From assembly GCF_001550095.1 (NCBI RefSeq), contig NZ_LRUC01000018.1, forward strand, positions 124,001-188,000: a stretch of 64,000 nucleotides of DNA, written 5' to 3'. The notes below the pieces were generated by a model that was not told the origin of the DNA, made no database searches, and saw nothing but the letters and a program-made list of their open reading frames with translations. The position numbers were made by a program, and so were the translations under genes. Positions 1-64,000 of the stretch are shown one piece after another. The first letter of the stretch is position 1; each line of letters opens with the position of its first letter. Source of the stretch: Celeribacter ethanolicus (lineage in GTDB: Bacteria > Pseudomonadota > Alphaproteobacteria > Rhodobacterales > Rhodobacteraceae).

Positions 1-1212
1 AAGCGCCCGCATCAAAGGCCCAACGCAATGCACCGCATCGACAGCGGCGAACCACGGCAGCGCCGCGAGGCCTTCGTGAATCGCCCGCTCCTTTACGCCG
101 AGTTCCAGCATATCGCCCAGAATGGCGATCCGGCGACCGGTGTCATGCGGCTCGGCCTTGGCCAGAACTTCGAGTGCTGCGGCCATGGAGGTCGGGTTGG
201 CGTTGAACGCATCGTCGATCAAATCGACCGGCGCGCCGACGGCAAGCTGAACCTGCTCGCGCGCACCGCGGCCCTCGGGCGGAGCCCAGAGCACCAGATC
301 GGCGGCAGCTTTTTCCAGATCGAGCCCCAACGCATAGGCCACCGCGAGGCAGCCCACGGCATTGGCGGCGAAATGCCGCCCGGCAGTGGAGAGGCGAAAC
401 TCCAGATGTGTCGTGTCGATCACGGCGGAGCCTTGGGTTGCGCCATCGGACAGCTCAACAGAGGTGAGCTGCGCCGCACAGGCCTCGTCCTCGCCAAAGC
501 GGATCGTGTCGCCATCCCAAGCGGCGGCAAGGATGTCGGAGACCTCCAGATCGCCGTTGAACACGGCCACGCCACCCGGCACAAGCCCTTTGAAAATATC
601 GGATTTTTCCCGCGCGATACCTTCAAGACTTTCAAACGCCGCCATATGAGCGGGGGCGACCGTGGTGATCATCGCCACATCGGGACGGGCAAGTTTCGCC
701 AGAGGCGCGATCTCGCCGGGGTGGTTCATGCCGATCTCGATCACAGCAAAGTCCGTGTCGGCTGGCATGCGGGCGAGCGTCAGTGGCACGCCCCAATGGT
801 TGTTATAGCTGGCCTCGGCGGCGTGGGTTTTGCCCTGCCCGGAGAGGATCGCGCGGAGCATTTCCTTGGTCGAAGTCTTGCCGACGGAGCCTGTGACCCC
901 GATCACCTTGCCGGTCATGCGCGCGCGCGCAGCAGCACCCAAGCGCTCCAAAGCGGGCAGCACCTCGTCCACGATCAACAGCGGCGCGTCTGCCGTGACA
1001 CCTTCGGGAATGCGCGACACCAGAGCGGCGGCGGCACCTTTGTCCAGAGCTTGTGCAACAAACTCATGGCCGTCTCGCACATCTTTGAGGGCGACAAACA
1101 AATCGCCCGGCTGGATCGTCCGCGTGTCGATGGAGACACCCGAGATATCAAACGCTTGTGTCGCCCGCCCGCCGGTGGCCTTGGCCGCTTCTTCCGAGGT
1201 CCAGAGCGCCAT
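1..1212 (-). CDS. murF: UDP-N-acetylmuramoyl-tripeptide--D-alanyl-D-alanine ligase MurF (3' end cut by window)
   Basis: Adds D-Ala-D-Ala to UDP-MurNAc-tripeptide in the cytoplasm, the last soluble ligation step of the peptidoglycan precursor. About 404 residues are visible in frame with no stop; the C-terminus lies outside the window. The N-terminus shows the Mur ligase catalytic domain, with an ATP-binding P-loop GVTGSVGKTS at about residues 105-114, and later the segment DDAFNANPTSM typical of MurF. The ATG at 1212 overlaps the murE stop (TGATG), a translational coupling normal in the dcw operon. MurE immediately upstream makes its substrate. Family call is secure; only the truncation is notable. 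Confidence 0.95.
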   Translation of the reverse strand, partial: MALWTSEEAAKATGGRATQAFDISGVSIDTRTIQPGDLFVALKDVRDGHEFVAQALDKGAAAALVSRIPEGVTADAPLLIVDEVLPALERLGAAARARMTGKVIGVTGSVGKTSTKEMLRAILSGQGKTHAAEASYNNHWGVPLTLARMPADTDFAVIEIGMNHPGEIAPLAKLARPDVAMITTVAPAHMAAFESLEGIAREKSDIFKGLVPGGVAVFNGDLEVSDILAAAWDGDTIRFGEDEACAAQLTSVELSDGATQGSAVIDTTHLEFRLSTAGRHFAANAVGCLAVAYALGLDLEKAAADLVLWAPPEGRGAREQVQLAVGAPVDLIDDAFNANPTSMAAALEVLAKAEPHDTGRRIAILGDMLELGVKERAIHEGLAALPWFAAVDAVHCVGPLMRAL

Positions 1213-2684
1213 CACAGCGCCCCGTCCAGCGCCGAGACCGCCAGAGAGGCCTGTTCCACATCGTCAAACGGGTAGACCGTATCGCCCACGGTCTGGCCGC
1301 TCTCATGCCCCTTGCCGCAGATCAGCAGAGCATCGCCGGGTTGCAGCGCATCGACGCCTCTGAGGATGGCTTCGGCGCGGTCCCCGACCTCCATCGCCTC
1401 GGGCGCACCAGCCAGAACCTCCGCCCGGATCGAGGCCGGGTCTTCGGAGCGCGGGTTGTCATCGGTCACGATCACCAGATCGGCGTTTTCCGCAGCGGCC
1501 TTGCCCATCAGCGGGCGTTTCGTCTTGTCGCGATCCCCGCCCGCGCCGACAATGGCAATGATGCGGCCCATGACATGGGGCCGGAGCGCCGTGATCGCGG
1601 TCGAAACCGCGTCGGGCGTATGGGCGTAATCGACAAACACCGCCGCGCCATTGTCGCGCGTCGCGGCATGTTGCATCCGGCCCCGCACGCCCACCAGCTC
1701 GGGCAGGCAGGAGAACACCTCTTCCGGATCCGCCCCGGAGGCCATGACGAGCCCGGCAGCGGCCATGACGTTTTCAGCCTGAAACCCGCCGATGAGATCG
1801 AGGCGGATCTGATAGATATTGCCAACGAAATCGACGCGCAGGTCCTGCCCGGTGGCATCAAACCGCTGGCCGACGATGCGCAGATCGGCGGCATCCGAGC
1901 GCCCGACGCGCATCACGTCGATGCCGCGCTCGGCGCAAAGCCCCTCGACCTCCATGCCTCTGGCATCGTCGATATTCACGATCGCCACGCCGTCTTCCGG
2001 CAAAACGCGGGTGAAGAGCCCGGCCTTGGCGGAGAAATAGGCCTCGAACGTGGCGTGATAATCCAGGTGGTCCTGGGTGAAATTGGTAAAGGCGGCGGCG
2101 GTGAGGCGGACGCCATCGAGACGGCGCTGCGCCAGACCGTGCGAGCTTGCCTCCATCGCGCCATGGGTGACACCGGCGTGGGCGGCCTCGGACAGCATAC
2201 GGTGCAGTGTGATCGGCTCCGGCGTGGTGTGCGGGCTCGGCGCCTGCCAGTCGCCCTCGACGCCGGTGGTGCCGACATTGATCGCGCGCGCGCCCAGAAG
2301 TTGCCAGATCTGGCGGGTGAAGGTGGCGACCGAGGTCTTGCCATTGGTGCCGGTGACGGCGACCATCACCTCTGGCTGCACACCGTAATAAAGGGCTGCC
2401 GCATAGGCCAGCGCCTGACGCGGGTCTTCAACCACGACCAGCGCCGGCTCGTATTCGGCAATCGCTCCGGCGGCGATGCGCGCGCCTTCCGGATCGGTCA
2501 GAACCGCACGCGCGCCCATCGACAGGGCCATCGGCAGATATTCCGCGCCATGCGCCCGCGCCCCGGGAAGCGCAGCAAAGAGGTGCCCCTCCTCAACCTT
2601 GCGGCTGTCGACGGACAGGCCGGTGATCTGCGCCTCACGGCCGCTTTGGGCGGTCAATCCGAGTTCCGAAAGAGATTTCATCAT
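1212..2684 (-). CDS. murE: UDP-N-acetylmuramoyl-L-alanyl-D-glutamate--2,6-diaminopimelate ligase MurE
   Basis: Attaches meso-diaminopimelate to UDP-MurNAc-L-Ala-D-Glu using ATP. The 490-residue protein has normal family length, a P-loop TGTNGKTS at about 111-118, and a DNPR motif near residue 410 that marks the enzymes specific for meso-diaminopimelate rather than lysine. The N-terminal UMP-binding domain begins with the SVDSR segment. It lies 15 bp downstream of ftsI and its stop overlaps the murF start, so it is part of the minus-strand dcw operon. Nothing is odd about it. Confidence 0.96.
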   Translation of the reverse strand: MMKSLSELGLTAQSGREAQITGLSVDSRKVEEGHLFAALPGARAHGAEYLPMALSMGARAVLTDPEGARIAAGAIAEYEPALVVVEDPRQALAYAAALYYGVQPEVMVAVTGTNGKTSVATFTRQIWQLLGARAINVGTTGVEGDWQAPSPHTTPEPITLHRMLSEAAHAGVTHGAMEASSHGLAQRRLDGVRLTAAAFTNFTQDHLDYHATFEAYFSAKAGLFTRVLPEDGVAIVNIDDARGMEVEGLCAERGIDVMRVGRSDAADLRIVGQRFDATGQDLRVDFVGNIYQIRLDLIGGFQAENVMAAAGLVMASGADPEEVFSCLPELVGVRGRMQHAATRDNGAAVFVDYAHTPDAVSTAITALRPHVMGRIIAIVGAGGDRDKTKRPLMGKAAAENADLVIVTDDNPRSEDPASIRAEVLAGAPEAMEVGDRAEAILRGVDALQPGDALLICGKGHESGQTVGDTVYPFDDVEQASLAVSALDGAL

Positions 2685-2699
2685 GGCCGCGCCCTTCCC

Positions 2700-4502
2700 T
2701 TAATGCGTCGCGGTCAGTGTTAGCCCAGCTTGCGAGGGGGTTTCAATCTCGGGACGCAGCCCCATGAGCGGTGCGGTGCGACGGATCACCTCGCCCGCCA
2801 CGGGAACGGCGGTCCAACCGGCGGTGCGGCGCGGTTTCGGCCCGGAGGTCTCCACCGCCTCGTCGAGCGTCACGATCAACACATATTTCGGATCGTCCGC
2901 CGGGTAGACGGAGGCAAAGGTGTTGATGGTCTTGTCGTCGTAATAACCGCCCGTGGGTTTCGGCTTGTCGGCGGTGCCGGTCTTGCCGCCAATACGATAC
3001 CCCGGCACCTCGGCAAAGGAGGCCGTGCCCGCCGGATCGGCCACCACGGCGCGCAGCATCTCGCGCGCCGCCGCCGAGACGTCTTCGCGCACGATGCGCT
3101 CGCCCGGCGCGACATAGCCGTCGCGTTTGAGCAGCGTCGGGGTAACTTTCGTGCCACCGTTCAAGAGCGTGGAGTAGGCCGTCGCCAGATGCAGCGGCGA
3201 GGCGGACAGACCGTGACCGTAGCCGATGGTCAGCGTCGAGAGCTCGGACCAGTTGGGCGGCAGAAGCGGTTTGCCGGTGGGCGCCTCAGCCAGTTCTACC
3301 GTGGTCGGTTCGAAAAAGCCCAAGGACTTTAGGAAAGCCTGTTGCCGCTCCACGCCGATCTGCTGCGCCACATGGGCGGTCGCGACGTTGGAGGATTTGA
3401 CGATCATCCCCCTGAGCGACAGGAAGGGGCCGTAATTGTGGCCCTCGAACTCGCCGATCCTGAACTTTCCCCAGCGAAACGGCGGGGTGGCGGGGATTTG
3501 CGTGTCCGGGGTTGCAAGACCAAGCTCCATGGCCTGGGCGGCGGCAAAGATTTTGAAGGTCGAGCCAAGCTCATAGACCCCCTGCACCGCACGGTTGAAC
3601 CGCGGGTTGGCACTCGGGTCCTTGCCCTCGAAAAACTCGGGACGCGAGTTCGGGTCGAAATCCGGCAGGGACACCAGGGCAATGATCTCGCCGGTGTGAA
3701 CGTCCATCATCACCGCGGCCGCGCCCTTGGCGCCGAGCATGCGCATACCGCCATCGAGCACTTCGCGCACCGTCGACTGCACCGTCAGATCGAGCGACAG
3801 TTGCAGCGGCGCATCGCCATTGGCCGGATCGCGCAGATAGGCGTCCATCTGTTTCTCGATCCCGGCCTGACCGACGATCTCGGCGCTCATCACGCCCTCG
3901 CGGCCGAATTTCGTGCCGCCCAGAACGTGGGCGGCCAGCTTGCCATTCGGATAGAGCCGCTCCTCGCGCGGACCGAACAGAAGCCCCGGCTCGCCGATGT
4001 CATGCACGGCCTGCTGTTGCTCGGGGGCGATTTTCTTCTTGATCCAGAGGAATTTGCGTTTGCCGGTGAAATCGCGGATCAGCCGCTCGCGGTCGAGATC
4101 GGGGAAGATGCGCACCAGCTCCTCGGCGGCGTGGACCGGGTCGATCATCTCCTGCGGCTGGGCGTAGAGCGAATTGGTCACGCGGTTGGTCGCAAGGATA
4201 CGGCCATTGCGGTCGACGATGTCGGCGCGCTGCGCGAGGATCGGCGTGCCGGAGGCCTCGGCGCGCGGTTCCTCGGGGACGGTGGCGGCCACCTGCCCCA
4301 TGCGCGCGCCCACGACGACGAAGGCGGAGACGAAACACAGGCCCAGAACCAGAAGCCGCCCCTCGGCCCGAAGGCGGGAGCGGTCGCGCATTTCCTCGTG
4401 ACGCAGGCGCAGGTTCTCGCGCTCGATGGCGTCGGGATTTTCGCCCCGGGAGCGGGCGGTCAGGACGCGGGCCAGGGGGCGAAGCGGGGTGCGGATACTC
4501 AT
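2700..4502 (-). CDS. ftsI: Division-specific penicillin-binding protein / peptidoglycan transpeptidase FtsI (PBP3)
   Basis: Septal class B penicillin-binding protein that cross-links peptidoglycan at the division site. I place the start at the ATG at 4502, which overlaps the ftsL stop (ATGA) and gives 600 residues; a longer reading would run through ftsL. One membrane anchor sits at about residues 49-66. The transpeptidase motifs are present: SxxK (S314-TFK), SSN at 371-373 and KTG at 508-510. The order ftsL-ftsI-murE is standard. The C-terminus has no extra domain. Confidence 0.95.
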   Translation of the reverse strand: MSIRTPLRPLARVLTARSRGENPDAIERENLRLRHEEMRDRSRLRAEGRLLVLGLCFVSAFVVVGARMGQVAATVPEEPRAEASGTPILAQRADIVDRNGRILATNRVTNSLYAQPQEMIDPVHAAEELVRIFPDLDRERLIRDFTGKRKFLWIKKKIAPEQQQAVHDIGEPGLLFGPREERLYPNGKLAAHVLGGTKFGREGVMSAEIVGQAGIEKQMDAYLRDPANGDAPLQLSLDLTVQSTVREVLDGGMRMLGAKGAAAVMMDVHTGEIIALVSLPDFDPNSRPEFFEGKDPSANPRFNRAVQGVYELGSTFKIFAAAQAMELGLATPDTQIPATPPFRWGKFRIGEFEGHNYGPFLSLRGMIVKSSNVATAHVAQQIGVERQQAFLKSLGFFEPTTVELAEAPTGKPLLPPNWSELSTLTIGYGHGLSASPLHLATAYSTLLNGGTKVTPTLLKRDGYVAPGERIVREDVSAAAREMLRAVVADPAGTASFAEVPGYRIGGKTGTADKPKPTGGYYDDKTINTFASVYPADDPKYVLIVTLDEAVETSGPKPRRTAGWTAVPVAGEVIRRTAPLMGLRPEIETPSQAGLTLTATH

Positions 4503-4855
4503 GGCTCGATGGCCTCCAGAGAGCCGACCACATCGACGGAGTCGGTCAGATCCAAAATGAGATCGTCTTCCTGCGGAAAGGCGATCTGGTCGACCCGCCC
4601 GAATTGTTCCGGCTGGAAGGGCAGAAGACCGAGACGGTCGTAATTGATCGCGGCGAGATCGCGCAGGCGGTCGGGACGGTTGAGATAGGCCCATTCGGCA
4701 TTGAGCACGGCCAGCTCTTCGCGTTGATGTCCGATGTCGCGCTGGATCTGGCTGATCTCGCGCAGCACATGCTGGGTCGCGTAATTTTCCCGGTAGGCCC
4801 AGACGCCGAGCATCATGACCACCAGACCTGCCAATATCAGATAAACCCCACGCAT
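4499..4855 (-). CDS. ftsL: Cell division protein FtsL
   Basis: Small bitopic divisome protein that in other bacteria forms a complex with FtsQ and FtsB and helps activate FtsWI. The 118-residue product has one N-terminal membrane segment (about residues 5-20) followed by a periplasmic helical region compatible with a coiled coil (about 27-55) and an acidic tail. Identification rests on size, topology and position between rsmH and ftsI, because FtsL sequences diverge strongly. The stop codon overlaps the ftsI start, suggesting translational coupling. Confidence 0.85.
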   Translation of the reverse strand: MRGVYLILAGLVVMMLGVWAYRENYATQHVLREISQIQRDIGHQREELAVLNAEWAYLNRPDRLRDLAAINYDRLGLLPFQPEQFGRVDQIAFPQEDDLILDLTDSVDVVGSLEAIEP

Positions 4856-4869
4856 CTCTTACCCTTGCC

Positions 4870-5862
4870 TCACGAGACCGACCTCAAAACAGGTTTCGGC
4901 AGGCCCATTGCCGCACGGTCCACCGGCACTGCCGGGGCCGTGGTACGCCGACCGACCCGCAGCCGCGCCGAGCGCGCACGCGGGTTTATGTCTAGCTCGT
5001 CCGCATCGGGACCGATGGCTTTGGAGAGCTGCTCGAAACCGGGTGTTTTCACCTCTTGTTCAGGAGCATAGCGCGAGCCGCCACCACCCGTCGAGGCCCT
5101 TTCCTGAAAGAAGCGCTTGACCACCCGGTCCTCGAGCGAATGAAAGCTCACGACGGCCAGTTGCCCGCCGGGTTTAAGCGCGCGCTCGGCGGCTTCCAAC
5201 CCCTCGATGAGCTGACCGAATTCGTCGTTCACCGCGATGCGAATGGCCTGAAAACTCCGGGTCGCCGGATGGCTTTGCCCCGGTTTCTTGCGCGGCAGCA
5301 GCCGTTCGATCAGGTTCGCGAGTTGCAGCGTCGTAGTGAACGGTTCTTTTTCGACGCGGTCCTTTACGATGGCGCGGGCGATTTTGCGCGACTGTTTTTC
5401 CTCGCCGTAGTGAAACAGCACCTCGGCGATCTCCGCCTCGTCCGCTGTATTGACGAAATCGGCCGCCGTCGGCCCGTCCTGCGACATGCGCATATCCAGA
5501 GGCCCGTCTTTCATGAAGGAAAAACCGCGCTCCGGCAGGTCGAGCTGCATCGAAGACACCCCGAGATCGAGCACCACGCCGTCGAGACCCGAAGCATATT
5601 GGTCCATCTCGCCGAAGGTCCCCAGAACGAGGTCGATTTTACCGGCATAAGGCGGCTCGTTGATCCAAGTCGCGGCCATCTCATGCGCCAGCGGATCGCG
5701 ATCGACGCCGGTGACGTGATCGGCGCCCTCTGCGATCAGGCCCTTGGTATAGCCGCCTGCGCCGAAGGTGCCATCGAGCCAACGGCCCGAAATGGGTGCG
5801 CATTCGCGCAGCAACGGGTTCAGCAGGACCGGAATGTGGGGCTTTTTCTCATCCGAGGCCAT
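4870..5862 (-). CDS. rsmH: 16S rRNA (cytosine(1402)-N4)-methyltransferase RsmH
   Basis: SAM-dependent methyltransferase acting on C1402 of 16S rRNA in the ribosomal decoding centre; formerly MraW. The 330-residue product opens with [10 protein letters not shown] and carries the SAM-binding segment [12 protein letters not shown] near residue 30, then the family hallmark [11 protein letters not shown] and, near the C-terminus, [14 protein letters not shown]. It starts one base after the mraZ stop region, consistent with one mRNA. Gene order mraZ-rsmH-ftsL is the conserved start of the dcw cluster. Confidence 0.96.
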
Positions 5863-5863
5863 C

Positions 5864-6364
5864 TCAGCCCTCCAGATCGTCCAGAAGGCTCAGCGGATCG
5901 AAATCCTCGCCCTGCTCTTCCAACCATTTCTCGGAGATCATCGCATCGACCGCCTCGTGGGTCTCCGGCTTCCAGATCTCGAAGGTTTCGCCCATGCCGG
6001 CGAAATAGGCCACGCCGTCGAGCGCGATCTTGTCACGCAGCGGCTGCGGCAACACCAGACGGCCATCGTTGTCCACCTCGGTCGGGCGGGCACGGTTGAG
6101 AATCATGCGCTCCATGATCTTGCGCTTTTCCGAGCCGCGCGGCAGGCGCGCGATGTCGGAGGCCAGCGCCCGATAGCCCTCGTAAGTATGCACGATCAGT
6201 TGTTTTTGTTTGTCGTGGCCATAGACGATGACCATGCGGGGACGGCCGGTTTCCGCAGCCAGAGGATCGCCAAGCTCGAGTTCGCGACGAAAATCGGCGG
6301 GGATCGACACGCGTCCCTTTCCGTCCACCTTAAAGGTGTGTTCGCCGATGAACATGCCAACCAA
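5864..6364 (-). CDS. mraZ: Transcriptional regulator MraZ
   Basis: DNA-binding autoregulator of the dcw operon and first gene of the cluster. The 166-residue product has two SpoVT/AbrB-like halves, each with a DxxGR-type motif: [10 protein letters not shown] near residue 13 and [10 protein letters not shown] near residue 96. The start is decided by the ribosome binding site: AAGGAG lies 7 bases before a TTG at 6364, whereas the first ATG (6355) is 16 bases away from it, so I use TTG. In E. coli MraZ binds TGGG repeats of about 10-bp period; similar repeats occur far upstream here (6796-6966). Confidence 0.93.
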
Positions 6365-6416
6365 GTGGCGGCTCCTTTACTGTCCCTGCCCCGTCATGAG
6401 GCCTTTTAAGCGAAAC

Positions 6417-6450
6417 GGCGGAATGAGCTGCTGCCACCGCTCAATCCGCC
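6417..6450 (-). promoter_or_regulatory. Stem-loop in the mraZ 5' leader
   Basis: An inverted repeat of 11 pairs with one A-A mismatch (GGCGGA-A-TGAGC against GCTCA-A-TCCGCC, 10-base loop) lies about 55-85 bases before the mraZ start. A second short dyad, CCCGATATTTCGGG, follows near 6460-6473. It lacks a U-tract on either strand, so it is not a normal terminator. I infer a structured leader; no riboswitch family is recognised. Confidence 0.45.
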
Positions 6451-6795
6451 GCCCTCGTCCCGATATTTCGGGCTGTCCGGACTGCGCGCGCCACCTGGGG
6501 GGATGTCTGCTCGCTCGCGCGCCGGATCTCTTTGTTCCGATGAGGCTGGGTGCCTGTATGAACCTGACTTATGGGTCTTTATTCGCGGTCTTGGATGCGC
6601 CGCTCATTCCCGTCTCATCGCGTAAAGCCAAGATGCCACGGGAATTCATGGTAATCAACGGATATTTTCTCCACAGCCCCCAAATCTTGCTTTCCAGGAC
6701 AGGGCGAATCTAGGTATAGAAACGCCCCTCACGAAATTGAGAGCACATATAGGCAAACAAAGCCTAAATTTAACCACATTTAGTGGTCGCATTTT

Positions 6796-6966
6796 CCCAT
6801 GAGTTTTCCCAAGGAAGTTTCGATAAATCCACAGAATTCACAGGGTTCTCCACAAATCCACCGAGTTATCCACAGGATTGTGATTCGCATTGAAGATTGC
6901 GACCATGATTTCCCGGAAGTTCCATGAAGTCCCACCACTCACCCCTGACCTGTACCATGAAATCCC
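6796..6966 (-). promoter_or_regulatory. Probable MraZ operator repeats
   Basis: Three copies of a 12-mer, CCATGANNTCCC on the plus strand, start at 6903, 6922 and 6955, with a stretched variant at 6797-6810. Read on the minus strand, 6903-6934 becomes GTGGG-ACTTC-ATGGA-ACTTC-CGGGA-AATC-ATGG, i.e. GGG/TGG triplets every 9-10 bases. This matches the roughly 10-bp periodic TGGG repeats bound by MraZ in E. coli. The array lies about 430-600 bp before the mraZ start, implying a long leader or a distal promoter. Confidence 0.5.
6825..6874 (+). promoter_or_regulatory. Tandem DnaA-box-like nonamers upstream of mraZ
   Basis: Five closely packed nonamers occur: AAATCCACA (6825), GAATTCACA (6834), TTCTCCACA (6846), AAATCCACC (6855) and TTATCCACA (6866). 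The last matches the strong DnaA box exactly. Further near matches are TTAACCACA near 6770 and TTCTCCACA near 6667. The same bases read on the minus strand give GTGGA repeats that could be degenerate MraZ sites, so the binding protein is uncertain. The wider gap 6365-7020 holds no gene I can support. Confidence 0.45.
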
Positions 6967-6974
6967 GAAACACA

Positions 6975-6999
6975 AAAAAGGGGCCCGAAGGCCCCTTTC
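6975..6999 (-). terminator. Intrinsic terminator of the TonB receptor gene
   Basis: Stem GGGGCC/GGCCCC (6981-6986 with 6991-6996), tetraloop-like cgaa, and on the minus strand a run of six U directly after the stem. It starts about 20 bases after the stop of the receptor gene at 7021. Confidence 0.85.
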
Positions 7000-7020
7000 C
7001 GTCGTCACATCGCTCCGGGA

Positions 7021-9000
7021 TCAGAAATCCAGCGTCAAGGACAGACTCACCGTGCGCCCCGAGGCATAGGCCGGGTAGACCGTCCGGGTGGCGCTGATCT
7101 CGCGATAGACATAACTCGAACGCTCGTAATAGGTTTCATCGAAGAGGTTATCGACCCCGAGCCGAACCTTAGCCCCTTCGATCTGCGGCGGCTGCCACTC
7201 GGCATAGGCATTGACCACCGTGTAGGAGGCATGCGCCTCATAACCCGCGCTTTCCATCAGATCGTCATCGAGCTTACCGGCCCACTCCACGGTCGCGCCG
7301 AGCGTCATATTCGCCGCAGGCAGTTCCTGATCGACGTAAAGCGTCGCCACATCGCTCACCGGCATCACCGTACCGCCATCCGGGATAACGAAATCGCCGT
7401 CCTCGGTCACGTCCGCCTTGGTATAGCTCGCACCGAGCCGCCCGGAACCCCAGTTGTACTGGCCGTTCAGCGTCACCCCCTTGGAACGCACCTCACCCGA
7501 GTTGTTGACCTCGTCATTGCTCGAATCGTAATTCGCCAAATCCTTGATCTTCGTATCGAAATAGGTGATCCCGCCGGAAAAGTCGCCAAGACTTCCATTG
7601 AAACCGAGCTTGAAGTTGGTCGCAGAGCCAGCCTTGTAATCGGCGTCGAAGTCGTAATCCCGGGCATGCATCAATCCGAATTCGCCGATGTCATAGCCCA
7701 GCCAGGTGCGCGACCCACCCGCGAAGACCTCGAGACCGGGGACGATCTCATAAGATACGGTCGCATTGGCGCTCAGCCCCGTGTCGTTGAAGGTCTGGCC
7801 ATCCATATCCTCGAGACGATGATAATCGGCCCGAAGCCCGGTCGAAAGGTCGATGCCGCTGGCGAAGGCGAACCGCCCCTGCGCGAAGGCACCGATCTGC
7901 TTGGTGGTCAGCTTCTGGAGACGCGGCGTGTTGGCGACATCGCCGTAATTGTCGATGCTGTAGTCGGTCTGCGCGAAATCGAGTCCGGCGGTGATCGTGC
8001 CGGCATCGAGGGTGAAGGTGTTCTTCACCACCCCGCCGATGGCATCGTCATCGAGGACCATGTCGCCATTGCGCCCACCGACGACATAGTTCGGACGCCA
8101 GTAATCGTTCTGCGTGGCATAGATCATAACCTCCGGGTCCCACAGGTCCGTGGGCGCGGTGGACGTGTATTTCAGACTGATCGTGTCACGCGTCACGTCG
8201 AGCGGATAGACCGTGTCGTCATGGTTGAGATCCATGTTCATCTTGATCACGCGATCGGCATCATCCTCGGAGCGCTCATAGGCGAGTTCGAGCCGCGAGG
8301 TGCCGAATTCATAGCCGAATTTCGACAGAATGCCCTTGGCCGCCGGTTCGGTGCCCGGCATTTCCTCACCATTCCCGGCCTTGTAATTGTCGCCGTCCTG
8401 CGCGTGGATCATCACCATCCAGTCGACCGCACCATAGACGCCGAAGCTCGCCAGCGAGCCGGAAAGCCCCTGCCCGTTGTCGCCATAGGTCAGGTTCACG
8501 CGCCCGCCCGCGACCTCGCCCTCGGCCAGCAGATCGAAGGCCGAAACGGTCTCATAGCGCACCGCACCCGCGGCCGCGGCAACGCCCGCGTCGGCGGCGG
8601 CGGCGCCCGCCTCGACCTCGACGGATTTCAGGAAAGCCGGATCGACGACGTTGGAGCCGGTGTGGTGCCAGCTTGTGCCCCCTTGCGGGACCCCGTCGAC
8701 CGTCACGGCCAGATTGGATTGTTCCATGCCGAACACGTGGATCCGCTTCGACGGGCCCGCGCCGCCCGAGACCGTCACAGCGGATTCGCGGGCGAAAAGT
8801 TCAGAAACGTTTTGTGGCTGCAGGGCTTCGAGTTCCTCTTCGGAAATCAACGCTCCCCCGGTGGCTTCGACGTTTTCCTGCCCCTCATCGACGAGAGACA
8901 CGGTGATCATATCCAGTTCAAATGCATCCTGAGCAAAACCAGCAGATGCAAACGCGGCGTAAGACACGCCGCACAGCGCCACAAAACGCGCCATAGTCAT
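7021..9000 (-). CDS. TonB-dependent outer membrane receptor
   Basis: Outer-membrane beta-barrel transporter powered through TonB, most likely for an iron chelate, haem or another metal-organic ligand. The 659-residue protein has a signal peptide ending near AGFAQ (about residue 24), a likely TonB box in DMITVSL just after it, a plug domain to about residue 150 containing IHVFGMEQSNLAVTVDGVPQ and GTSWHHTGSNVVDP, and a barrel ending in the aromatic terminal strand VSLSLTLDF. The substrate cannot be read from sequence. It is a single gene with its own terminator; an AT-rich dyad 80-92 bases upstream could be a metalloregulator site. No periplasmic or ABC uptake genes are adjacent. Confidence 0.9.
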   Translation of the reverse strand: MTMARFVALCGVSYAAFASAGFAQDAFELDMITVSLVDEGQENVEATGGALISEEELEALQPQNVSELFARESAVTVSGGAGPSKRIHVFGMEQSNLAVTVDGVPQGGTSWHHTGSNVVDPAFLKSVEVEAGAAAADAGVAAAAGAVRYETVSAFDLLAEGEVAGGRVNLTYGDNGQGLSGSLASFGVYGAVDWMVMIHAQDGDNYKAGNGEEMPGTEPAAKGILSKFGYEFGTSRLELAYERSEDDADRVIKMNMDLNHDDTVYPLDVTRDTISLKYTSTAPTDLWDPEVMIYATQNDYWRPNYVVGGRNGDMVLDDDAIGGVVKNTFTLDAGTITAGLDFAQTDYSIDNYGDVANTPRLQKLTTKQIGAFAQGRFAFASGIDLSTGLRADYHRLEDMDGQTFNDTGLSANATVSYEIVPGLEVFAGGSRTWLGYDIGEFGLMHARDYDFDADYKAGSATNFKLGFNGSLGDFSGGITYFDTKIKDLANYDSSNDEVNNSGEVRSKGVTLNGQYNWGSGRLGASYTKADVTEDGDFVIPDGGTVMPVSDVATLYVDQELPAANMTLGATVEWAGKLDDDLMESAGYEAHASYTVVNAYAEWQPPQIEGAKVRLGVDNLFDETYYERSSYVYREISATRTVYPAYASGRTVSLSLTLDF

Positions 9001-9079
9001 GAGATATCCCCTCTTGTTGTGCGATATTTGAGGAGCTACGGGACCAGAGATTGATTCACAAGTATTTTTGTCGGGAATT

Positions 9080-9092
9080 TATCATATTGATA
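9080..9092. promoter_or_regulatory. AT-rich palindrome upstream of the TonB receptor (candidate operator)
   Basis: Perfect dyad TATCA-TAT-TGATA in a strongly AT-rich patch (9060-9115), 80-92 bases before the receptor start. Receptor genes of this type are usually repressed by Fur, Irr, RirA or Zur proteins. The dyad does not match a known box well enough for me to name the regulator. Confidence 0.35.
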
Positions 9093-9183
9093 GATATTGA
9101 ATTTTCATAACCTCAACCGAAATCGACCGCTTCGCCCCATAAAAACACATAAAAACTGTAAGGTATGACGCAAGACAGAAGAA

Positions 9184-9209
9184 AACCCGCACGGTTTCCC
9201 GTGCGGGTT
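9184..9209 (-). terminator. Intrinsic terminator of mrp
   Basis: Perfect 11-bp stem AACCCGCACGG/CCGTGCGGGTT with a 4-base loop; on the minus strand it is followed by TTTTCTTCT. It lies about 34 bases after the mrp stop. Confidence 0.85.
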
Positions 9210-9242
9210 CGATGTCGATCTGTGGCGCGAAAGCCGCAGCCG

Positions 9243-10346
9243 TCAGGCCAGCCCGACCTGAACCAGACGCTCGGCAAGCTTCATATAGGGCTCGGCCAGC
9301 GGGCTGTCGGTCGCCGCGACCGGCACGCCGGAGTCGCCCGCAAGCCGCGCTTCGAGCGCCAGCGGCAACTCGGCCAGAAGCGGCACGTCGAGCTTCGCCG
9401 CCTCCGCCGCCACCCCGCCATGGCCGAAGATATGCTCTTCATGGCCACAGTTCGGACAGACATAGGTGGACATATTCTCAATCAACCCCAAAACCGGCAC
9501 TTTCAGCTTTTCGAACATCGAAATCCCGCGCCGCGCGTCGATCAGCGCCACGTCCTGCGGCGTCGAAACCACCAGCGCGCCGGTGAGTTCGGTTTTCTGG
9601 CCCAGCGTCAACTGCACATCGCCGGTGCCCGGCGGCATGTCGATCAACAAAACGTCCAGCTCACCCCAAGCCACCTGCCCGAGCATCTGCTGCATCGCCC
9701 CCATGAGCATCGGCCCGCGCCAGACCACCGCTTCCCCGTCGGGTATCATGAATCCGATCGACATCAGCGTGACGCCATGAGCGTGCAGCGGCTCGATGGT
9801 TTGACCGTCTGGGGAGGCCGGGCGTTTATTGATCCCCATCATGCGCGGCTGCGACGGGCCGTAGATGTCGGCGTCGAGCAACCCGACCTTGCGCCCCTGA
9901 CGCGCCAGCGCCACGGCGAGGTTGGCGGAGACTGTGGATTTGCCCACGCCGCCCTTGCCCGAGGCGATGGCGATGATGTGTTTGACTCCCGGCACGCCTT
10001 GCTTGCCCTGCTGCGGGGTCGGATGGCGTCCGATCTTGAGGCTCGGCGGCTCACCCGCGGGCGCGGCAGGCTTGGCGGCAGGCCCAGGCTTGGCGGCAGG
10101 CCCATGTGCCGTGGTCACGATGGACACCTTCGTCACGCCGGGCAGCGATTCGAGCCTGGCGCGCGCCACGGCCTCGACCCCACCCAGAGCCTGCGCCGTC
10201 GCCGCATCCGGCGCTTCGATCACGAAACTGACCGCCCCCTCCTTCACCGAAAGCGCCCGAATGAGGTCACGCTCAACCAGCGAAGTGCCATCCGGCAGCT
10301 TCACCCCCGCGAGCGCCGTCATAATCCTGTCTTGATCTGCGGACAT
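9243..10346 (-). CDS. apbC: Mrp/ApbC family iron-sulfur cluster carrier ATPase
   Basis: Cytosolic P-loop ATPase that delivers Fe-S clusters to apo-proteins. I use the ATG at 10346, preceded by AAGGAAG; longer readings lack support. The 367-residue product has an N-terminal DUF59/MIP18-like domain (about 5-80), a low-complexity Ala/Pro/Lys linker with the repeated unit AAKPGPAAKPA (about 90-105), a deviant Walker A GKGGVGKS at 130-137 and the C-terminal CPNC pair that binds the bridging cluster. Monocistronic by its own terminator. The family call is secure. Confidence 0.95.
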   Translation of the reverse strand: MSADQDRIMTALAGVKLPDGTSLVERDLIRALSVKEGAVSFVIEAPDAATAQALGGVEAVARARLESLPGVTKVSIVTTAHGPAAKPGPAAKPAAPAGEPPSLKIGRHPTPQQGKQGVPGVKHIIAIASGKGGVGKSTVSANLAVALARQGRKVGLLDADIYGPSQPRMMGINKRPASPDGQTIEPLHAHGVTLMSIGFMIPDGEAVVWRGPMLMGAMQQMLGQVAWGELDVLLIDMPPGTGDVQLTLGQKTELTGALVVSTPQDVALIDARRGISMFEKLKVPVLGLIENMSTYVCPNCGHEEHIFGHGGVAAEAAKLDVPLLAELPLALEARLAGDSGVPVAATDSPLAEPYMKLAERLVQVGLA

Positions 10347-10700
10347 ACGTCTTCCTTTCCGCCACGTCTCATGGTCTGACCCTTTACCCCGAAATAGGCC
10401 CTTTGCTGACCCTTTTCCACAGCGGTTTGACGCTCCCGGTCCGAAACCTGCCCCCAAAGGTGAAAATAGGTCAGTATTGGTCATGCATTTTCTGCATAGC
10501 GGCATTGCCGACAGGGCGGATTGTGCATTCGCAGCAATTCCCCGATATTGAAATCAACGAAAGCAGCCGAGGCTTGCACCCTTGATCGCTCCAAAGCGGT
10601 TTGCCTCCCGAAAGGAGGCGTTGGCAAAACGCCAGCGAGGACGAGACACGGCAGCGCAGGTCGCGGGGGGTCCCGCACGCACATCTAAGGTTGAAAGCTT
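10347..10700 (+). promoter_or_regulatory. Divergent intergenic region with candidate stress promoter and leader hairpin for the DUF1127-sRNA transcript
   Basis: A candidate RpoH-type promoter is TTGTG at 10521-10525 and CCCCGATAT at 10540-10548, resembling the CTTGAA / CCCCATnT heat-shock pattern with 14-15 bases between; the -35 match is weak. Downstream in the presumed leader is a hairpin GCCTCC-cgaaa-GGAGGC at 10604-10620. Its 3' arm GGAGG is complementary to the CCUCC core of the hairpin loops later in the same transcript. An ATGCA-ttttc-TGCAT dyad near 10484-10498 may be another site. No gene is supported here. Confidence 0.4.
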
Positions 10701-10916
10701 ATGGCTTACGCAAACGACATCGACAGTGCCGCTCCGGCGTCCCCCACCCTCTTCGGTGGGCTGTTCAAATCCATCGCGGAACGCGTTGCGCGCTACCGGG
10801 TCTACCGTGAGACCGTGCTTGAGCTGTCGGACCTGAAGGATCGCGACCTCGCCGATCTCGGATTGTCCCGCGCGTCGATCCGGGCCGTGGCCTACGAAGC
10901 CGCTTACGGCAACTGA
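10701..10916 (+). CDS. DUF1127 (YjiS-like) small protein upstream of the cuckoo sRNA array
   Basis: A 71-residue protein. The C-terminal half (about 30-68) has the DUF1127 pattern, an Arg-rich helix RVARYRVYRETVLELSDL then DRDLADLGLSRASI. In Rhodobacter sphaeroides the gene in the same place, before the CcsR sRNAs, encodes the DUF1127 protein CcaF1, reported to bind RNA and affect sRNA maturation; this gene is the positional and family counterpart. The ribosome site is weak (AAGGTTGAAAGCTT before ATG). The array begins about 10 bases after its stop, which fits processing from one mRNA. Confidence 0.9.
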   Translation: MAYANDIDSAAPASPTLFGGLFKSIAERVARYRVYRETVLELSDLKDRDLADLGLSRASIRAVAYEAAYGN

Positions 10917-10925
10917 AGAATAGAC

Positions 10926-10958
10926 ATCACGGCCCTCTCCTCCTCCCTGGGCCCTGAT
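10926..10958 (+). ncRNA. Cuckoo/CcsR-like sRNA hairpin 1
   Basis: Stem ATCA-C-GGCCC paired with GGGCC-C-TGAT, loop holding CTCCTCCTCCCT. First of eight units; begins 10 bases after the DUF1127 stop. The CCUCCUCCC loop is the defining motif of the cuckoo family and is complementary to Shine-Dalgarno sequences. Confidence 0.85.
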
Positions 10959-10961
10959 ACC

Positions 10962-10998
10962 TGCGGCAGCTCCTCTCCTCCTCCCTGGGGCTGCCGCA
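10962..10998 (+). ncRNA. Cuckoo/CcsR-like sRNA hairpin 2
   Basis: Perfect 9-bp stem TGCGGCAGC/GCTGCCGCA enclosing a longer 19-base loop with CTCCTCCTCCCT. The stem sequence is unrelated to unit 1 while the loop is identical, so the loop is the conserved part. Confidence 0.85.
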
Positions 10999-11010
10999 TC
11001 AGATACCGGA

Positions 11011-11043
11011 ATTCGGGGCCTCTCCTCCTCCCTTGGCCCTGAT
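11011..11043 (+). ncRNA. Cuckoo/CcsR-like sRNA hairpin 3
   Basis: Stem GGGGCC (11015-11020) with GGCCCT (11035-11040), loop TCTCCTCCTCCCTT. The flank TGAT after the stem resembles that of unit 1, suggesting units 1 and 3 are duplicates. Confidence 0.82.
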
Positions 11044-11050
11044 GACCAGA

Positions 11051-11082
11051 GCGGCGATGCTTCCTCCTCCCTGCATCGTCGC
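11051..11082 (+). ncRNA. Cuckoo/CcsR-like sRNA hairpin 4
   Basis: Ten-bp stem GCGGCGATGC/GCATCGTCGC with one G-U pair, loop TTCCTCCTCCCT. A small GNRA-type hairpin GGGC-gaaa-GCCC follows at 11092-11103 and separates units 4 and 5. Confidence 0.85.
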
Positions 11083-11110
11083 ACCTATACCGGGCGAAAG
11101 CCCAAGAAAT

Positions 11111-11141
11111 CGGTCCCTCTCTCCTCCTCCCTGAGGGGTCG
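11111..11141 (+). ncRNA. Cuckoo/CcsR-like sRNA hairpin 5
   Basis: Nine-bp stem CGGTCCCTC/GAGGGGTCG with two G-U pairs, loop TCTCCTCCTCCCT. The compensating wobble pairs argue that the fold is maintained. Confidence 0.83.
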
Positions 11142-11150
11142 TGACTGAAG

Positions 11151-11184
11151 GCGGCGGTGCCTTCCTCCTCCCTGGTACCGCCGC
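11151..11184 (+). ncRNA. Cuckoo/CcsR-like sRNA hairpin 6
   Basis: Eleven-bp stem GCGGCGGTGCC/GGTACCGCCGC with one G-U pair, loop TTCCTCCTCCCT. A U-rich stretch ATTTCTTTTC follows and might cause partial termination. Confidence 0.85.
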
Positions 11185-11200
11185 ATTTCTTTTCAGAATA

Positions 11201-11229
11201 CGGGTCCTCTCCTCCTCCCTTGGGGCCCG
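11201..11229 (+). ncRNA. Cuckoo/CcsR-like sRNA hairpin 7
   Basis: Seven-bp stem CGGGTCC/GGGCCCG with one G-U pair, loop TCTCCTCCTCCCTTG. The stem is the weakest of the array but the loop is intact. Confidence 0.8.
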
Positions 11230-11238
11230 ATACCAAGA

Positions 11239-11285
11239 GACACCCGTGCCCCTCCTCCTCCCTGGGCGCGGGTGTCTTGCTTTTT
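11239..11285 (+). ncRNA. Cuckoo/CcsR-like sRNA hairpin 8, doubling as the transcript terminator
   Basis: Thirteen-bp stem GACACCCGTGCCC/GGGCGCGGGTGTC with one G-U pair, loop CTCCTCCTCCCT, followed by TTGCTTTTT. The last unit therefore carries the intrinsic terminator of the whole DUF1127-array transcript. Confidence 0.88.
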
Positions 11286-11353
11286 ACCGATCAGACATCA
11301 GAAACTTTGAGCAGCCTCCTCCGGCTGGGGAAACGCGCAAGGCAATCACCGGC

Positions 11354-12511
11354 TCAGGCGGCGCGGTCGATCACCCGCTCGAAGGCCGGCAGGCCAACCA
11401 GCCCGGGGGCGCCCGCGTATTTCATCGGGTCGAGCGGGTATGGCCGGGCGTGCTTGCGCCCCGGGCGGAGCAACATCACCGGCTTGCGTTCCGGCGCACC
11501 GGAAATCCGTCGGATCAGCGCACTGCCCTCCTTGGGCGTCAGCAAGGGACGCGCCGGATGCTGTGCCCTTTTCCCCGTGAAGAGATCGAGCAGGCTCTCC
11601 ACCGAGCCCTGCTCAACCCCACCCGGCAGATACTGGGCCACCGGACCAAGCACATCGCGCGCCATCTGGCCGAGGTACAGGCTTTCGCAGACCACCCCCC
11701 GGCAGGCAATCAACTCGTGATTGGCGCATAACAGATGGACATAGGAAATCGCATCGCGCGGACACAGGCGAATCGCATCGCCATCAAGGAAGGACACCGC
11801 CGGGACCAGCACCTCTGCCCCTCGCCCGTCCTGCATCTCCTCCGGCAGATCGAGAAGGATGCGATGTTGCTGGCTCAACACCAGAGGCGCCTCATTGCCG
11901 AGACTGCCCGGGGCGAAGACCACCGGGGCATGACGCCCCCAGCCCCGCACCCGACGCGCGGCGATCCAGGCAATCGGCTGAACGCCATGATCGAGCGTCA
12001 CGACCCGGTCGCCGGGACGCAACTCCCCCGCCGCGCGCGGCCCCTCCGGGGTTTCGATCGGCATGGACGCCTCGAAACAGACCGCCTGATAGGTGGTCGT
12101 GGCCGATTGGTCGGTGTTGTAGAAACCCGGCGATTGCCCGGCATTGAAACTGCCCCAATACCATGTTTCGAGATCGAATTCCGGGGTCCAGACGATCTGG
12201 ACCAACTCGCCGTTGCTATCGAGCCCCTCGAACACCACGGCATAGCCCTCATCCCCGTTGAGGTTGATATAATCGGAGCGCACCACCGTGGCGTTTTCGA
12301 TCGTATCGCCCCCCTGCCCGGAAAAGGTCAACGTATAGGTATCGCCGGGGGAGAAGACATAGGGACTTTCGTCTCCCTCCTGCGATTCGATGGTCAGAGA
12401 GTTTGTCGAAGTCGGCGGATAGTCGAATTGCGACGTGCCCGGTCCCGAATTCACATTCGAGCCGGTCGATGCCGCGAACTGACTGTCGATGGCCTCGATT
12501 AAGATGGTCAT
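11354..12511 (-). CDS. Hint (Hedgehog/intein) domain protein
   Basis: A 385-residue protein with two parts. Residues 1-145 are acidic, Ser/Thr/Gly-rich and beta-strand-like with no recognised family. From about residue 148 a Hint domain begins at CFEASMPIETPEGP and continues through GELRPGDRVVT and LVLSQQHRIL, the pattern of the Hint_2 group common in Rhodobacteraceae. Hint domains can cleave or splice at the first Cys; whether this one is active is unknown. Start ATG at 12511 is preceded by GAGG 5 bases away. No transport signal or neighbouring partner is evident; it converges on the sRNA array. Confidence 0.8.
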   Translation of the reverse strand: MTILIEAIDSQFAASTGSNVNSGPGTSQFDYPPTSTNSLTIESQEGDESPYVFSPGDTYTLTFSGQGGDTIENATVVRSDYINLNGDEGYAVVFEGLDSNGELVQIVWTPEFDLETWYWGSFNAGQSPGFYNTDQSATTTYQAVCFEASMPIETPEGPRAAGELRPGDRVVTLDHGVQPIAWIAARRVRGWGRHAPVVFAPGSLGNEAPLVLSQQHRILLDLPEEMQDGRGAEVLVPAVSFLDGDAIRLCPRDAISYVHLLCANHELIACRGVVCESLYLGQMARDVLGPVAQYLPGGVEQGSVESLLDLFTGKRAQHPARPLLTPKEGSALIRRISGAPERKPVMLLRPGRKHARPYPLDPMKYAGAPGLVGLPAFERVIDRAA

Positions 12512-12597
12512 GACGCCTCATCCTGATGATCCGGCGCCAGATTAGATGAAAAGGGTTAACCCACGATCAACACGGAAGAATGCCCCGGCCCCACGCG

Positions 12598-15207
12598 TCA
12601 GAACGGCACGTCGTCCGCCTGATCGGCGGGCATCACGAATCCCGCCTTGAGCTTTTTCGTGCCCGAATGATCGAATTCCACCGTGAGGTTTTCGCCCTCG
12701 ATCTCCATTACCTCGCCATAGCCGAATTTCTTGTGGAACACCCGATCCCCAAGGGTGAAAGAGGCGCTGGCCTTCATGTCGATGGTCATGGGCGCGCGCG
12801 GCGTACCCGCCCGCTGCGTACGGCTTTGCATCCGCTTCCATCCCGGCGAATTATAGACATCGGCCTTGGCGGCGCGCTGTTCGAACGTGGTGGATGGCTG
12901 GCTGTCATAGGAGGCCGTCTCGTAAGAGGCGACCGCCGGGCTGCGCTGTCCGCCATAGAGGCCCGACGGCGTCAGGATATCGACATGCTCGGGCGGCAGT
13001 TCGTCGATGAAGCGCGAGGCCAGTTGCGATTGCCATTGGCCGTACACCCGGCGGTTGGCGGCGAAGGAAATGGTGCAAAGCTCCTCGGCGCGGGTGATGC
13101 CGACATAGGCCAGACGACGCTCTTCCTCGAGACCCTTGGTGCCGTTTTCATCCATCGAACGCTGCGACGGGAACAGCCCCTCTTCCCAGCCGGGCAGGAA
13201 GACGACCGGGAACTCAAGCCCCTTGGCGCCGTGCAGCGTCATGATCGTGACCTTCTCGCCGTCTTCACCGCTGTCATTGTCCATGATCAGCGCGACGTGT
13301 TCGAGAAAGCCCGCCAGATTGTCGAATTGTTCCAAGGCTTTGACGAGTTCCTTGAGGTTCTCGAGCCGCCCCGGCGCCTCAGGTGTTTTGTCGTTCTGCC
13401 ACATGGTGGTGTAGCCGCTCTCATCGAGAATTTTCTCGGCCAATTCGATATGGCCGATCTCGGCGGGGTCATAAGCGACATCTTCCACCAGCGCGTCTGG
13501 GTCATCGTCCAAACGATTGACACGCCTCATTTTATGGCCTTCGTAACCAATATCCTCGAAAACATCCATTTCATCATCCGACATGCGCTCATCTTCGAAC
13601 AGCATGTCGTCCTCTTCCTGAATGTCTTCTCCGTCAACGACATAGCGAATTCTCGTGCCATTGAGCGACGACCAGCGCGCGATGTCCGCCACAAGTTGCG
13701 CGACACCCGACTTGGCCTTGCCCTTCAAAAGACCCTCTTCCACGGCAATCCCCGCCGCTTCCAAAAGCGGCACGCCATGGCGGCGGGCGCACATCTGGAT
13801 CTCTTGCAGCGCCTTGTCGCCCACACCGCGTTTCGGCGTGTTGATGATGCGCTCGAAGGCCAGATCGTCCTCAGCCTGGGTGACGATGCGGAAATAGGCC
13901 ATGGCATCGCGGATCTCCATCCGCTCGTAAAACCGCGGCCCGCCGATCACGCGATATGGCAGGCCGATGGAGAGGAACCGATCCTCGAAAGCGCGCATCT
14001 GATGCGAGGCGCGGACCAGAATGGCCATGTCATCGAGGGAATATTTACGAAGGCGGCTCCGCGTGCCACCATGCAGCGCCTCGATTTCTTCACCGACCCA
14101 ACGCGCCTCTTCCTCGCCATCCCAATGGCCGATGAGACGCACCAATTCGCCCTCGGTCTCCGAGGTCCAAAGCTCCTTGCCCAGACGATCCCGGTTGCCC
14201 GCAATCACCGAAGAGGCGGCGGCGAGGATGTGTGGCGTGGAGCGGTAGTTCTGCTCAAGGCGCACGACTTTAGCGCCGGGAAAATCCTTTTCGAACCGCA
14301 GAATGTTGCCCACTTCGGCCCCGCGCCAGCCGTAGATCGACTGGTCATCATCGCCGACGCAACAGATGTTCTTATGCCCGCCCGCAAGGAGCCTGAGCCA
14401 AAGATATTGCGCGACGTTCGTATCCTGATACTCGTCCACAAGGATGTATTTGAACCAGCGCTGATATTGCTCCAAGAGGTCCGGATGTTTCTGGAAAATC
14501 ATCACCATATGCAACAGAAGATCGCCGAAATCGACGGCGTTCAGCGTGGTCAGGCGCTCTTGATACTGTGCGTAAAGTTTGACGCCCATGCCGTTGAATT
14601 CACTGCCTTCTTCACCGGACACAGCAGAGGGTGTGAGGGCGCGATTCTTCCAATTGTCGATCATGCCGGAGAGCTGGCGCGCAGGCCAGCGCTTCTCGTC
14701 GATGCCCGCCGCTGAGATCAGCTGTTTGAGCAATCGGATCGAGTCATCCGTGTCCAGAATGGTGAAGTTCGACTTGAGCCCGACAAGCTCGGCGTGACGG
14801 CGCAAAAGCTTGGCGCTAATCGAGTGAAATGTTCCCATCCAGCGAACTGGTTCTTCGATGTCAAACGGCGTTTTCCTTAGCCGATCCTGCATCTCTTTCG
14901 CCGCTTTGTTTGTGAAAGTCACGGCGAGGATTTCATTTGCACGCGCGCTGTCTGTGGTAATCAGATGCGCAACACGCGCCATGAGCGTTTTCGTCTTACC
15001 TGTACCCGCCCCGGCAAGGATAAGCACAGGACCTTCGAGTGCCTCAACGGCTTCACGTTGTGCAGGGTTTAAATCATCAAGATACACCGTCCCCTTTCGC
15101 GCACCAAAGGCGGCCTCGCGCGCGCCTTGCATCGCGAGTTGGGACAGGGAGGGACGTTGGGGCTGCACCGCCGCCTCGAAGGCGTCGTCTTCATCGAAAC
15201 TGCTCAT
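12598..15207 (-). CDS. uvrD: UvrD/PcrA-type superfamily 1 DNA helicase
   Basis: ATP-dependent 3'-5' DNA helicase of the UvrD/PcrA/Rep family, acting in repair and in clearing transcription-replication conflicts. The 869-residue product is longer than E. coli UvrD (720). It has an N-terminal extension of about 45 residues, Walker A GAGTGKT at about 66-72, the DEYQDT motif, VGDDDQSIYGWRGA, and a C-terminal Tudor-like domain (about 815-860, VFHKKFGYGEVMEIEGENL) that contacts RNA polymerase in PcrA. An acidic insertion (about residues 540-600, rich in DDE/EDE) lies between the helicase domains. UvrD and PcrA cannot be separated by sequence alone here. Confidence 0.93.
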   Translation of the reverse strand: MSSFDEDDAFEAAVQPQRPSLSQLAMQGAREAAFGARKGTVYLDDLNPAQREAVEALEGPVLILAGAGTGKTKTLMARVAHLITTDSARANEILAVTFTNKAAKEMQDRLRKTPFDIEEPVRWMGTFHSISAKLLRRHAELVGLKSNFTILDTDDSIRLLKQLISAAGIDEKRWPARQLSGMIDNWKNRALTPSAVSGEEGSEFNGMGVKLYAQYQERLTTLNAVDFGDLLLHMVMIFQKHPDLLEQYQRWFKYILVDEYQDTNVAQYLWLRLLAGGHKNICCVGDDDQSIYGWRGAEVGNILRFEKDFPGAKVVRLEQNYRSTPHILAAASSVIAGNRDRLGKELWTSETEGELVRLIGHWDGEEEARWVGEEIEALHGGTRSRLRKYSLDDMAILVRASHQMRAFEDRFLSIGLPYRVIGGPRFYERMEIRDAMAYFRIVTQAEDDLAFERIINTPKRGVGDKALQEIQMCARRHGVPLLEAAGIAVEEGLLKGKAKSGVAQLVADIARWSSLNGTRIRYVVDGEDIQEEDDMLFEDERMSDDEMDVFEDIGYEGHKMRRVNRLDDDPDALVEDVAYDPAEIGHIELAEKILDESGYTTMWQNDKTPEAPGRLENLKELVKALEQFDNLAGFLEHVALIMDNDSGEDGEKVTIMTLHGAKGLEFPVVFLPGWEEGLFPSQRSMDENGTKGLEEERRLAYVGITRAEELCTISFAANRRVYGQWQSQLASRFIDELPPEHVDILTPSGLYGGQRSPAVASYETASYDSQPSTTFEQRAAKADVYNSPGWKRMQSRTQRAGTPRAPMTIDMKASASFTLGDRVFHKKFGYGEVMEIEGENLTVEFDHSGTKKLKAGFVMPADQADDVPF

Positions 15208-15252
15208 GGCAGTGAGATTACAGAAGGTCGCAGGCGAGGAAAAGTGCGTTCT

Positions 15253-15861
15253 TCAATTGTTCTCATCATCGCCTGCCGGATCGGACACGGCAGAGAGCAG
15301 ACCGGAGACATAGCGTCCGAAGAGGGTGGAAAAACTCTCGATCTCCTCCCCCGACCAGGCCTGAAAGGCTTTTGCGAACAACCGCCACTTCGACAGGGTG
15401 AAGGCCCGCAGGAAGGTCCGTGCCTTCGGGGTGATCACCAGAACGGATTTGCGCGCATCTTCCTGCACCGCCTGGCGGGTGACATAGCCGCGCGAAACGA
15501 GTTCGGAAACGATGCGCGACGCGCGTGACGGATCGACGGCCATGACCTCCGCCACCATGCCGATGGTCGGCGCCTCCGCTACATCGCGCCCAAGACCGGC
15601 GGTGATCTGGGCAATGGACAAAAGCCCCTGCAGAATCGCGGGTTCGAGCTTTTCGTTCATGCCATCGAGGACGCGGCCCTTGAACTCGCCCTTTTCCGCC
15701 ATGCGCCGCCACTGGAACATCGCCAGATCGAGCGACAGAAGCGCTTCGATGGCCACGTCGGAAAAGCCTTCGCCCTCAAGGTAGTCGGGCACGCCCGCGC
15801 GAATACGCGGATCGGGAGAGGCCTGTCGGGCGTCGAGAGAAGAGGTATCATCCATGCTCAT
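15253..15861 (-). CDS. MarR family transcriptional regulator
   Basis: A 202-residue winged-helix regulator. The segment AQITAGLGRDVAEAPTIGMVAEVMAVDPSRASRIVSELVSRGYV (about 85-130, quoted here only by its core VDPSRASRIVSEL) is the MarR recognition helix region, followed by a wing RQAVQEDARKS. The start is the ATG at 15861. It is divergent from the MFS exporter at 16000, a classic repressor/efflux arrangement, with CACAT/ATGTG dyads between the two. The inducing ligand is not known. Confidence 0.88.
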   Translation of the reverse strand: MSMDDTSSLDARQASPDPRIRAGVPDYLEGEGFSDVAIEALLSLDLAMFQWRRMAEKGEFKGRVLDGMNEKLEPAILQGLLSIAQITAGLGRDVAEAPTIGMVAEVMAVDPSRASRIVSELVSRGYVTRQAVQEDARKSVLVITPKARTFLRAFTLSKWRLFAKAFQAWSGEEIESFSTLFGRYVSGLLSAVSDPAGDDENN

Positions 15862-15874
15862 GACATGTCCGTCG

Positions 15875-15941
15875 CACAACCATGTGTGAATGTCAAATTC
15901 ATGATAGACACATTTATGTGCTATTGACACATATTGATGTG
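15875..15941. promoter_or_regulatory. Operator dyads between the MarR regulator and MFS exporter
   Basis: Three dyads lie in the 138-bp divergent gap: CACA-acca-TGTG (15875-15886), CACAT-tt-ATGTG (15909-15920) and CACAT-attg-ATGTG (15928-15941). MarR proteins bind such palindromes as dimers, so I infer repression of both genes by the adjacent regulator. Confidence 0.55.
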
Positions 15942-15999
15942 AGCGCTACCTCCCGAACGACACGTCAAGCACGGGCCCGCACGGGCCAAAGGAGTTTCC

Positions 16000-17514
16000 A
16001 TGCCGCATACGCAAAGCCTGCCCGAAGAAGCGAGGCGCGCGCCGGAGCACAGTTCGGTCGCGCTTGTCATCGCCTCCGTCGCGGTGCTTCTCTTGCTGGC
16101 CTCACTCGACCAGACCATCGTCTCGACCGCCCTTCCCACCATCGTCGCCGATCTCGGCGGGCTTGAGCACCTGTCGTGGGTGGTCACAGCCTATATTCTC
16201 GCCTCAACCGTGGTCGCGCCCTTGTATGGCAAGCTCGGCGACCTCTACGGGCGGCGGAACGTCGTGATCTTCTCGGTCTCTCTGTTTCTTTCCGGCTCCG
16301 TCTTATGCGGCCTGTCGGACTCCATGGGCTTTCTCATCGCCGCCCGCGCACTTCAGGGCCTCGGCGGCGGCGGGCTGTTCGTTCTGGCGCTGTCGATCAT
16401 CGGCGACGTGATCCCGCCCAAGGAGCGCGGCAAGGTGCAGGGCGTTTTCGCAGGCGTCTTCGGCGTGTCCTCCGTCGCCGGGCCGCTGCTGGGCGGATGG
16501 TTCGTCGATGCGCTGTCCTGGCACTGGATCTTCTTCATCAACCTGCCTTTCGGCGCGCTGGCACTGGCGGGGTTCATCTTTGGCTTCAAGGCGCATCCCG
16601 AGCGCGTCGCCCACAAGATCGACTATGCCGGCGCGCTGGCGCTGACCCTGTCGCTCTCCTCCCTCGTGCTTCTCACGGCCCTGGGCGGCAAGGAATTCGC
16701 CCTGACCTCCCCCATCGGCCTCGGCCTCATGGGCCTTTTCGGGGCGGCAACCGTGAGTTTCGTGGCGATCGAGCGCAAGGCCTCCGAGCCGATCCTGCCA
16801 ATCGGGCTGTTCAAGATGAATGTCTTTTCCATCGCCTCCGCGATTTCCTTTGTCTCCGGCGCGCTGATGTTCGGGGCGCTGACCTTCATCCCGGTCTTCC
16901 TGCAAATGGCCAAGGGGGCGAGCGCCACCCAATCCGGCCTGCAACTCATCCCGATGACCTTCGGCATCCTCGCCGCCTCCACCGTCTCCGGCCAATACAT
17001 GAGCCGCACCGGGCGCTACCGCATCCTGCCGGTGATCGGACTGAGCTTCGCGACCCTCTCGCTTCTGTCGCTCACGCGGCTGTCGCCGGAGATGGCCTCC
17101 TGGTCGCTCTGGCTGTCGCTCGCCGGGCTTGGCATGGGCATGGGCTGCATCTTCCCGGTGACCACCACCGCCGTGCAGAACGCCGTGCCGCGACAACAGA
17201 TCGGCACTGCCACCGCTGCGGGGCTGATGTTTCGTCAGGTCGGCGCATCCATCGCCGTGGCGCTGTTCGGTGCCCTGTTTGCAAGCCGCATGGCACGGAT
17301 GATGGGGGAGGCGCATATCGAAGGACTCTCGAACGTCACCGAACTCGGGCCGCAGGTGCTTGCGCAACTCCCGGCGACCACCCGCCAGCTCATCGGCGAC
17401 ACGATTTCAGGCGCACTGCATCCGGTGTACTGGATCGCGGCAGGCCTGGCGCTGTGCGGCCTCGCGCTGGCACTGCTGATGAAGGAAATCCCTCTCAGAT
17501 CCCGCGAAGCGTAA
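16000..17514 (+). CDS. MFS drug/proton antiporter, DHA2 (EmrB/QacA) type with 14 predicted membrane segments
   Basis: Inner-membrane major facilitator exporter. The 504-residue length and hydrophobic pattern suggest 14 membrane helices. Motif A is GKLGDLYGRR near residue 80, motif C-like SVAGPLLGGWFVDALSWHWIFFINLP is near 155-180 (core GPLLGGW), and LDQTIVSTALPTIVADL near residue 35 is characteristic of DHA2 members. The start has an AAAGGAG ribosome site 6 bases upstream. Control by the divergent MarR gene is likely. Substrate is unknown. Confidence 0.9.
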   Translation: MPHTQSLPEEARRAPEHSSVALVIASVAVLLLLASLDQTIVSTALPTIVADLGGLEHLSWVVTAYILASTVVAPLYGKLGDLYGRRNVVIFSVSLFLSGSVLCGLSDSMGFLIAARALQGLGGGGLFVLALSIIGDVIPPKERGKVQGVFAGVFGVSSVAGPLLGGWFVDALSWHWIFFINLPFGALALAGFIFGFKAHPERVAHKIDYAGALALTLSLSSLVLLTALGGKEFALTSPIGLGLMGLFGAATVSFVAIERKASEPILPIGLFKMNVFSIASAISFVSGALMFGALTFIPVFLQMAKGASATQSGLQLIPMTFGILAASTVSGQYMSRTGRYRILPVIGLSFATLSLLSLTRLSPEMASWSLWLSLAGLGMGMGCIFPVTTTAVQNAVPRQQIGTATAAGLMFRQVGASIAVALFGALFASRMARMMGEAHIEGLSNVTELGPQVLAQLPATTRQLIGDTISGALHPVYWIAAGLALCGLALALLMKEIPLRSREA

Positions 17515-17612
17515 GATCGGGCACCGCACTGACCGCCCGAATCCACGAAACGTGGGATTTGCAAAAACGCGTTTCAGAACGCACCCCCCTTTGCTAATCC
17601 CCGATTTCTTTC

Positions 17613-17625
17613 TGCAAAAATTGCA
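17613..17625. promoter_or_regulatory. TGCAA dyad upstream of pyruvate carboxylase
   Basis: Perfect dyad TGCAA-AAA-TTGCA in the 265-bp gap 17515-17779, which otherwise holds no gene. Other TTGCAAA-like words occur near 17557 and 17670. Such words resemble sites of ScfR/RamB-type regulators of acyl-CoA and pyruvate metabolism; the link is only suggestive. Confidence 0.3.
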
Positions 17626-17779
17626 AAGAAAGGTATATGGGACCACCAGCACAGCAAAAATCGCCGCAAGGTGTCGCAAATATTCTGCCTGCGTCATTTG
17701 CATCACGCTATGGGGATTTACTGCGCCGCAGAAATGCCTAACGTGATCACTGATCAAGCAAATGAGGGGACCCGCCGCC

Positions 17780-20700
17780 ATGGCCGAATTTCAGAAAGTT
17801 CTGATTGCCAACCGAGGTGAAATTGCCATCCGCGTGATGCGCGCCGCCAACGAGCTGGGCAAGCGCACCGTTGCGGTCTATGCCGAAGAGGACAAGCTTT
17901 CCCTGCACCGTTTCAAGGCGGACGAGGCTTACAAGATCGGCGAAGGCATGGGACCGGTGGCGGCCTATCTCTCGATCCCCGAGATCATCCGGGTTGCGAA
18001 ACTGTCTGGCGCGGATGCGATCCACCCCGGCTATGGTTTGCTCTCCGAGAACCCCGATTTCGTCGATGCCTGTACCGAAGCCGGCATCACCTTCATCGGT
18101 CCGAAAGCCAAGACCATGCGGCAACTGGGCGACAAGGCCTCGGCGCGCAAGGTGGCGATCGCGGCAGGGGTGCCGGTCATTCCGGCGACCGAGGTGCTTG
18201 GCGACGATTTCGACGCGATCCGCAAGGAGGCCGCCGAGATCGGTTTCCCGCTGATGCTCAAGGCCTCCTGGGGCGGCGGCGGGCGCGGCATGCGTCCGAT
18301 CATGAATGCCGAGGAGCTTGAGGAGAAGGTCAAAGAAGGTCGCCGCGAGGCCGAAGCCGCTTTTGGCAATGGCGAGGGCTACCTTGAGAAGATGATCATC
18401 AAGGCGCGCCATGTCGAAGTTCAAATCCTCGGCGACCAGCACGGCCATATCTATCACCTCTACGAGCGCGACTGTTCGGTCCAGCGCCGCAACCAGAAAG
18501 TGGTCGAGCGCGCCCCTGCCCCGTATCTCTCGCCTGCGCAACGCGAAGAACTGTGTCATCTCGGCAAGCGCATCTGCGAACATGTGAATTACGAATGCGC
18601 CGGCACCGTTGAGTTCCTGATGGATATGGAGAGCGGCAAGTTCTACTTCATCGAGGTGAACCCCCGTGTGCAGGTGGAACACACCGTCACCGAAGAAGTC
18701 ACCGGCATCGACATCGTTCGCGCGCAAATCCTGATCGCCGAGGGCAAGTCTCTCATGGAGGCCACCGGCGTTGCCAGCCAGTATGACGTCAAACTCGACG
18801 GCCATGCGCTTCAGTGCCGGGTGACGACCGAGGACCCGACGAACAATTTCATCCCCGACTATGGCCGGATCACCACCTATCGCTCCGCCACCGGCATGGG
18901 CATCCGCCTCGATGGCGGCACAGCCTATTCCGGTGCTGTGATCACGCGCTATTATGACAGCCTCTTGACCAAGGTGACCGCCTGGGCGCGCACGCCGGAG
19001 GCTGCGATTGCGCGGATGGACCGGGCGTTGCGCGAATTCCGCATCCGGGGCGTTCAGACCAACATCGCATTCGTCGAGAACCTGCTGAAACACCCGGTGT
19101 TCCTGTCCAATGAGTACACCACGAAATTCATCGACACGACGCCCGAGCTGTTCGACTTCAAACAGCGCCGCGACCGGGCGACGAAAATCCTCACCTATCT
19201 CGGCGAGATCACGGTGAACGGCCATCCGGAGACGCTCGGCCGTGCCAAACCCGCCGCAGATGCGCGCAAACCCGTCGCACCGAAGCTCAAGGTGGACACC
19301 CCGCCGATGGGCACCCGGCAATTGCTTGAGGAACAGGGTGCGCAGGCGGTGGCGGACTGGATGCTCGCGCAGCAAAAGCTCCTGATCACCGACACCACCA
19401 TGCGCGACGGGCATCAATCCCTGCTCGCCACCCGGATGCGGTCGATCGACATGATCAACGCGGCGCCCGCCTATGCGTCGAACCTTTCGGGGCTGTTCTC
19501 GGTCGAGTGCTGGGGCGGCGCGACCTTTGACGTGGCGTACCGCTTCTTGCAGGAATGCCCGTGGCAGCGTCTGCGCGACATCCGCGAGCGCATGCCCAAC
19601 ATCATGACGCAGATGCTGCTGCGCGCCTCCAACGGCGTGGGCTATACCAACTACCCCGACAATGTGGTGCAGGAATTCGTGCGTCAGGCCGCCGAGACTG
19701 GCGTCGATGTGTTCCGCGTCTTCGACAGCCTCAACTGGGTCGAGAACATGCGCGTCGCGATGGATGCGGTCATTGAGAGCGGCAAGGTCTGCGAAGGCAC
19801 GATCTGTTACACCGGCGATCTCTTCGATCCGGCGCGCTCGAAATACGATCTCAAATATTACGTCAAAATGGGTCAGGACCTGAAAGCCGCCGGTGCGCAT
19901 GTGCTGGGGCTCAAGGACATGGCGGGGCTGTTGAAACCGGCGCAGGCGCGCCAGCTCATCACCGCGCTCAAGGAAGAGGTCGGCCTGCCGATCCATTTCC
20001 ACACCCATGACACCTCCGGCGCAGCCGCCGCTACCATCCTCGCCGCCGCCGACGCGGGCGTGGATGCGGTGGATGCGGCGATGGACGCCTTCTCTGGTGG
20101 CACATCTCAGGCGTGTTTGGGCTCCATTGTCGAGGCGACCCGGTTCACCGAGCGCGACACCGGGCTCGACATCGCGGCGATCCGCGAGATGTCGAACTAC
20201 TGGGAAGCCGTGCGCGGCCAGTACAAGGCGTTCGAGAGCGGGCTTCAGGCCCCGGCCTCCGAGGTCTACCTGCATGAAATGCCCGGCGGCCAGTTCACCA
20301 ACCTCAAGGCGCAGGCCCGCTCGCTGGGGCTCGAAGAGCGCTGGCATGAGGTGGCGCAATGTTATGCCGACGTGAACATGATGTTCGGCGACATCGTCAA
20401 GGTGACGCCCAGTTCCAAGGTCGTGGGCGACATGGCGCTGATGATGGTGTCCCAGGGCCTGACACGCGCACAGGTCGAGGACCCGAAAAGCGATGTGGCC
20501 TTCCCCGACAGCGTCATCGACATGATGCGCGGCAATCTCGGCCAGCCGCCGGGCGGCTTCCCGGACAGCATCGTCAAGAAGGTGCTCGGCAAGGAGAAAC
20601 CCAACCTCGAACGTCCCGGCAAACACCTCAAACCGGCCGATTTCGAAGCGCTGCGCACCGAACTTCAGGCGAAATTCCCCGACGAGGAGTTCGACGACGA

Positions 20701-21223
20701 GGATTTCAACGGCTACCTGATGTATCCAAAGGTCTTCACCGATTACGTCGCCCGCCACGAGCAATACGGTCCGGTGCGCGTCCTGCCGACCAAGAACTTC
20801 TTCTACGGCATGGAAGAGGGCGAGGAGATTTCCGCCACCATCGACCCGGGCGTGACGCTCGAGATCCGCTGTCAGGCGATCTCCGACATCACCGAGACCG
20901 GCGAGGTCAAACTGTTCTTCGAACTGAACGGCCAGCCGCGCACGGTGCGGATCAAGGACCGCTCTGCCGTCGCCTCCGTCAAGGCGAACCCGAAGGCCGA
21001 GGCGGGCAACGGCAAACACATTGGTGCGCCGATGCCGGGTGTCGTGGCGACCGTGGCGGTCGCCTCCGGTCAGGCGGTGAAGAAGGGCGATGTGCTTTTG
21101 ACCATCGAGGCGATGAAGATGGAAACCTCGATCACCTCCGATCAGGACGGCACGATCAAGGCGATCCACGTCACACCCGGCGCCCAGATCGACGCCAAGG
21201 ATTTGCTCGTCGAGTTCGAATAA
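17780..21223 (+). CDS. pyc: Pyruvate carboxylase
   Basis: Biotin enzyme that carboxylates pyruvate to oxaloacetate. I prefer the ATG at 17780 (GAGGGGA about 10 bases upstream) over 17762, giving 1147 residues, the full single-chain length. Domain order: biotin carboxylase (about 1-455, GGGGRGM ATP-grasp loop, EVNPRVQVEH), carboxyltransferase (about 530-800, TTMRDGHQS metal-site motif, FHTHDTSG), conserved PYC domain (about 825-1020) and biotinyl domain with EAMKMET, biotin on Lys about 1113. Single gene with its own terminator. Provides anaplerosis in a organism that has the ATP-dependent single-chain form. Confidence 0.97.
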   Translation: MAEFQKVLIANRGEIAIRVMRAANELGKRTVAVYAEEDKLSLHRFKADEAYKIGEGMGPVAAYLSIPEIIRVAKLSGADAIHPGYGLLSENPDFVDACTEAGITFIGPKAKTMRQLGDKASARKVAIAAGVPVIPATEVLGDDFDAIRKEAAEIGFPLMLKASWGGGGRGMRPIMNAEELEEKVKEGRREAEAAFGNGEGYLEKMIIKARHVEVQILGDQHGHIYHLYERDCSVQRRNQKVVERAPAPYLSPAQREELCHLGKRICEHVNYECAGTVEFLMDMESGKFYFIEVNPRVQVEHTVTEEVTGIDIVRAQILIAEGKSLMEATGVASQYDVKLDGHALQCRVTTEDPTNNFIPDYGRITTYRSATGMGIRLDGGTAYSGAVITRYYDSLLTKVTAWARTPEAAIARMDRALREFRIRGVQTNIAFVENLLKHPVFLSNEYTTKFIDTTPELFDFKQRRDRATKILTYLGEITVNGHPETLGRAKPAADARKPVAPKLKVDTPPMGTRQLLEEQGAQAVADWMLAQQKLLITDTTMRDGHQSLLATRMRSIDMINAAPAYASNLSGLFSVECWGGATFDVAYRFLQECPWQRLRDIRERMPNIMTQMLLRASNGVGYTNYPDNVVQEFVRQAAETGVDVFRVFDSLNWVENMRVAMDAVIESGKVCEGTICYTGDLFDPARSKYDLKYYVKMGQDLKAAGAHVLGLKDMAGLLKPAQARQLITALKEEVGLPIHFHTHDTSGAAAATILAAADAGVDAVDAAMDAFSGGTSQACLGSIVEATRFTERDTGLDIAAIREMSNYWEAVRGQYKAFESGLQAPASEVYLHEMPGGQFTNLKAQARSLGLEERWHEVAQCYADVNMMFGDIVKVTPSSKVVGDMALMMVSQGLTRAQVEDPKSDVAFPDSVIDMMRGNLGQPPGGFPDSIVKKVLGKEKPNLERPGKHLKPADFEALRTELQAKFPDEEFDDEDFNGYLMYPKVFTDYVARHEQYGPVRVLPTKNFFYGMEEGEEISATIDPGVTLEIRCQAISDITETGEVKLFFELNGQPRTVRIKDRSAVASVKANPKAEAGNGKHIGAPMPGVVATVAVASGQAVKKGDVLLTIEAMKMETSITSDQDGTIKAIHVTPGAQIDAKDLLVEFE

Positions 21224-21243
21224 GTCGCCGGTCCGAAGATTGG

Positions 21244-21275
21244 AAAGCCCCGCCTCATCGCGGGGCTTTTTTCTT
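21244..21275 (+). terminator. Intrinsic terminator of pyc
   Basis: Perfect 10-bp stem AAAGCCCCGC/GCGGGGCTTT with a 6-base loop and a following T-rich tail, about 20 bases after the pyc stop. It reaches the stop codon of the converging benE gene. Confidence 0.9.
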
Positions 21276-22432
21276 CAGCCCCTGCGCGTCAGAACCAGCG
21301 AGGTCAGCCCGCCGAACACCAGCGCCCAGAGCGGCGCGCCGATGCCGAGGAAGGAAATCCCCGACACGGTGGTCATGAAGGTCACGAGTCCCGCCTCGCG
21401 CTGATCCGGATCCTTGAGCGCCGCCGTCAGGCTCGCCGAGATGGTGTTCAAAAGCGCCAGCCCCGCGACCGTCACCACAAGCGCCTTCGGTGCGATCAGG
21501 AAAAGCCCGATCACCGCCGCGCCCAGCAAGCCGACGATGCAATAGATCACGCCAGTGGCCACCGCCGCTTTGTAGCGAGTCACGGGGTCCTCATCCGCCT
21601 CGGGGCCGGCAACGATGGCCGCCGTAATCGCCGCGAGGTTGAAGGCATAACCACCAAAGGGCGCGAGGATCAGAGAGGTCAGTCCGGTCACGGTGATCGA
21701 GGCGGACACCGGCGGCTCATACCCCGCGGCCTTGAGCGTCACCACGCCGGGGACGTTCTGCGACGTCATGGTGACGATATAAAGCGGCAGCCCCACCCCG
21801 ATCAGCACCGAAAGCGAAAATTCCGGCGTGACAAAGACCGGCTTTGCGATCTCGAAAGCGATATGCTGGCTGGTGTCGAACGCTCCGGTGAGCGCACAGA
21901 ACATGACCCCCACCAGCAGCACCACCGGGATGGCGAAGCGGGCGAAAAAGCGCCTCCCGGCGAGATAGGTGGCGCACATGGCGATCACCAGCGGCAGGTT
22001 GTCCTCCATCGAAGCGAAGATCCCAAGCCCGAAGCGGAACAGAATGCCCGCCAGCATGGCGCTGCCGATGGCCGCCGGGATGAGATGGGAGATCTTCTCG
22101 AACCAGCCGGTCACCCCGGTCAGGGTCAGAAGCACCGCGCAGAAGACGAAGGCCCCCACCGCCTCCGGCACGGAGACCCCCGCCAGGCTGACCACCAGAA
22201 GCGCCGCCCCCGGCGTCGACCAGGCCGTCAGGATCGGCATCCGGTAGCGCAACGCGAGAACCAGCGTCGACAGCCCCATGCCGAGGCCCAGCGCCAGCAT
22301 CCAGCTATTGGCCACCGCAGGGGAAGCCCCCAGCGTGTCGATGGCCTGAAAGATGATCGCGGCGCTGCTGGTATAGCCCAGGAGCACGGCGACCGCACCC
22401 GCGACGAGATGGGAGAGTTTCAGTCCGGACAT
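21275..22432 (-). CDS. benE: BenE family benzoate/H+ symporter
   Basis: Inner-membrane transporter of the BenE family. The 385-residue product is almost wholly hydrophobic, about 12 helices, with the N-terminal LSHLVAGAVAVLLGYTSS and the central PLYIVTMTSQNVPGV and GYAFNLAAITAAI segments conserved in the family. It is divergent from an XRE-cupin regulator with strong operator repeats in between. No benzoate catabolic genes are adjacent, so the true substrate may differ from benzoate. Confidence 0.9.
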   Translation of the reverse strand: MSGLKLSHLVAGAVAVLLGYTSSAAIIFQAIDTLGASPAVANSWMLALGLGMGLSTLVLALRYRMPILTAWSTPGAALLVVSLAGVSVPEAVGAFVFCAVLLTLTGVTGWFEKISHLIPAAIGSAMLAGILFRFGLGIFASMEDNLPLVIAMCATYLAGRRFFARFAIPVVLLVGVMFCALTGAFDTSQHIAFEIAKPVFVTPEFSLSVLIGVGLPLYIVTMTSQNVPGVVTLKAAGYEPPVSASITVTGLTSLILAPFGGYAFNLAAITAAIVAGPEADEDPVTRYKAAVATGVIYCIVGLLGAAVIGLFLIAPKALVVTVAGLALLNTISASLTAALKDPDQREAGLVTFMTTVSGISFLGIGAPLWALVFGGLTSLVLTRRG

Positions 22433-22483
22433 GGATGGCCTTTCCGAGAGGAGACAGGAAGCGTTTGGCAGGCCGCGTTGCGT

Positions 22484-22529
22484 GCGTTATAACGGCCATG
22501 ACCGCTATAACGCACGGACGCTATAACGC
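22484..22529. promoter_or_regulatory. GYTATAACGC operator repeats between benE and the XRE-cupin regulator
   Basis: Three copies of GYTATAACGC: one inverted at 22484-22493 (GCGTTATAAC) and two direct copies at 22504-22513 and 22520-22529, spaced 16 bp. They sit in the 120-bp divergent gap, close to the regulator start at 22553, and are the obvious binding sites of the adjacent HTH regulator on both genes. Confidence 0.65.
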
Positions 22530-22552
22530 ACAAGGGGCAACAAGAGGTTTCG

Positions 22553-23122
22553 ATGACCGGCGACAAACTCCAGATCAACCTGAAGGCCGCGCGCACCCAC
22601 GCGGGCCTCAGCCTTGCGCAGACGTCAGAGCTGACCGGGGTGAGCAAGGCCATGCTGGGCCAGATCGAGCGCGGCGAATCCTCGCCGACGCTGGCAACAC
22701 TCTGGAAGATCGCGAAGGGGTTTCACCTGCCGCTGACGGCGTTTCTCGAAGACATGGTGCTGACGGCAGGAAGTTTCACCCCTGCCCCGGCACGCGCGGA
22801 TCGCACCGATCCTGAGGTCGGCATGCACACGGTGTTCGCCTTCGACCCGAGGTTCGGCTCGGAAACCTTCATCATGACGCTGCCCCCCGGCCACAGCCAC
22901 GAGACGCCGTCCCATGACAGCGGTGTGGTCGAGGATGTCTTCGTCATTCGCGGCGAGATGGAGGTGCTCACTGACGGAACCTGGACCGTTTTGCACAGCG
23001 GCGACGGGCTGCGGTTTGCCGCCGACCAGCCGCATGGCTATCGCAACCGGACGGGCGAGGTTGCGCAGTTTCACAACACGATCCATTATCCGCGCCGCAC
23101 AGTGGAACAAGACGGCGACTGA
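22553..23122 (+). CDS. XRE-family HTH regulator with C-terminal cupin domain
   Basis: A 189-residue regulator. Residues 6-63 form an HTH_3 domain (LKAARTHAGLSLAQTSELTGVSKAMLGQIERG core: AQTSELTGVSKAMLGQIE), and residues about 110-180 a cupin barrel with PGHSHETPSH and VIRGEMEVL. This two-domain type senses a small ligand through the cupin and controls adjacent transport or catabolic genes. Divergent benE and the shared repeats suggest it controls benE and itself. The ligand is unknown. Confidence 0.9.
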   Translation: MTGDKLQINLKAARTHAGLSLAQTSELTGVSKAMLGQIERGESSPTLATLWKIAKGFHLPLTAFLEDMVLTAGSFTPAPARADRTDPEVGMHTVFAFDPRFGSETFIMTLPPGHSHETPSHDSGVVEDVFVIRGEMEVLTDGTWTVLHSGDGLRFAADQPHGYRNRTGEVAQFHNTIHYPRRTVEQDGD

Positions 23123-23239
23123 TCCCGCGACGACGGGTCACGCCACCGCGCCCGCGCATCGACTGTGCGGCAACACACAATGCTTTTGGAATATGACCCG
23201 TTATACTGGTACACACCTCCTCAAATCGAAGACGCACAG

Positions 23240-23626
23240 ATGACTCTCACACTGACCGCTTTTTATGCCGGACTCACCGGCCTGCTTTATCTCTCCCTCT
23301 CCATTCATGTGATCAAACAGCGCCTCAACATCGGACAGGGCCTCGGCGACGGTGGCGACGACACGCTCAATCGCCGCATCCGGGCGCATGGCAATTTCAA
23401 CGAATACGCGCCGCTGACCCTCGTTCTGATCGCCGGTTTCGAGGCCATGGGCGCCCCCGCCCTTCTGGTTCACCTTGCCGGGATTGTCCTCATTGTCTCG
23501 CGCGCACTGCACGCCTACGGGATGCAGGGCGGCGGCAAAGAATGGGGCCGCAAATACGGCATCCTCTCGACCTTCGCCCTGCTGCTGGTCTTGTCTCTCG
23601 CCGATATTTTCATGGCGATTTTCTAA
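23240..23626 (+). CDS. MAPEG family membrane protein
   Basis: A 128-residue integral membrane protein with four predicted helices. RIRAHGNFNEYAPL near residue 50 is the MAPEG signature (as in E. coli YecN and microsomal glutathione transferases). Start ATG at 23240; a longer in-frame reading has no ribosome site. Bacterial MAPEG functions are mostly unassigned, so I leave the role open. It ends 14 bases before a bidirectional terminator shared with the converging flavoprotein gene. Confidence 0.85.
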   Translation: MTLTLTAFYAGLTGLLYLSLSIHVIKQRLNIGQGLGDGGDDTLNRRIRAHGNFNEYAPLTLVLIAGFEAMGAPALLVHLAGIVLIVSRALHAYGMQGGGKEWGRKYGILSTFALLLVLSLADIFMAIF

Positions 23627-23637
23627 AACAATAAAAC

Positions 23638-23664
23638 AAAGGGGCCAGAAGGCCCCTTTTTCTT
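23638..23664. terminator. Bidirectional intrinsic terminator
   Basis: Perfect stem AAAGGGGCC/GGCCCCTTT with loop agaa and T-runs on the plus strand and A-rich bases before the stem; serves the MAPEG gene and probably the converging flavoprotein gene. Confidence 0.85.
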
Positions 23665-24841
23665 AGTTGCGATAGGCTTTGAGATAGTGCCGCTCGAAGA
23701 ACCGCTTGGCCCAGTGGAACAGCCGCGATTTCGGCAGGGTCAGCGCCATCTTGTGATTGCGGAACACGAGAATGCCCTTGTTGACCGAGTCGACAATGCA
23801 CACGAGTTCGGCCTTGAAATTGTGGCACGGCTCGCGGCCCGCCAGTTCGTCGGCAATATTGGCCACCGCCGCCTCGGCCTGAAGATCGGCCTGATGCGCC
23901 TGTTTGGCGAGCCACTCCGGCCCGGGATAGGACCCGGTGTCGCCCACCACATAGGTGCGCGGCCAGCCGACCACCCGGCATTTCTCATCCGCTTGAATGA
24001 AGCCACCGGACGAGCGCGGCAGCTCGGAATTGTCGAGCCACAAAGGCCCCGTGAGACCGGACATGAAGAGCACCAGATCGGCGGGAATTTCTTCGCGCTC
24101 AGTGACCACCTTGTCGGCTTCGATGCGCAGCGGCTTGGCCCCGATATGCACGAGGATATCGCGCTTCCACATTTCCTTGAGCAAACCGTCCACCGCTTTC
24201 GGCCCAAGCCGCTGCCCCGGACGGTCCGAGCCGTTGAAGAACACAAGGCGGAATTTGTCCCGCCGCCCCTGTTGTCGCAGCATGGTGTCGATGCCGAAGA
24301 GGAATTCGAACATCGGCCCGCCGCGCACGGCCTGCGGCTCTTTCGGGTTGGTACCGAACCCCATGGCGATGGTGCCGCCTTCCATGTCGCGGATACGGTC
24401 GTGGATAAGCTGGCCCTTGATGGCCCCTTCGCAAGGGATGATCGCATGTTCCGCCAGCCCCGGAAGTTTCTTGAGATAGCGCCCGCCGGTGGCGATGATC
24501 AGCACGTCATTGGTGACGGCAATGGTTTCCACCTCGGTCTCGACATCGACCGTGCGGCCTGCCTCCCGGACATTGACCACTCGCCCCTTGAGCCAGTCGA
24601 CTTCTTCGCGGGCGAAAAATTTCGTCAGATCGACGTCAATGTCGGTCGCCGTCCGCAGCCCCGAAGGCATCCAGATCAGACTGGGCAGATAGGTCAGGTG
24701 GTTGTTCGGCGACACCACGGTGATGCGCGCGTTCATCTTCGCCTTGCGGATCTCGCGCACCGCGGTCAGCGCACCGAAGCCGCTGCCGAGGATCATGATA
24801 TGGGTCTTTGTGGTCGTTTGGGTCGTCATCGCGGTCGTCAT
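23663..24841 (-). CDS. FAD/NAD(P)-dependent oxidoreductase, sulfide:quinone oxidoreductase-like
   Basis: A 392-residue flavoprotein with a Rossmann motif LGSGFGALTAVREI near residue 17 and a second nucleotide-binding region. C-terminal segments YVVGDTGSYPGPEWLAKQAHQADLQ (core GDTGSYP) and a basic amphipathic tail AKRFFERHYL resemble SQR and type II NADH dehydrogenases, which bind the membrane through the tail. Cysteines occur in IIPCEG, EKCRVV, EPCHNF and ELVCIVD; I cannot confirm the exact SQR redox pair. Likely reduces quinone at the membrane. The start may be the second Met (MTTQ). Confidence 0.75.
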   Translation of the reverse strand: MTTAMTTQTTTKTHIMILGSGFGALTAVREIRKAKMNARITVVSPNNHLTYLPSLIWMPSGLRTATDIDVDLTKFFAREEVDWLKGRVVNVREAGRTVDVETEVETIAVTNDVLIIATGGRYLKKLPGLAEHAIIPCEGAIKGQLIHDRIRDMEGGTIAMGFGTNPKEPQAVRGGPMFEFLFGIDTMLRQQGRRDKFRLVFFNGSDRPGQRLGPKAVDGLLKEMWKRDILVHIGAKPLRIEADKVVTEREEIPADLVLFMSGLTGPLWLDNSELPRSSGGFIQADEKCRVVGWPRTYVVGDTGSYPGPEWLAKQAHQADLQAEAAVANIADELAGREPCHNFKAELVCIVDSVNKGILVFRNHKMALTLPKSRLFHWAKRFFERHYLKAYRN

Positions 24842-25118
24842 GGAGCACCTGAGAAATTCTGGCCGATAGGCCTTGAAACCGATGGGGATCAGAGCCCGGC
24901 GCGCGCGCCCTGTCCTTAATCCACATCAAAGATATATTCAAAAAACACCATAAGTCCCTGCGGCAGGTTGGCCCCGGCCATCACAGCTACGTGCGCAGGC
25001 TGACACATTCGATCCGGGAGCGGACTTTTCCGCTCGCGATGAAAAAATCCGCCGAAAGCGCGTTTTTCCTCTTGCAGCCCCCGGCGGGATTTCATATTTC
25101 ACGCCTCACCCGAAGGAC

Positions 25119-25193
25119 GCGGGTGTAGCTCAGGGGTAGAGCGTTACCTTGCCAAGGTAAATGTCGTGAGTTCGAATCTCATCACCCGCTCCA
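25119..25193 (+). tRNA. tRNA-Gly(GCC), copy 1
   Basis: 75-base cloverleaf: acceptor GCGGGTG/CACCCGC, D-arm GCTCAGGGGTAGAGC, anticodon stem TTACC/GGTAA with loop TTGCCAA (anticodon GCC at 25151-25153), T-arm with GTTCGAATC, encoded CCA end. Confidence 0.97.
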
Positions 25194-25254
25194 ACTTTCT
25201 CCGGTCACCCACCGGAGAGACATAACCGAGCCGATGTTACAGGCTGGAAAGAGA

Positions 25255-25329
25255 GCGGGTGTAGCTCAGGGGTAGAGCGTTACCTTGCCAAGGTAAATGT
25301 CGTGAGTTCGAATCTCATCACCCGCTCCA
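25255..25329 (+). tRNA. tRNA-Gly(GCC), copy 2
   Basis: Sequence identical to copy 1, 61 bases downstream, anticodon GCC at 25287-25289, CCA encoded. The two probably form one transcription unit produced by tandem duplication. Confidence 0.97.
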
Positions 25330-25517
25330 AACTCTCTTTTCACATACTGTCGGAAGAAACAGCATCGCCCAGCGATTGGGCAAGCTGCATCTGTACCACC
25401 AACGATATGGCAAAATCTGTGTTTTCCCGCATGGGGCGTTGACCGCAAAAACATTTCCCGGAAAAACTGATCCTGTTTCCGTTGCGTCAGCCGCGCGCGC
25501 CTTTCCAGGACACCCAG

Positions 25518-27368
25518 ATGGCCCTCAAACATATCCGCTCACCCAAAGACAGCGCGCTTTATCCGATCCGCATCGAGGAAGTGCTGGTGCGGGAAGGGCA
25601 ATGGGTGACGGCGGCCACCCCTGCGATGCGGCTCCTGACCGGGAACGGGCGCACGCTTCAGATCAACTGCGCGATCGAGGGCACGATTTCACGGCTCATG
25701 CCCACCGGCACGATTCTCAAGGCGCCCGAACCGGTGATCTCCATCGAGGAAGACGCTGCCGCCGAAGTGCCGCCGATCCCGCGCACGAAACGCGCCGGGG
25801 CCAAACCCACCGCCTCCGCCGAGCCGCCGAAAGCAAAACCGCAGGCCCGGCCAACCTCGACCCCGAACTCGCCACCGAGACCCGAGCCGAAACCGGAAAC
25901 GCCCCCAAGCGCCCCCGACCGCCTCACCGGCGCATTCTCACGTCGCGGCCTGTCCGTGCTTGCCGTCACCCTCGTGATTGCCTCTGCCGGTTTTGTATTC
26001 AATCGCATCACAACGGCGAACGAAGACCTTGGCACCGACCAGACCACCCTCGCAAGCACACCCTCAAGCGCCCAGGCAACACCCGCCCCTGCGAAACCCG
26101 TCTTCCCCACGGCCGAGGACCGGAGCTGGCTGTCGGCCCCGCATCTCGACAGTGTGCAATATATCTCCGGCGGTTCCCTGACAAACGGCCGCGCACTCAA
26201 TCTCGACGTGGACCGGGACGGCAAGGTGAAGATCGTCGGAGAGATGAACGGTCGTGCCTTCGTCACGACTTACGACCCGTCGACCAAGAAAGTGACCGGC
26301 ACGAAAACAACCGACATAGATCCGACCTATGCCTTTGTCTTCGCAGATTTTTTCGGGATGGGCGACAGGGACCTCGTCGGCTTCACCCCGAAACGGAATT
26401 TCGAGATTTCCACCGATTGGCTGCCGACCACGACCCTGCTCTACTCCGCCGAGAAAGATCATCTCGGGCCGCAGGATGTACCCTATGACGATCTCCATAT
26501 CTACAGCAGCGATCAGAACGGCGATTTCATGGTCATGCTGGGATATGACACAAAGGTCAGCGGCGCGCTCGAAGAGGCCATGGGCACACGATATCATGCC
26601 CTCACCTATATCCGTGGCGGTCAGGGAGATCGGCTTTACCTTCCCGAAGACGAAGCCAACAGCGCATTCAAGTATGTGCTGCGATACAATACGATCAGCG
26701 TCGATGCCATGAAGGATGGAAACGCCGCGCTCTTCCTGCTTGCCACCGGCAGCTATGGCAAAGACTTTTACGGCGAATACACGATCCGCAGGAGCCAGAC
26801 AGGCAATGAGGTGGACAGCCGCTTCGAATATGCCAACGACTGGCTGATGGAAGAGTTTCCACCCCATGTGCCGCGCGAGTTCATCCGGGTGCCGGGAGGA
26901 CTCGGCAGTACGATCGGCGGCGTGACACTCTCCGGCATGACGGTGGCGACGGATGACACGACCTATGCGGTCGCGGGCGTGATCAGCGGCGTCGACGCCA
27001 GGGGTGCCACCTATGAGACCCACCCCGGCCCGACGGCTTTTGTACGCATCGCCGATGTCGACGAAAATTACGCCGTGCGCATGCTGGCCCGCAACGACAC
27101 CTACCGGGACGAAGGTCTGCGCGTTCAGGACATCGAAGGGCTGAGCGGCGGACGTTTCGCGGTGCTGCTGCGCGAGGATGACAACGCCGAACACCCGTTC
27201 GGTGCGCTGGTCATCCTCGACAGCCGGGCCAATGTGCTGGCCCGGGAGAATTACGACGGCATCTACCTCGAGAGCATGATCTACAGCGACGACACCTTGC
27301 ATGCCGTGGGGTATCACGTCCGGGACGACGGCACGGAAGACCCCCTCTACCGCAGCTACCGCCCCTGA
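25518..27368 (+). CDS. Unrecognised membrane-anchored protein with N-terminal lipoyl/biotinyl-like domain
   Basis: A 616-residue protein of unknown function. Residues about 12-75 look like a biotinyl/lipoyl-type barrel (VLVREGQWVTAATPAMRL, then EGTISRLMPTGTIL) but lack the modified Lys motif. Then a Pro/Lys-rich linker (about 85-135), one membrane helix (about 143-163) and a large soluble region, by topology probably periplasmic, rich in beta strands, Asp and Gly, with propeller-like repeats such as VDRDGKVKIVGEMNG and YSDDTLHAVGYHV. Start ATG at 25518 is preceded by AGGA. The first ORF after the tRNA-Gly pair; no partner gene is evident. Confidence 0.75.
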   Translation: MALKHIRSPKDSALYPIRIEEVLVREGQWVTAATPAMRLLTGNGRTLQINCAIEGTISRLMPTGTILKAPEPVISIEEDAAAEVPPIPRTKRAGAKPTASAEPPKAKPQARPTSTPNSPPRPEPKPETPPSAPDRLTGAFSRRGLSVLAVTLVIASAGFVFNRITTANEDLGTDQTTLASTPSSAQATPAPAKPVFPTAEDRSWLSAPHLDSVQYISGGSLTNGRALNLDVDRDGKVKIVGEMNGRAFVTTYDPSTKKVTGTKTTDIDPTYAFVFADFFGMGDRDLVGFTPKRNFEISTDWLPTTTLLYSAEKDHLGPQDVPYDDLHIYSSDQNGDFMVMLGYDTKVSGALEEAMGTRYHALTYIRGGQGDRLYLPEDEANSAFKYVLRYNTISVDAMKDGNAALFLLATGSYGKDFYGEYTIRRSQTGNEVDSRFEYANDWLMEEFPPHVPREFIRVPGGLGSTIGGVTLSGMTVATDDTTYAVAGVISGVDARGATYETHPGPTAFVRIADVDENYAVRMLARNDTYRDEGLRVQDIEGLSGGRFAVLLREDDNAEHPFGALVILDSRANVLARENYDGIYLESMIYSDDTLHAVGYHVRDDGTEDPLYRSYRP

Positions 27369-27603
27369 CACCCCACCGCCCCGTGGCAGCGATATTTTGC
27401 TTTGACATCAGAGCATAAGCGCTTTCGCCACCTGGCGAAGCGCAAGGCCGCATGCGGATCGCCTCGCGCGTTTGTATACGAATGTATTCCATTAAGTTGC
27501 TGAAAAATAAAGAATTTTTGAAAAAACAATGGGTGACAGACCGCCTTTCTCCCGCTACATGCACCGGCAGGGAGCCGGCAAAAGGTGAAAAGGCGATATA
27601 TCT

Positions 27604-29238
27604 ATGACACAGAAACTTCTCGTTCTCGGCGGCGGGTTTGGCGGGCTCTACGCGGCGCGCGAATTGCGCAAACGCTTCGGCGCGGAGGCGGAGATCCAAC
27701 TGATCAGCGAAGAGAATTATTTCGTGTTCCAGCCGCTCCTGCCCGAGGTCGCCGCCGGTGCAATCATGGACATGCACGCCGTCACCTCGCTGCGCGAACT
27801 CCTGAAGGGCGTGCGGCTGCGCAAGGCGACGATCCATTCCGTCGATTTCGAGCGTCAGGTGGTCACCGTATTTCAGGGCGTGCAGCGCCGCCCGACCGAG
27901 ATCGCCTATGACCACCTCGTCGTCGCCATGGGTTCGCGCATCGACCTGAGCCGGGTGCCCGGGCTCGAGGAACATGCGCTCAAGATGAAGACCCTGGAAG
28001 ATGCCCGCCGCCTGCGCGCCCATATCATCGAGCGGCTCGAACATGCCGACGTCACCTTCCTGCCGGAGGTGAAACGCGAGGCGCTGACCTTCGTCGTGGT
28101 CGGCGCCGGGTTCTCGGGCATCGAGACCATCGGCGAGATGAAAGAACTGATCGACCGCTCGCTCAAATATTATCCCAATATCGACCCCAGCGAGGTGCGG
28201 GTGATCGCGGTGGAATTCGCTCCGCGCGCACTCAACGAACTGCCCGAAAGTCTTGCCGCCTATGCGGTCAAACAGCTCGAAAAACGCGGCGTCGAAATTC
28301 TGCTCAACACCGGTGTGGCCTCGGCGACCGGGCGACGTCTGGTGACCTCAGGCGGCGAGGTGATCCCGACCCGGACCATCGTCGCCACCATCGGCAACGC
28401 CCCCTCGCCCGTCGTGCTCGACATGAATCTGGAGCTGGCCCATGGCCGCGTGGCGGTGGAGCGCACGATGCAGGCCAAGGGACGCAAAAACGTCTGGTCG
28501 CTGGGCGATTGCGCGATGATCCCGATGAAGGACGATGCCACAGAGCGCGGCGACTTCGCCACACCGACGGCGCAATTCGCGGTGCGCGAGGCAATACAGC
28601 TCGCCGCCAACATCCAGCGCGCAGTTGCGGGCAAACCGCTCAAACCGTTCAAATACAAGAGCCGCGGCGCGCTGGCTTCGCTCGGCGCGCGGCGCGGCGT
28701 GGCGGAGATTTTCGGCGTGAAACTTTCGGGCTACCCAGCCTGGCTTTTGTGGCGGATGTATTACCTGAGCTTCATGCCCGGCTTCGACACCAAGCTCAGG
28801 GTCTTCCTCAACTGGCTTCTGGACAGCATGCGCCCGCGTTCCGTCGTGGCCCTCAAGGCACCGCAGGAAACCGCCGCGCATTACGTGCATTACGCGGCGG
28901 GCGATCCGGTGTTCGAGAAGGGCAACCGCTCCGACGGGTTCTACACCGTGGTCGAAGGCCGTTTCGAGGTCCGCCTGCGCGATGACGACACCGGCGAGAC
29001 GACCACCTACGAGGTTGGCCCCGGCGGGCATTTCGGCGAACGCATGCTGATGGGGGAAAGCACCCGTTTCGGCACAGTGCGGGCCTTGACCGATGGCAAG
29101 GTTCTGGTGCTCGGGCGCGACGAGTTCACCAAGCTCACCGGCACCTTCGGTGCGCTTGGCGTGTATTTCGAGGAGTACCTGAAAAGCACCTATGCGCTGA
29201 ACTGGAAAGCGCCGCAAAGCGACAACAAGGTGGCCTGA
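27604..29238 (+). CDS. Type II NADH dehydrogenase-like flavoprotein fused to a cyclic-nucleotide-binding domain
   Basis: Residues 1-420 match NDH-2: VLGGGFGGLYAARELR near 7-22 for FAD, a second dinucleotide site VVVGAGFSGIETIGE near 164, WSLGDCAMIPM near 300, and the membrane-binding region WLLWRMYYLSFMPG near 380. These enzymes oxidise NADH and reduce quinone without pumping protons. Residues about 422-520 form a cNMP-binding domain (FEKGNRSDGFYTVVEGRFEV, GPGGHFGERMLMGESTRFGTVRAL) including the phosphate-cassette-like GERML...R. Standard NDH-2 lacks this domain, so activity may be regulated by a nucleotide. Weak ribosome site AAAAGG about 11 bases upstream. Expressed alone as far as can be seen. 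Confidence 0.88.
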   Translation: MTQKLLVLGGGFGGLYAARELRKRFGAEAEIQLISEENYFVFQPLLPEVAAGAIMDMHAVTSLRELLKGVRLRKATIHSVDFERQVVTVFQGVQRRPTEIAYDHLVVAMGSRIDLSRVPGLEEHALKMKTLEDARRLRAHIIERLEHADVTFLPEVKREALTFVVVGAGFSGIETIGEMKELIDRSLKYYPNIDPSEVRVIAVEFAPRALNELPESLAAYAVKQLEKRGVEILLNTGVASATGRRLVTSGGEVIPTRTIVATIGNAPSPVVLDMNLELAHGRVAVERTMQAKGRKNVWSLGDCAMIPMKDDATERGDFATPTAQFAVREAIQLAANIQRAVAGKPLKPFKYKSRGALASLGARRGVAEIFGVKLSGYPAWLLWRMYYLSFMPGFDTKLRVFLNWLLDSMRPRSVVALKAPQETAAHYVHYAAGDPVFEKGNRSDGFYTVVEGRFEVRLRDDDTGETTTYEVGPGGHFGERMLMGESTRFGTVRALTDGKVLVLGRDEFTKLTGTFGALGVYFEEYLKSTYALNWKAPQSDNKVA

Positions 29239-29258
29239 CACCCCTGTACGGGGCGACC

Positions 29259-29780
29259 TCAGAGGCCGCTCTGTGCCACACCGGCGGCGAGACTGGCAGG
29301 GGACATGTCGCGATGACGGAACATCGGCGGCACCTCCTCGCCCCGCAGGCAGGCGGATCGGATCTGGCAATTGCCGCAAAGCTGCGGCAGATCCTCGCTG
29401 AGCGCCTTGCAGCCCTTTTCCGGCCCCTCGGCGATGCCCTCGGCGATGGCGACAAGATCGTCGACCGGCGTCTGGCACCCGAGGACACAGCGCAGCGAGG
29501 ACAGCCGCGCAAACATATCGTTGTGCAACTCCGGTTCGCGGGAGGTGATCAGCACCGAGGCGATCCCGGGCTGATGAAACTCCGCCATGAGTGCAACCCC
29601 CAGGCCGCCTTCCTCACGCACCAGAAGATCGAAGAGCAGGAGATCGAACGGTTCCTTGCGCACACGGTCCATGGCATCCTCGGCCGTGCGGCTACGCCGG
29701 ACATCATGTCCGCGCCGACCAAAGGCGGTTTGCCATTTGGTCGAGCTTTCGATGTCTTCATGCCAGATCAGGACGCGCAT
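29259..29780 (-). CDS. Receiver-like response regulator with C-terminal cysteine cluster
   Basis: A 173-residue protein. The first 110 residues resemble a response-regulator receiver: acidic start LIWHEDIESS, a putative phospho-acceptor in LLFDLLVREEG near residue 53, and LITSREPEL in the position of the T/S switch. The rest has a C-x10-C-x2-C-x5-C cluster (GCKALSEDLPQLCGNCQIRSAC quoted by spacing) that could hold zinc or an Fe-S cluster. No kinase or DNA-binding domain is adjacent. It converges on the NDH-2 fusion gene 20 bases away. Function not known. Confidence 0.6.
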   Translation of the reverse strand: MRVLIWHEDIESSTKWQTAFGRRGHDVRRSRTAEDAMDRVRKEPFDLLLFDLLVREEGGLGVALMAEFHQPGIASVLITSREPELHNDMFARLSSLRCVLGCQTPVDDLVAIAEGIAEGPEKGCKALSEDLPQLCGNCQIRSACLRGEEVPPMFRHRDMSPASLAAGVAQSGL

Positions 29781-29985
29781 GTGAGTCCCATTGTTGACGT
29801 TGCGATGGGTCCATATGAGGGCGTTATGCTTAACATATCCCTAATTTTTCCATGACAGTTTTCGACAGTTTTTCACCTTTCTCCAGAACGGCGGCGAAAC
29901 GGTGCCTCCGCCGGATCAGAGCGCCCATTGGCAAACCCTCCCCGAGGCGCGTATAAGCGGCGTGAAGCGAGAAGAGGGACAGCCC

Positions 29986-30573
29986 ATGCGCAAGGCTTTG
30001 ATCAGCCGCAAGACTGCGGAAACCGAGATTACCGTCGAGATCGACCTCGACGGCACGGGCAAATACGACAACCAGACGGGCGTGGGATTCTTCGACCATA
30101 TGCTCGACCAATTGTCGCGCCACTCGCTGATCGACATGACCGTCCGCGCCAAGGGCGACACCCATATCGACGATCACCACACGGTCGAAGACACCGGCAT
30201 CGCGCTGGGTCAGGCCTTGGTCAAGGCCGTGGGCGACAAGAAGGGCATCTACCGCTACGGCCACTTCGCGCTCGCGATGGACGACACGCAGGTGCAATGC
30301 GCGCTCGATCTCTCGGCGCGACCCTTCCTTGTGTGGAATGTCGAGTTTCCGACCGACAAGATCGGCACGTTCGACACCGAGCTGGTGCGCGAATTCTTCC
30401 AAGCGCTCTCAACGAATGGCGGCATCACGCTGCACATCGACAAGGTGCACGGGATCAATTCCCACCACATCGCCGAGGCGGCGTTCAAATCGGTTGCCCG
30501 CGCGTTGCGCATGGCGCTTGAGATCGACCCGCGCATGGCCAACAGCCTGCCGTCGACCAAGGGCGCGCTTTGA
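29986..30573 (+). CDS. hisB: Imidazoleglycerol-phosphate dehydratase HisB
   Basis: Dehydrates imidazole glycerol phosphate to imidazole acetol phosphate in histidine synthesis. The 195-residue single-domain form has the paired metal-binding motifs [12 protein letters not shown] near residue 35 and [14 protein letters not shown] near 60, repeated as [10 protein letters not shown] near 165. Start ATG at 29986 follows GAGGGAC. It is followed 18 bases later by hisH, so they likely form one operon. Confidence 0.96.
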
Positions 30574-30591
30574 GCGCGGAGGAAGACTGAC

Positions 30592-31230
30592 ATGCTGACA
30601 GCACTGGTCGATTACGACAGCGGCAATCTCCACTCCGCCCACAAGGCCTTCGAACGTATGGCGCGCGAGCGGGGCGAAGGCACCATCGTCGTCACCTCGG
30701 AACCCGATGTGGTCGCGAAAGCCGACCGCATCGTGTTGCCGGGCGACGGCGCGTTTCCGGCCTGCAAGAAACAGCTTTTCGATTACAGTGGCTTGTTCGA
30801 AGCGATCTCCGAGGCGGTGACCGAAAAAGGCCGTCCTTTCATGGGGATTTGCATCGGTATGCAGATGCTGGCGACCCGTGGCCTCGAGTATGAGGACACC
30901 AAAGGCTTCGACTGGATCGGCGGCGAAGTCGTCAAGATCGAACCGTCCGACCCGGCGCTAAAAGTGCCGCATATGGGCTGGAACAACCTCCATCTCGAAG
31001 GGGTGCACCCGGTGCTGGACGGCATCGAAACCGGCGATCACGCCTATTTCGTCCACTCCTACCATTTCAAGGTGGCGAATCCGGCGCATCGTCTGGCCTA
31101 TGTGAATTACGGCGAAGAGGTCACCGCGATCGTGGCGCGTGACAATATGATCGGCACGCAGTTCCACCCGGAGAAAAGCCAGCGAGCCGGTTTGCGCATC
31201 GTGTCGAACTTTCTCGGTTGGAAGCCGTAA
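30592..31230 (+). CDS. hisH: Imidazole glycerol phosphate synthase glutaminase subunit HisH
   Basis: Glutamine amidotransferase (class I) that supplies ammonia to HisF. The 212-residue product has the nucleophile elbow MGICIGMQML near residue 85 and the His-Glu pair in GTQFHPEKSQ near 190. It ends before a strong bidirectional terminator, so hisA downstream needs its own promoter. Its partner hisF lies 2.6 kb downstream, separated by several unrelated genes. Confidence 0.96.
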   Translation: MLTALVDYDSGNLHSAHKAFERMARERGEGTIVVTSEPDVVAKADRIVLPGDGAFPACKKQLFDYSGLFEAISEAVTEKGRPFMGICIGMQMLATRGLEYEDTKGFDWIGGEVVKIEPSDPALKVPHMGWNNLHLEGVHPVLDGIETGDHAYFVHSYHFKVANPAHRLAYVNYGEEVTAIVARDNMIGTQFHPEKSQRAGLRIVSNFLGWKP

Positions 31231-31259
31231 AGGCCGCGTACATACACCGACAAGAAGAC

Positions 31260-31290
31260 AAAGGGGCCCGCTTGAGGCCCCTTTCACATT
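31260..31290. terminator. Bidirectional terminator between hisH and the DUF2147 gene
   Basis: Perfect 9-bp stem AAAGGGGCC/GGCCCCTTT, loop cgcttga, with a T-rich tail on the plus strand and A-rich flank on the other; 30 bases after hisH and 15 bases after the converging gene. Confidence 0.85.
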
Positions 31291-31304
31291 TTAAGTACCG
31301 GCGG

Positions 31305-31691
31305 TTACTGAACCCGTGTCCAGGTCTGGCCTTTGCAGATCGGCCCGACGCAGCCCTTCACGGTCAGCGTATTGCCCGAGAGCGTCATTTTCGAATTGTA
31401 GACCTTGCCGGTCGAGGGCTGCCAGATCTTGCCGTCCTTATAGGCACCGCCGCCTTGCGGCGCCATGTCCCAGACGATGGGCTTTCCGATGTTCTCCGAC
31501 TTGATCGGACCGTTGGCGTCAAAGGCCTTGGCGATGGTCCCGCAAATCTGCGCCCCGCAGGGTTTGATGGCGATATAGGCGTAATGGCCGTCATCCACCT
31601 GTGTCTGCCATGTGCCCTCAACCGGGTCGGCGGCAAAGGCCGGGGTCGCAAGCGCGAGCGCGGTCACAGCCGCAGTCATAAATCGTTTCAT
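31305..31691 (-). CDS. Secreted DUF2147 protein
   Basis: A 128-residue exported protein with a signal peptide (MKRFMTAAVTALALATPAFA) and a DUF2147 domain: PVEGTWQT start, QICGTIAKAFD, KIWQPSTGKVYNSKMTLSGN and the final CVGPICKGQTWTRV (quoted in short parts). The four Cys could form disulfides in the periplasm. Its place between hisH and hisA recurs in Rhodobacteraceae. The function of the family is not established. Confidence 0.88.
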   Translation of the reverse strand: MKRFMTAAVTALALATPAFAADPVEGTWQTQVDDGHYAYIAIKPCGAQICGTIAKAFDANGPIKSENIGKPIVWDMAPQGGGAYKDGKIWQPSTGKVYNSKMTLSGNTLTVKGCVGPICKGQTWTRVQ

Positions 31692-31840
31692 AGTGTATCC
31701 TCCCTAGATGCCCGCATCCTGAGCCGGGTGCGGGTTTCCTGGCAAGATTAACGCAGCGGCACATCGCGCCAAAGCGGGTTTTGCAATTCCTGCGCAATCA
31801 TGCCAAAGGGAGCGCAACAGTGTCACGACAGGAGCACCCC

Positions 31841-32563
31841 ATGATCCTCTACCCCGCCATCGACCTGAAAGACGGCCATGCCGTGCGCCTCTACAAGGGC
31901 GAAATGGAGAAAGCCACCGTGTTCAACGAGAACCCGGCGGCGCAGGCGCTGGAGTTCGTTGCGGCGGGCTGTGAGTGGCTGCACCTTGTCGATCTGAACG
32001 GCGCTTTCGCGGGCGAGCCGGTGAACGCGGCCCCCGTCGAGGAGATTCTCAAACAGTGCAAGGTCCCGGCCCAGCTTGGCGGCGGCATTCGCGACATGGC
32101 GACGATCGAGATGTGGCTCTCGAAAGGGCTTGAGCGCGTCATCCTTGGCACGGTCGCGGTCGAAAACCCCGATCTGGTGCGGGAAGCGGCGCGTGCTTTC
32201 CCCGGTCATGTTGCTGTCGGAATTGATGCCCGCAAAGGCATGGTCGCGACCAAGGGCTGGGCCGAAGAGACCAATGTGAACGCCACCGATCTGGCGAAGA
32301 GCTTCGAGGACGCAGGTGTTTCGGCGATCATCTACACCGACATCAACCGCGACGGCGCCATGCAGGGGCCAAACGTGGAAGAAACCGCAGCACTCGCCAA
32401 TGCCGTGTCGATCCCGGTGATCGCAAGCGGCGGCGTGTCTTCGATTGCCGATCTAGAAAACCTCAAGGCTTGCGGTGCGCCACTCAATGGGGCCATCTCC
32501 GGCCGCGCGCTTTACGATGGGGCGATTGATCTAGCGGAAGCTCTCAAGGTGATGAAGGCTTGA
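31841..32563 (+). CDS. hisA: Phosphoribosylformimino-5-aminoimidazole carboxamide ribotide isomerase HisA
   Basis: Opens the ribose of ProFAR by Amadori rearrangement. The 240-residue TIM barrel has the catalytic Asp in YPAIDLKDG (D8) and the second in [14 protein letters not shown] near 165, and phosphate-binding GGV and IAGGV-type turns (VIASGGVSS). Start ATG at 31841 is preceded by CAGGAGCACCCC. Its stop overlaps a TTG start of the next gene (TTGA). Confidence 0.96.
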
Positions 32564-32922
32564 CACGGATCGCGAGCAAACGTGCTGCATTCAAGGCCTT
32601 GGATGACGCTCTCTGCGTCGAAGAAAAAGCCAGCTGCGCGTTCGCTCTGCGCGATTACAAGCTCACGGTTTCCAAAGGCATTCCCGGCATTGAGGATGCC
32701 CTTGGAGAGAAATTTGATACCGCCATTCGCAAAGCGCAGGATGAAAACGATCGGCAAGGCATTCTGAGAATGGCACTCAAAGAATTGTATGAGGACGCAA
32801 TTTATTTGGCTGGCACTCAGGAAAACGCAGAGTTTCAAAGGTTTTTGCAAACCCATCTGCCTTCACATGTTTATGAAGAGCTCAAAGTCGCGATTGCAGC
32901 TTGTTCTGCCCCAGAGGCTTAA
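32560..32922 (+). CDS. Hypothetical protein, TTG start overlapping hisA
   Basis: A 120-residue soluble, helix-rich protein with no recognised family. The only in-frame start near the 5' end is the TTG that overlaps the hisA stop, suggesting coupled translation; the first internal Met is at about residue 70. The gene is visibly poorer in G+C than hisA, which hints at recent acquisition. It is followed by DUF2867 and a membrane gene, none of which is part of histidine synthesis. Confidence 0.5.
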
Positions 32923-33017
32923 AGCCAAAACATCCTCTCCCTGCGTCAAGCTGTCCCTTCCCTTGCGCCATGGTTCGCCGTTAAGTGAACACGTTTAACA
33001 TGGCGTAAAGAGTTCCG

Positions 33018-33470
33018 ATGGCACAGGTTCAGCATACCCCCCTTCCCGCCACCTCCCGGCTCTGGTCAAAGGTCCTGCCCGACGATTTCATCGACGGTTA
33101 CGCGGTCGAAAGTAAACTGTCCCCACGAGAGGCGGCCAATATCGGCCTGACCATGCCCGGCTGGGCCGACGCGCTCTTAAACCTGCGCAATCGGATCGTG
33201 AAGCCCCTTGGCCTGAAAACAGAAAGCTCCGACAGCGGTGACGGCGCGATCTTTCCAGTGGAGTACGAGGGCACGGATGAGTTGATCATCGGCACCGACG
33301 ACCGGCACTTGAATTTCCGCATCTGCATCAGGCAGGAGGCAGGCCACATTCATATGGCAACCTGGGTGCATCGCAACAATGCGCTGGGGCGGGCCTATCT
33401 GATGATCGTCAAACCGTTTCACGTGTTGATCGTGCGGGACGCCATGCGCCGGATCGCCCGCGCCGCATGA
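33018..33470 (+). CDS. DUF2867 family protein
   Basis: A 150-residue protein of the DUF2867 type: it has LPDDFIDGYAV near residue 20, IGTDDRHLNFRI near 95, and a C-terminal VHRNNALGRAYLMIVKPFH with basic tail. Family members are poorly characterised. The stop overlaps the start of the next gene (ATGA), so the two are co-translated. Confidence 0.8.
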   Translation: MAQVQHTPLPATSRLWSKVLPDDFIDGYAVESKLSPREAANIGLTMPGWADALLNLRNRIVKPLGLKTESSDSGDGAIFPVEYEGTDELIIGTDDRHLNFRICIRQEAGHIHMATWVHRNNALGRAYLMIVKPFHVLIVRDAMRRIARAA

Positions 33471-33742
33471 AACGCGCTCTTTCGATCTTTATCCTTCTCT
33501 GGGCTTTCCCCATCCTGCCAGCGCTGGTCGCCTGGGTGATCAGCCTTGTGACGGGCTGCGGTCTCGTCGGCAGCATCTTCGAACCCCTATCTTGCAAGAT
33601 CGACGGGAAAGAATGGGGGCTAGCCCTTTATTTCAGCTTCGCCCCAGCGGTTTTCACGCTGCTGCTGAGCCCGCTTGCCCTGATTGCCGTCTTGTTGCGC
33701 CTCTGGCTTGGCCGCCGCACACGCCACACAGCGTCCAAATGA
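33467..33742 (+). CDS. Small membrane protein overlapping the DUF2867 gene
   Basis: A 91-residue protein with two predicted membrane helices (about 6-26 and 52-78) separated by a loop with two Cys and the charged stretch KIDGKEWG. No recognised domain. The ATG overlaps the preceding stop (ATGA), supporting coexpression with the DUF2867 protein and possibly a joint role. Confidence 0.6.
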   Translation: MKRALSIFILLWAFPILPALVAWVISLVTGCGLVGSIFEPLSCKIDGKEWGLALYFSFAPAVFTLLLSPLALIAVLLRLWLGRRTRHTASK

Positions 33743-33802
33743 TTGCATCGCGCGCGCCGGCGCAGTAAGCCAAGACCGACACTGGCGAAAGGCGCGTGAC
33801 CC

Positions 33803-34600
33803 ATGCTCAAGACCCGCATCATCCCCTGCCTCGACGTGGCCGATGGCCGTGTGGTGAAAGGCGTGAACTTCGTGGACCTGATCGACGCGGGCGATCCGGT
33901 CGAGAGCGCGCGGGCCTATGATGCGGCGGGCGCGGACGAGCTCTGCTTCCTCGACATCCACGCCACGCATGAAAACCGTGGCACGATGTACGATCTGGCG
34001 ACCCGCACCGCAGAACAGTGTTTCATGCCGCTGACCATCGGCGGCGGTGTGCGCACCACCGAAGACGTGCGCAATTTGCTATTGGCCGGTGCGGACAAAG
34101 TGTCGTTCAACTCCGCTGCCGTGGCCGATCCGGACGTGATTGCGCGCGCCGCCGATCACTTCGGCAGCCAGTGCATCGTCTGCGCCATCGACGCCAAAAC
34201 CATCGAATGGGACGCTGAAGGCAATCCGACGAAATGGGCGATCTTCACCCATGGCGGGCGCAAAGCCGCCCTCGACAAGGATGGCCATCCGATTGATGCC
34301 GTCGAATTCGCCAAGCTCATTGAAAGCAAGGGCGCAGGCGAGATCCTGTTGACCTCCATGGACCGCGACGGCACCCGCGCAGGCTTTAACATCGCCATGA
34401 CCCGCACCATCGCCGATTCCGTGAACATCCCGGTCATCGCCTCGGGCGGGGTCGGCAATCTCGACCACCTCGTCGAAGGCGTCACCGAAGGCCACGCCAG
34501 CGCCGTTCTGGCCGCTTCTATTTTCCATTTCGGGGATTACACGATCCAGGAGGCCAAGGAATATATGGCCGCCAAGGGCATCCCCATGCGTCTAAACTAA
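33803..34600 (+). CDS. hisF: Imidazole glycerol phosphate synthase cyclase subunit HisF
   Basis: TIM-barrel cyclase that uses ammonia from HisH to make imidazole glycerol phosphate and AICAR. The 265-residue product has catalytic Asp 11 in [10 protein letters not shown] and the second Asp in the CAIDAK segment near 130, plus [11 protein letters not shown]. Start ATG at 33803 is preceded by GAAAGG. It is followed 10 bases later by hisE. Confidence 0.97.
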
Positions 34601-34610
34601 GGAGCCGTCC

Positions 34611-34925
34611 ATGTCCGTTTTGCACGAGCTTGAACAGGTCATCATCTCCCGCAAATCCGCCGATCCGGAAAGCTCCTGGACCGCGAAACTCTTTGCCAAA
34701 GGGCCGCAGAAATGCGCTGAGAAGTTCGGCGAAGAAGCCATCGAAGCGATTATTGCCGCTGCCATCGACGACAAGGAAAACCTGACCTACGAGGCCGCCG
34801 ATGTGCTCTACCACATGTTGGTCATGCTGGCCGCGCGCGATATCGCACTCGATGACGTGCTGAGCGAACTGGCCCGCCGTCAGGGACTTTCGGGGATCGC
34901 GGAAAAGGCCGCGCGCACCCCCTAA
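34611..34925 (+). CDS. hisE: Phosphoribosyl-ATP pyrophosphatase HisE
   Basis: Hydrolyses phosphoribosyl-ATP to phosphoribosyl-AMP, an early step of histidine synthesis. The 104-residue MazG-like helical protein has the metal-binding EKFGEEAIEAIIAA (about 42-55) and YEAADVLYHMLVML segments. It is a separate protein here, not fused to HisI as in E. coli. Directly behind hisF with a ribosome site AAGGAG. Confidence 0.95.
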   Translation: MSVLHELEQVIISRKSADPESSWTAKLFAKGPQKCAEKFGEEAIEAIIAAAIDDKENLTYEAADVLYHMLVMLAARDIALDDVLSELARRQGLSGIAEKAARTP

Positions 34926-34939
34926 ATTTAGAGAGCATT

Positions 34940-35461
34940 ATGGCCCTTCAATTTTCAGCACAGCTTTCAGATTTCAACGTTCAAAAAGGTCTTTCAGACC
35001 TCACGAGGAAACGAACACCCTGGTTTTACAGGCACAGGCTGATCCTCATGATCGGCGCGATTTTCATGCTTTACGCATTGAACATCGCACTGCCGACCCC
35101 AGTCCCGCAGTGGGCCATGCTATTATTCCCACTCTTCATTATTGGTATTCTTCTTCTGTTTGTCTGGCTTACTCTGAGATGGAGACGCCACCTTTTCACC
35201 GGCTTTCAAAATGCGAAACTGCGCACAGTCGAAACACGGTTTTCGATTTCTGAAAGCGGCTACGAGGCAGAAAGCTCCTTGCATCAATTTAAACTGGCTT
35301 GGGGGGCTTTCATTGCGGCGGAAGAAACCAGTCAAGGTCTGGCACTGTTGATTGCCGAAGGTGAGTTCTACTTTATCCCGAATTCAGCCTTTGAAAGCGC
35401 CGAAGACCTCGGAAATGCCTGCTCGACAGCACGCGCTTTCATTGCAAAAAGCGTGAAATAG
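34940..35461 (+). CDS. YcxB-like membrane protein
   Basis: A 173-residue protein with two adjacent membrane helices (about 34-52 and 58-78), then a soluble domain resembling the YcxB C-terminal type (ISESGYEAESSLHQFKLAWGAF... FYFIPNSAF). More AT-rich than the his genes. It is 14 bases after hisE and may be read from the same mRNA, but there is no obvious link to histidine. Confidence 0.65.
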   Translation: MALQFSAQLSDFNVQKGLSDLTRKRTPWFYRHRLILMIGAIFMLYALNIALPTPVPQWAMLLFPLFIIGILLLFVWLTLRWRRHLFTGFQNAKLRTVETRFSISESGYEAESSLHQFKLAWGAFIAAEETSQGLALLIAEGEFYFIPNSAFESAEDLGNACSTARAFIAKSVK

Positions 35462-35518
35462 AAGCGCCGCCGCTGCAGAATCGGCTTTTTCTGATGGACT
35501 AAATACTCAAATTCCGGC

Positions 35519-35950
35519 TCAAAGCCCCAGCCTCGGGATTTCAATTGCCGGACAGCGATCCATCACCACCTCCGCGCCTTGGGCATGGGCCAGAGCGGCA
35601 GCCTTATCATTTGCGATGCCGAGCTGCATCCAAACGTATTTCAGCCCTTTGAGATGCTTGAGCGCATCCTCGACCACATTCATCACCTCTTCGGAGCGAC
35701 GGAAGATGTCGACCATATCGACTGGCTCGTCGATCTCCGACAGAGACGCCACGACTGTCTGGCCGAACAATTCCTTGCCCGCCTGCCCCGGATTGACAGG
35801 AATCACCTTGTAGCCCCGCTTGGCGAGGAATTCCCCCACCTGATGCGACGGACGCTCGGGCCGGGGCGACGCGCCGACGAGGGCGATCACTTTCGTGTCT
35901 CCGAGGATGCGGGCGATATCGGTGTCGGTCAGTCGGTCAACATGTTGCAT
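35519..35950 (-). CDS. CoA-binding domain protein (YccU-like)
   Basis: A 143-residue Rossmann-fold protein of the CoA_binding_2 type: IALVGASPRPERPSHQVGEFL near 25-45, VIPVNPGQ near 55, and VWMQLGI near 110. Start is the ATG at 35950; longer readings run through a terminator hairpin. The family binds coenzyme A in crystal structures but its role is not defined. Single gene with no obvious operon partners. Confidence 0.85.
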   Translation of the reverse strand: MQHVDRLTDTDIARILGDTKVIALVGASPRPERPSHQVGEFLAKRGYKVIPVNPGQAGKELFGQTVVASLSEIDEPVDMVDIFRRSEEVMNVVEDALKHLKGLKYVWMQLGIANDKAAALAHAQGAEVVMDRCPAIEIPRLGL

Positions 35951-36034
35951 GATGAGGATAGTAGCGCGTTCTGAAAAAGAAAAAAGCCCCCTCGGCAGGC
36001 CTTTGCCACAGACCGCCCCTGAACGAATGCGGAT

Positions 36035-36072
36035 GAAAAAAGCCCGGGCTCTGGACGACAGAAGACCCGGGC
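36035..36072 (-). terminator. Intrinsic terminator downstream of rlmB (or of a small RNA)
   Basis: Stem GCCCGGG/CCCGGGC (36042-36048 with 36066-36072), 17-base loop, and six U on the minus strand after the stem. It lies 160 bases after the rlmB stop, far for a simple terminator, so it may end a separate small RNA from the 36073-36234 gap. Confidence 0.75.
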
Positions 36073-36234
36073 ATAGGTATGGAACGAGGGACAGTGAGAA
36101 CAACGCGCGTGTTCCAAGTTGCGCGTCTCACCACATCAGATAGGTGGTCGCTCTCGATATGGAAGAGCGTGTAAGAAAAACGTGAACACGGAGTGAACAC
36201 CGCCTGCGTTTCCGCTGTTTTTTTCGCCCAGCTC

Positions 36235-37035
36235 TCAGCCCCGCATCGAAGCCGCATAAAGCGCCACAGCGGCGGCGTTCGACACGTTGAGCGAGCCGAA
36301 ATCCCGTGCGAAGGGGATTTTCACCAGCCCGTCCACGGTTTCCCTGGTCTTCTGACGCAGCCCCGGCCCCTCGGCCCCCATCACAAGCGCCACTGGACGC
36401 CCCTTGAGATCGCCCAGTGCCTGACCGATCGTCACCTCCGCCTCGCCATCGAGACCGAGACAGGTGAACCCCAGTTCCTGAAGCTTGAGAATCGTCTCCG
36501 ACAGGTTGCGCACCCGCAGATAAGGCTGACGCTCCAGCGCGCCGGAGGCGGTTTTCGCCAGGGCGCCGGTTTCGGGCGCGGCATGGCGCGCGGTCGCGAT
36601 CACGGCTTCGGCACCGAACACCTCGGCGGAGCGCAGAATCGCCCCCACGTTATGCGGATCGGTCACCTGATCGAGCAAAACCACCGTCGGCGCGCCCTCG
36701 CCCGCCGCCAGACAAACCTCCTCGACCGAGCCCCAGCTCAGCGGCTTCACCTCAAGCAGAGCGCCTTGGTGCACGGAGGCCGGGTCGACCGGCACGCCAT
36801 GGTTGCGCGGATCGTGGAATTTGCGCGGGTCGATCTCTTCGGGCGTGATGCCACAGGCGGCAATTTCCGCCTCAAGTTTGGCCATCGCATTCTTCGTCAC
36901 CAAAAGCCGAAGCTTCTCCCGCGCCGGGTTCGCAAGCGCATCGCGCACCGCATGCAGGCCGAAAAGCCAAACGGTTTCCTGCGCGGCCTTGCGCTTGGCT
37001 TGCTCTTTCTCGACGACCCACTTGGGTTTTTTCAT
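36235..37035 (-). CDS. rlmB: 23S rRNA (guanosine(2251)-2'-O)-methyltransferase RlmB
   Basis: SpoU-family methyltransferase acting on G2251 of 23S rRNA. The 266-residue product has the N-terminal substrate-binding part (WLFGLHAVRDAL), then the knotted SPOUT domain with LLDQVTDPHNVGAILRSAEVFG, ALVMGAEGPGLR and SLNVSNAAAVALY (shortened motifs). I use the ATG at 37035; a TTG at 37083 would add 16 basic residues and has a GGAGA too close to be convincing. It lies next to tRNA-Tyr on the other strand. Confidence 0.92.
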   Translation of the reverse strand: MKKPKWVVEKEQAKRKAAQETVWLFGLHAVRDALANPAREKLRLLVTKNAMAKLEAEIAACGITPEEIDPRKFHDPRNHGVPVDPASVHQGALLEVKPLSWGSVEEVCLAAGEGAPTVVLLDQVTDPHNVGAILRSAEVFGAEAVIATARHAAPETGALAKTASGALERQPYLRVRNLSETILKLQELGFTCLGLDGEAEVTIGQALGDLKGRPVALVMGAEGPGLRQKTRETVDGLVKIPFARDFGSLNVSNAAAVALYAASMRG

Positions 37036-37191
37036 GGCTTTGGTGTCCCGCTTTTTGTGGCTGGCCCTTCTTGGCGCAGGCAATCTCCAAGAACAAGCAA
37101 TTTTCCTGTTGACGCCCCCCGATCACACTTGTATCCACCGCCCACACAACGCGAAACGGTCGGTGAGTGATTGCGGATCGAGCGTGAAAGT

Positions 37192-37275
37192 GGGCGACGG
37201 GCTGCAAGGTGCGGCAGCGGACTGTAACTCCGCCGAGGAGACTCATGCCTGGTTCGATTCCAGGGTCGCCCACCA
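37192..37275 (+). tRNA. tRNA-Tyr(GTA)
   Basis: 84-base class II tRNA: acceptor GGGCGAC/GTCGCCC, anticodon stem GCGGA/TCCGC with anticodon GTA at 37224-37226, long variable arm GAGGAGACTC, T-arm GTTCGATTC, encoded CCA. Confidence 0.96.
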
Positions 37276-37448
37276 CTTCTCCCCCTCCGATTTCTTTTTC
37301 GAAGCGGTCACATGATCCGCAATGGCGACGAGCCATTTCAGGCGCGGCTTTCCCTGTATGTCCTTCGCATTTTATCTCTGTCCTCAAGCCAATCTTCACG
37401 CCTTGCTGCCACACTCCACCAAAATCCCCGGTTGCGGAGCGCTGCATC

Positions 37449-38306
37449 GTGTCTGCCCCCTCGTCTTCTCTGTCTCACCCTCTGCCTGCCGACGCCCTGA
37501 GTGCGCTTGTAACCGACACCCTGGCCCGCGCGCCGCTGCAAAGCCATCGCGGGCGGGTGCAGACCATCGGCGCCCTGCAGGCACGGATCGCACGTGAAGG
37601 CGTGTCGGGACTGAGCACGCAGGAGGCGCGGCTCGAACTCGACAAGCTGATCTCGCGCAGGTTGCTGTTGCTGGGGGTGCCCTGCGATCTTCCGATTCTG
37701 GCGATACCGCAGGCTTCGGACGAGGAAGAAAAAGACGCCCCGCTCCGGGCGACACCGGAGCCGCAATTCGCCGCATGGGATCACGACCTGGCCGAAGAGC
37801 GGGCGACGGATTTCGCGGAGCTGCCTGTAATCTTCACCCGGGCCCCCGGCCTCAGAGGCTGGTTCAAACGCTTCCGCCCACGACCGAAGCTCCCCGGCAA
37901 AGTCGGCAAGGCCCGCGGACCATCTGGACCCGTCACCCATCTCAGCCGCACGGTCGAGACCGCCACGGGGACCCTCGATTACTACGCCGCCTGGCGCTAT
38001 GACCCGGCCTGCCACCTGACGGTGCGCCTGGCCTGCGACGGACGGCGGCGGTTCCTGTTCAGAACCCGTTGTGACAGTTTTGCTCATGCGTTTGAGCATC
38101 TCGGGGCCACGCTCGCGCGCAGCGGCATGGTCCTCCGGCTCAAGGGCTTGTCCCCCGGCGTAACCTGGGCCGACAGCGCGCCGGAGTGCGAAACGCTGCA
38201 TCTGCCGGACGGGCGGCTGGTCCATGCGCTGTCTCTCGACACCGAACCTGATCCAGCGGAAACCATGATGGAGAATCCCGTGACAGTCGCCCCGCAAGAG
38301 GCTTGA
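37449..38306 (+). CDS. Hypothetical protein
   Basis: A 285-residue protein with no recognised family. I place the start at a GTG (37449) with GGAG 9 bases upstream; readings starting further upstream would run into tRNA-Tyr. It is soluble, Arg-rich, with a basic patch KRFRPRPKLPGKVGKARG near residue 145 that might bind nucleic acid, an acidic DEEEKD stretch near 98 and no membrane helix. It precedes a hydrolase gene by 53 bases. Confidence 0.6.
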   Translation: MSAPSSSLSHPLPADALSALVTDTLARAPLQSHRGRVQTIGALQARIAREGVSGLSTQEARLELDKLISRRLLLLGVPCDLPILAIPQASDEEEKDAPLRATPEPQFAAWDHDLAEERATDFAELPVIFTRAPGLRGWFKRFRPRPKLPGKVGKARGPSGPVTHLSRTVETATGTLDYYAAWRYDPACHLTVRLACDGRRRFLFRTRCDSFAHAFEHLGATLARSGMVLRLKGLSPGVTWADSAPECETLHLPDGRLVHALSLDTEPDPAETMMENPVTVAPQEA

Positions 38307-38359
38307 AATCCCATCGGAAACCCTCAGACTGCCTGTAACGTCACAGGAAAGGAACGGGC

Positions 38360-39094
38360 ATGGATCTGCGCAGCATGGAAATTCGCTACGATGGCCGCAA
38401 GGGCGACATCGGCGGACCGTTCATCGGCACCCTGCACTGGGACGCCGAGCTTGAAGGCCCACGTCCCGGCGTGCTCGTCGCCCCGGCCTTTCGCGGTCGG
38501 GCGCAGTTCGAGGAACAGCGTGCGCAGGAGCTGGCAGCCTTGGGGTATGTCGGGTTCGCCATCGACTATTACGGTCAGGGCTGGAGCACCACCGACCCGA
38601 CGGAAGCCCATGCCGCCAAGGACCGTTTGGATGCGGACCGCGCCACATTGGCCGCGCGCATGGTGGCAGCGCTTGCGACGCTGAAAGCGCAGGGTCAGGT
38701 GGATGCCGAGCGCACCGCCGCGATCGGATATTGTTTCGGCGGCAAAGCAGTGCTCGATCTGGCCCGCGAGGGCGTTGAGATCGGCGGCGTCGCGACCTTT
38801 CACGGCATTCTCGACCGGGCAGAGACTGCGCCGGAGATGAAAATCGTCGCCGATGTGCTGGTGATGCATGGCTGGGACGACCCGCTCGCCAAGCCCGAAA
38901 GCGTTCAGGCATTCGGTCGCGAAATGACGGAACGCGGTGCGAAATGGCAGCTCCACGCCTATGGCAACACCGGACACGCCTTTACCAACCCCGCAGCCAA
39001 ACCCGGCGCGCAGCCGGGCTTCGGGTTCGACGTCAAAGCAACGGCGCGAAGCTGGCGCGCGCTGGTGGATTTTCTGACGGAAGTGTTGCGGTGA
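38360..39094 (+). CDS. Dienelactone hydrolase family protein
   Basis: A 244-residue alpha/beta hydrolase. The nucleophile is Cys in GYCFGGKAVL near residue 125, the acid Asp in HGWDDPLAKPES near 175 and the His in GNTGHAFTNP near 210, giving the Cys-Asp-His triad of dienelactone hydrolases. The N-terminus binds carboxylate through ALGYVGFAIDYYGQG. Start ATG at 38360 follows AGGAAAGGAACGGGC. No aromatic-degradation genes are adjacent, so the natural substrate is open. Confidence 0.88.
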   Translation: MDLRSMEIRYDGRKGDIGGPFIGTLHWDAELEGPRPGVLVAPAFRGRAQFEEQRAQELAALGYVGFAIDYYGQGWSTTDPTEAHAAKDRLDADRATLAARMVAALATLKAQGQVDAERTAAIGYCFGGKAVLDLAREGVEIGGVATFHGILDRAETAPEMKIVADVLVMHGWDDPLAKPESVQAFGREMTERGAKWQLHAYGNTGHAFTNPAAKPGAQPGFGFDVKATARSWRALVDFLTEVLR

Positions 39095-39130
39095 AGGTGA
39101 ATATGAATGGAATGCACTTTGTAAAGGTTT

Positions 39131-39589
39131 TCAAAACAATATGATGGAATCATCGGTGTGTTCATAGCCGAACCATTTCCACGTAGGAGAACCCTCCTCC
39201 GTCAAGGTGACATTCTTTTTCAGAGATCGACCGAGTTCGACCATAAACGCCATCAAGGCCTTCACCTCAAGCGGCGAGGTCACCTCCCGCAGATCAACAT
39301 CGAGCTCAATCTCGTCCTCTACGAAGAAATGACAATTCACGCCCACCTTCCCTGGGGAAAAGGACAGCAAGAGTGCAGCCGCACCAAATTGTCCGGGCAA
39401 ACCCTCCACCCGATCAGGTAGCACAGCAGCCTCTCCTTCTCTGTAAAAGACAGGATTATACCGCGCCACAAGCTGCATGAATTTTGACCAATCCCAAGCC
39501 GTCGTTTCATGCACATAGATATCCCGGAGAGATCCGTCGACATGGAAGGCTCTCTGCCAATTATGTAAATTCAACGTCTGCTCGAACAC
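39131..39589 (-). CDS. Hypothetical protein (AT-rich), GTG start
   Basis: A 152-residue soluble protein with no recognised family. The start is decided by the ribosome site: GGAG lies 7 bases before the GTG at 39589, whereas an ATG further upstream overlaps the preceding gene by 56 bases. It contains VELGRSLKKNVTLTEEGSPTWKW near the C-terminus (shortened motif ELGRSLKK). Lower G+C than surrounding genes. It follows a secreted protein gene by 25 bases and may share its mRNA. Confidence 0.6.
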   Translation of the reverse strand: MFEQTLNLHNWQRAFHVDGSLRDIYVHETTAWDWSKFMQLVARYNPVFYREGEAAVLPDRVEGLPGQFGAAALLLSFSPGKVGVNCHFFVEDEIELDVDLREVTSPLEVKALMAFMVELGRSLKKNVTLTEEGSPTWKWFGYEHTDDSIILF

Positions 39590-39614
39590 CTTTAGGCTCC
39601 GGAAAAATCTGTCT

Positions 39615-40052
39615 TCACTGAATCTCAACCGCCTTGCGCTCGTAATGCGCCTGTTCCGCCATGCCGTCATCGAAAATCACGTTGAGATCGACCGTGTCGA
39701 CCGTGCCCGGCGGAAAGCTCACCAGTATCGCGTCAAGCGTTTCCGCCTTGAGCGCATTGGGCTGAGCCGTGTCGAGGTAACAAGGCTCCATCGCAAAAGG
39801 CACCATTTCGGCGCCGTTCACCGAATAGAAAATCTCGGTCAGTCCACAGCGCCAGCTCAGGAGGTTGGTGAAATACAAAAGGTCATGGCCGTCATAGTTG
39901 CGCAGGGCGATCCATTGCGGCTTGGTCGCCTGCAGGATCGGCCGGACTTCGGCGGCGGTGGTGAAATTCTCGGCCTTAGCGCCCTGCGCCAGCGCGCTAA
40001 GGCTCAAAACACCGGCAATCGCAGCTTTCATCGGCGTCATCCTCGGCATCAT
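39615..40052 (-). CDS. Secreted hypothetical protein
   Basis: A 145-residue exported protein with a signal peptide ending near GAKAEN (about residue 27), then TTAAEVRPILQATKPQWIALRNYDGHDLLYFT in part, matching no family I can name with confidence. Two Cys in SWRCGLTE and EPCYLD could pair in the periplasm. Start ATG at 40052 has AAGGA 8 bases upstream. Together with the next gene it forms a small minus-strand unit. Confidence 0.65.
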   Translation of the reverse strand: MMPRMTPMKAAIAGVLSLSALAQGAKAENFTTAAEVRPILQATKPQWIALRNYDGHDLLYFTNLLSWRCGLTEIFYSVNGAEMVPFAMEPCYLDTAQPNALKAETLDAILVSFPPGTVDTVDLNVIFDDGMAEQAHYERKAVEIQ

Positions 40053-40159
40053 GGAAACAATCCTTTTACTTCGAGGGAATTAGCACCTTTTGATCAATAG
40101 TGATCCACCCTATAGTCGGCCAAGATGTTCCTACGTGCTGTCCCGATCAGAGTTCTTTC

Positions 40160-41164
40160 ATGACCAGTAAGCCCCAAAATCCCGCTCCGTTCAACGTTGT
40201 CGTCATCGGTCAGGACGGGCGGCTGATGTATGAGGCGCTGCTGTTCGCGGCCTCGCTCCGGGCCTCCGACCCGGAGTTCAAAGGCAAGCTTTTCATCGCC
40301 GAACCGCAACCCGGCGAGAAATGGTCGGACGATCCACGGATGAAACAAGCCGATCTTCTGGAGGCGTTCAAGCGGCTGGATGCGGAGATCCTGCCGTTCG
40401 AGAGCCGGCATTTCGGCCAAAGCTATCCCTATGGCAACAAGATCGAGGCCCTTCTGGCCCTGCCCGAAGGCGAGCCCTTCGTGTTCTTCGACAGCGACAC
40501 GCTGATCACCGGGCCGCTTTCGTCGGTGCCCTTCGATTTCTCGCGCCCCTGCGCCTCGCTCAAAGTCGAAGGAACGTGGCCACAGATCGAACTGTACGGG
40601 CCGGGCTACACGGAGATCTGGAAATCGCTCTATGACCGCTTCGGCCTCGACTTCGAAAGCACGCTCGATCTCTCCCAGCCGGACGAATACTGGAAGCGCT
40701 ATCTTTATTTCAACGCCGGCTTCTTTTTCTATGAATGCCCGCGCACATTCGGCCAGCGCTTCCTCGACTATGCCCTCGAAATCCGCAACAACCCGCCCGA
40801 GGCCGCGAGCCTTCAGGTCTTCGACCCCTGGCTCGATCAGGTGGCCCTGCCTCTCGTCATCCATTCCTTTGGCGGTGCGCGCCGGACCATTCCGGAGGAC
40901 ACGCTCGATGGCGCGATCTCCTGCCACTACCGCACCTTCCCGCTCCTGTTCGCCCGCGAAGACGACCGTGTGGTCGAGGTGCTGCGCGAGGTGACTCATC
41001 CCAACTGGATCAAGAAGGTGCTCAAGGAATACGAACCGATCAAGCGCCTCGTCTATCAGCCGAAAGGCGAGAAAATCCGCGAGATGTTCGATCGCAACAA
41101 CCTGCCCCGACGCGAACAGATGATCCGCAACCAGATCAAGAAAGCCGGATTGTGGATGCGCTAA
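40160..41164 (+). CDS. Glycosyltransferase-like protein with DxD motif
   Basis: A 334-residue soluble protein. The Rossmann-like start FNVVVIGQDGRLMYEALLFAASL and the metal-site segment FVFFDSDTLIT near residue 120 suggest a GT-A fold glycosyltransferase (GT8-like). The middle contains NAGFFFYECPRTFGQRFLD (core NAGFFFYECP), compatible with the acceptor region, and WLDQVALPLVIHSFGG, similar to the conserved DQ-H parts of GT-A enzymes. No polysaccharide cluster surrounds it. Family assignment is from motifs only. Confidence 0.55.
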   Translation: MTSKPQNPAPFNVVVIGQDGRLMYEALLFAASLRASDPEFKGKLFIAEPQPGEKWSDDPRMKQADLLEAFKRLDAEILPFESRHFGQSYPYGNKIEALLALPEGEPFVFFDSDTLITGPLSSVPFDFSRPCASLKVEGTWPQIELYGPGYTEIWKSLYDRFGLDFESTLDLSQPDEYWKRYLYFNAGFFFYECPRTFGQRFLDYALEIRNNPPEAASLQVFDPWLDQVALPLVIHSFGGARRTIPEDTLDGAISCHYRTFPLLFAREDDRVVEVLREVTHPNWIKKVLKEYEPIKRLVYQPKGEKIREMFDRNNLPRREQMIRNQIKKAGLWMR

Positions 41165-41335
41165 GCCCGCCTGCTGCCTAACCAAGCTGCCGCGCCCCGA
41201 AACAGGTGTCCCCGGCAAGGTTCCGCCATCCGCACCGCCCTCAAGGTCGCAGCCACCCCGGTTTCCCTTTGCATGCCCGGCAAGCTGCGTTAGGGTGCGC
41301 CGTGACCCCGGGACCAGTCGAGCCAGCACACGGAA

Positions 41336-44206
41336 ATGAAACCGAATTTTGCCCTGAATCTCAGCCATGACGGCATCATGCTATTGCACCGCACCGCAAG
41401 CGGCTGGCTGGCGATGGGAGAGGTGGCCCTCGATGCCCCCGACATGGCGGCGGAACTGGCCGAACTGCGCAAGCTGGCAACCTCGGTCTCGACCGCCGGT
41501 CTCGCCACCAAGCTGGTGATCCCGAACAGCCAGATCCTTTACCGCGCTCTGCCCGATCCCGGTCCGGAAGCCCGCGATGCGGCAATCCGTGCGGCCCTCG
41601 ACGGCGCCACACCCTATGAGCTCGACCAACTGGTCTGGGACAGCACCGTCTCGGACGGCACCTTGCAGATCGCCGTTCTGGCCCGCGAAACCCTCGACGA
41701 GGCGGAAAGCTTCGCGACGGAGCACCGGTTCAACCCGGTGTCCTTCATTGCCATCCCGGAGAGCGGCGATTTCGCGGGAGAGCCCTTCTTCGGTCGCGCC
41801 CGCAGCGCCGACGCGCTGATCGGGGCGGAGACCGTGGTGGAGCCGGACCACGAGGCGATGCACCTCCTGCCGCAACGCCCGATCCTGACGCCCGAAGCAC
41901 CGGGCGCACCGCTGCCGCCGGTCGAAGAAACCGCGACGCCCGAACCGGAGACCGCAACGCGCGAAAGCGCCGCCGATCTGCCAGACACGCAGGAGACGCA
42001 CGAGGAAACGCCGCCAGAGATGGGCCCGGAGGTGCAGCCAGAGGCACACGCTCCGCAACCGCCGGAACAGCTCGAGCTGCTGTCCGATGCACCGGCGACA
42101 GAGGCCGCCTCTCTCGACACACCCACCGAAGTCTCCGCCACAGAAACCGTAGAAGACGCCACCGCCGGGGACCTTCCCGAAACGACGCCGGTCTCCACCT
42201 TCCACAGTCGGCGCGAAACCGGGGCTGACACGGGCGAAATACCGACCACGCCAGCCCCTCCGCGGCTTTCGGCCCAGCCCTCGCGCGTGCTGTCGGCCAT
42301 GGTTCCGGCGCAAATCCCGCCAGAGGATGACCAACGCGCCGAACCGCTTGGCCAGGGACCGAAAGATCGCGAAGACACCTCAGCGGCAGACATCTCGGCC
42401 CCGTCCCCCGTCGAACATCCACATGTCGCCGTCACCTCCGGCGAGGTGCCCGTCGACACACCGAAAGCGCCGAAGCTGAAAGCACCACGCCCGGGCAAGG
42501 CCGATCCGCTGCCCGAGCCGCCGCCGATGCCCGCGCCTGTCGTCGCCAAGCCGACGCCGAAAACGCCGTCGTCTCACGCAGAACATAGCGAGAAATCTCA
42601 TGAGAAATCGCGCGGCGCCGCTGCGCTCGGCGCGCTGAAATCCCTGTCGGCGCGGTCTCCAAAACCTGGGACCAGGGCACGCAAAGACGTGCCCGGCGCC
42701 GACATCGCACCCGCAGTCTTGCCAAAGATCGCAGCCGCCGCGGGCGAGGACATCGCCCCGCTGTCGGATCGCGCAGCCGGTCTCGACCGGGTGGAAAACA
42801 CCCGCGACGAGGCGGAGGCCCTGACCGTCTTCGGCGCCCGCCGCCACAACCGGGACAGCCGCAACAAGCCGCGTCATCTCGGCCTGATCCTGACTGGCGG
42901 GCTGGTCGCGCTTCTGCTTCTGATCGGCCTCATCGCCGGGCTTCTGCCCGATGAGCCACAGCCCACCGACGTCTCTGCCGTCACCGCCACGCAGGACAGT
43001 CCGACGGTGATCGCCACAGACGACACCGGGGCACCCGACGGCATGCCGGGCGAACGTGCCCCGGAGCCGATGGATGTCGCCGCGGATGAGGAAGAGCCCG
43101 AGTTGACGCCGGAACTTCTCGAGCAGGCCAGCGTGCCCGCCCCCCCCGCCGAGGCTGCCGCAGAAGAAACGCTCGACATGGAGGCGCTGACCGCAAGCTA
43201 TGCCGCCACCGGCATATGGCCGCTCGCGCCCGAGGCGGACACTGGAGAAAGCGCCGAGGACGACCTCGACACGCTTTACACCGCCTCGATCGACCATGAC
43301 ATCGCGTCGCAGGATGCCGTCGCCCTGCCCGAGGCCACCCGCCATATCGGCGAGGCCGCGCCGCGCGCCGCCCTGCCGCCCGCCCCCCTGGGCACGCGCT
43401 ACGAATATGACGAGGACGGGTTCATCCGCGCCACGCCCGAGGGCACCGTGACACCCGACGGCGTCGTGGTCTATGCCGGTCGTCCGCAGGTCACGACGAA
43501 ACCCCGCCCCGGCAGCGCCGTCGACGATGCGGTCGAAGCCGCCCTCGCCCCGGCTGCAGTCGCGGCGAACGATCCGGTGCGGCTGGCGCTGGCGAAATTC
43601 CAGCCGAAGCTGCGCCCAGACACGCTGGTCGAGAACAATGAGAAAGCCAATCTCGGCGGGCTGACCCGGGTAGAACTGGGCCGTATCGCGCCGCGTCTGC
43701 GCCCGGCCTCGGCGCAGGAGATCGCCCAGGAAATGGCGCAGGAGGATGCCGAGGCCGCAGGCGAAACCACAGCGGCGCGCACCGCCCCCGTGGTCACAGC
43801 CTCGCTCGTGCCGAAAGCCCGGCCACGGGATTTCGACAAGCTCGCCTCCGCCGCCCGCGCCGCCGAAGCTGCGGCCGCCGCCGCCGCAGAGGCCGGCACG
43901 ACCAGCAATTCCAATGCGGCAAAAGTCACCGCCCAGGTCCCCGCGACCAACATTCCGCAGGCCGGTCCCGCCAATGTCGCCCGCGCCGCGACGGTCAACA
44001 ACGCCATCAACCTGCGCAAGCTGAACCTGATGGGGGTCTACGGCTCAAGTTCGGACCGTCGCGCTCTGGTACGCCTGCCGTCCGGGCGTTTCGCCAAGGT
44101 GAAGGTCGGCGACAAGCTCGATGGCGGGCGGGTGCAATCCATCGGCGCTGACACCCTCACCTATGTGAAGAACGGCCGCGCGGTCACGCTCGAGATCGGC
44201 GGCTAA
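41336..44206 (+). CDS. Large single-span protein, candidate PilM-like/PilP-like fusion
   Basis: A 956-residue protein. Residues 1-160 resemble the actin-like PilM fold (FALNLSHDGIMLLHR; VIPNSQILYRALPDPGPEARDAAIRAAL shortened). Residues 160-510 are a low-complexity, Pro/Ala/Glu-rich linker. A membrane helix lies at about 515-538. Residues 540-890 are again disordered and Ala-rich. The last 60 residues (RRALVRLPSGRFAKVKVGDKLDGG) look like the PilP/GspC-type beta domain. PilM and PilP are separate partners in type IV pilus systems, where PilM is cytosolic and PilP periplasmic; this topology fits one chain joining them. No other pilus gene is adjacent. Domain calls are by pattern only. Confidence 0.6.
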   Translation: MKPNFALNLSHDGIMLLHRTASGWLAMGEVALDAPDMAAELAELRKLATSVSTAGLATKLVIPNSQILYRALPDPGPEARDAAIRAALDGATPYELDQLVWDSTVSDGTLQIAVLARETLDEAESFATEHRFNPVSFIAIPESGDFAGEPFFGRARSADALIGAETVVEPDHEAMHLLPQRPILTPEAPGAPLPPVEETATPEPETATRESAADLPDTQETHEETPPEMGPEVQPEAHAPQPPEQLELLSDAPATEAASLDTPTEVSATETVEDATAGDLPETTPVSTFHSRRETGADTGEIPTTPAPPRLSAQPSRVLSAMVPAQIPPEDDQRAEPLGQGPKDREDTSAADISAPSPVEHPHVAVTSGEVPVDTPKAPKLKAPRPGKADPLPEPPPMPAPVVAKPTPKTPSSHAEHSEKSHEKSRGAAALGALKSLSARSPKPGTRARKDVPGADIAPAVLPKIAAAAGEDIAPLSDRAAGLDRVENTRDEAEALTVFGARRHNRDSRNKPRHLGLILTGGLVALLLLIGLIAGLLPDEPQPTDVSAVTATQDSPTVIATDDTGAPDGMPGERAPEPMDVAADEEEPELTPELLEQASVPAPPAEAAAEETLDMEALTASYAATGIWPLAPEADTGESAEDDLDTLYTASIDHDIASQDAVALPEATRHIGEAAPRAALPPAPLGTRYEYDEDGFIRATPEGTVTPDGVVVYAGRPQVTTKPRPGSAVDDAVEAALAPAAVAANDPVRLALAKFQPKLRPDTLVENNEKANLGGLTRVELGRIAPRLRPASAQEIAQEMAQEDAEAAGETTAARTAPVVTASLVPKARPRDFDKLASAARAAEAAAAAAAEAGTTSNSNAAKVTAQVPATNIPQAGPANVARAATVNNAINLRKLNLMGVYGSSSDRRALVRLPSGRFAKVKVGDKLDGGRVQSIGADTLTYVKNGRAVTLEIGG

Positions 44207-44370
44207 GGCCCGCATGGGCCGAACCTCCCCGCGTATGTCTGAAAACGCGTCCCCTCACCTTGCCGGAGATCGGGAAGACTTTACCTCTGCGTGACGAAAC
44301 GCGACTATGCCAAAAGACGTCTCCCGGGCGCTCCCGCCCCTGAAGACCGCCCCCTGAGAAAGGACCCTTC

Positions 44371-46260
44371 ATGGACGGCGCCCTGACCCAAGCCGTGATC
44401 TATCTTGCCGCCATGGTTGTGGCCGTGCCGCTGGCGCGGCGGCTCGGGCTCGGTTCCGTGCTGGGCTATCTTCTGGCGGGCATGGCGATCGGGCCGCTTT
44501 TTGGCATGATTCAGCATTCGGAAAGCGCCGACCTGCTGCATTTCGCCGAATTCGGCGTGGTGATGATGCTGTTCCTGATCGGGCTGGAACTCGACCCGCG
44601 TGCGCTCTGGGACATGCGGCACAAGCTGCTGGGGCTCGGCGGGTTGCAGATCACGGTGACGGCGGCGGCGATCATGGGCGCGGCGATCTGGGCCGGGCAG
44701 AGCTGGCAGACCGGGCTGGCGCTTGGCATGATCCTGTCGCTGTCCTCGACCGCCGTGGTGCTTCAAACCCTGTCGGAAAAGAAGCTGATCCACACCGGAG
44801 GCGGACGGGCGAGTTTTTCCGTGCTCCTGACCCAGGACATCGCGGTGATCCCGATGCTGGCGATCATGCCGCTTCTGGCGACCGGGGCGACACTTTCGCT
44901 CAACCCCGACGGTTCGATCAGCCGCGGCACCGACGCCGCACATGAGGCAACCGGGCACAGCGCGTCTCTGGTGGCGGGGCTGCCGGGTTGGGGCGTGACG
45001 CTGGTGACGCTCGGGGCCGTGGCGGCGATCATCCTCGCGGGCGTGTTCCTGACCCGACCGCTGTTTCGCTACATCCATTCCGCCAACATGCGCGAGATCT
45101 ACACCGCCGTCTCGCTTCTGATCGTGATCGGCATCGCGCTTCTGATGAACGCGGTCGGCCTGTCGCCTGCGCTCGGCACCTTCCTCGCGGGGGTGGTTCT
45201 GGCCAACTCCGAATTCCGCCACGAGCTCGAAAGCTCGATCGAGCCGTTCAAGGGGCTTCTCCTGGGGCTGTTCTTCATCGCCGTCGGCGCCGGGATCAAT
45301 TTCACCGTGCTGTTTCGCGACCCGCTGACCATCGTCGGATTGACCGTTGCCCTGATGATCCTCAAGGGGCTGATCCTTTACGCCATCGGGCGGATTTTCA
45401 AACTGCGCAAACGAGCGCAGTGGCTGTTCACACTGTCGCTGGCGCAGGCTGGGGAATTCGGCATGGTGCTGACCACGTTCTCGCTGCAACAAGGGGTGCT
45501 GACGCCCTATCTGGGCGAGCGTGTGCTTCTGGTCATCGCGCTGTCGCTGTTGTTCACGCCGCTGTTCTTCATGCTGCATGATTACCTCCGCGCCAAGCTC
45601 TCGGAACGGGGAGAAGATCAGCCCGCCGACGAAATCGACAATCCGCAGAAGATCATCATCGCCGGTCTCGGTCGCTTCGGTCAGGTGGTCAACCGTCTGG
45701 TGCAGGCCTCGGGCTTTCAGACCACCGTGCTCGATCACGATCTGAAAACCATCCAGCTCATGCGCAAATTCGGCTTCAAGGGCTTCTTCGGCGACCCGAC
45801 CCGACCCGAATTGCTTCATGCCGCGGGCATCGACAGCGCGCGCATTCTGGTGATCTCCCTCGACGACCCTGCCGCTGCCACGCAATTGGTGAAATACGCC
45901 CGCTCGCTGCGCGATGATCTTTTCATCATCGTACGTGCCCGCGACCGGGTGCATGTCTATGAGCTCTACAAGGCCGGCGCCAACAAGATCGTCCGCGAGA
46001 TGTTCGACAGTTCGCTGCGCGCCGGGCGCTATGTGCTCGAGGAAATGGGGTTCTCGGAATATGACGCGGCGATGACCGAACAGGCCTATTACCAGCATGA
46101 CCGCGAAAGCATGCGGGTGCTGGCCGAGCTTTGGCAACCCAATGTGCCGGTGTCGGAAAACCCCGCCTATATCGAACGCGCCAAGACGCTCGACAAGGAT
46201 TTCGAAGCGGCGCTGGTCACCCAGCTCGATCAGAACCGCAAAAAGAACAGCGCGGCCTGA
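44371..46260 (+). CDS. Monovalent cation:proton antiporter-2 family (KefB/KefC-type) with RCK domain
   Basis: Inner-membrane CPA2 antiporter, 629 residues. About 12 hydrophobic segments fill residues 1-400, with GSVLGYLLAGMAIGP, LFLIGLELDPR and PALGTFLAGVVLANSEFRHELE as family signatures. From about residue 427 a TrkA-N/RCK domain follows (IIIAGLGRFGQVVNRL, then FFGDPTRPELLHAAGI) that binds NAD(H). Related E. coli Kef proteins extrude K+ under glutathione-adduct control. Start ATG at 44371 follows AAAGGACCC. Converges on cobT. Confidence 0.92.
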   Translation: MDGALTQAVIYLAAMVVAVPLARRLGLGSVLGYLLAGMAIGPLFGMIQHSESADLLHFAEFGVVMMLFLIGLELDPRALWDMRHKLLGLGGLQITVTAAAIMGAAIWAGQSWQTGLALGMILSLSSTAVVLQTLSEKKLIHTGGGRASFSVLLTQDIAVIPMLAIMPLLATGATLSLNPDGSISRGTDAAHEATGHSASLVAGLPGWGVTLVTLGAVAAIILAGVFLTRPLFRYIHSANMREIYTAVSLLIVIGIALLMNAVGLSPALGTFLAGVVLANSEFRHELESSIEPFKGLLLGLFFIAVGAGINFTVLFRDPLTIVGLTVALMILKGLILYAIGRIFKLRKRAQWLFTLSLAQAGEFGMVLTTFSLQQGVLTPYLGERVLLVIALSLLFTPLFFMLHDYLRAKLSERGEDQPADEIDNPQKIIIAGLGRFGQVVNRLVQASGFQTTVLDHDLKTIQLMRKFGFKGFFGDPTRPELLHAAGIDSARILVISLDDPAAATQLVKYARSLRDDLFIIVRARDRVHVYELYKAGANKIVREMFDSSLRAGRYVLEEMGFSEYDAAMTEQAYYQHDRESMRVLAELWQPNVPVSENPAYIERAKTLDKDFEAALVTQLDQNRKKNSAA

Positions 46261-46288
46261 CCGCGCCGTTCCGCCCAAGCTTAGGGAG

Positions 46289-47293
46289 TTACTTGCCCGA
46301 CACGCCCGCCTCGGCAAAGGTCGCCATGCCCGACAGGCAGGCGACCGCGGCCTTCACCAGAGGAATAGCCAAACCGGCGCCGGAGCCTTCGCCAAGGCGC
46401 AGGCCCATGGACAAAAGCGGCTCCTTGCCGATCGCCCCGAGCACCGCCGGATGCGCCGCCTCTGCGGAAACATGACCCGCGAGGCAGTGATCGAGTGCGC
46501 CGGGCACCGCCTTCTCAAGGGTCGCCGCCGCCGCGCAGCAGATGAATCCGTCGAGAATGACCGGAATGCGCAGCATCCGCGCCCGCGCGATACCGCCCGC
46601 CATAGCCGCCACTTCGCGCCCGCCAAGAGACGCAAGGATCTCCAGCGGTGCTTTGCCGCCATGAAGCGCCACACCCGCAGCACAGACCTCTTCCTTGATC
46701 TTCAGCCCGGCATCATCGACCCCGGTGCCACGCCCGACCCAATCGGCTGCCGTGCCTCCGAACAGCGCATGGGCAATCGCCGCCGCCGAGGTGGTGTTGC
46801 CGATGCCCATTTCGCCCACGACCAGCAAATCCGACTGCGGATCGACCGCGTCCCAACCCACTTTGAGGGCCGCAACGCACTCCGCCTCGTTCATCGCCGG
46901 GGCGATGGTGAAATCCGCCGTCGGACGGTCCAGTTCAATCGGGTGGATCGACATGATCGCGCCCGCGTTGCGCGCAAGCTGGTTGATCGCCGCGCCGCCA
47001 TGTTCGAAATTCGCCACCATCTGCACCGTGACCTCCGCCGGGAAGGCCGAGACGCCGCGCGCCGTCACACCGTGATTGCCCGCGAAAACCGCCACCTGCG
47101 GCTGGGCAATCCTGGGCCGCGCCTCCCCGCGCCAGGACGCATACCAGATGCCGATCTCCTCGAGCCGACCAAGCGAGCCGGCCGGTTTCGTCAACTGGCT
47201 GTTGCGCGCCTCCGCCCCGGCCTTCGCCTCCAAATCCGGCCCAGGCGCCGCTTTCAGAAGCGCTTCGAACCCTGCAAGATCGAAAAATGCCAT
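46289..47293 (-). CDS. cobT: Nicotinate-nucleotide--dimethylbenzimidazole phosphoribosyltransferase CobT
   Basis: Makes alpha-ribazole phosphate, the lower ligand of cobalamin. The 334-residue protein has [11 protein letters not shown] near residue 36, [17 protein letters not shown] near 70 and [14 protein letters not shown] near 160, all CobT/CobU signatures, and the glycine-rich [12 protein letters not shown] near the C-terminus with the catalytic Glu. Divergent from cobS (86-bp gap), whose product joins ribazole phosphate to adenosylcobinamide-GDP, so the two complete the lower-ligand assembly. Confidence 0.96.
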
Positions 47294-47378
47294 GCCTCAA
47301 CTCTCCCTCATTGTCTTTGAGTCCCCGACCTTCTATCCCCTGAGACAGACCGAGGACAGGTCCGATTGCGAGGATGCC

Positions 47379-48131
47379 ATGATCCGCCGTTTCCGCCCCG
47401 AAGCCGCCGACATCGCCACCGCTCTGGCGCTCCTGACCCGCATCCCGGTGCGTGCGGGCTTTGCGCGCAGCGCCGAGGCCGCCTGGGCCTTTCCCCTCGC
47501 GGGTCTCGCCGTCGGTCTTGTTGCTGGGGCCGTCGCAACAATCGCCGGATGGCTCGGGCTCGGCGCAGGGCTGATCGCCGGATTTGCCCTCGCCGCTCTG
47601 GTGATCGCCACGGGCGCCATGCATGAGGACGGGCTCGCAGATTGCGCCGACGGGTTCTGGGGCGGGTTCGAGCGCGCCCGTCGCCTCGAGATCATGCGCG
47701 ACAGCCGGATTGGCGCCTATGGCGTGATCGCCCTCATCCTGGCGCTGCTGCTGCGTTTCACAGCACTTTCCACGCTGGCACATGACGACCTGATCGTTAC
47801 CGCGATGATCGCAAGCGCCATGCTGTCGCGCGCCGCGCTGCCCTATCTCATGGTGCTGATGCCGCCTGCGCGCAAAGATGGCCTCTCGGTCACAACCGGT
47901 CGCCCACCGCGCGATGCCGCGTCTCTGGGCGCCGTGGTCGCCTTCCTGCTGTCCTGGCTGGTGGTGGGATTCGTGCCCACCGTCGTCGCAGCTTCCGCCA
48001 TCGTTGGGACCGCCTTTCTCGCCTCGCGCATCGCCACAGCCAAGATCGGCGGTCAGACCGGCGATGTGCTGGGCGCGACACAGCTCCTGAGCGAAATCGC
48101 CGCGCTCACCGTCTTCGCCACGCTCGCCTGA
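47379..48131 (+). CDS. cobS: Adenosylcobinamide-GDP ribazoletransferase (cobalamin synthase) CobS
   Basis: Membrane enzyme that joins adenosylcobinamide-GDP with alpha-ribazole. I use the ATG at 47379 (GAGGA 8 bases upstream), giving 250 residues; longer readings overlap cobT. Six to seven membrane segments; TALALLTRIPV near the start, GAMHEDGLADCADGFWGG near 80 and RRLEIMRDSRIGAYG near 105 are diagnostic CobS motifs, with the DGLADxxDG metal site. Shares a divergent promoter region with cobT; I saw no cobalamin riboswitch. Confidence 0.95.
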   Translation: MIRRFRPEAADIATALALLTRIPVRAGFARSAEAAWAFPLAGLAVGLVAGAVATIAGWLGLGAGLIAGFALAALVIATGAMHEDGLADCADGFWGGFERARRLEIMRDSRIGAYGVIALILALLLRFTALSTLAHDDLIVTAMIASAMLSRAALPYLMVLMPPARKDGLSVTTGRPPRDAASLGAVVAFLLSWLVVGFVPTVVAASAIVGTAFLASRIATAKIGGQTGDVLGATQLLSEIAALTVFATLA

Positions 48132-48361
48132 GCCGACGCCCGACGCAAACAGGTGCCCGCCTGCGTCACAGAGGTGAGGCAAACCTTACTTTCGAACTGG
48201 GAAAATCGCGGGGCTTTTCCCAGCCGTTCAAAAAATTCTTCCCTGACGTCACCGAACGCGCAAGCCTTGTGCCAGAGACCACACCGGATACCGCAAAACG
48301 CACAGGGTCACGAGAAACGACACCCCCATGCCGCCGCCGGACGACATCCTGTCTGCGATCC

Positions 48362-48673
48362 ATGACGTCGCGCTCGCGCCTGTGCCGGATGATCGGTGCC
48401 GCAGGCAGTGTGATCTATGTGGGGGGCTTCGCGGCGCTCCAGATGCACTGGATCGGGGGCAAGGGGCTCTGGCACTCACGGAGCAAAATACTGGGCGCGC
48501 GCTTCCTTCTGATCAGCCTGAGCGTCGATTTTAATCTGGCATCGGCGATCACTCAGGTCTTTTTCCTCGGTTTCTGCCTGATGGGGCTGGGCCTGCGTCT
48601 CAAGGAACGCAACACCCGGATGCGGTCCAGATCGGTCTGGGGGGCTCCCAACCGTCTGGAGGACCCGACATGA
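48362..48673 (+). CDS. Possible small membrane protein
   Basis: A 103-residue reading frame with two hydrophobic segments (about 11-26 and 60-80) and a basic tail. The gap before it (48132-48361) shows no gene. The start is uncertain: ATG at 48362 or 48389, neither with a clear ribosome site. It ends before an intrinsic terminator, which supports a real transcript, but codon quality is hard to judge. Confidence 0.4.
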   Translation: MTSRSRLCRMIGAAGSVIYVGGFAALQMHWIGGKGLWHSRSKILGARFLLISLSVDFNLASAITQVFFLGFCLMGLGLRLKERNTRMRSRSVWGAPNRLEDPT

Positions 48674-48720
48674 GCGCTCCGAAAACCTGACAAGCCTTGT
48701 GCCCTTCCTGATGTCAGACG

Positions 48721-48755
48721 AAACGCTGTCACCTCCTCGGATGGCAGCGTTTTTG
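48721..48755 (+). terminator. Intrinsic terminator
   Basis: Stem AACGCTG/CAGCGTT (48722-48728 with 48745-48751) extended by TCA/TGG, followed by TTTTTGT on the plus strand; ends transcription from the cobS direction. Confidence 0.7.
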
Positions 48756-48770
48756 TCCGTGTGCCCCGCA

Positions 48771-48807
48771 AAGAAAAACCGCCGCCAGGTCTCCCCGGCG
48801 GCGGTTT
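48771..48807 (-). terminator. Intrinsic terminator of carD
   Basis: Perfect 11-bp stem AAACCGCCGCC/GGCGGCGGTTT with a 10-base loop and U5 on the minus strand; about 25 bases after the carD stop. Confidence 0.9.
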
Positions 48808-48831
48808 CCTTTGTGCTTCAAATACTCGAAA

Positions 48832-49341
48832 TCAGGCGGCGCGGCTCACCAGCACGTCGTCCACCTTCTTCTGGGCTTCCGCTTCACCGGTGCCGGACAC
48901 GGCGGCCACTTCGCGGGTCAGACGGTCGAGGGCGGCCTCGTAAAGCTGACGCTCGGAATAGCTCTGCTCGCGCTGGTCATCGGTGCGGTGCAGGTCGCGC
49001 ACCACTTCGGCGATGGCGATCAGATCGCCGGAGTTGATCTTTTGCTCATACTCCTGCGCCCGGCGGGACCACATGGCGCGCTTGACCTTGGCCTTGCCTT
49101 TCAGGGTCTTCATCGCGTCCTGCACCAGTTCCGGCGAAGACAGCGAGCGCAGCCCGGATTCGACGGCCTTGTTGGTCGGCACGCGCAGCGTCATCTTGTC
49201 TTTCTCAAAAGCGATGACGAAAAGTTCGAGGGACATGCCCGCGATTTCCTGTTCCTCGATCGACATGATCTGGCCAACACCATGGGCCGGGTAAACAACG
49301 AAATCGTTGGGGCGGAATTCGGATTTCTTGGTCTTGCTCAT
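48832..49341 (-). CDS. carD: CarD family transcriptional regulator
   Basis: RNA polymerase-binding regulator that stabilises open complexes, studied in Rhodobacter sphaeroides and mycobacteria. The 169-residue protein has the Tudor-like RNAP-interaction domain (about 10-60: FRPNDFVVYPAHGVGQI) and a helical DNA-binding domain (about 65-165) with SRRAQEYEQKINSGDL. Start ATG at 49341, own terminator downstream. A large hairpin lies 165-205 bases upstream in its presumed leader. Family call secure. Confidence 0.93.
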   Translation of the reverse strand: MSKTKKSEFRPNDFVVYPAHGVGQIMSIEEQEIAGMSLELFVIAFEKDKMTLRVPTNKAVESGLRSLSSPELVQDAMKTLKGKAKVKRAMWSRRAQEYEQKINSGDLIAIAEVVRDLHRTDDQREQSYSERQLYEAALDRLTREVAAVSGTGEAEAQKKVDDVLVSRAA

Positions 49342-49507
49342 TTGCAGGTTTTTTCCTCAGACGGGACCGTTCTCACCACACAAGCACTCGCTTCCCGCCC
49401 CATTCCCGTTCTGACGGCACACACAAAAGCCGCCGGCCCGAAAGCCAAAACGAAGCCGACACGTGCTCTCTTCAAAGCACCTGACGACGGATATGAGGCG
49501 CGAAAAA

Positions 49508-49544
49508 CTCAATCCCCTAAAAAAGCGTTGCTTTGGGGGTTGAG
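49508..49544 (-). promoter_or_regulatory. Long stem-loop upstream of carD
   Basis: Outer stem CTCAATCCCC/GGGGGTTGAG (10 bp with one wobble), inner stem AAAGC/GCTTT with loop gtt, and a 4-base bulge taaa: about 15 paired bases in all. A second dyad CCCCC/GGGGG follows at 49627-49645. The gap 49342-49695 shows no gene. On neither strand does a U-tract follow the stem, so this is not a plain terminator. Confidence 0.4.
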
Positions 49545-49695
49545 GTCGATATGCCCTGTCATGGTTTCCCTTTGATACCACAAAATCCGGCCCAAAGAAA
49601 GCATTGCGCGCTTCACCCACGGACTTCCCCCCGTTTTTCAGGGGGTTACATGAGATTCCAAGGCGTTAATCCCCGGTTACAAGCTGCGCACGCAC

Positions 49696-49720
49696 GAAAA
49701 AGGGGCCCGAAAGACCCCTG
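49696..49720 (-). terminator. Intrinsic terminator of fdxA
   Basis: On the minus strand GGGGTC-tttc-GGCCCC-type stem (49702-49718) followed by TTTTTC; 55 bases after the fdxA stop. Confidence 0.65.
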
Positions 49721-49772
49721 TTCAACCTGCGAATCATCTCTGCCGCTGCAAAATGACGATACAAATCCCGGA

Positions 49773-50111
49773 TCAGGAGCCTTCGCCCGGCGCTTCGGAG
49801 AAGTATTTGTCGAGCTTGCCCTCTTCGCCATCCTTGTCCTCATACCCCGGCATCGGGTCTTTCTTCTCGAGGATCACCGGCCAAAGCTCGGCATACTTCC
49901 GGTTCAGCTCGACCCATTTTTCCATGTCCGGCTCGGTGTCCGGACGGATCGCGTCTGCCGGGCATTCCGGTTCGCAGACACCGCAGTCGATGCATTCGTC
50001 GGGATGGATCACCAGCATGTTCTCCCCCTCGTAGAAACAATCCACGGGGCAGACTTCCACGCAATCGGTGTATTTGCAGGCGATGCAGTTATCAATCACG
50101 ACGTAGGTCAT
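49773..50111 (-). CDS. fdxA: 7Fe ferredoxin FdxA
   Basis: Low-potential ferredoxin with one 3Fe-4S and one 4Fe-4S cluster. The 112-residue product has [18 protein letters not shown] near residue 9 and [16 protein letters not shown] near 40, the Azotobacter-type FdxA arrangement with a C-terminal helical extension. Third gene of the minus-strand group SUV3-like helicase, S4 protein, fdxA, which is conserved in Rhodobacteraceae. Terminator follows. Confidence 0.94.
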
Positions 50112-50164
50112 TGCGGCTCATCCAAATCTGAATCTGTTCGCACTTGCTAGCGGCAAGCGCGCCA

Positions 50165-50545
50165 TCATTCAAGCATGTCGGGGCGCGAAAGGTCCGTCAT
50201 GCGACGATCTTTCTTCGTTGGGCGACCTTTTCCCTCGAACCGTGGCACAGACGGAACAGGGTCCTTCGGGGCCTCCGGCGGGCTCAGGTCTTCGTAAAGC
50301 CCCTGCGCCTCGGGCGCCGGACCGCGCCGCGTTCCACAACCGACCAGCCGGATCACCCGGATATGGTGGCCCTGCGGAAAGGTCAGCACATCGCCCGCCC
50401 CCACCGAGGTCGCCGCCTTGGACACTTTGGTGGAATTGACCCGCACATGGCCACCCGTGACGGTTTTCGTCGCCAGGCCGCGGGTTTTGAAAAAGCGGGC
50501 ATACCAAAGCCACTTGTCGAGGCGAATGGTCTCCCGCTTTTCCAT
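50165..50545 (-). CDS. S4 domain RNA-binding protein (Hsp15-like)
   Basis: A 126-residue protein with an N-terminal S4 domain: IRLDKWLWYARFFKTRGLA near residue 7 and GGHVRVNSTKVSKAATSVGAGD near 31 (motif parts). E. coli Hsp15 of this type binds stalled 50S subunits carrying nascent chains. The basic C-terminal half has no known domain. It starts 6 bases after the helicase stop, so the two are cotranscribed. Confidence 0.85.
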   Translation of the reverse strand: MEKRETIRLDKWLWYARFFKTRGLATKTVTGGHVRVNSTKVSKAATSVGAGDVLTFPQGHHIRVIRLVGCGTRRGPAPEAQGLYEDLSPPEAPKDPVPSVPRFEGKGRPTKKDRRMTDLSRPDMLE

Positions 50546-50551
50546 AGAGAC

Positions 50552-53464
50552 TTACTTCTTGTCCTTCAAAGCCATCAGCGCCGCGAACGGATTGTCCGGG
50601 TCGATGGCTTTTTCTTTCTTCGGCGGGCGGGCTGAGAAGGTTTTAGGCTGGTTGCCACCCTGCCCCTTGCCGTCACGATCCCCGTCACGGCGCGGTTTTC
50701 CGCCCTTCTTACCTTGCGGCTTGCCACCCTTTTTGCCCTGCGGACGCTCGCCACCGGCATTCTGACCGCCTTGTGCCCCGCGACGCGGACCACGGTTGGC
50801 ATTGCGATTGCCGCCACGGTTGCCACCCCAGGTGAAGGTGTAGAACTCTTCGGTCTCTTCTTCGACGACACCTGCATCCACCGCCACGCCTTCGGGCAGT
50901 TCGGTTTCGTCGAATTCAGAGGCTTCGTCCTCGGCAGGCACCGGCTGCGCGAATTCGGCAGAGGGGGCTTCGCCCTCGTCCGGAAGCTCCGCGGCGATAC
51001 CGGACAGATCGGCGGCTTCCGGGATTTCCGGTTCACCGGCGGGCATGGCGTCGTCGGAGAGCACCTGATCCACGGTCTTCATCTTCACCCGTTCGGATTT
51101 GTCGGCCTTGTAGCCCAGACCTTCCATCAGATCGGCGAATTGTTCGAGCGTCATACCGGTGATCGACAGCATGTCCGGATTGGCCTCAAAGCCCGCGCGG
51201 CTGTCCTGCGAGCGCAGAAGATCGGCGAGGCGTTCGAGCATGTCGATGCGGATCGCGCGTTGACCCGAAAGGCGGTAGCCCGACATGGTATAATAGCCAT
51301 CCGGCGCGTGATCGGCGGCGGGAATGGTCACCAGACCCGGCGGCGGCGCATCGGGGAATTCGTCAAATTTCGCGTTCAACGCCCAAAGCAAAAGACGCAG
51401 ACGCGTCGGCGCGGGTTTCAGGAGCAGCGGCATGAAGATCGTGTACTGACCGAACCGCACGCCATGTTTGCGCAGCGCGCCACGGGCGTCCTGATCGAGG
51501 TCTTTGACCTCCTGCGCAATCTGCTCACGCGGGATCACACCGAGGTTTTCGACCAGACGGAAAGCAAAACCACGGGCCAGCCCGGTCAGCGTTTCGTCGC
51601 GCGACATGTTGAGAAGCGGCTCGAACAGGGTCGCCACCTTGCGGTCGATGAAATGCTGCAAACGGCGCTGGACCTTCTCAGCCACATCCGTTGCCACGCC
51701 TTCGTCCACAAAGGCCACGGCGCGCGGTTTCAGCGCATCGTCACCTGCGACCAGCTTGCCCACGGCATGCTCGCCCCACATCAGACCGCCCTGATCGGTG
51801 AAATCCATCTCCGTATCGGGGGCGTTGTAGAACCGGTCCGCGCGCAGGTTGAATTCCGGCGCAAGTGCGGCCATGGCGGCAGCGGCGAGGGTCTTCGCCT
51901 CATCCGGAGTTGCGGCTTTATCTTGCATAAAGCGGAACCCCTCAAGACGGCCGACGAATTCGCCTTCAACCGTCACTTCACCCTTGTCGTTCACGTCGGC
52001 CACAAGGCCCTCCTTCTGTTTGAGCCGCCGAAGGAGCACACTCGTCCGCCGGTCCACAAATCTTTGCGTCAGCGCGCCATGCAGCGCATCCGACAATCGG
52101 TCTTCTACAGCGCGGGTTGCCTCACGCCAATGGCTTTCGTCGTCAACCCAGTTTTCGCGCTGCGCAACATAGGTCCAAGTGCGGATATAGGCGAGTCTTT
52201 TAGACAGAGTGTCGATATTGCCCTCGGTCCGGTCAATGCGTTTGACCTGTGTGGCCAGCCAATCGTCGGGAACCCGCCCATATTCGTGTAAAAATTCAAA
52301 AATCCGCTCAAGAAGCGAGGTGTGTTCGCCATGGCTGATTCCCCGGAAATCGGGAATGCGACACACGTCCCACAAAAGTTTCGTATCCCGCGCCGTACGC
52401 AGCCGGGGGCGCACGGTTTTGAGCGTCGAGAGCGTCTTGAGCGCCTGAAGGTCGTCCGCCTCCCGCGCCTTGACCAGGGCCGGGTCGGAGGGGGCCATTT
52501 CGAGCGAGGCGATCAGCCGGTCGACCGTGCCGAATTCGAGGCGCGGATTGCGCCAGTTGAGTTTCTTTTGCGGGGTAAACCGATGCTCCTCGATGGCCTC
52601 GATCACCTCGGCGTCAAACGGCTCCGCCTCCCCCGTCACGCCAAAGGTGCCGTCGGTCTGATAGCGCCCGGCCCGCCCCGCGATCTGCGCCAGCTCGTTG
52701 GGCATGAGATAGCGCATCCGGCGCCCGTCGAACTTGATCGTCGAGGAAAACGCCACATGGGTGACGTCGAGATTGAGCCCCATGCCGATGGCATCCGTGG
52801 CGACGAGGTAATCCACATCGCCGTTCTGATACATCTCGACCTGCGCGTTGCGGGTCCGGGGGGACAAAGCCCCCATGACCACCGCCGCACCGCCCTTTTG
52901 ACGGCGCAAAAGCTCGGCGATGGCATAGACATCATCAACAGAAAACCCGACAATCGCCGCCCGCGCGGGCATGCGACTTATCTTTTTCGAACCTGAATAG
53001 GTCAGGCGTGAAAACCGCTCCCGCCGCATGAACTGCGCCTTGGGCACCAGTTGTGCGATCACCGAACGCATGGAATCGGAGCCCATGAACAGGGTTTCGT
53101 GCAGGCCACGGGCATGAAGCAAACGGTCAGTAAACACATGCCCGCGCTCGGGATCGGCGCAGAGCTGAATCTCATCAATCGCGAGAAAATCCGCCCCCAT
53201 GCCGGTGGGCATCGCCTCGACGGTACAGACCCAATATTGCGTGCGCGGCGGCACGATGCGTTCTTCGCCCGTGACCAACGCCACCACAGACGGACCGCGC
53301 GCGGCGACGATCCGGTCGTATACCTCGCGCGCCAAAAGGCGCAAAGGCAGGCCGATCACACCTGTGCGGTGCGCCAACATGCGCTCGATGGCGTAATGCG
53401 TTTTGCCTGTGTTGGTCGGGCCCAGCACCGCCGTGATCCGACCGCCGCCCATCGCGTCCCCCAT
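50552..53464 (-). CDS. SUV3-like superfamily 2 RNA/DNA helicase with basic C-terminal tail
   Basis: A 970-residue helicase related to mitochondrial SUV3. Walker A is GPTNTGKTHYAIERM near residue 15, the DExH-like motif is AIDEIQLC near 95, motif VI is QIAGRAGRYQTDGTFG near 265. A central region (300-700) follows the SUV3 pattern, then an acidic zone (about 840-900, many D/E/A), and a Gly/Asn/Lys/Arg-rich tail (about 905-950) likely to bind RNA. Alphaproteobacteria are the source of the mitochondrial enzyme, so its role in RNA decay is plausible but not shown. Its start at 53464 has AGGA 9 bases upstream; ATG 53452 is an alternative. Confidence 0.88.
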   Translation of the reverse strand: MGDAMGGGRITAVLGPTNTGKTHYAIERMLAHRTGVIGLPLRLLAREVYDRIVAARGPSVVALVTGEERIVPPRTQYWVCTVEAMPTGMGADFLAIDEIQLCADPERGHVFTDRLLHARGLHETLFMGSDSMRSVIAQLVPKAQFMRRERFSRLTYSGSKKISRMPARAAIVGFSVDDVYAIAELLRRQKGGAAVVMGALSPRTRNAQVEMYQNGDVDYLVATDAIGMGLNLDVTHVAFSSTIKFDGRRMRYLMPNELAQIAGRAGRYQTDGTFGVTGEAEPFDAEVIEAIEEHRFTPQKKLNWRNPRLEFGTVDRLIASLEMAPSDPALVKAREADDLQALKTLSTLKTVRPRLRTARDTKLLWDVCRIPDFRGISHGEHTSLLERIFEFLHEYGRVPDDWLATQVKRIDRTEGNIDTLSKRLAYIRTWTYVAQRENWVDDESHWREATRAVEDRLSDALHGALTQRFVDRRTSVLLRRLKQKEGLVADVNDKGEVTVEGEFVGRLEGFRFMQDKAATPDEAKTLAAAAMAALAPEFNLRADRFYNAPDTEMDFTDQGGLMWGEHAVGKLVAGDDALKPRAVAFVDEGVATDVAEKVQRRLQHFIDRKVATLFEPLLNMSRDETLTGLARGFAFRLVENLGVIPREQIAQEVKDLDQDARGALRKHGVRFGQYTIFMPLLLKPAPTRLRLLLWALNAKFDEFPDAPPPGLVTIPAADHAPDGYYTMSGYRLSGQRAIRIDMLERLADLLRSQDSRAGFEANPDMLSITGMTLEQFADLMEGLGYKADKSERVKMKTVDQVLSDDAMPAGEPEIPEAADLSGIAAELPDEGEAPSAEFAQPVPAEDEASEFDETELPEGVAVDAGVVEEETEEFYTFTWGGNRGGNRNANRGPRRGAQGGQNAGGERPQGKKGGKPQGKKGGKPRRDGDRDGKGQGGNQPKTFSARPPKKEKAIDPDNPFAALMALKDKK

Positions 53465-53499
53465 CGGGTCTCGTCCTGTCTTGTCTTTACAGAGGGAAC

Positions 53500-54069
53500 T
53501 TAGAGCGCCACACCGCCGAGCGCCAGTTCAAGCCGCGCAATCCGATCCGAAAGACCTTCCATATTGGGATGAATTTCTTCGATCTTATGCAGCACGGCGA
53601 GCGCCTGCGGCTCGTCGCCGGTTTCTTCGAGAATCAGCGACAGGCCCGAGAGCGCCCCGAAATGCCGTGGCTCGCGGCTGAGAACCTCGCCGATGTCCTG
53701 AAGCGCAGGGCCATAAAGCCCCGCCATGAAATAGGCCGTGGCGCGCGCGTTATAGGCTTCGGTAAACTCCGGGGCATGATCCACAAGCGCGGTCAGATGG
53801 CCGATGGCGCCCTGAACATCGCCCGCTTCCATCGCCAGGCGCCCACGCTCGAGCAGAAGATCCATGGCGTCGGAGCCGGAGCGCGACAGCTCAAGCGCAA
53901 TCTCCTGCTCAATCCGGGAGGCATCATAGGGATCGGCCTGCGACAGCTCACCAAACAGCGTGTCGAGCTTTGCTGCATCCGCGGCAAAAGCGCCCGCCCC
54001 CCCGATCCCGACCCCGAAAAAGAGCCAGAACGCAACGGCACATTTGAGAAACTGTCGTAATCTCTTCAT
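53500..54069 (-). CDS. Exported TPR-repeat protein
   Basis: A 189-residue protein with a signal sequence or anchor (about 5-30, AVAFWLFFGVGIGGAGAFA) and three to four tetratricopeptide repeats: LLLERGRLAMEAGDVQGAI, FTEAYNARATAYFMAGLY and FGALSGLSLILEETGDE in succession (each 34-residue spaced). Such proteins act as periplasmic scaffolds. Start ATG at 54069; its ribosome site is weak. Stands before the helicase gene on the same strand. Confidence 0.8.
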   Translation of the reverse strand: MKRLRQFLKCAVAFWLFFGVGIGGAGAFAADAAKLDTLFGELSQADPYDASRIEQEIALELSRSGSDAMDLLLERGRLAMEAGDVQGAIGHLTALVDHAPEFTEAYNARATAYFMAGLYGPALQDIGEVLSREPRHFGALSGLSLILEETGDEPQALAVLHKIEEIHPNMEGLSDRIARLELALGGVAL

Positions 54070-54156
54070 AACGATCTGGATTGTAGCTTTCTGGGCCCCA
54101 TGTTCATAGTCACAATGTGGCGACAGGGCGCGCCCCAGACAACCGGAGGAATACAT

Positions 54157-54444
54157 ATGAGCGATATCATCACCAAGGCCGTGGAAGCCCTGTCCGAGAA
54201 AATCGACGGCTTCACCGCCGGCGTTGCGAAATTCGTGATCGAGGGCGAAGGCGCCATCGTGGTCGACGCCGACGGCGTGCGCGCCGCCGATGATGCGGCC
54301 GATGTGACGCTGACAGCCGATCTCGAAACCTTTCAGGGTATGATGGAAGGCGACGTCAACCCGACCGCGGCTTTCATGCAGGGCAAACTGTCGATCGACG
54401 GCGACATGGGCCTTGCCATGCAGCTCGGCTCCGCGCTGTCGTGA
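54157..54444 (+). CDS. SCP2 sterol-transfer domain protein
   Basis: A 95-residue single-domain protein of the SCP2 family that binds lipids in a hydrophobic tunnel. Evidence: GVAKFVIEGEGAIVVDADGV near residue 20 (parts), MMEGDVNPTAAFMQGKLSIDGDMGLAMQL at the C-terminus (shortened to FMQGKLSIDGDMG). Strong ribosome site GGAGGA 6 bases before ATG. Its stop overlaps the GTG start of the following hydrolase gene, suggesting a coupled lipid-handling pair. Confidence 0.92.
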   Translation: MSDIITKAVEALSEKIDGFTAGVAKFVIEGEGAIVVDADGVRAADDAADVTLTADLETFQGMMEGDVNPTAAFMQGKLSIDGDMGLAMQLGSALS

Positions 54445-55397
54445 GCCACGAGCGCGCGCCCTATTATGCCGAACTGGCCGACGGGCCGGACCATGGCGAG
54501 GCCTATTGGCTGACCGCCTCGGATGGGGTGCGCATTCGTGTCGGGCTTTGGCCGCACGAGGGCGCGAAGGGCACGGTGTTCATCCTGCCCGGGCGCACCG
54601 AATGCGTCGAGAAATACGGGCGCGGCGCGGCGGATTTTGCCGCCCGCGGCTTTGCCAGCCTCGCCATCGACTGGCGCGGGCAAGGCATTGCCGAGCGTCT
54701 TTTGAAAGACCGCCGCATCGGCCATGTCGAGCATTTCGCCGATTACCAGAAAGACCTAGACGCGGTTATTGCACTCGTCGAAGATCTGGCCGGTGAGAAA
54801 GCCCTGCCGAAACCGTGGTTCCTCATCGGCCACTCCATGGGCGGAGCCATTGGCGTGCGCGCTCTGATCGAGGGCAGACCCTTCAAGGCCGCCGGGTTTT
54901 CCGCGCCGATGTGGGGCATCGGTCTCTCGCCGATCCAGAAACTTCTGGTGCGCTTCGTCTCGCCGGTGTTTCATGCCCTCGGCCTGCAAAACCTGCGCGC
55001 GCCGGGCACCAAGCCCGAGAGCTACATGGTCTGGCACGGGTTCAAGGACAACCTTCTGACCTCGGACCGCGACATGTTCGATTACATGACCCGGCAGGTG
55101 GTGGAAAAACCCGACCTCTCGTTGGGCGGGCCATCGTCGCATTGGGTCACCGAGGCCATTGCGGAAAACGACTGGGCCTTCGATCACCAGCTGCCCGACG
55201 TGCCGGTGCTCTGTTTTCTGGGTCTCGACGAAAAAATCGTCAATACCGGGGCCGTGCGCGATTTCGCGGCGCGCTGGCGCTCCTGCGAGTTGATCGAAGT
55301 GGCGGGCGGGCGGCACGAGATCCCGATGGAAAACCCGACGATCCGCAAACACTTCTACGACCATCTGGCCGCACTTTTTTCCGAGCAATGCACCTGA
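54441..55397 (+). CDS. Alpha/beta hydrolase, lysophospholipase (PldB-like)
   Basis: A 318-residue cytosolic hydrolase. Catalytic Ser in IGHSMGGAIGVRAL near residue 133, acid in FLGLDEKIVN near 260, His in AGGRHEIPMEN near 291. The oxyanion region LPGRTECVEKYG near 50 matches the lysophospholipase/monoacylglycerol lipase group. The start is a GTG overlapping the SCP2 stop (GTGA), so it is translationally coupled to the lipid-binding protein. Substrate probably a glycerolipid, by inference. Confidence 0.88.
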   Translation: MSHERAPYYAELADGPDHGEAYWLTASDGVRIRVGLWPHEGAKGTVFILPGRTECVEKYGRGAADFAARGFASLAIDWRGQGIAERLLKDRRIGHVEHFADYQKDLDAVIALVEDLAGEKALPKPWFLIGHSMGGAIGVRALIEGRPFKAAGFSAPMWGIGLSPIQKLLVRFVSPVFHALGLQNLRAPGTKPESYMVWHGFKDNLLTSDRDMFDYMTRQVVEKPDLSLGGPSSHWVTEAIAENDWAFDHQLPDVPVLCFLGLDEKIVNTGAVRDFAARWRSCELIEVAGGRHEIPMENPTIRKHFYDHLAALFSEQCT

Positions 55398-55479
55398 AAC
55401 GGATCAGAAACGCACCTGATCCTTTGCATCCGCCGCCGCGACGCCCTATCTGTTGAAAAACAACTTGAGGAGCGATGCG

Positions 55480-57300
55480 ATGCGGTTCACCTTCCCCCAG
55501 CCGGTTTTCGATCAGAACGCCCAGAGCGGCCATAACCAATTCGGGGATCTGCCGGACTGGGACCTCACCGATCTCTATCCCTCCACCGACGCCCCCGAGG
55601 TCAAACGCGATCTCGACTGGCTCGAGGAACATTGCGCCAGCTTTGCCGAGGATTACGAGAGCAAACTCGCGGGTCTCGACGGCGCGGGCATGTATGACTG
55701 CATCCTGCGCAATGAACGGATTTCGCAGGTCGCGGGCCGTCTCGGCTCTTTCGCCGGGCTGCTCTATTACCAGAACACCGTAGATGGCGAGCGGGCGAAA
55801 TTCCTCTCCGACATTCAGGACAAGATCACCAATTTCACCGCGCCTCTGGTGTTTTTCTCACTCGAAGTGAACCGCATTCCCGAGGACACGCTCGAAGAGA
55901 TGCTGAAACACGACGGGCTCGCCCGCTACCGGCCGATTTTCGAGCGGATGCGCAAGATGCGCCCCTATCAGCTCTCCGACGAGCTGGAGCGCTATGAGCA
56001 CGACATGTCGGTCGTCGGCGCCTCCGCGTGGAACAAACTGTTCGACGAAACCATTGCCGATCTGAAATTCGAGGTGAACGGCGAGACGCTCGGGATCGAA
56101 GCCGCGACCACGCTGATGACCGAACAGGACCGCTCCGTGCGCGAAGCGGCGGCGCGCGAGATTGGCAAGGTTCTGGGTCAGAACATCAAGATTTTCTCCC
56201 GAGTGCACAACACATTGGCCAAGATGGGCCAGGTCGAGGACAAATGGCGCGGCATGCCGACGCCGCAGACCGGACGGCACCTGTCGAACGATGTCGAACC
56301 GGAGGTGGTCGAGGCGCTGCGCAACGCGGTGGTCAAAGCCTATCCGAAGCTGTCGCACCGCTATTACGAGCTGAAACGTGGCTGGCTTGGGCTCGATAAA
56401 CTTCAGGTATGGGACCGCAACGCGCCCCTGCCGATGGAAGAAACCCGCACCGTCGGCTGGGACGAGGCGCGCAAGACCGTGATGGACGCCTATGCCGGGT
56501 TCGACCCGCGTATGGCCGAGATCGCCGAGCCGTTTTTCACCAAGGGCTGGATCGACGCGGGCGTCAAACCGGGCAAGGCTCCGGGCGCCTTCGCCCATCC
56601 GACCGTGACCGACGCGCATCCCTATGTGATGCTCAACTACCTCGGCAAACCGCGCGACGTGATGACGCTGGCGCATGAGCTGGGTCATGGCGTCCATCAG
56701 GTTCTGGCCGCAGGGCAAGGCGAATTGCTCGCCGATACGCCGCTGACGCTCGCGGAAACGGCCTCGGTGTTCGGCGAAATGCTGACCTTCCAGAAAATGC
56801 TCAAAGGCGCCAAAACCGACGCCGAGCGCAAGGTCATGCTCGCTGGCAAGGTCGAGGACATGATCAACACGGTCGTGCGCCAGATCGCGTTTTACGATTT
56901 CGAATGCAAGCTGCACGAGGCGCGCAAAGGCGGCGAGCTGACGCCGCAGGACATCAACAAAATCTGGATGTCGGTGCAGGGCGAATCCCTCGGCCCGGCC
57001 TTCGAATTCTTCCCGGACTACGAGGTCTACTGGTCCTACATCCCGCATTTCGTCCACTCGCCCTTCTACGTCTACGCCTATGCGTTCGGCGACGGTCTGG
57101 TGAATGCTTTGTATGCGGCCTATACCGAGCAACCCGAAGGCTTCCAGGACAAATATTTCGACATGCTCAAATCGGGCGGCTCGAAACATCACAAAGAACT
57201 GCTGAAACCCTTCGGCCTCGACGCCTCCGACCCGAAATTCTGGGACAAGGGCCTGTCGATGATCTCCGGCTTCATCGACGAATTGGAAGCGATGGAGTGA
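55480..57300 (+). CDS. pepF: M3 family oligoendopeptidase F (PepF)
   Basis: Cytosolic zinc oligopeptidase of 606 residues, normal for the PepF/M3B group. Zinc motif HELGHGVHQ near residue 398, with the third ligand Glu in ETASVFGEM near 425. N-terminal oligoendopeptidase domain begins FGDLPDWDLTDLYPS. Start ATG at 55480 follows GAGGAG 8 bases upstream. It probably degrades short peptides. Followed after 7 bases by an AT-rich HNH gene. Confidence 0.94.
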   Translation: MRFTFPQPVFDQNAQSGHNQFGDLPDWDLTDLYPSTDAPEVKRDLDWLEEHCASFAEDYESKLAGLDGAGMYDCILRNERISQVAGRLGSFAGLLYYQNTVDGERAKFLSDIQDKITNFTAPLVFFSLEVNRIPEDTLEEMLKHDGLARYRPIFERMRKMRPYQLSDELERYEHDMSVVGASAWNKLFDETIADLKFEVNGETLGIEAATTLMTEQDRSVREAAAREIGKVLGQNIKIFSRVHNTLAKMGQVEDKWRGMPTPQTGRHLSNDVEPEVVEALRNAVVKAYPKLSHRYYELKRGWLGLDKLQVWDRNAPLPMEETRTVGWDEARKTVMDAYAGFDPRMAEIAEPFFTKGWIDAGVKPGKAPGAFAHPTVTDAHPYVMLNYLGKPRDVMTLAHELGHGVHQVLAAGQGELLADTPLTLAETASVFGEMLTFQKMLKGAKTDAERKVMLAGKVEDMINTVVRQIAFYDFECKLHEARKGGELTPQDINKIWMSVQGESLGPAFEFFPDYEVYWSYIPHFVHSPFYVYAYAFGDGLVNALYAAYTEQPEGFQDKYFDMLKSGGSKHHKELLKPFGLDASDPKFWDKGLSMISGFIDELEAME

Positions 57301-57307
57301 GCTGGCA

Positions 57308-58117
57308 ATGTCAGAAGAGACACTCGAAACGCTAAGAAATGCGGCGATTAAACTCTGGCAAGAAAAAGAAACGCGTCCTGCATCGCTTAAAGAAAAAATT
57401 GAACGTGCTACGGTCTTTCTGGTTGTAAAACATGAACAAGATGAATTCGTCGTTCCTCTTGCTTGGGCTTGGGATGCACACAAACCAAACTGGCAGTCTG
57501 AAACAAAAAGCAGCAACACTACTTCTGTCACGAACAAGGTCAAGAAACTAGGATTGCAGGAGCTTCCAAAAAATTCTGTCGAACATCAGCACTGCTGGGA
57601 TCTGAGTTTGCAAGCCTTGCGTGAGCTAAAGTCTACAAAAGGATTTTCAAAGCGCGATGAACGTACACGGAGTCGAGTTCCTTCAGATAACAGATATTAT
57701 ATCCTTGAAGCTGAGAACATCGGAGCCTCTTCGTTCAGTCCAGAAGAACTCGCTAAGAACGCTGGAGCGGATGGTGCCGTCTCGCAGATCACAACAAACC
57801 GGTATGAAAGAAAACCTGCAAACAGACGTGCCTGTATTGCTCATCACCTAACGGATGATAACCGTATCCTCTGTGAAGTTTGCAAGATTGATTTTCAGGA
57901 GAGGTATGGAGAAATTGGTCGCGGCTACATTCATATCCATCACGTTCATCCACTTGGCAACAAGCAGTCTCCGAAGGACTTCGACCCAACGGTTCATTTG
58001 AAACCCCTTTGCCCGAACTGCCATGCCATGATCCATCGCCTGACGGATGTTGAAAATGGTATCGAAACGCTCCGCTCCATTATCGAAAAATCAAACGTCG
58101 GCCTTCAAGACGCATGA
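57308..58117 (+). CDS. HNH endonuclease domain protein (AT-rich, accessory)
   Basis: A 269-residue protein. The C-terminal HNH domain (about 188-250) has zinc Cys pairs CEVC and CPNC framing IHIHHVHPLGN, and ends LKPLCPNCHAMIH, the pattern of McrA-type restriction nucleases. The N-terminal 100 residues are unrecognised and charged. Base composition is much more AT-rich than neighbours, so it is probably horizontally acquired. Its ATG follows the pepF stop by 7 bases and its stop overlaps the GNAT start (ATGA). No methylase is adjacent; it could be a modification-dependent or defence nuclease. Confidence 0.75.
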   Translation: MSEETLETLRNAAIKLWQEKETRPASLKEKIERATVFLVVKHEQDEFVVPLAWAWDAHKPNWQSETKSSNTTSVTNKVKKLGLQELPKNSVEHQHCWDLSLQALRELKSTKGFSKRDERTRSRVPSDNRYYILEAENIGASSFSPEELAKNAGADGAVSQITTNRYERKPANRRACIAHHLTDDNRILCEVCKIDFQERYGEIGRGYIHIHHVHPLGNKQSPKDFDPTVHLKPLCPNCHAMIHRLTDVENGIETLRSIIEKSNVGLQDA

Positions 58118-58584
58118 CTGTTAGCATTTCCCCTCTGCCCCGCGAAGACCTGAACCGTCTCGCGGGGTTTTCTTTGCCACCCGATCAAGCGGGCTTTGCC
58201 GATCTGCCGTCCGTCACCCTGTCCACAGGCACGGCACGAGATGGTCATGTGATTATCTCCGAGAGCCAGCCGGTGGGCTTTTTCGCCATCGACCGGGATT
58301 ATTCGGATCATCACGATTTCGCCCCCAAAGGCGCCCTCGGATTACGTCAGTTCATGATTGATCACGCTGCGCAGGGCCAGGGCCATGCCTCCGCCGCCTG
58401 CCGGGCGCTGAAACCCTATCTGCAAGCGCAATACCCGGGGGCTGACACCTGTTACCTGACCGTGAATTGCCGCAATCCCAACGCGCGCCGCGCCTACCTC
58501 AAGGGAGGGTTCATCGACACCGGTGCGCTCTATCTCGACGGTGGCTTCGGGCCACAGCACGTCATGTGCCTGCCCCTCACCTGA
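58114..58584 (+). CDS. GNAT family N-acetyltransferase
   Basis: A 156-residue acetyltransferase fold. LGLRQFMIDHAAQGQGHASAAC near 75-95 holds the acetyl-CoA loop (QGQGHA), and YLTVNCRNPNARRAYLKGGFIDTG (core NPNARRAYLKGGF) is the conserved C-terminal GNAT segment. Start ATG overlaps the stop of the HNH gene. Its substrate is not predictable. GC content is back to the genome norm. Confidence 0.88.
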   Translation: MTVSISPLPREDLNRLAGFSLPPDQAGFADLPSVTLSTGTARDGHVIISESQPVGFFAIDRDYSDHHDFAPKGALGLRQFMIDHAAQGQGHASAACRALKPYLQAQYPGADTCYLTVNCRNPNARRAYLKGGFIDTGALYLDGGFGPQHVMCLPLT

Positions 58585-58854
58585 TCACTTCAACTGGCTG
58601 TCTTTCGAGCCGCGCCGGTTGATCCCGCCGCGCGGCTTATAGGCGCTGTCACGGTCGCGCTGACAGTCGATACAAAGCTTCACGCCGGGGATCGCCTTGC
58701 GCCGTGCTTCGGGGATTTCCTCACCACATTCGGCGCATTCCGTGAAACTCTCGCCCACCGGCGTGCGATGCTGTTTCATCCGGGCCAGTTCGTCGCTGAT
58801 CGAGGCCTCGATCTGTTCGCTCACCGCGCCGTCTTTCGCCCAGCCGCCTGCCAT
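58585..58854 (-). CDS. DksA/TraR-type C4 zinc finger protein
   Basis: An 89-residue protein with a coiled N-terminal part and a C4 zinc finger CAECGEEIPEARRKAIPGVKLCIDC (CxxC x17-18 CxxC; quoted by spacing). Much shorter than E. coli DksA (151 aa), lacking the long coiled coil; similar short forms exist in alphaproteobacteria. May modulate RNA polymerase. Its stop abuts the GNAT stop with no gap. Confidence 0.88.
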   Translation of the reverse strand: MAGGWAKDGAVSEQIEASISDELARMKQHRTPVGESFTECAECGEEIPEARRKAIPGVKLCIDCQRDRDSAYKPRGGINRRGSKDSQLK

Positions 58855-58909
58855 ATCCGTTCCTTTCCTGAACCGTCTCTCTCAAGTCTTTGCCCTGAGC
58901 GCCCGCCCG

Positions 58910-59389
58910 TCAAGCCCGCACCTTGCCTCGCATCACCCGCCATTCGTGCCAAACGAGCCACATCACCACGAGATCGAACCCGGTCAGGAACAAGAGCCCG
59001 GCGGAGTGTGTGTAGCTGTAGCGATAGAGCTGATAGAGGATGAACAGCGTCATCACGACGAGCGAGAGCGGATAGGCGACCGGCTTGCGTCGCAACAGCC
59101 CGGCGACCAGCACCACTTTGATCAACCCGTGGCTCATCAGATAGAAGGCGTAGAAACTCTGCGTCGCGCCGGTCATGCCCTGTGCCGCCGCCAGAAGATG
59201 GGTCGCCACGAAATCGCGCGGGTCCTCCAGAAGCTCTTCGCGGGTCAGAACATTGACCCAATGCAGCACGGTCTCTGTGCGAGCCAGATAAAACAGCGCC
59301 CCGCCCGCGATCTCGATCAACGCGTGCACCCCCTTTAGGATCACACTGATCTGAAAGGCATTCCGGAAATATGTCTCGCGCAGGGGCAT
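58910..59389 (-). CDS. DUF2127 membrane protein
   Basis: A 159-residue protein with four predicted membrane helices. Motifs ILKGVHALIEIAGGALFYL near residue 16, LAAAQGMTGATQSFYAFYLMSHGLIKV near 72 (partial: SFYAFYLMSHG) and PLSLVVMTLFILYQLYRYSYTHS near 105 match DUF2127. Start ATG at 59389. It is followed upstream by a DUF4389 gene 12 bases apart, so the two are likely cotranscribed. Confidence 0.85.
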   Translation of the reverse strand: MPLRETYFRNAFQISVILKGVHALIEIAGGALFYLARTETVLHWVNVLTREELLEDPRDFVATHLLAAAQGMTGATQSFYAFYLMSHGLIKVVLVAGLLRRKPVAYPLSLVVMTLFILYQLYRYSYTHSAGLLFLTGFDLVVMWLVWHEWRVMRGKVRA

Positions 59390-59400
59390 CGCCGCAGCTC

Positions 59401-59718
59401 TCAGTCGAGCTCCGTCCAGGGCCAGGGCTTCACCTCGCTGTCGCCGGTGATGTAGCGCGTTGCCTTGGCAAACCATATACCCACATCCGTGCCCGCATCC
59501 GCCACCCGATCATTGGGTTTCTTGCCGTTCATCAGCATGATGATCGCCTGAAGGATCGCCAGCACGCCGATGATCGTCGAAGCGAAGCTCATCATCACCC
59601 AGATGATGATCGAATAGAGGATTCGCGCGCCGATGTTCTCGGAAATCTCCTCGGGGCGCGCAGCCTTTTTGCCGCCCAGATCGGGCATCACGTGATCGAA
59701 TTCATGCGGGTCGGCCAT
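59401..59718 (-). CDS. DUF4389 membrane protein
   Basis: A 105-residue protein with one or two hydrophobic helices (about 33-65) in the DUF4389 pattern, ARILYSIIIWVMMSFASTIIG, and a charged C-terminal tail TGDSEVKPWPWTELD. Start ATG at 59718. Function unknown. Cotranscribed with the DUF2127 gene. Confidence 0.8.
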   Translation of the reverse strand: MADPHEFDHVMPDLGGKKAARPEEISENIGARILYSIIIWVMMSFASTIIGVLAILQAIIMLMNGKKPNDRVADAGTDVGIWFAKATRYITGDSEVKPWPWTELD

Positions 59719-59862
59719 GGGTGATTCCTTTGTTGTCCGGTGTCAGTTTATCCCGAACGTCCACCGACCAAAATCGTCCGTCTCTCCCCAAACTGACGTG
59801 GGGTTTCATTTGGGTGTTTTTTAAACACCGCCTAGGCTCGCCGCAAAACGGGAGGACTTTCA

Positions 59863-61032
59863 ATGCTCAAATGGATCGGACGGCTCATCGCCGTGGTGCT
59901 GGTGATCGCAGCCGTGGTATTTTTCAGCATCGGACCGGGGATCGTGGAAAAGGGCCAGAACGGCTATGTCGCCCATGCCCCCTACCCGATCTCACCCGAA
60001 GCACAGGCCCTGCACGACCGTCTCGTGATCGGCGATCTGCACGCCGACAGCCTGTTGTGGAACCGCAACCTTCTGGAACGCTCCGACCGGGGCCATGTGG
60101 ATTTCCCGCGCCTGCGCGAGGGCAATGTCGCGGTGCAGGTGTTCACCGCCGTGACCAAAAGCCCGGCGGGTCAGAATTACGAAGAAAACTCCGCAGAGGC
60201 GCGCGACAACATCACGCTGCTGAGCATTGTTGAGCTGTGGCCGGTGAAAAGCTGGTCCGATCTGACCGAGCGCGGGTTGTACATGGCCAAACGGATGCAG
60301 CGCTATGAGGACAAGGCCCCCGATCAGGTGCGCATCCTCCGGACCAAAGCCGATCTCGACGCGGTGCTGGCCGCCCGCGCTGCCGGACAACCGCTCACCG
60401 GGGCGCTTCTCGGCTCGGAAGGCGGGCATATCCTTGAGGGCGATCTGGCCAATCTCGACCGGCTTTACGCAGCGGGCTATCGCCTGATGGGGCTGACCCA
60501 TTTCTTCGACAATGCGCTTGGCGGCTCTCTGCATGGCGAGGACAACAGCGGGCTGACCGATTTCGGACGCGCGGTGGTCGAGGCCATGGTCGACAAGCAT
60601 ATGGTGATCGACCTTGCCCACGCCTCGCCGCGCATGGCACGCGAAGTGATCGCGATGACAGATCAGCCTCTGATCCTCTCGCACACCGGCATTCATTCCC
60701 ATTGCGAGGTGAAACGCAATTTCGAGGACGATCTGATGCGCGAGATCGCCGCGACCGGCGGTGTGATCGGCATCGGCTATTGGGAAGACGTGACCTGTGA
60801 CGCCTCCCCCGCCGGGGTTGCGAAAACGATCAAGGCCGCCATTGATCTGGTCGGTGCTGATCATGTGGCACTCGGCTCCGATTACGACGGCTCCGTCACG
60901 GTGGAATTCGACACCTCCGAACTTGCGGCTTTGACACAGGCGCTGATGGATGAGGGCCTGAGCGAAACGGAAATCGCCGGTGTCATGGGGGGCAATATGG
61001 TGCGGATGCTGGGCGAGGTGTTGCCGCAGTAA
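59863..61032 (+). CDS. Membrane-anchored M19 family (renal) dipeptidase
   Basis: A 389-residue zinc dipeptidase. A signal-anchor helix (about 7-26) places it in the periplasm. Zinc motif VIGDLHADSLLW near residue 55, LLGSEGGHIL near 185, DLAHASPRM near 250, and ILSHTGIHSHCEV near 270. Related enzymes cleave D-amino-acid dipeptides or beta-lactam-like bonds. Start ATG at 59863 with AGGACTTTCA upstream. Converges with the lipase gene 3 bases from its stop. Confidence 0.9.
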   Translation: MLKWIGRLIAVVLVIAAVVFFSIGPGIVEKGQNGYVAHAPYPISPEAQALHDRLVIGDLHADSLLWNRNLLERSDRGHVDFPRLREGNVAVQVFTAVTKSPAGQNYEENSAEARDNITLLSIVELWPVKSWSDLTERGLYMAKRMQRYEDKAPDQVRILRTKADLDAVLAARAAGQPLTGALLGSEGGHILEGDLANLDRLYAAGYRLMGLTHFFDNALGGSLHGEDNSGLTDFGRAVVEAMVDKHMVIDLAHASPRMAREVIAMTDQPLILSHTGIHSHCEVKRNFEDDLMREIAATGGVIGIGYWEDVTCDASPAGVAKTIKAAIDLVGADHVALGSDYDGSVTVEFDTSELAALTQALMDEGLSETEIAGVMGGNMVRMLGEVLPQ

Positions 61033-61035
61033 CCG

Positions 61036-61800
61036 TCAGTCGACGCCAATTCGCCAAAGCCGCCGCAGCGCCTCCGCCATGCTCAGGTCAGGCTCGAACG
61101 CGCCGCTGTCGAGAAACGCGCGCGTCTGCACGATGACGCGCGGGTTCTGCATCATGAACGTATGCGTGACCGGAAGCGTCAGATGCGCCGTCATGCCTTC
61201 GACCCTGGTGCTGTCGATCGACACCTTGCCGTCATCCACGCCCTCGACCACCGCCGAGAGCACCGGATTGAGCGACTGACTCCCCGCAATGACCCCAGTC
61301 TCAAACGGCACAGGCGGCAGAGTCCCCGGCAGGCCTTCGGTGCCCAGTTGTAACCCCGCGGGACCGTTGGCCGCTTGAAAGGCGGTGTATTCGCCGAACC
61401 TGTCGATGATCTCGGAGCCATGATTGGGCGCGCCAAGCATGACGACACGCCCCCACGTCAGCTCCGGGTGGTCCGCGGCGAAGCTGCGCAACAGGATCGC
61501 CCCCATGGAATGCGTCACCACATCGGGTGTGCTGTCCGGAGCACAGGCCTCGCGGGCGCTGCGCAACGCCGGATCGGCCAGAAGCGCCACCGGGGCCGCG
61601 CGCGAGGGGTAATCCTGATTGACGGTCTTGTACCCCGCCGCCTCAAGCGCATGCTCCATCACCAGCATAGAGGCATCCGTGCGCGCCAACCCGTGCAACA
61701 GGATGACGCAACGCGGCTTCGGTGCGTCCTGCGCCAACGCAGACTGGCTGACGGTCAAGGCGACGAACGTGCTGAAAACAAGGGCGGGAAAACGGGTCAT
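61036..61800 (-). CDS. Secreted alpha/beta hydrolase (lipase-like)
   Basis: A 254-residue exported hydrolase: signal peptide to about residue 24 (VSQSALA), oxyanion segment CVILLHGLARTDASM near 32, Ser in VTHSMGAILLRSF near 95, and a His near the C-terminus (LPVTHTFMM). Resembles PGAP1-type lipases. Start ATG at 61800 lacks a good ribosome site; a reading from 61974 has GGAGGAGC before ATG and is in frame, but passes through a terminator-like hairpin and would bury the signal peptide, so I reject it as the main start. Confidence 0.8.
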   Translation of the reverse strand: MTRFPALVFSTFVALTVSQSALAQDAPKPRCVILLHGLARTDASMLVMEHALEAAGYKTVNQDYPSRAAPVALLADPALRSAREACAPDSTPDVVTHSMGAILLRSFAADHPELTWGRVVMLGAPNHGSEIIDRFGEYTAFQAANGPAGLQLGTEGLPGTLPPVPFETGVIAGSQSLNPVLSAVVEGVDDGKVSIDSTRVEGMTAHLTLPVTHTFMMQNPRVIVQTRAFLDSGAFEPDLSMAEALRRLWRIGVD

Positions 61801-61867
61801 ATAAGAGATATGGCGATGCGCTAGCAAAGGCACAAGATCAGCCCCAAAGCCGACTTCCTCAAAACAA

Positions 61868-61891
61868 CACGGGCGCCCGACAAGGGCGCCC
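61868..61891 (-). terminator. Hairpin ending the small FNR-linked transcript
   Basis: Two GGGCGCCC arms (61871-61878, 61884-61891) with loop gacaa, followed on the minus strand by GTGTTGTTTT. The U-tract is imperfect. It would end a transcript of about 320 bases starting near 62191. Confidence 0.5.
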
Positions 61892-62110
61892 TTACCAATC
61901 GTACCTCCCAGAGGAACTCCCCCCTTGCGGGTCAGGATCGTCCGGGTGTTGGCCCTTTGAGCGAGGGGGCACATGCTCCTCCGTCTCGCTTCATCCGGGG
62001 TCTCAAAGCCTCAATCGGCAGCACCCTTTCAGATCCCTTGAACCGTCTTCCCCGGCCCTGCCCCCGAACATCCCTCCACGGATCCGAGAAACCCAAGCCG
62101 GAGGCGCCGG

Positions 62111-62164
62111 TTATTGCGGCGGATCCTCCTTGTTGTTAGAGCCAGAAGCGTGGAACATTCTCAT
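62111..62164 (-). CDS. Seventeen-residue small ORF under a putative FNR promoter
   Basis: ATG at 62164 with a very strong ribosome site AGGAGGAGAC, a 17-residue product MRMFHASGSNNKEDPPQ and a TAA stop at 62111-62113. It is hydrophilic and matches no family I know. The 5' leader would be about 27 bases. Either a functional micropeptide, a leader peptide for downstream RNA structure, or part of a dual-function sRNA. The remaining gap to 61800 shows no other gene I can support. Confidence 0.5.
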   Translation of the reverse strand: MRMFHASGSNNKEDPPQ

Positions 62165-62190
62165 GTCTCCTCCTTTTCTTGCCTTATCAA

Positions 62191-62239
62191 CACTTTAATC
62201 ATAGCCCGAGTCGCGCAGATCAACCTTGATCCCGATCAA
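62191..62239 (-). promoter_or_regulatory. FNR/FnrL-type promoter
   Basis: Perfect FNR box TTGATCCCGATCAA (TTGAT-N4-ATCAA) at 62226-62239, overlapping the stop codon of the upstream oxidoreductase gene. On the minus strand a TATGAT -10 element lies at 62203-62198. With a start about 7 bases further at 62191 the box centre is at -41.5, the exact class II FNR activation position. Confidence 0.7.
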
Positions 62240-63204
62240 ATCGCGGCTGTGAAAACCGCGTCGATCATTGCCTGCGTGCCCTTGGCCTCCTCCAGGCTCC
62301 AGGGATATGTCACACCTTCCTTCACACTCCGAACGAAGTTTTCAACCTGCACAACATATTGCCGCACGGCCGGGAAACTCTCGATCCACCGCAGCCCCTG
62401 CCCGTCCGTGATCTCGATCTCGGCCAGCCCCGCGACGCCTGCGTTGAACGGGGTTTTCACCACGATCAGCCCCTTGCGGCCATGAAACCGTGCCTCTTGG
62501 AACGGCGCCATCCGCATCGAGACATAGCCGTGATAGGCGAAGCCCGGAAACCGCGCGGAGACCTCCGCCGTGACATCGACGCCGGCCTCGCGCGTGATCT
62601 CCGCATGTGTGATCGCCACAGGCTCCTCCCCCGTCGCAAACCGCACACAGCCAAAGGCGTAGACACCAATGTCGCCCAGAGCGCCACCGCCGGTTTCGGG
62701 CCGGTTGCGGATATTGCCCGCGTCCGGGTTGTCGAAGGAAAACCCGACCTCGACCCGTTCGAGTGTCCCGATCTCGCCCGCCGCCAACAGATCGCGCAGC
62801 CGCTGCCATTGCGGGTGATGCACGATCATGAAGGCCTCGGCGCACACAAGCCCGGTCGCATCGCGCTTGGCAATCAGCGCGTCGATCTCTCCGGCCTTCA
62901 TCGCAATGGGTTTCTCGCAGAGCACATGCTTGCCCGCCGCCATGGCCTTGAGGCTCCACACCACATGCAGGTGATTGGGCAGCGGGATATAGACCGCGTC
63001 GATCTCCTCCGAGGCCAGCAGGGCGTTGTAATCGGTGAACACCTTGAGATCGGGGACGAAGGCACGAAACGGCGTCGCTTTCTCCTCCGACGAGGTGGCG
63101 AGTGCGGCAAACACTGCCCCCTCCGCCTCATGGATCGCCCGCGCCATGTGATGGAGCGCAAAATCCGACGCCCCAAGGACGCCGAACCGTACCGGCTTGC
63201 TCAT
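62236..63204 (-). CDS. Gfo/Idh/MocA family NAD(P)-dependent oxidoreductase
   Basis: A 322-residue oxidoreductase. N-terminal Rossmann: VRFGVLGASDFALHHMARAIH, and the catalytic EKPIAMKAGEID near residue 95, with NHLHVVWSLKAM; the C-terminal domain has GGGALGDIGVYAFGCVRFATG (core GALGDIGVY) near 175, as in the glucose-fructose oxidoreductase family. Sugar substrate is unknown. Its stop codon lies inside the FNR box of the next transcript. Confidence 0.9.
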   Translation of the reverse strand: MSKPVRFGVLGASDFALHHMARAIHEAEGAVFAALATSSEEKATPFRAFVPDLKVFTDYNALLASEEIDAVYIPLPNHLHVVWSLKAMAAGKHVLCEKPIAMKAGEIDALIAKRDATGLVCAEAFMIVHHPQWQRLRDLLAAGEIGTLERVEVGFSFDNPDAGNIRNRPETGGGALGDIGVYAFGCVRFATGEEPVAITHAEITREAGVDVTAEVSARFPGFAYHGYVSMRMAPFQEARFHGRKGLIVVKTPFNAGVAGLAEIEITDGQGLRWIESFPAVRQYVVQVENFVRSVKEGVTYPWSLEEAKGTQAMIDAVFTAAI

Positions 63205-63257
63205 ATTCAGCCCTCCCTTGCTGAAACGATAGCACCATCATGCGCGGAGGCGGAACA

Positions 63258-63290
63258 AATGAAAAGGGCGGCCCAAAGGACCGCCCTCAT
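63258..63290 (-). terminator. Intrinsic terminator of rpoH
   Basis: Stem AGGGCGG/CCGCCCT (63265-63271 with 63281-63287) with a U-rich tail TTTTCATTTG on the minus strand; about 25 bases after the rpoH stop. Confidence 0.8.
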
Positions 63291-63311
63291 GTTCCGTTTT
63301 TTCAGCGCCGC

Positions 63312-64000
63312 TCAGGCGTTCTCAAGAATGCCCTGTTCCTTCGCCAGCTCCTGCATGCGCTTTTGCAGCTTCTCGAAAGCACGCACTTCGATCTGGCGAA
63401 TGCGCTCGCGCGACACCTCGTATTTCGCCGACAGGTCTTCGAGCGTCATCGGCTGATCCTTCAGACGGCGCTCCATGAGAATGTCCTTTTCACGGTCGTT
63501 GAGCACCTCCATCGCACGGACCAGAAGCTCGCGCCGGGTTTCCATCTCGTCGCGGGCCTCGTAATCGGCGGCGGTGTTGGCGCTTTCGTCCTCAAGCCAG
63601 TCCTGCCATTGCGCGGAGCCTTCCTCGTCACTGCCCACCGTAGCGTTGAGCGAGGCATCGCCCCCCGACATCCGCCGGTTCATCGAGATCACCTCGTCCT
63701 CGGTCACGCCCAGATCGTGCGCGATCTGCTTGACGTTGTCCGGGTGCAAATCGCCCTCTTCGAAGGCGCCAATCCGGGCCTTGGCCTTGCGCAGGTTAAA
63801 AAACAGTTTCTTCTGTGCCGAAGTGGTGCCGAGTTTCACCAGAGACCACGAGCGCAAGATATATTCCTGAATGCTCGCACGGATCCACCACATGGCATAG
63901 GTCGCCAGACGGAAGCCTTTTTCCGGGTCGAACCGTTTGACGGCCTGCATCAGGCCCACGTTGGCCTCGGAAATCACCTCCGCCTGCGGCAGACCGTAGC
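63312..64000 (-). CDS. rpoH: RNA polymerase sigma-32 factor RpoH (5' end cut by window)
   Basis: Alternative sigma factor for heat and oxidative stress. At least 229 residues are visible; the open frame continues upstream past the window edge (YGLPQAEVISEANVG). Region 2.3-2.4 (YAMWWIRASIQEYILRSWSLV), the RpoH-specific box QKKLFFNLRKAK, and region 4 HTH (LEDLSAKYEVSRERIRQIEVRAFEKL, core SRERIRQIEVRAF) are all present. In Rhodobacter there are two paralogues, RpoHI and RpoHII; I cannot tell which this is. Candidate driver of the cuckoo array at 10926. Confidence 0.95.
   Translation of the reverse strand, partial: YGLPQAEVISEANVGLMQAVKRFDPEKGFRLATYAMWWIRASIQEYILRSWSLVKLGTTSAQKKLFFNLRKAKARIGAFEEGDLHPDNVKQIAHDLGVTEDEVISMNRRMSGGDASLNATVGSDEEGSAQWQDWLEDESANTAADYEARDEMETRRELLVRAMEVLNDREKDILMERRLKDQPMTLEDLSAKYEVSRERIRQIEVRAFEKLQKRMQELAKEQGILENA

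Follow-up and report, generated by a model that had tools for sequence, protein, structure and literature searches.

The eight hairpins with a common loop that span positions 10926-11278 on the forward strand of the window (the whole 64-kb stretch of DNA analysed here) very probably belong to the ccaF1-CcsR operon of Celeribacter, in which a stress promoter would drive the synthesis of a DUF1127 protein and of four tandem two-hairpin sRNAs with anti-Shine-Dalgarno action. The repeat unit of the array is the two-hairpin dyad, and the array is a normal CcsR cluster with the published number of sRNAs, of a kind already known and frequent in the family Rhodobacteraceae; it is not enlarged, and no new mechanism is needed for it. 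The main value of the analysis is a correction, namely that hairpins are not to be equated with sRNAs and that the unit is the dyad; in addition, a box upstream of the promoter core provides a lead worth testing.

The array and its repeat unit

The region contains the following features:
10484-10507, forward strand: LysR-type-like box, TGCA-N6-GCAT (10484-10497) overlapping the VtlR-motif-like TGCATAGCGGCATTG (10493-10507)
10521-10549, forward strand: RpoH-like core promoter, TTGTGCATTCGCAGCA (10521-10536) then CCCCGATATT (10540-10549)
10603-10619, forward strand: leader hairpin GCCTCC-cgaaa-GGAGGC, recognised from sequence, within what is presumably the 5' UTR of the DUF1127 gene
10701-10916, forward strand: CcaF1-like DUF1127 gene, 71 aa (PF06568, E 1.6e-11)
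10924-11002, forward strand: dyad 1, CcsR1-like (RF02791, 43.6 bits, E 3.8e-9), hairpins 10926-10958 and 10962-10998
11009-11087, forward strand: dyad 2 (RF02791, 33.8 bits, E 2.9e-6), hairpins 11008-11047 and 11051-11082
11092-11103, forward strand: GGGC-GAAA-GCCC spacer hairpin between dyads 2 and 3 (hairpin units 4 and 5); 0/200 shuffles fold as well
11106-11189, forward strand: dyad 3 (RF02791, 37.3 bits, E 2.6e-7), hairpins about 11111-11141 and 11151-11184
11190-11280, forward strand: dyad 4 (RF02791, 25.8 bits, E 6.9e-4), hairpins 11201-11229 and 11237-11278
11237-11285, forward strand: Rho-independent terminator, the unit 8 hairpin then a T run, from sequence and fold

The motif CCTCCTCCC is present in eight exact copies in the window, all on the forward strand (10939, 10977, 11024, 11063, 11123, 11164, 11211 and 11254), with no exact copy on either strand of the rest of the 64 kb and none in the other 360-base stretches of the window (20-base steps, both strands). 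Shuffling the array region 2000 times yields at most one copy per shuffle. The RNA from 10917 to 11285 folds at -168.5 kcal/mol, compared with -126.0 +/- 5.9 kcal/mol for 100 shuffles (z -7.2, no shuffle as low). Motif scan and fold bear out the initial description in the sequence-only reading, i.e. eight hairpins, each with a CCTCCTCCC loop, directly 3' of a DUF1127 gene, and its claim of a single terminator also holds, as hairpin 8 and the T run form the only terminator of the array. Open reading frames overlap the array on both strands, but a protein-coding reading was rejected given that the conserved features are the loops and the pairing. Just 3' of the terminator, at 11315-11323, a one-mismatch CCTCCTCCG lies within CAGCC-TCCTCC-GGCTG; it was excluded from the unit count and is perhaps a decayed ninth unit. 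The array region is also duplicated on another contig of the assembly (G000:C48:245000-248500, L039), where it is identical to the window in 3501/3501 bases compared, this second copy being probably an assembly duplicate.

Consecutive loops of the window array are separated by steps of 38, 47, 39, 60, 41, 47 and 43 nt, and a strict alternation of short and longer steps (32-45 and 40-95 nt, respectively) is observed in 30 of the 41 arrays studied. Alternation is not strict in the other 11, and the array of genome G208 repeats in threes. The second hairpin of the dyad is the more stable one in 119 of the 135 dyads of the 30 alternating arrays (mean -24.9 versus -18.9 kcal/mol). The Rfam CcsR1 model RF02791 (83 nt, two hairpins) gives four full-length tandem matches in the window, placed end to end and scoring 25.8-43.6 bits, all below the gathering score of 65.3; at the gathering threshold, the Rfam search of the window returns two tRNAs only and no CcsR match. 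The behaviour of the same model in G094, one of 394 family genomes, identified as Rhodobacter sphaeroides-like by a photosynthetic L subunit 100 % identical over 281 aa and by its RF02791 score, is informative in this respect. Its locus (L042) encodes a 71-aa DUF1127 protein followed by seven dyads (14 hairpins), the last five of which are nearly identical tandem copies, and then by a terminator hairpin that lacks the motif. The first dyad reaches 106 bits and the remaining six, at 39-47 bits, stay under the gathering score; since only one of the seven passes 65.3, this cut-off does not separate members.

The three-hairpin alpha-r14 model RF02344 also gives three tandem matches in the window (51.7, 42.2 and 34.2 bits; cut-off 58.8), the best of which exceeds the best RF02791 match in bits while having a weaker E-value (2.5e-8). 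As CcsR1 and alpha-r14 share their loops, Rfam scores alone cannot choose between the families, a choice that is made by the dyad spacing and the DUF1127 gene. Each unit of the window array consists of two adjacent hairpins, both with a CCUCCUCCC loop, and the array lies directly 3' of a short DUF1127 gene, as is characteristic of CcsR. The earlier assignment to the cuckoo (CcsR) family with its DUF1127 partner gene was thereby confirmed, the Rfam covariance check that was run giving the four tandem sub-gathering matches.

The initial claim that the array is expanded was not upheld. Every CcsR is said to possess two stem-loops, as reported of the work of Billenkamp et al. in 2015. The published account of R. 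sphaeroides, in the parts available, reports that four CcsR RNAs are co-transcribed with ccaF1 (PMC10253847), and RSs0680a (CcsR1) is described with two CCUCCUCCC stem-loops (PMC3927594, section 2.7), so that 'four' in this species counted sRNAs and not hairpins. The statement that R. sphaeroides has four is correct for the published CcsR sRNAs and provides no measure of hairpins, yet the eight hairpins of the window, which form four dyads, had been set against it. The alternating dyad spacing, the four tandem RF02791 matches and the two-hairpin RSs0680a indicate a four-sRNA cluster like the published CcsR1-4. With either four or seven dyads, R. sphaeroides has no fewer hairpins than the window, and an expanded array is ruled out by the two-hairpin RSs0680a, the seven-dyad R. 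sphaeroides-like locus and the four RF02791 matches. Seven dyads in the R. sphaeroides-like genome stand beside four CcsR RNAs in print.

Conservation of stems, spacers and gene order

All eight hairpins form in 11/11 eight-unit orthologues folded. On the alignment of such orthologues, 92.0 % of cells are paired and nine pairs (22 cells) are changed on both sides, values reached by none of 500 shuffles, and controls in which the structure was slid give 1-4 two-sided-change pairs against nine for the true structure. A measure of 'further pair types' performs no better than shuffles (422/500 reach the alignment value), and unit 8, partly misaligned, is 71.8 % paired. As related sequences inflate covariation counts, these counts are taken as support and not as a probability. 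The stems thus vary yet keep pairing, as in CcsR RNAs and as the first reading of the sequence had asserted. All 427 loop anchors form hairpins under a lenient local fold, including one weak extra anchor past the window terminator, and loops with CCTCCC only were left out of the unit counts.

Short G+C hairpins are often found between dyads and recur at dyad boundaries in other genera. In the 30 strictly alternating arrays, every inter-dyad spacer that is 20 nt or longer, the window spacer included, folds at -3 kcal/mol or lower (64/64), and 46 of the 64 rank in the best 5 % of shuffles; the intra-dyad spacers, of at most 8 nt, are too short for a hairpin or a comparison. In the genus of the window, where 24 boundaries reach 20 nt, 22 rank in the best 5 %, and four of the 24 carry a CCTCCC-type hairpin in place of the plain spacer hairpin. 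Folded singly, relatives have GGGC-GAAA-GCCC, GGGGC-CUC-GCCCC or GGAGC-...-GCUCC, among others, at the position of the window spacer, and covariation of the spacer hairpin is suggested by sequence comparison; on the alignment its helix (helix 6) shows 90.9 % paired cells and no two-sided change. In R. sphaeroides, the CcsR precursor is described as undergoing RNase E cleavage and PNPase trimming, which makes a role of the hairpin at 11092-11103 in processing plausible by analogy. Such a role had been proposed from the start; it agrees with the location of the hairpin, at a dyad boundary and recurrent elsewhere, and the support extends as far as this location. The coincidence of recurrent spacer hairpins with the sites of expected processing provides a testable point.

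The DUF1127 protein of the window and the 71-aa protein encoded by the R. sphaeroides-like locus share 41 % identity over 70 aa, and an NCBIfam search with two DUF1127 proteins gave no match. An open reading frame with a DUF1127-like sequence pattern is located just 5' of the array in 42/42 arrays. Mrp homology is found further 5' in 35 of 42 loci, some loci being short at that end; mrp is divergent to the DUF1127 gene. In the presumed leader of the window gene, the hairpin at 10603-10619 pairs CCTCC with GGAGG. A DUF1127 gene of Sinorhizobium meliloti is described as being under leader attenuation (PMC12218461, seen in part), and a relation of the window hairpin to such attenuation is a guess.

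A search with the DUF1127 protein identified three named loci (in Celeribacter persicus, C. baekdonensis and Celeribacter sp. PS-C1), in each of which the gene is followed by an array of eight hairpins. Of 394 family genomes, 334 (333/393 genera) match a two-loop pattern, the reversed control of which also matches in some genomes, up to eight times in one. The arrays range from two hairpins, in plasmid-borne single dyads, to 26, and the excerpted published accounts give 2-4 hairpins per RNA (PMC4504443). The largest arrays read are those of G208 (26 hairpins), G342 (20) and G150 (17), followed by four with 14-15. The G208 array (L031, G208:C1:334000-336800) consists of 26 CTCCTCC-loop hairpins, largely in a near-identical three-hairpin cassette of ~140 bp. 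The window's genus contributes 19 of 42 loci to the promoter set and 18 of 41 to the hairpin set, the rest being partly genomes with many matches, and this non-random choice leads to over-representation of large arrays. G006 (L022, with its array cut by a contig end) and L001-L003, L007, L010, L018, L023, L025 and L027-L029 were left out of the counts, these last loci in part because they are not the chosen array.

The promoter core and the upstream box

The core element ATTGTGCANNYGCAG is present in 39 of 42 upstream regions and in 0/8400 shuffled upstreams. The C- and AT-rich stretch that follows it is similar to the -10 portion of the RpoH1 consensus of S. meliloti, given in part of the literature as CTTGAA-N16-CCTATAT. 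A variant of the core lies directly before seven of eight solitary dyads without DUF1127, those seven (L063-L065 and L067-L070) being on contigs of 53-130 kb, and this occurrence in front of solitary dyads supports the identification of the core as a promoter. Single dyads without DUF1127 were also noted behind a core variant on plasmid pP88_d of Phaeobacter inhibens P88, plasmid p3 of Paracoccus albus and plasmid unnamed4 of Ruegeria sp. SCSIO 43209 (L246-L248); all three plasmids are typed as mobilizable, the dyad is just 5' of a gene annotated as a strawberry notch-like NTP hydrolase, and the core is more changed on the Ruegeria plasmid than on the other two. The same core precedes a 52-aa gene, DUF1127-like by eye, in G208 (L084, G208:C1). 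A scan of viral contigs with the two-hairpin pattern (87 stretches) revealed no core promoter among the 80 listed.

The element that looks new from the sequence comparison is a conserved LysR-type-like box upstream of the core. A 15-mer with at most three mismatches from the published VtlR motif CAATGCAGCCATGCA (PMC12595884, in part) is found in 41 of 42 loci, including two without an exact TTGTGC, and the 15-mer of the window differs at two of 15 positions; the controls gave 4/840 for shuffled upstreams and 5/1260 for scrambled motifs. The element TGC-N7-GCA (mostly TGCA-N6-GCA) begins 36-37 nt 5' of the core in 41/42 loci, and the combined pattern of box and core occurs in 225 of 394 family genomes, with no match for the reversed control. 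A LysR-type motif upstream of the core is what characterizes promoters regulated by VtlR or LsrB (motifs from the available parts of PMC12595884 and PMC10746234). In the literature collection, which is incomplete and provides no proof of novelty, none of the matches listed mentions CcsR together with VtlR, LsrB or LysR; among those listed for CcaF1 with LsrB or LysR, one paper contains these names, LsrB standing in its reference list.

A candidate regulator was sought through trxB, to which the VtlR gene is linked in Brucella (PMC12595884, in part). A looser LysR sequence pattern detected a LysR-like gene in nine of 11 class loci around trxB, a strict one giving no match there. Synteny with trxB was abandoned as a route to the Rhodobacteraceae gene, no LysR neighbour being seen there, and a homology search with the LysR protein of a class relative was used instead. 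It found in 6/6 Rhodobacteraceae genomes one protein per genome that is 50-52 % identical to the trxB-linked LysR protein, with any second match far behind; the label 'LsrB/VtlR-like' follows from the trxB linkage of the query, as in Brucella, and not from named LsrB or VtlR sequences.

There is about an even chance, judging from these sequence patterns, that the DUF1127-CcsR operon is under dual control across Rhodobacteraceae, by an RpoH-type core and by a VtlR/LsrB-type LysR regulator acting at the box that begins 27-37 nt 5' of the -35-like TTGTGC. In that case, a single ancestral LysR circuit would serve DUF1127 proteins and anti-Shine-Dalgarno sRNAs in Rhizobiales and Rhodobacterales, solitary CcsR dyads on mobilizable plasmids would be under a version of the core, and the box would tie CcsR to the VtlR/LsrB circuit. 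Only slightly less probable is that the promoter is recognized by RpoH only and that the TGCA-N6-GCAT/VtlR-like block serves another end, for example the divergent mrp gene or a different factor. For RSP_6037/RSs0680a of R. sphaeroides, the excerpts available indeed report transcription from an RpoHI/II promoter, the block is flanked by two divergent genes, and the seven solitary plasmid dyads with a core have no TGC-N7-GCA box (0/7). Likewise in line with RpoH alone, the A. tumefaciens form of the motif, given in a partly available source as GCAT-N3-TG-N3-T, has no exact match in the block, and no LysR gene was seen beside trxB when open reading frame translations of two Rhodobacteraceae genomes were inspected by eye. 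Against it stand the clear homologue of the trxB-linked LysR protein in all six genomes and the fixed spacing between block and core, the VtlR-like block starting 27-28 nt 5' of TTGTGC in 40/40 loci with TTGTGC (in one case with five mismatches).

Proposed function and related systems

We infer that a single transcript would start from the stress promoter near 10521-10549, encode the 71-aa DUF1127 protein and extend through the four sRNAs up to the terminator. On the model of R. sphaeroides, RNase E, aided by the DUF1127 protein, would cut the inter-dyad spacers, giving rise to four sRNAs of ~80 nt. Each CCUCCUCCC loop would pair with the Shine-Dalgarno sequence (AGGGAGGAGG-like) of numerous mRNAs for metabolism and transport, and this pairing would lower translation of the targets under oxidative or heat stress, with the four units providing redundancy and dose. 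In the genome of the window, the pattern GGGAGGA-N3-13-ATG occurs 170 times, compared with 18 for the reversed pattern; the 170 sites include copies on a duplicated contig, repeated elements and the antisense strand of the array itself. Among 16 loci examined, ten genes carry AGGGAGGAG before the start codon, which Pfam assigns to two periplasmic binding proteins, a SoxA/TsdA-type cytochrome, a sulphur transporter, two FAD-binding proteins, a fumarylacetoacetate hydrolase, two ABM monooxygenases and a TadE protein. As a prediction only, these targets agree with the broad metabolic targeting in relatives.

The long multi-target sponge initially proposed, taken here as one uncut eight-hairpin RNA titrating many mRNAs, or a protein, at once, is improbable, notwithstanding the eight identical loops within one predicted transcript with one terminator and the very long arrays found elsewhere (26 hairpins in G208), because the dyad spacing, a two-hairpin model that matches four times in tandem and the recurrent spacer hairpins argue for separate units, and because the R. 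sphaeroides relatives are described in the accessible portions of the literature as cut into separate sRNAs by RNase E, with an RpoHI/II promoter and a role for CcaF1 (PMC10253847, PMC8625941, PMC7866481). The hairpins might instead act mainly in cis, stabilizing or terminating the DUF1127 mRNA with incidental loops, which would fit the position of the array right after the DUF1127 stop codon (in 39 of 42 loci, 19-30 nt separate the stop from the first loop anchor) and the terminator at its end; such a role is highly unlikely, as the loop sequence is kept while the stems change and as solitary plasmid dyads without DUF1127 lie behind a promoter-like core. The preferred reading is hence the operon with four processed sRNAs.

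The closest known system is CcsR1-4/RSs0680a-d with ccaF1 of R. sphaeroides (RF02791; cuckoo RNA, CIN1 locus), for which Hfq association and mRNA targets have been published, as far as the available parts of the reports go. This locus shares with the window the 71-aa DUF1127 gene, the tandem two-hairpin CCUCCUCCC units, the terminator, the Mrp gene upstream, the RpoH-like core and the gene order. The window has four dyads, whereas the R. sphaeroides-like genome has seven, and its terminator is itself an anti-Shine-Dalgarno hairpin in place of a separate motif-less one; in addition, a hairpin-bearing spacer that is 20 nt or longer occurs in the window only between dyads 2 and 3.

The alpha-r14/NfeR1 RNAs of Rhizobiales (SmelA075, SmelA099; RF02344) also carry CCUCCUCCC loops on divergent stems, with proposed blocking of ribosome-binding sites, and the anti-Shine-Dalgarno loops of S. 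meliloti NfeR1 silence mRNAs according to the available part of PMC10746234, which also places an LsrB site, TGCA-N6-GCAT, at -72 to -60 of NfeR1. They differ in having three or four hairpins and, for NfeR1, its own sigma-70 promoter; identity of the array with such a stand-alone three-hairpin sRNA was rejected, as it is organized in dyads behind a DUF1127 gene and its best match to the alpha-r14 model, 51.7 bits, is below the gathering score of 58.8. The VtlR/LsrB regulons of Brucella, Agrobacterium and Sinorhizobium resemble the proposed circuit in the LysR-type control, described in partly available sources, of DUF1127 genes and anti-Shine-Dalgarno sRNAs (AbcR, NfeR1) through similar motifs, and differ from the window in that here the LysR link is a prediction from sequence.
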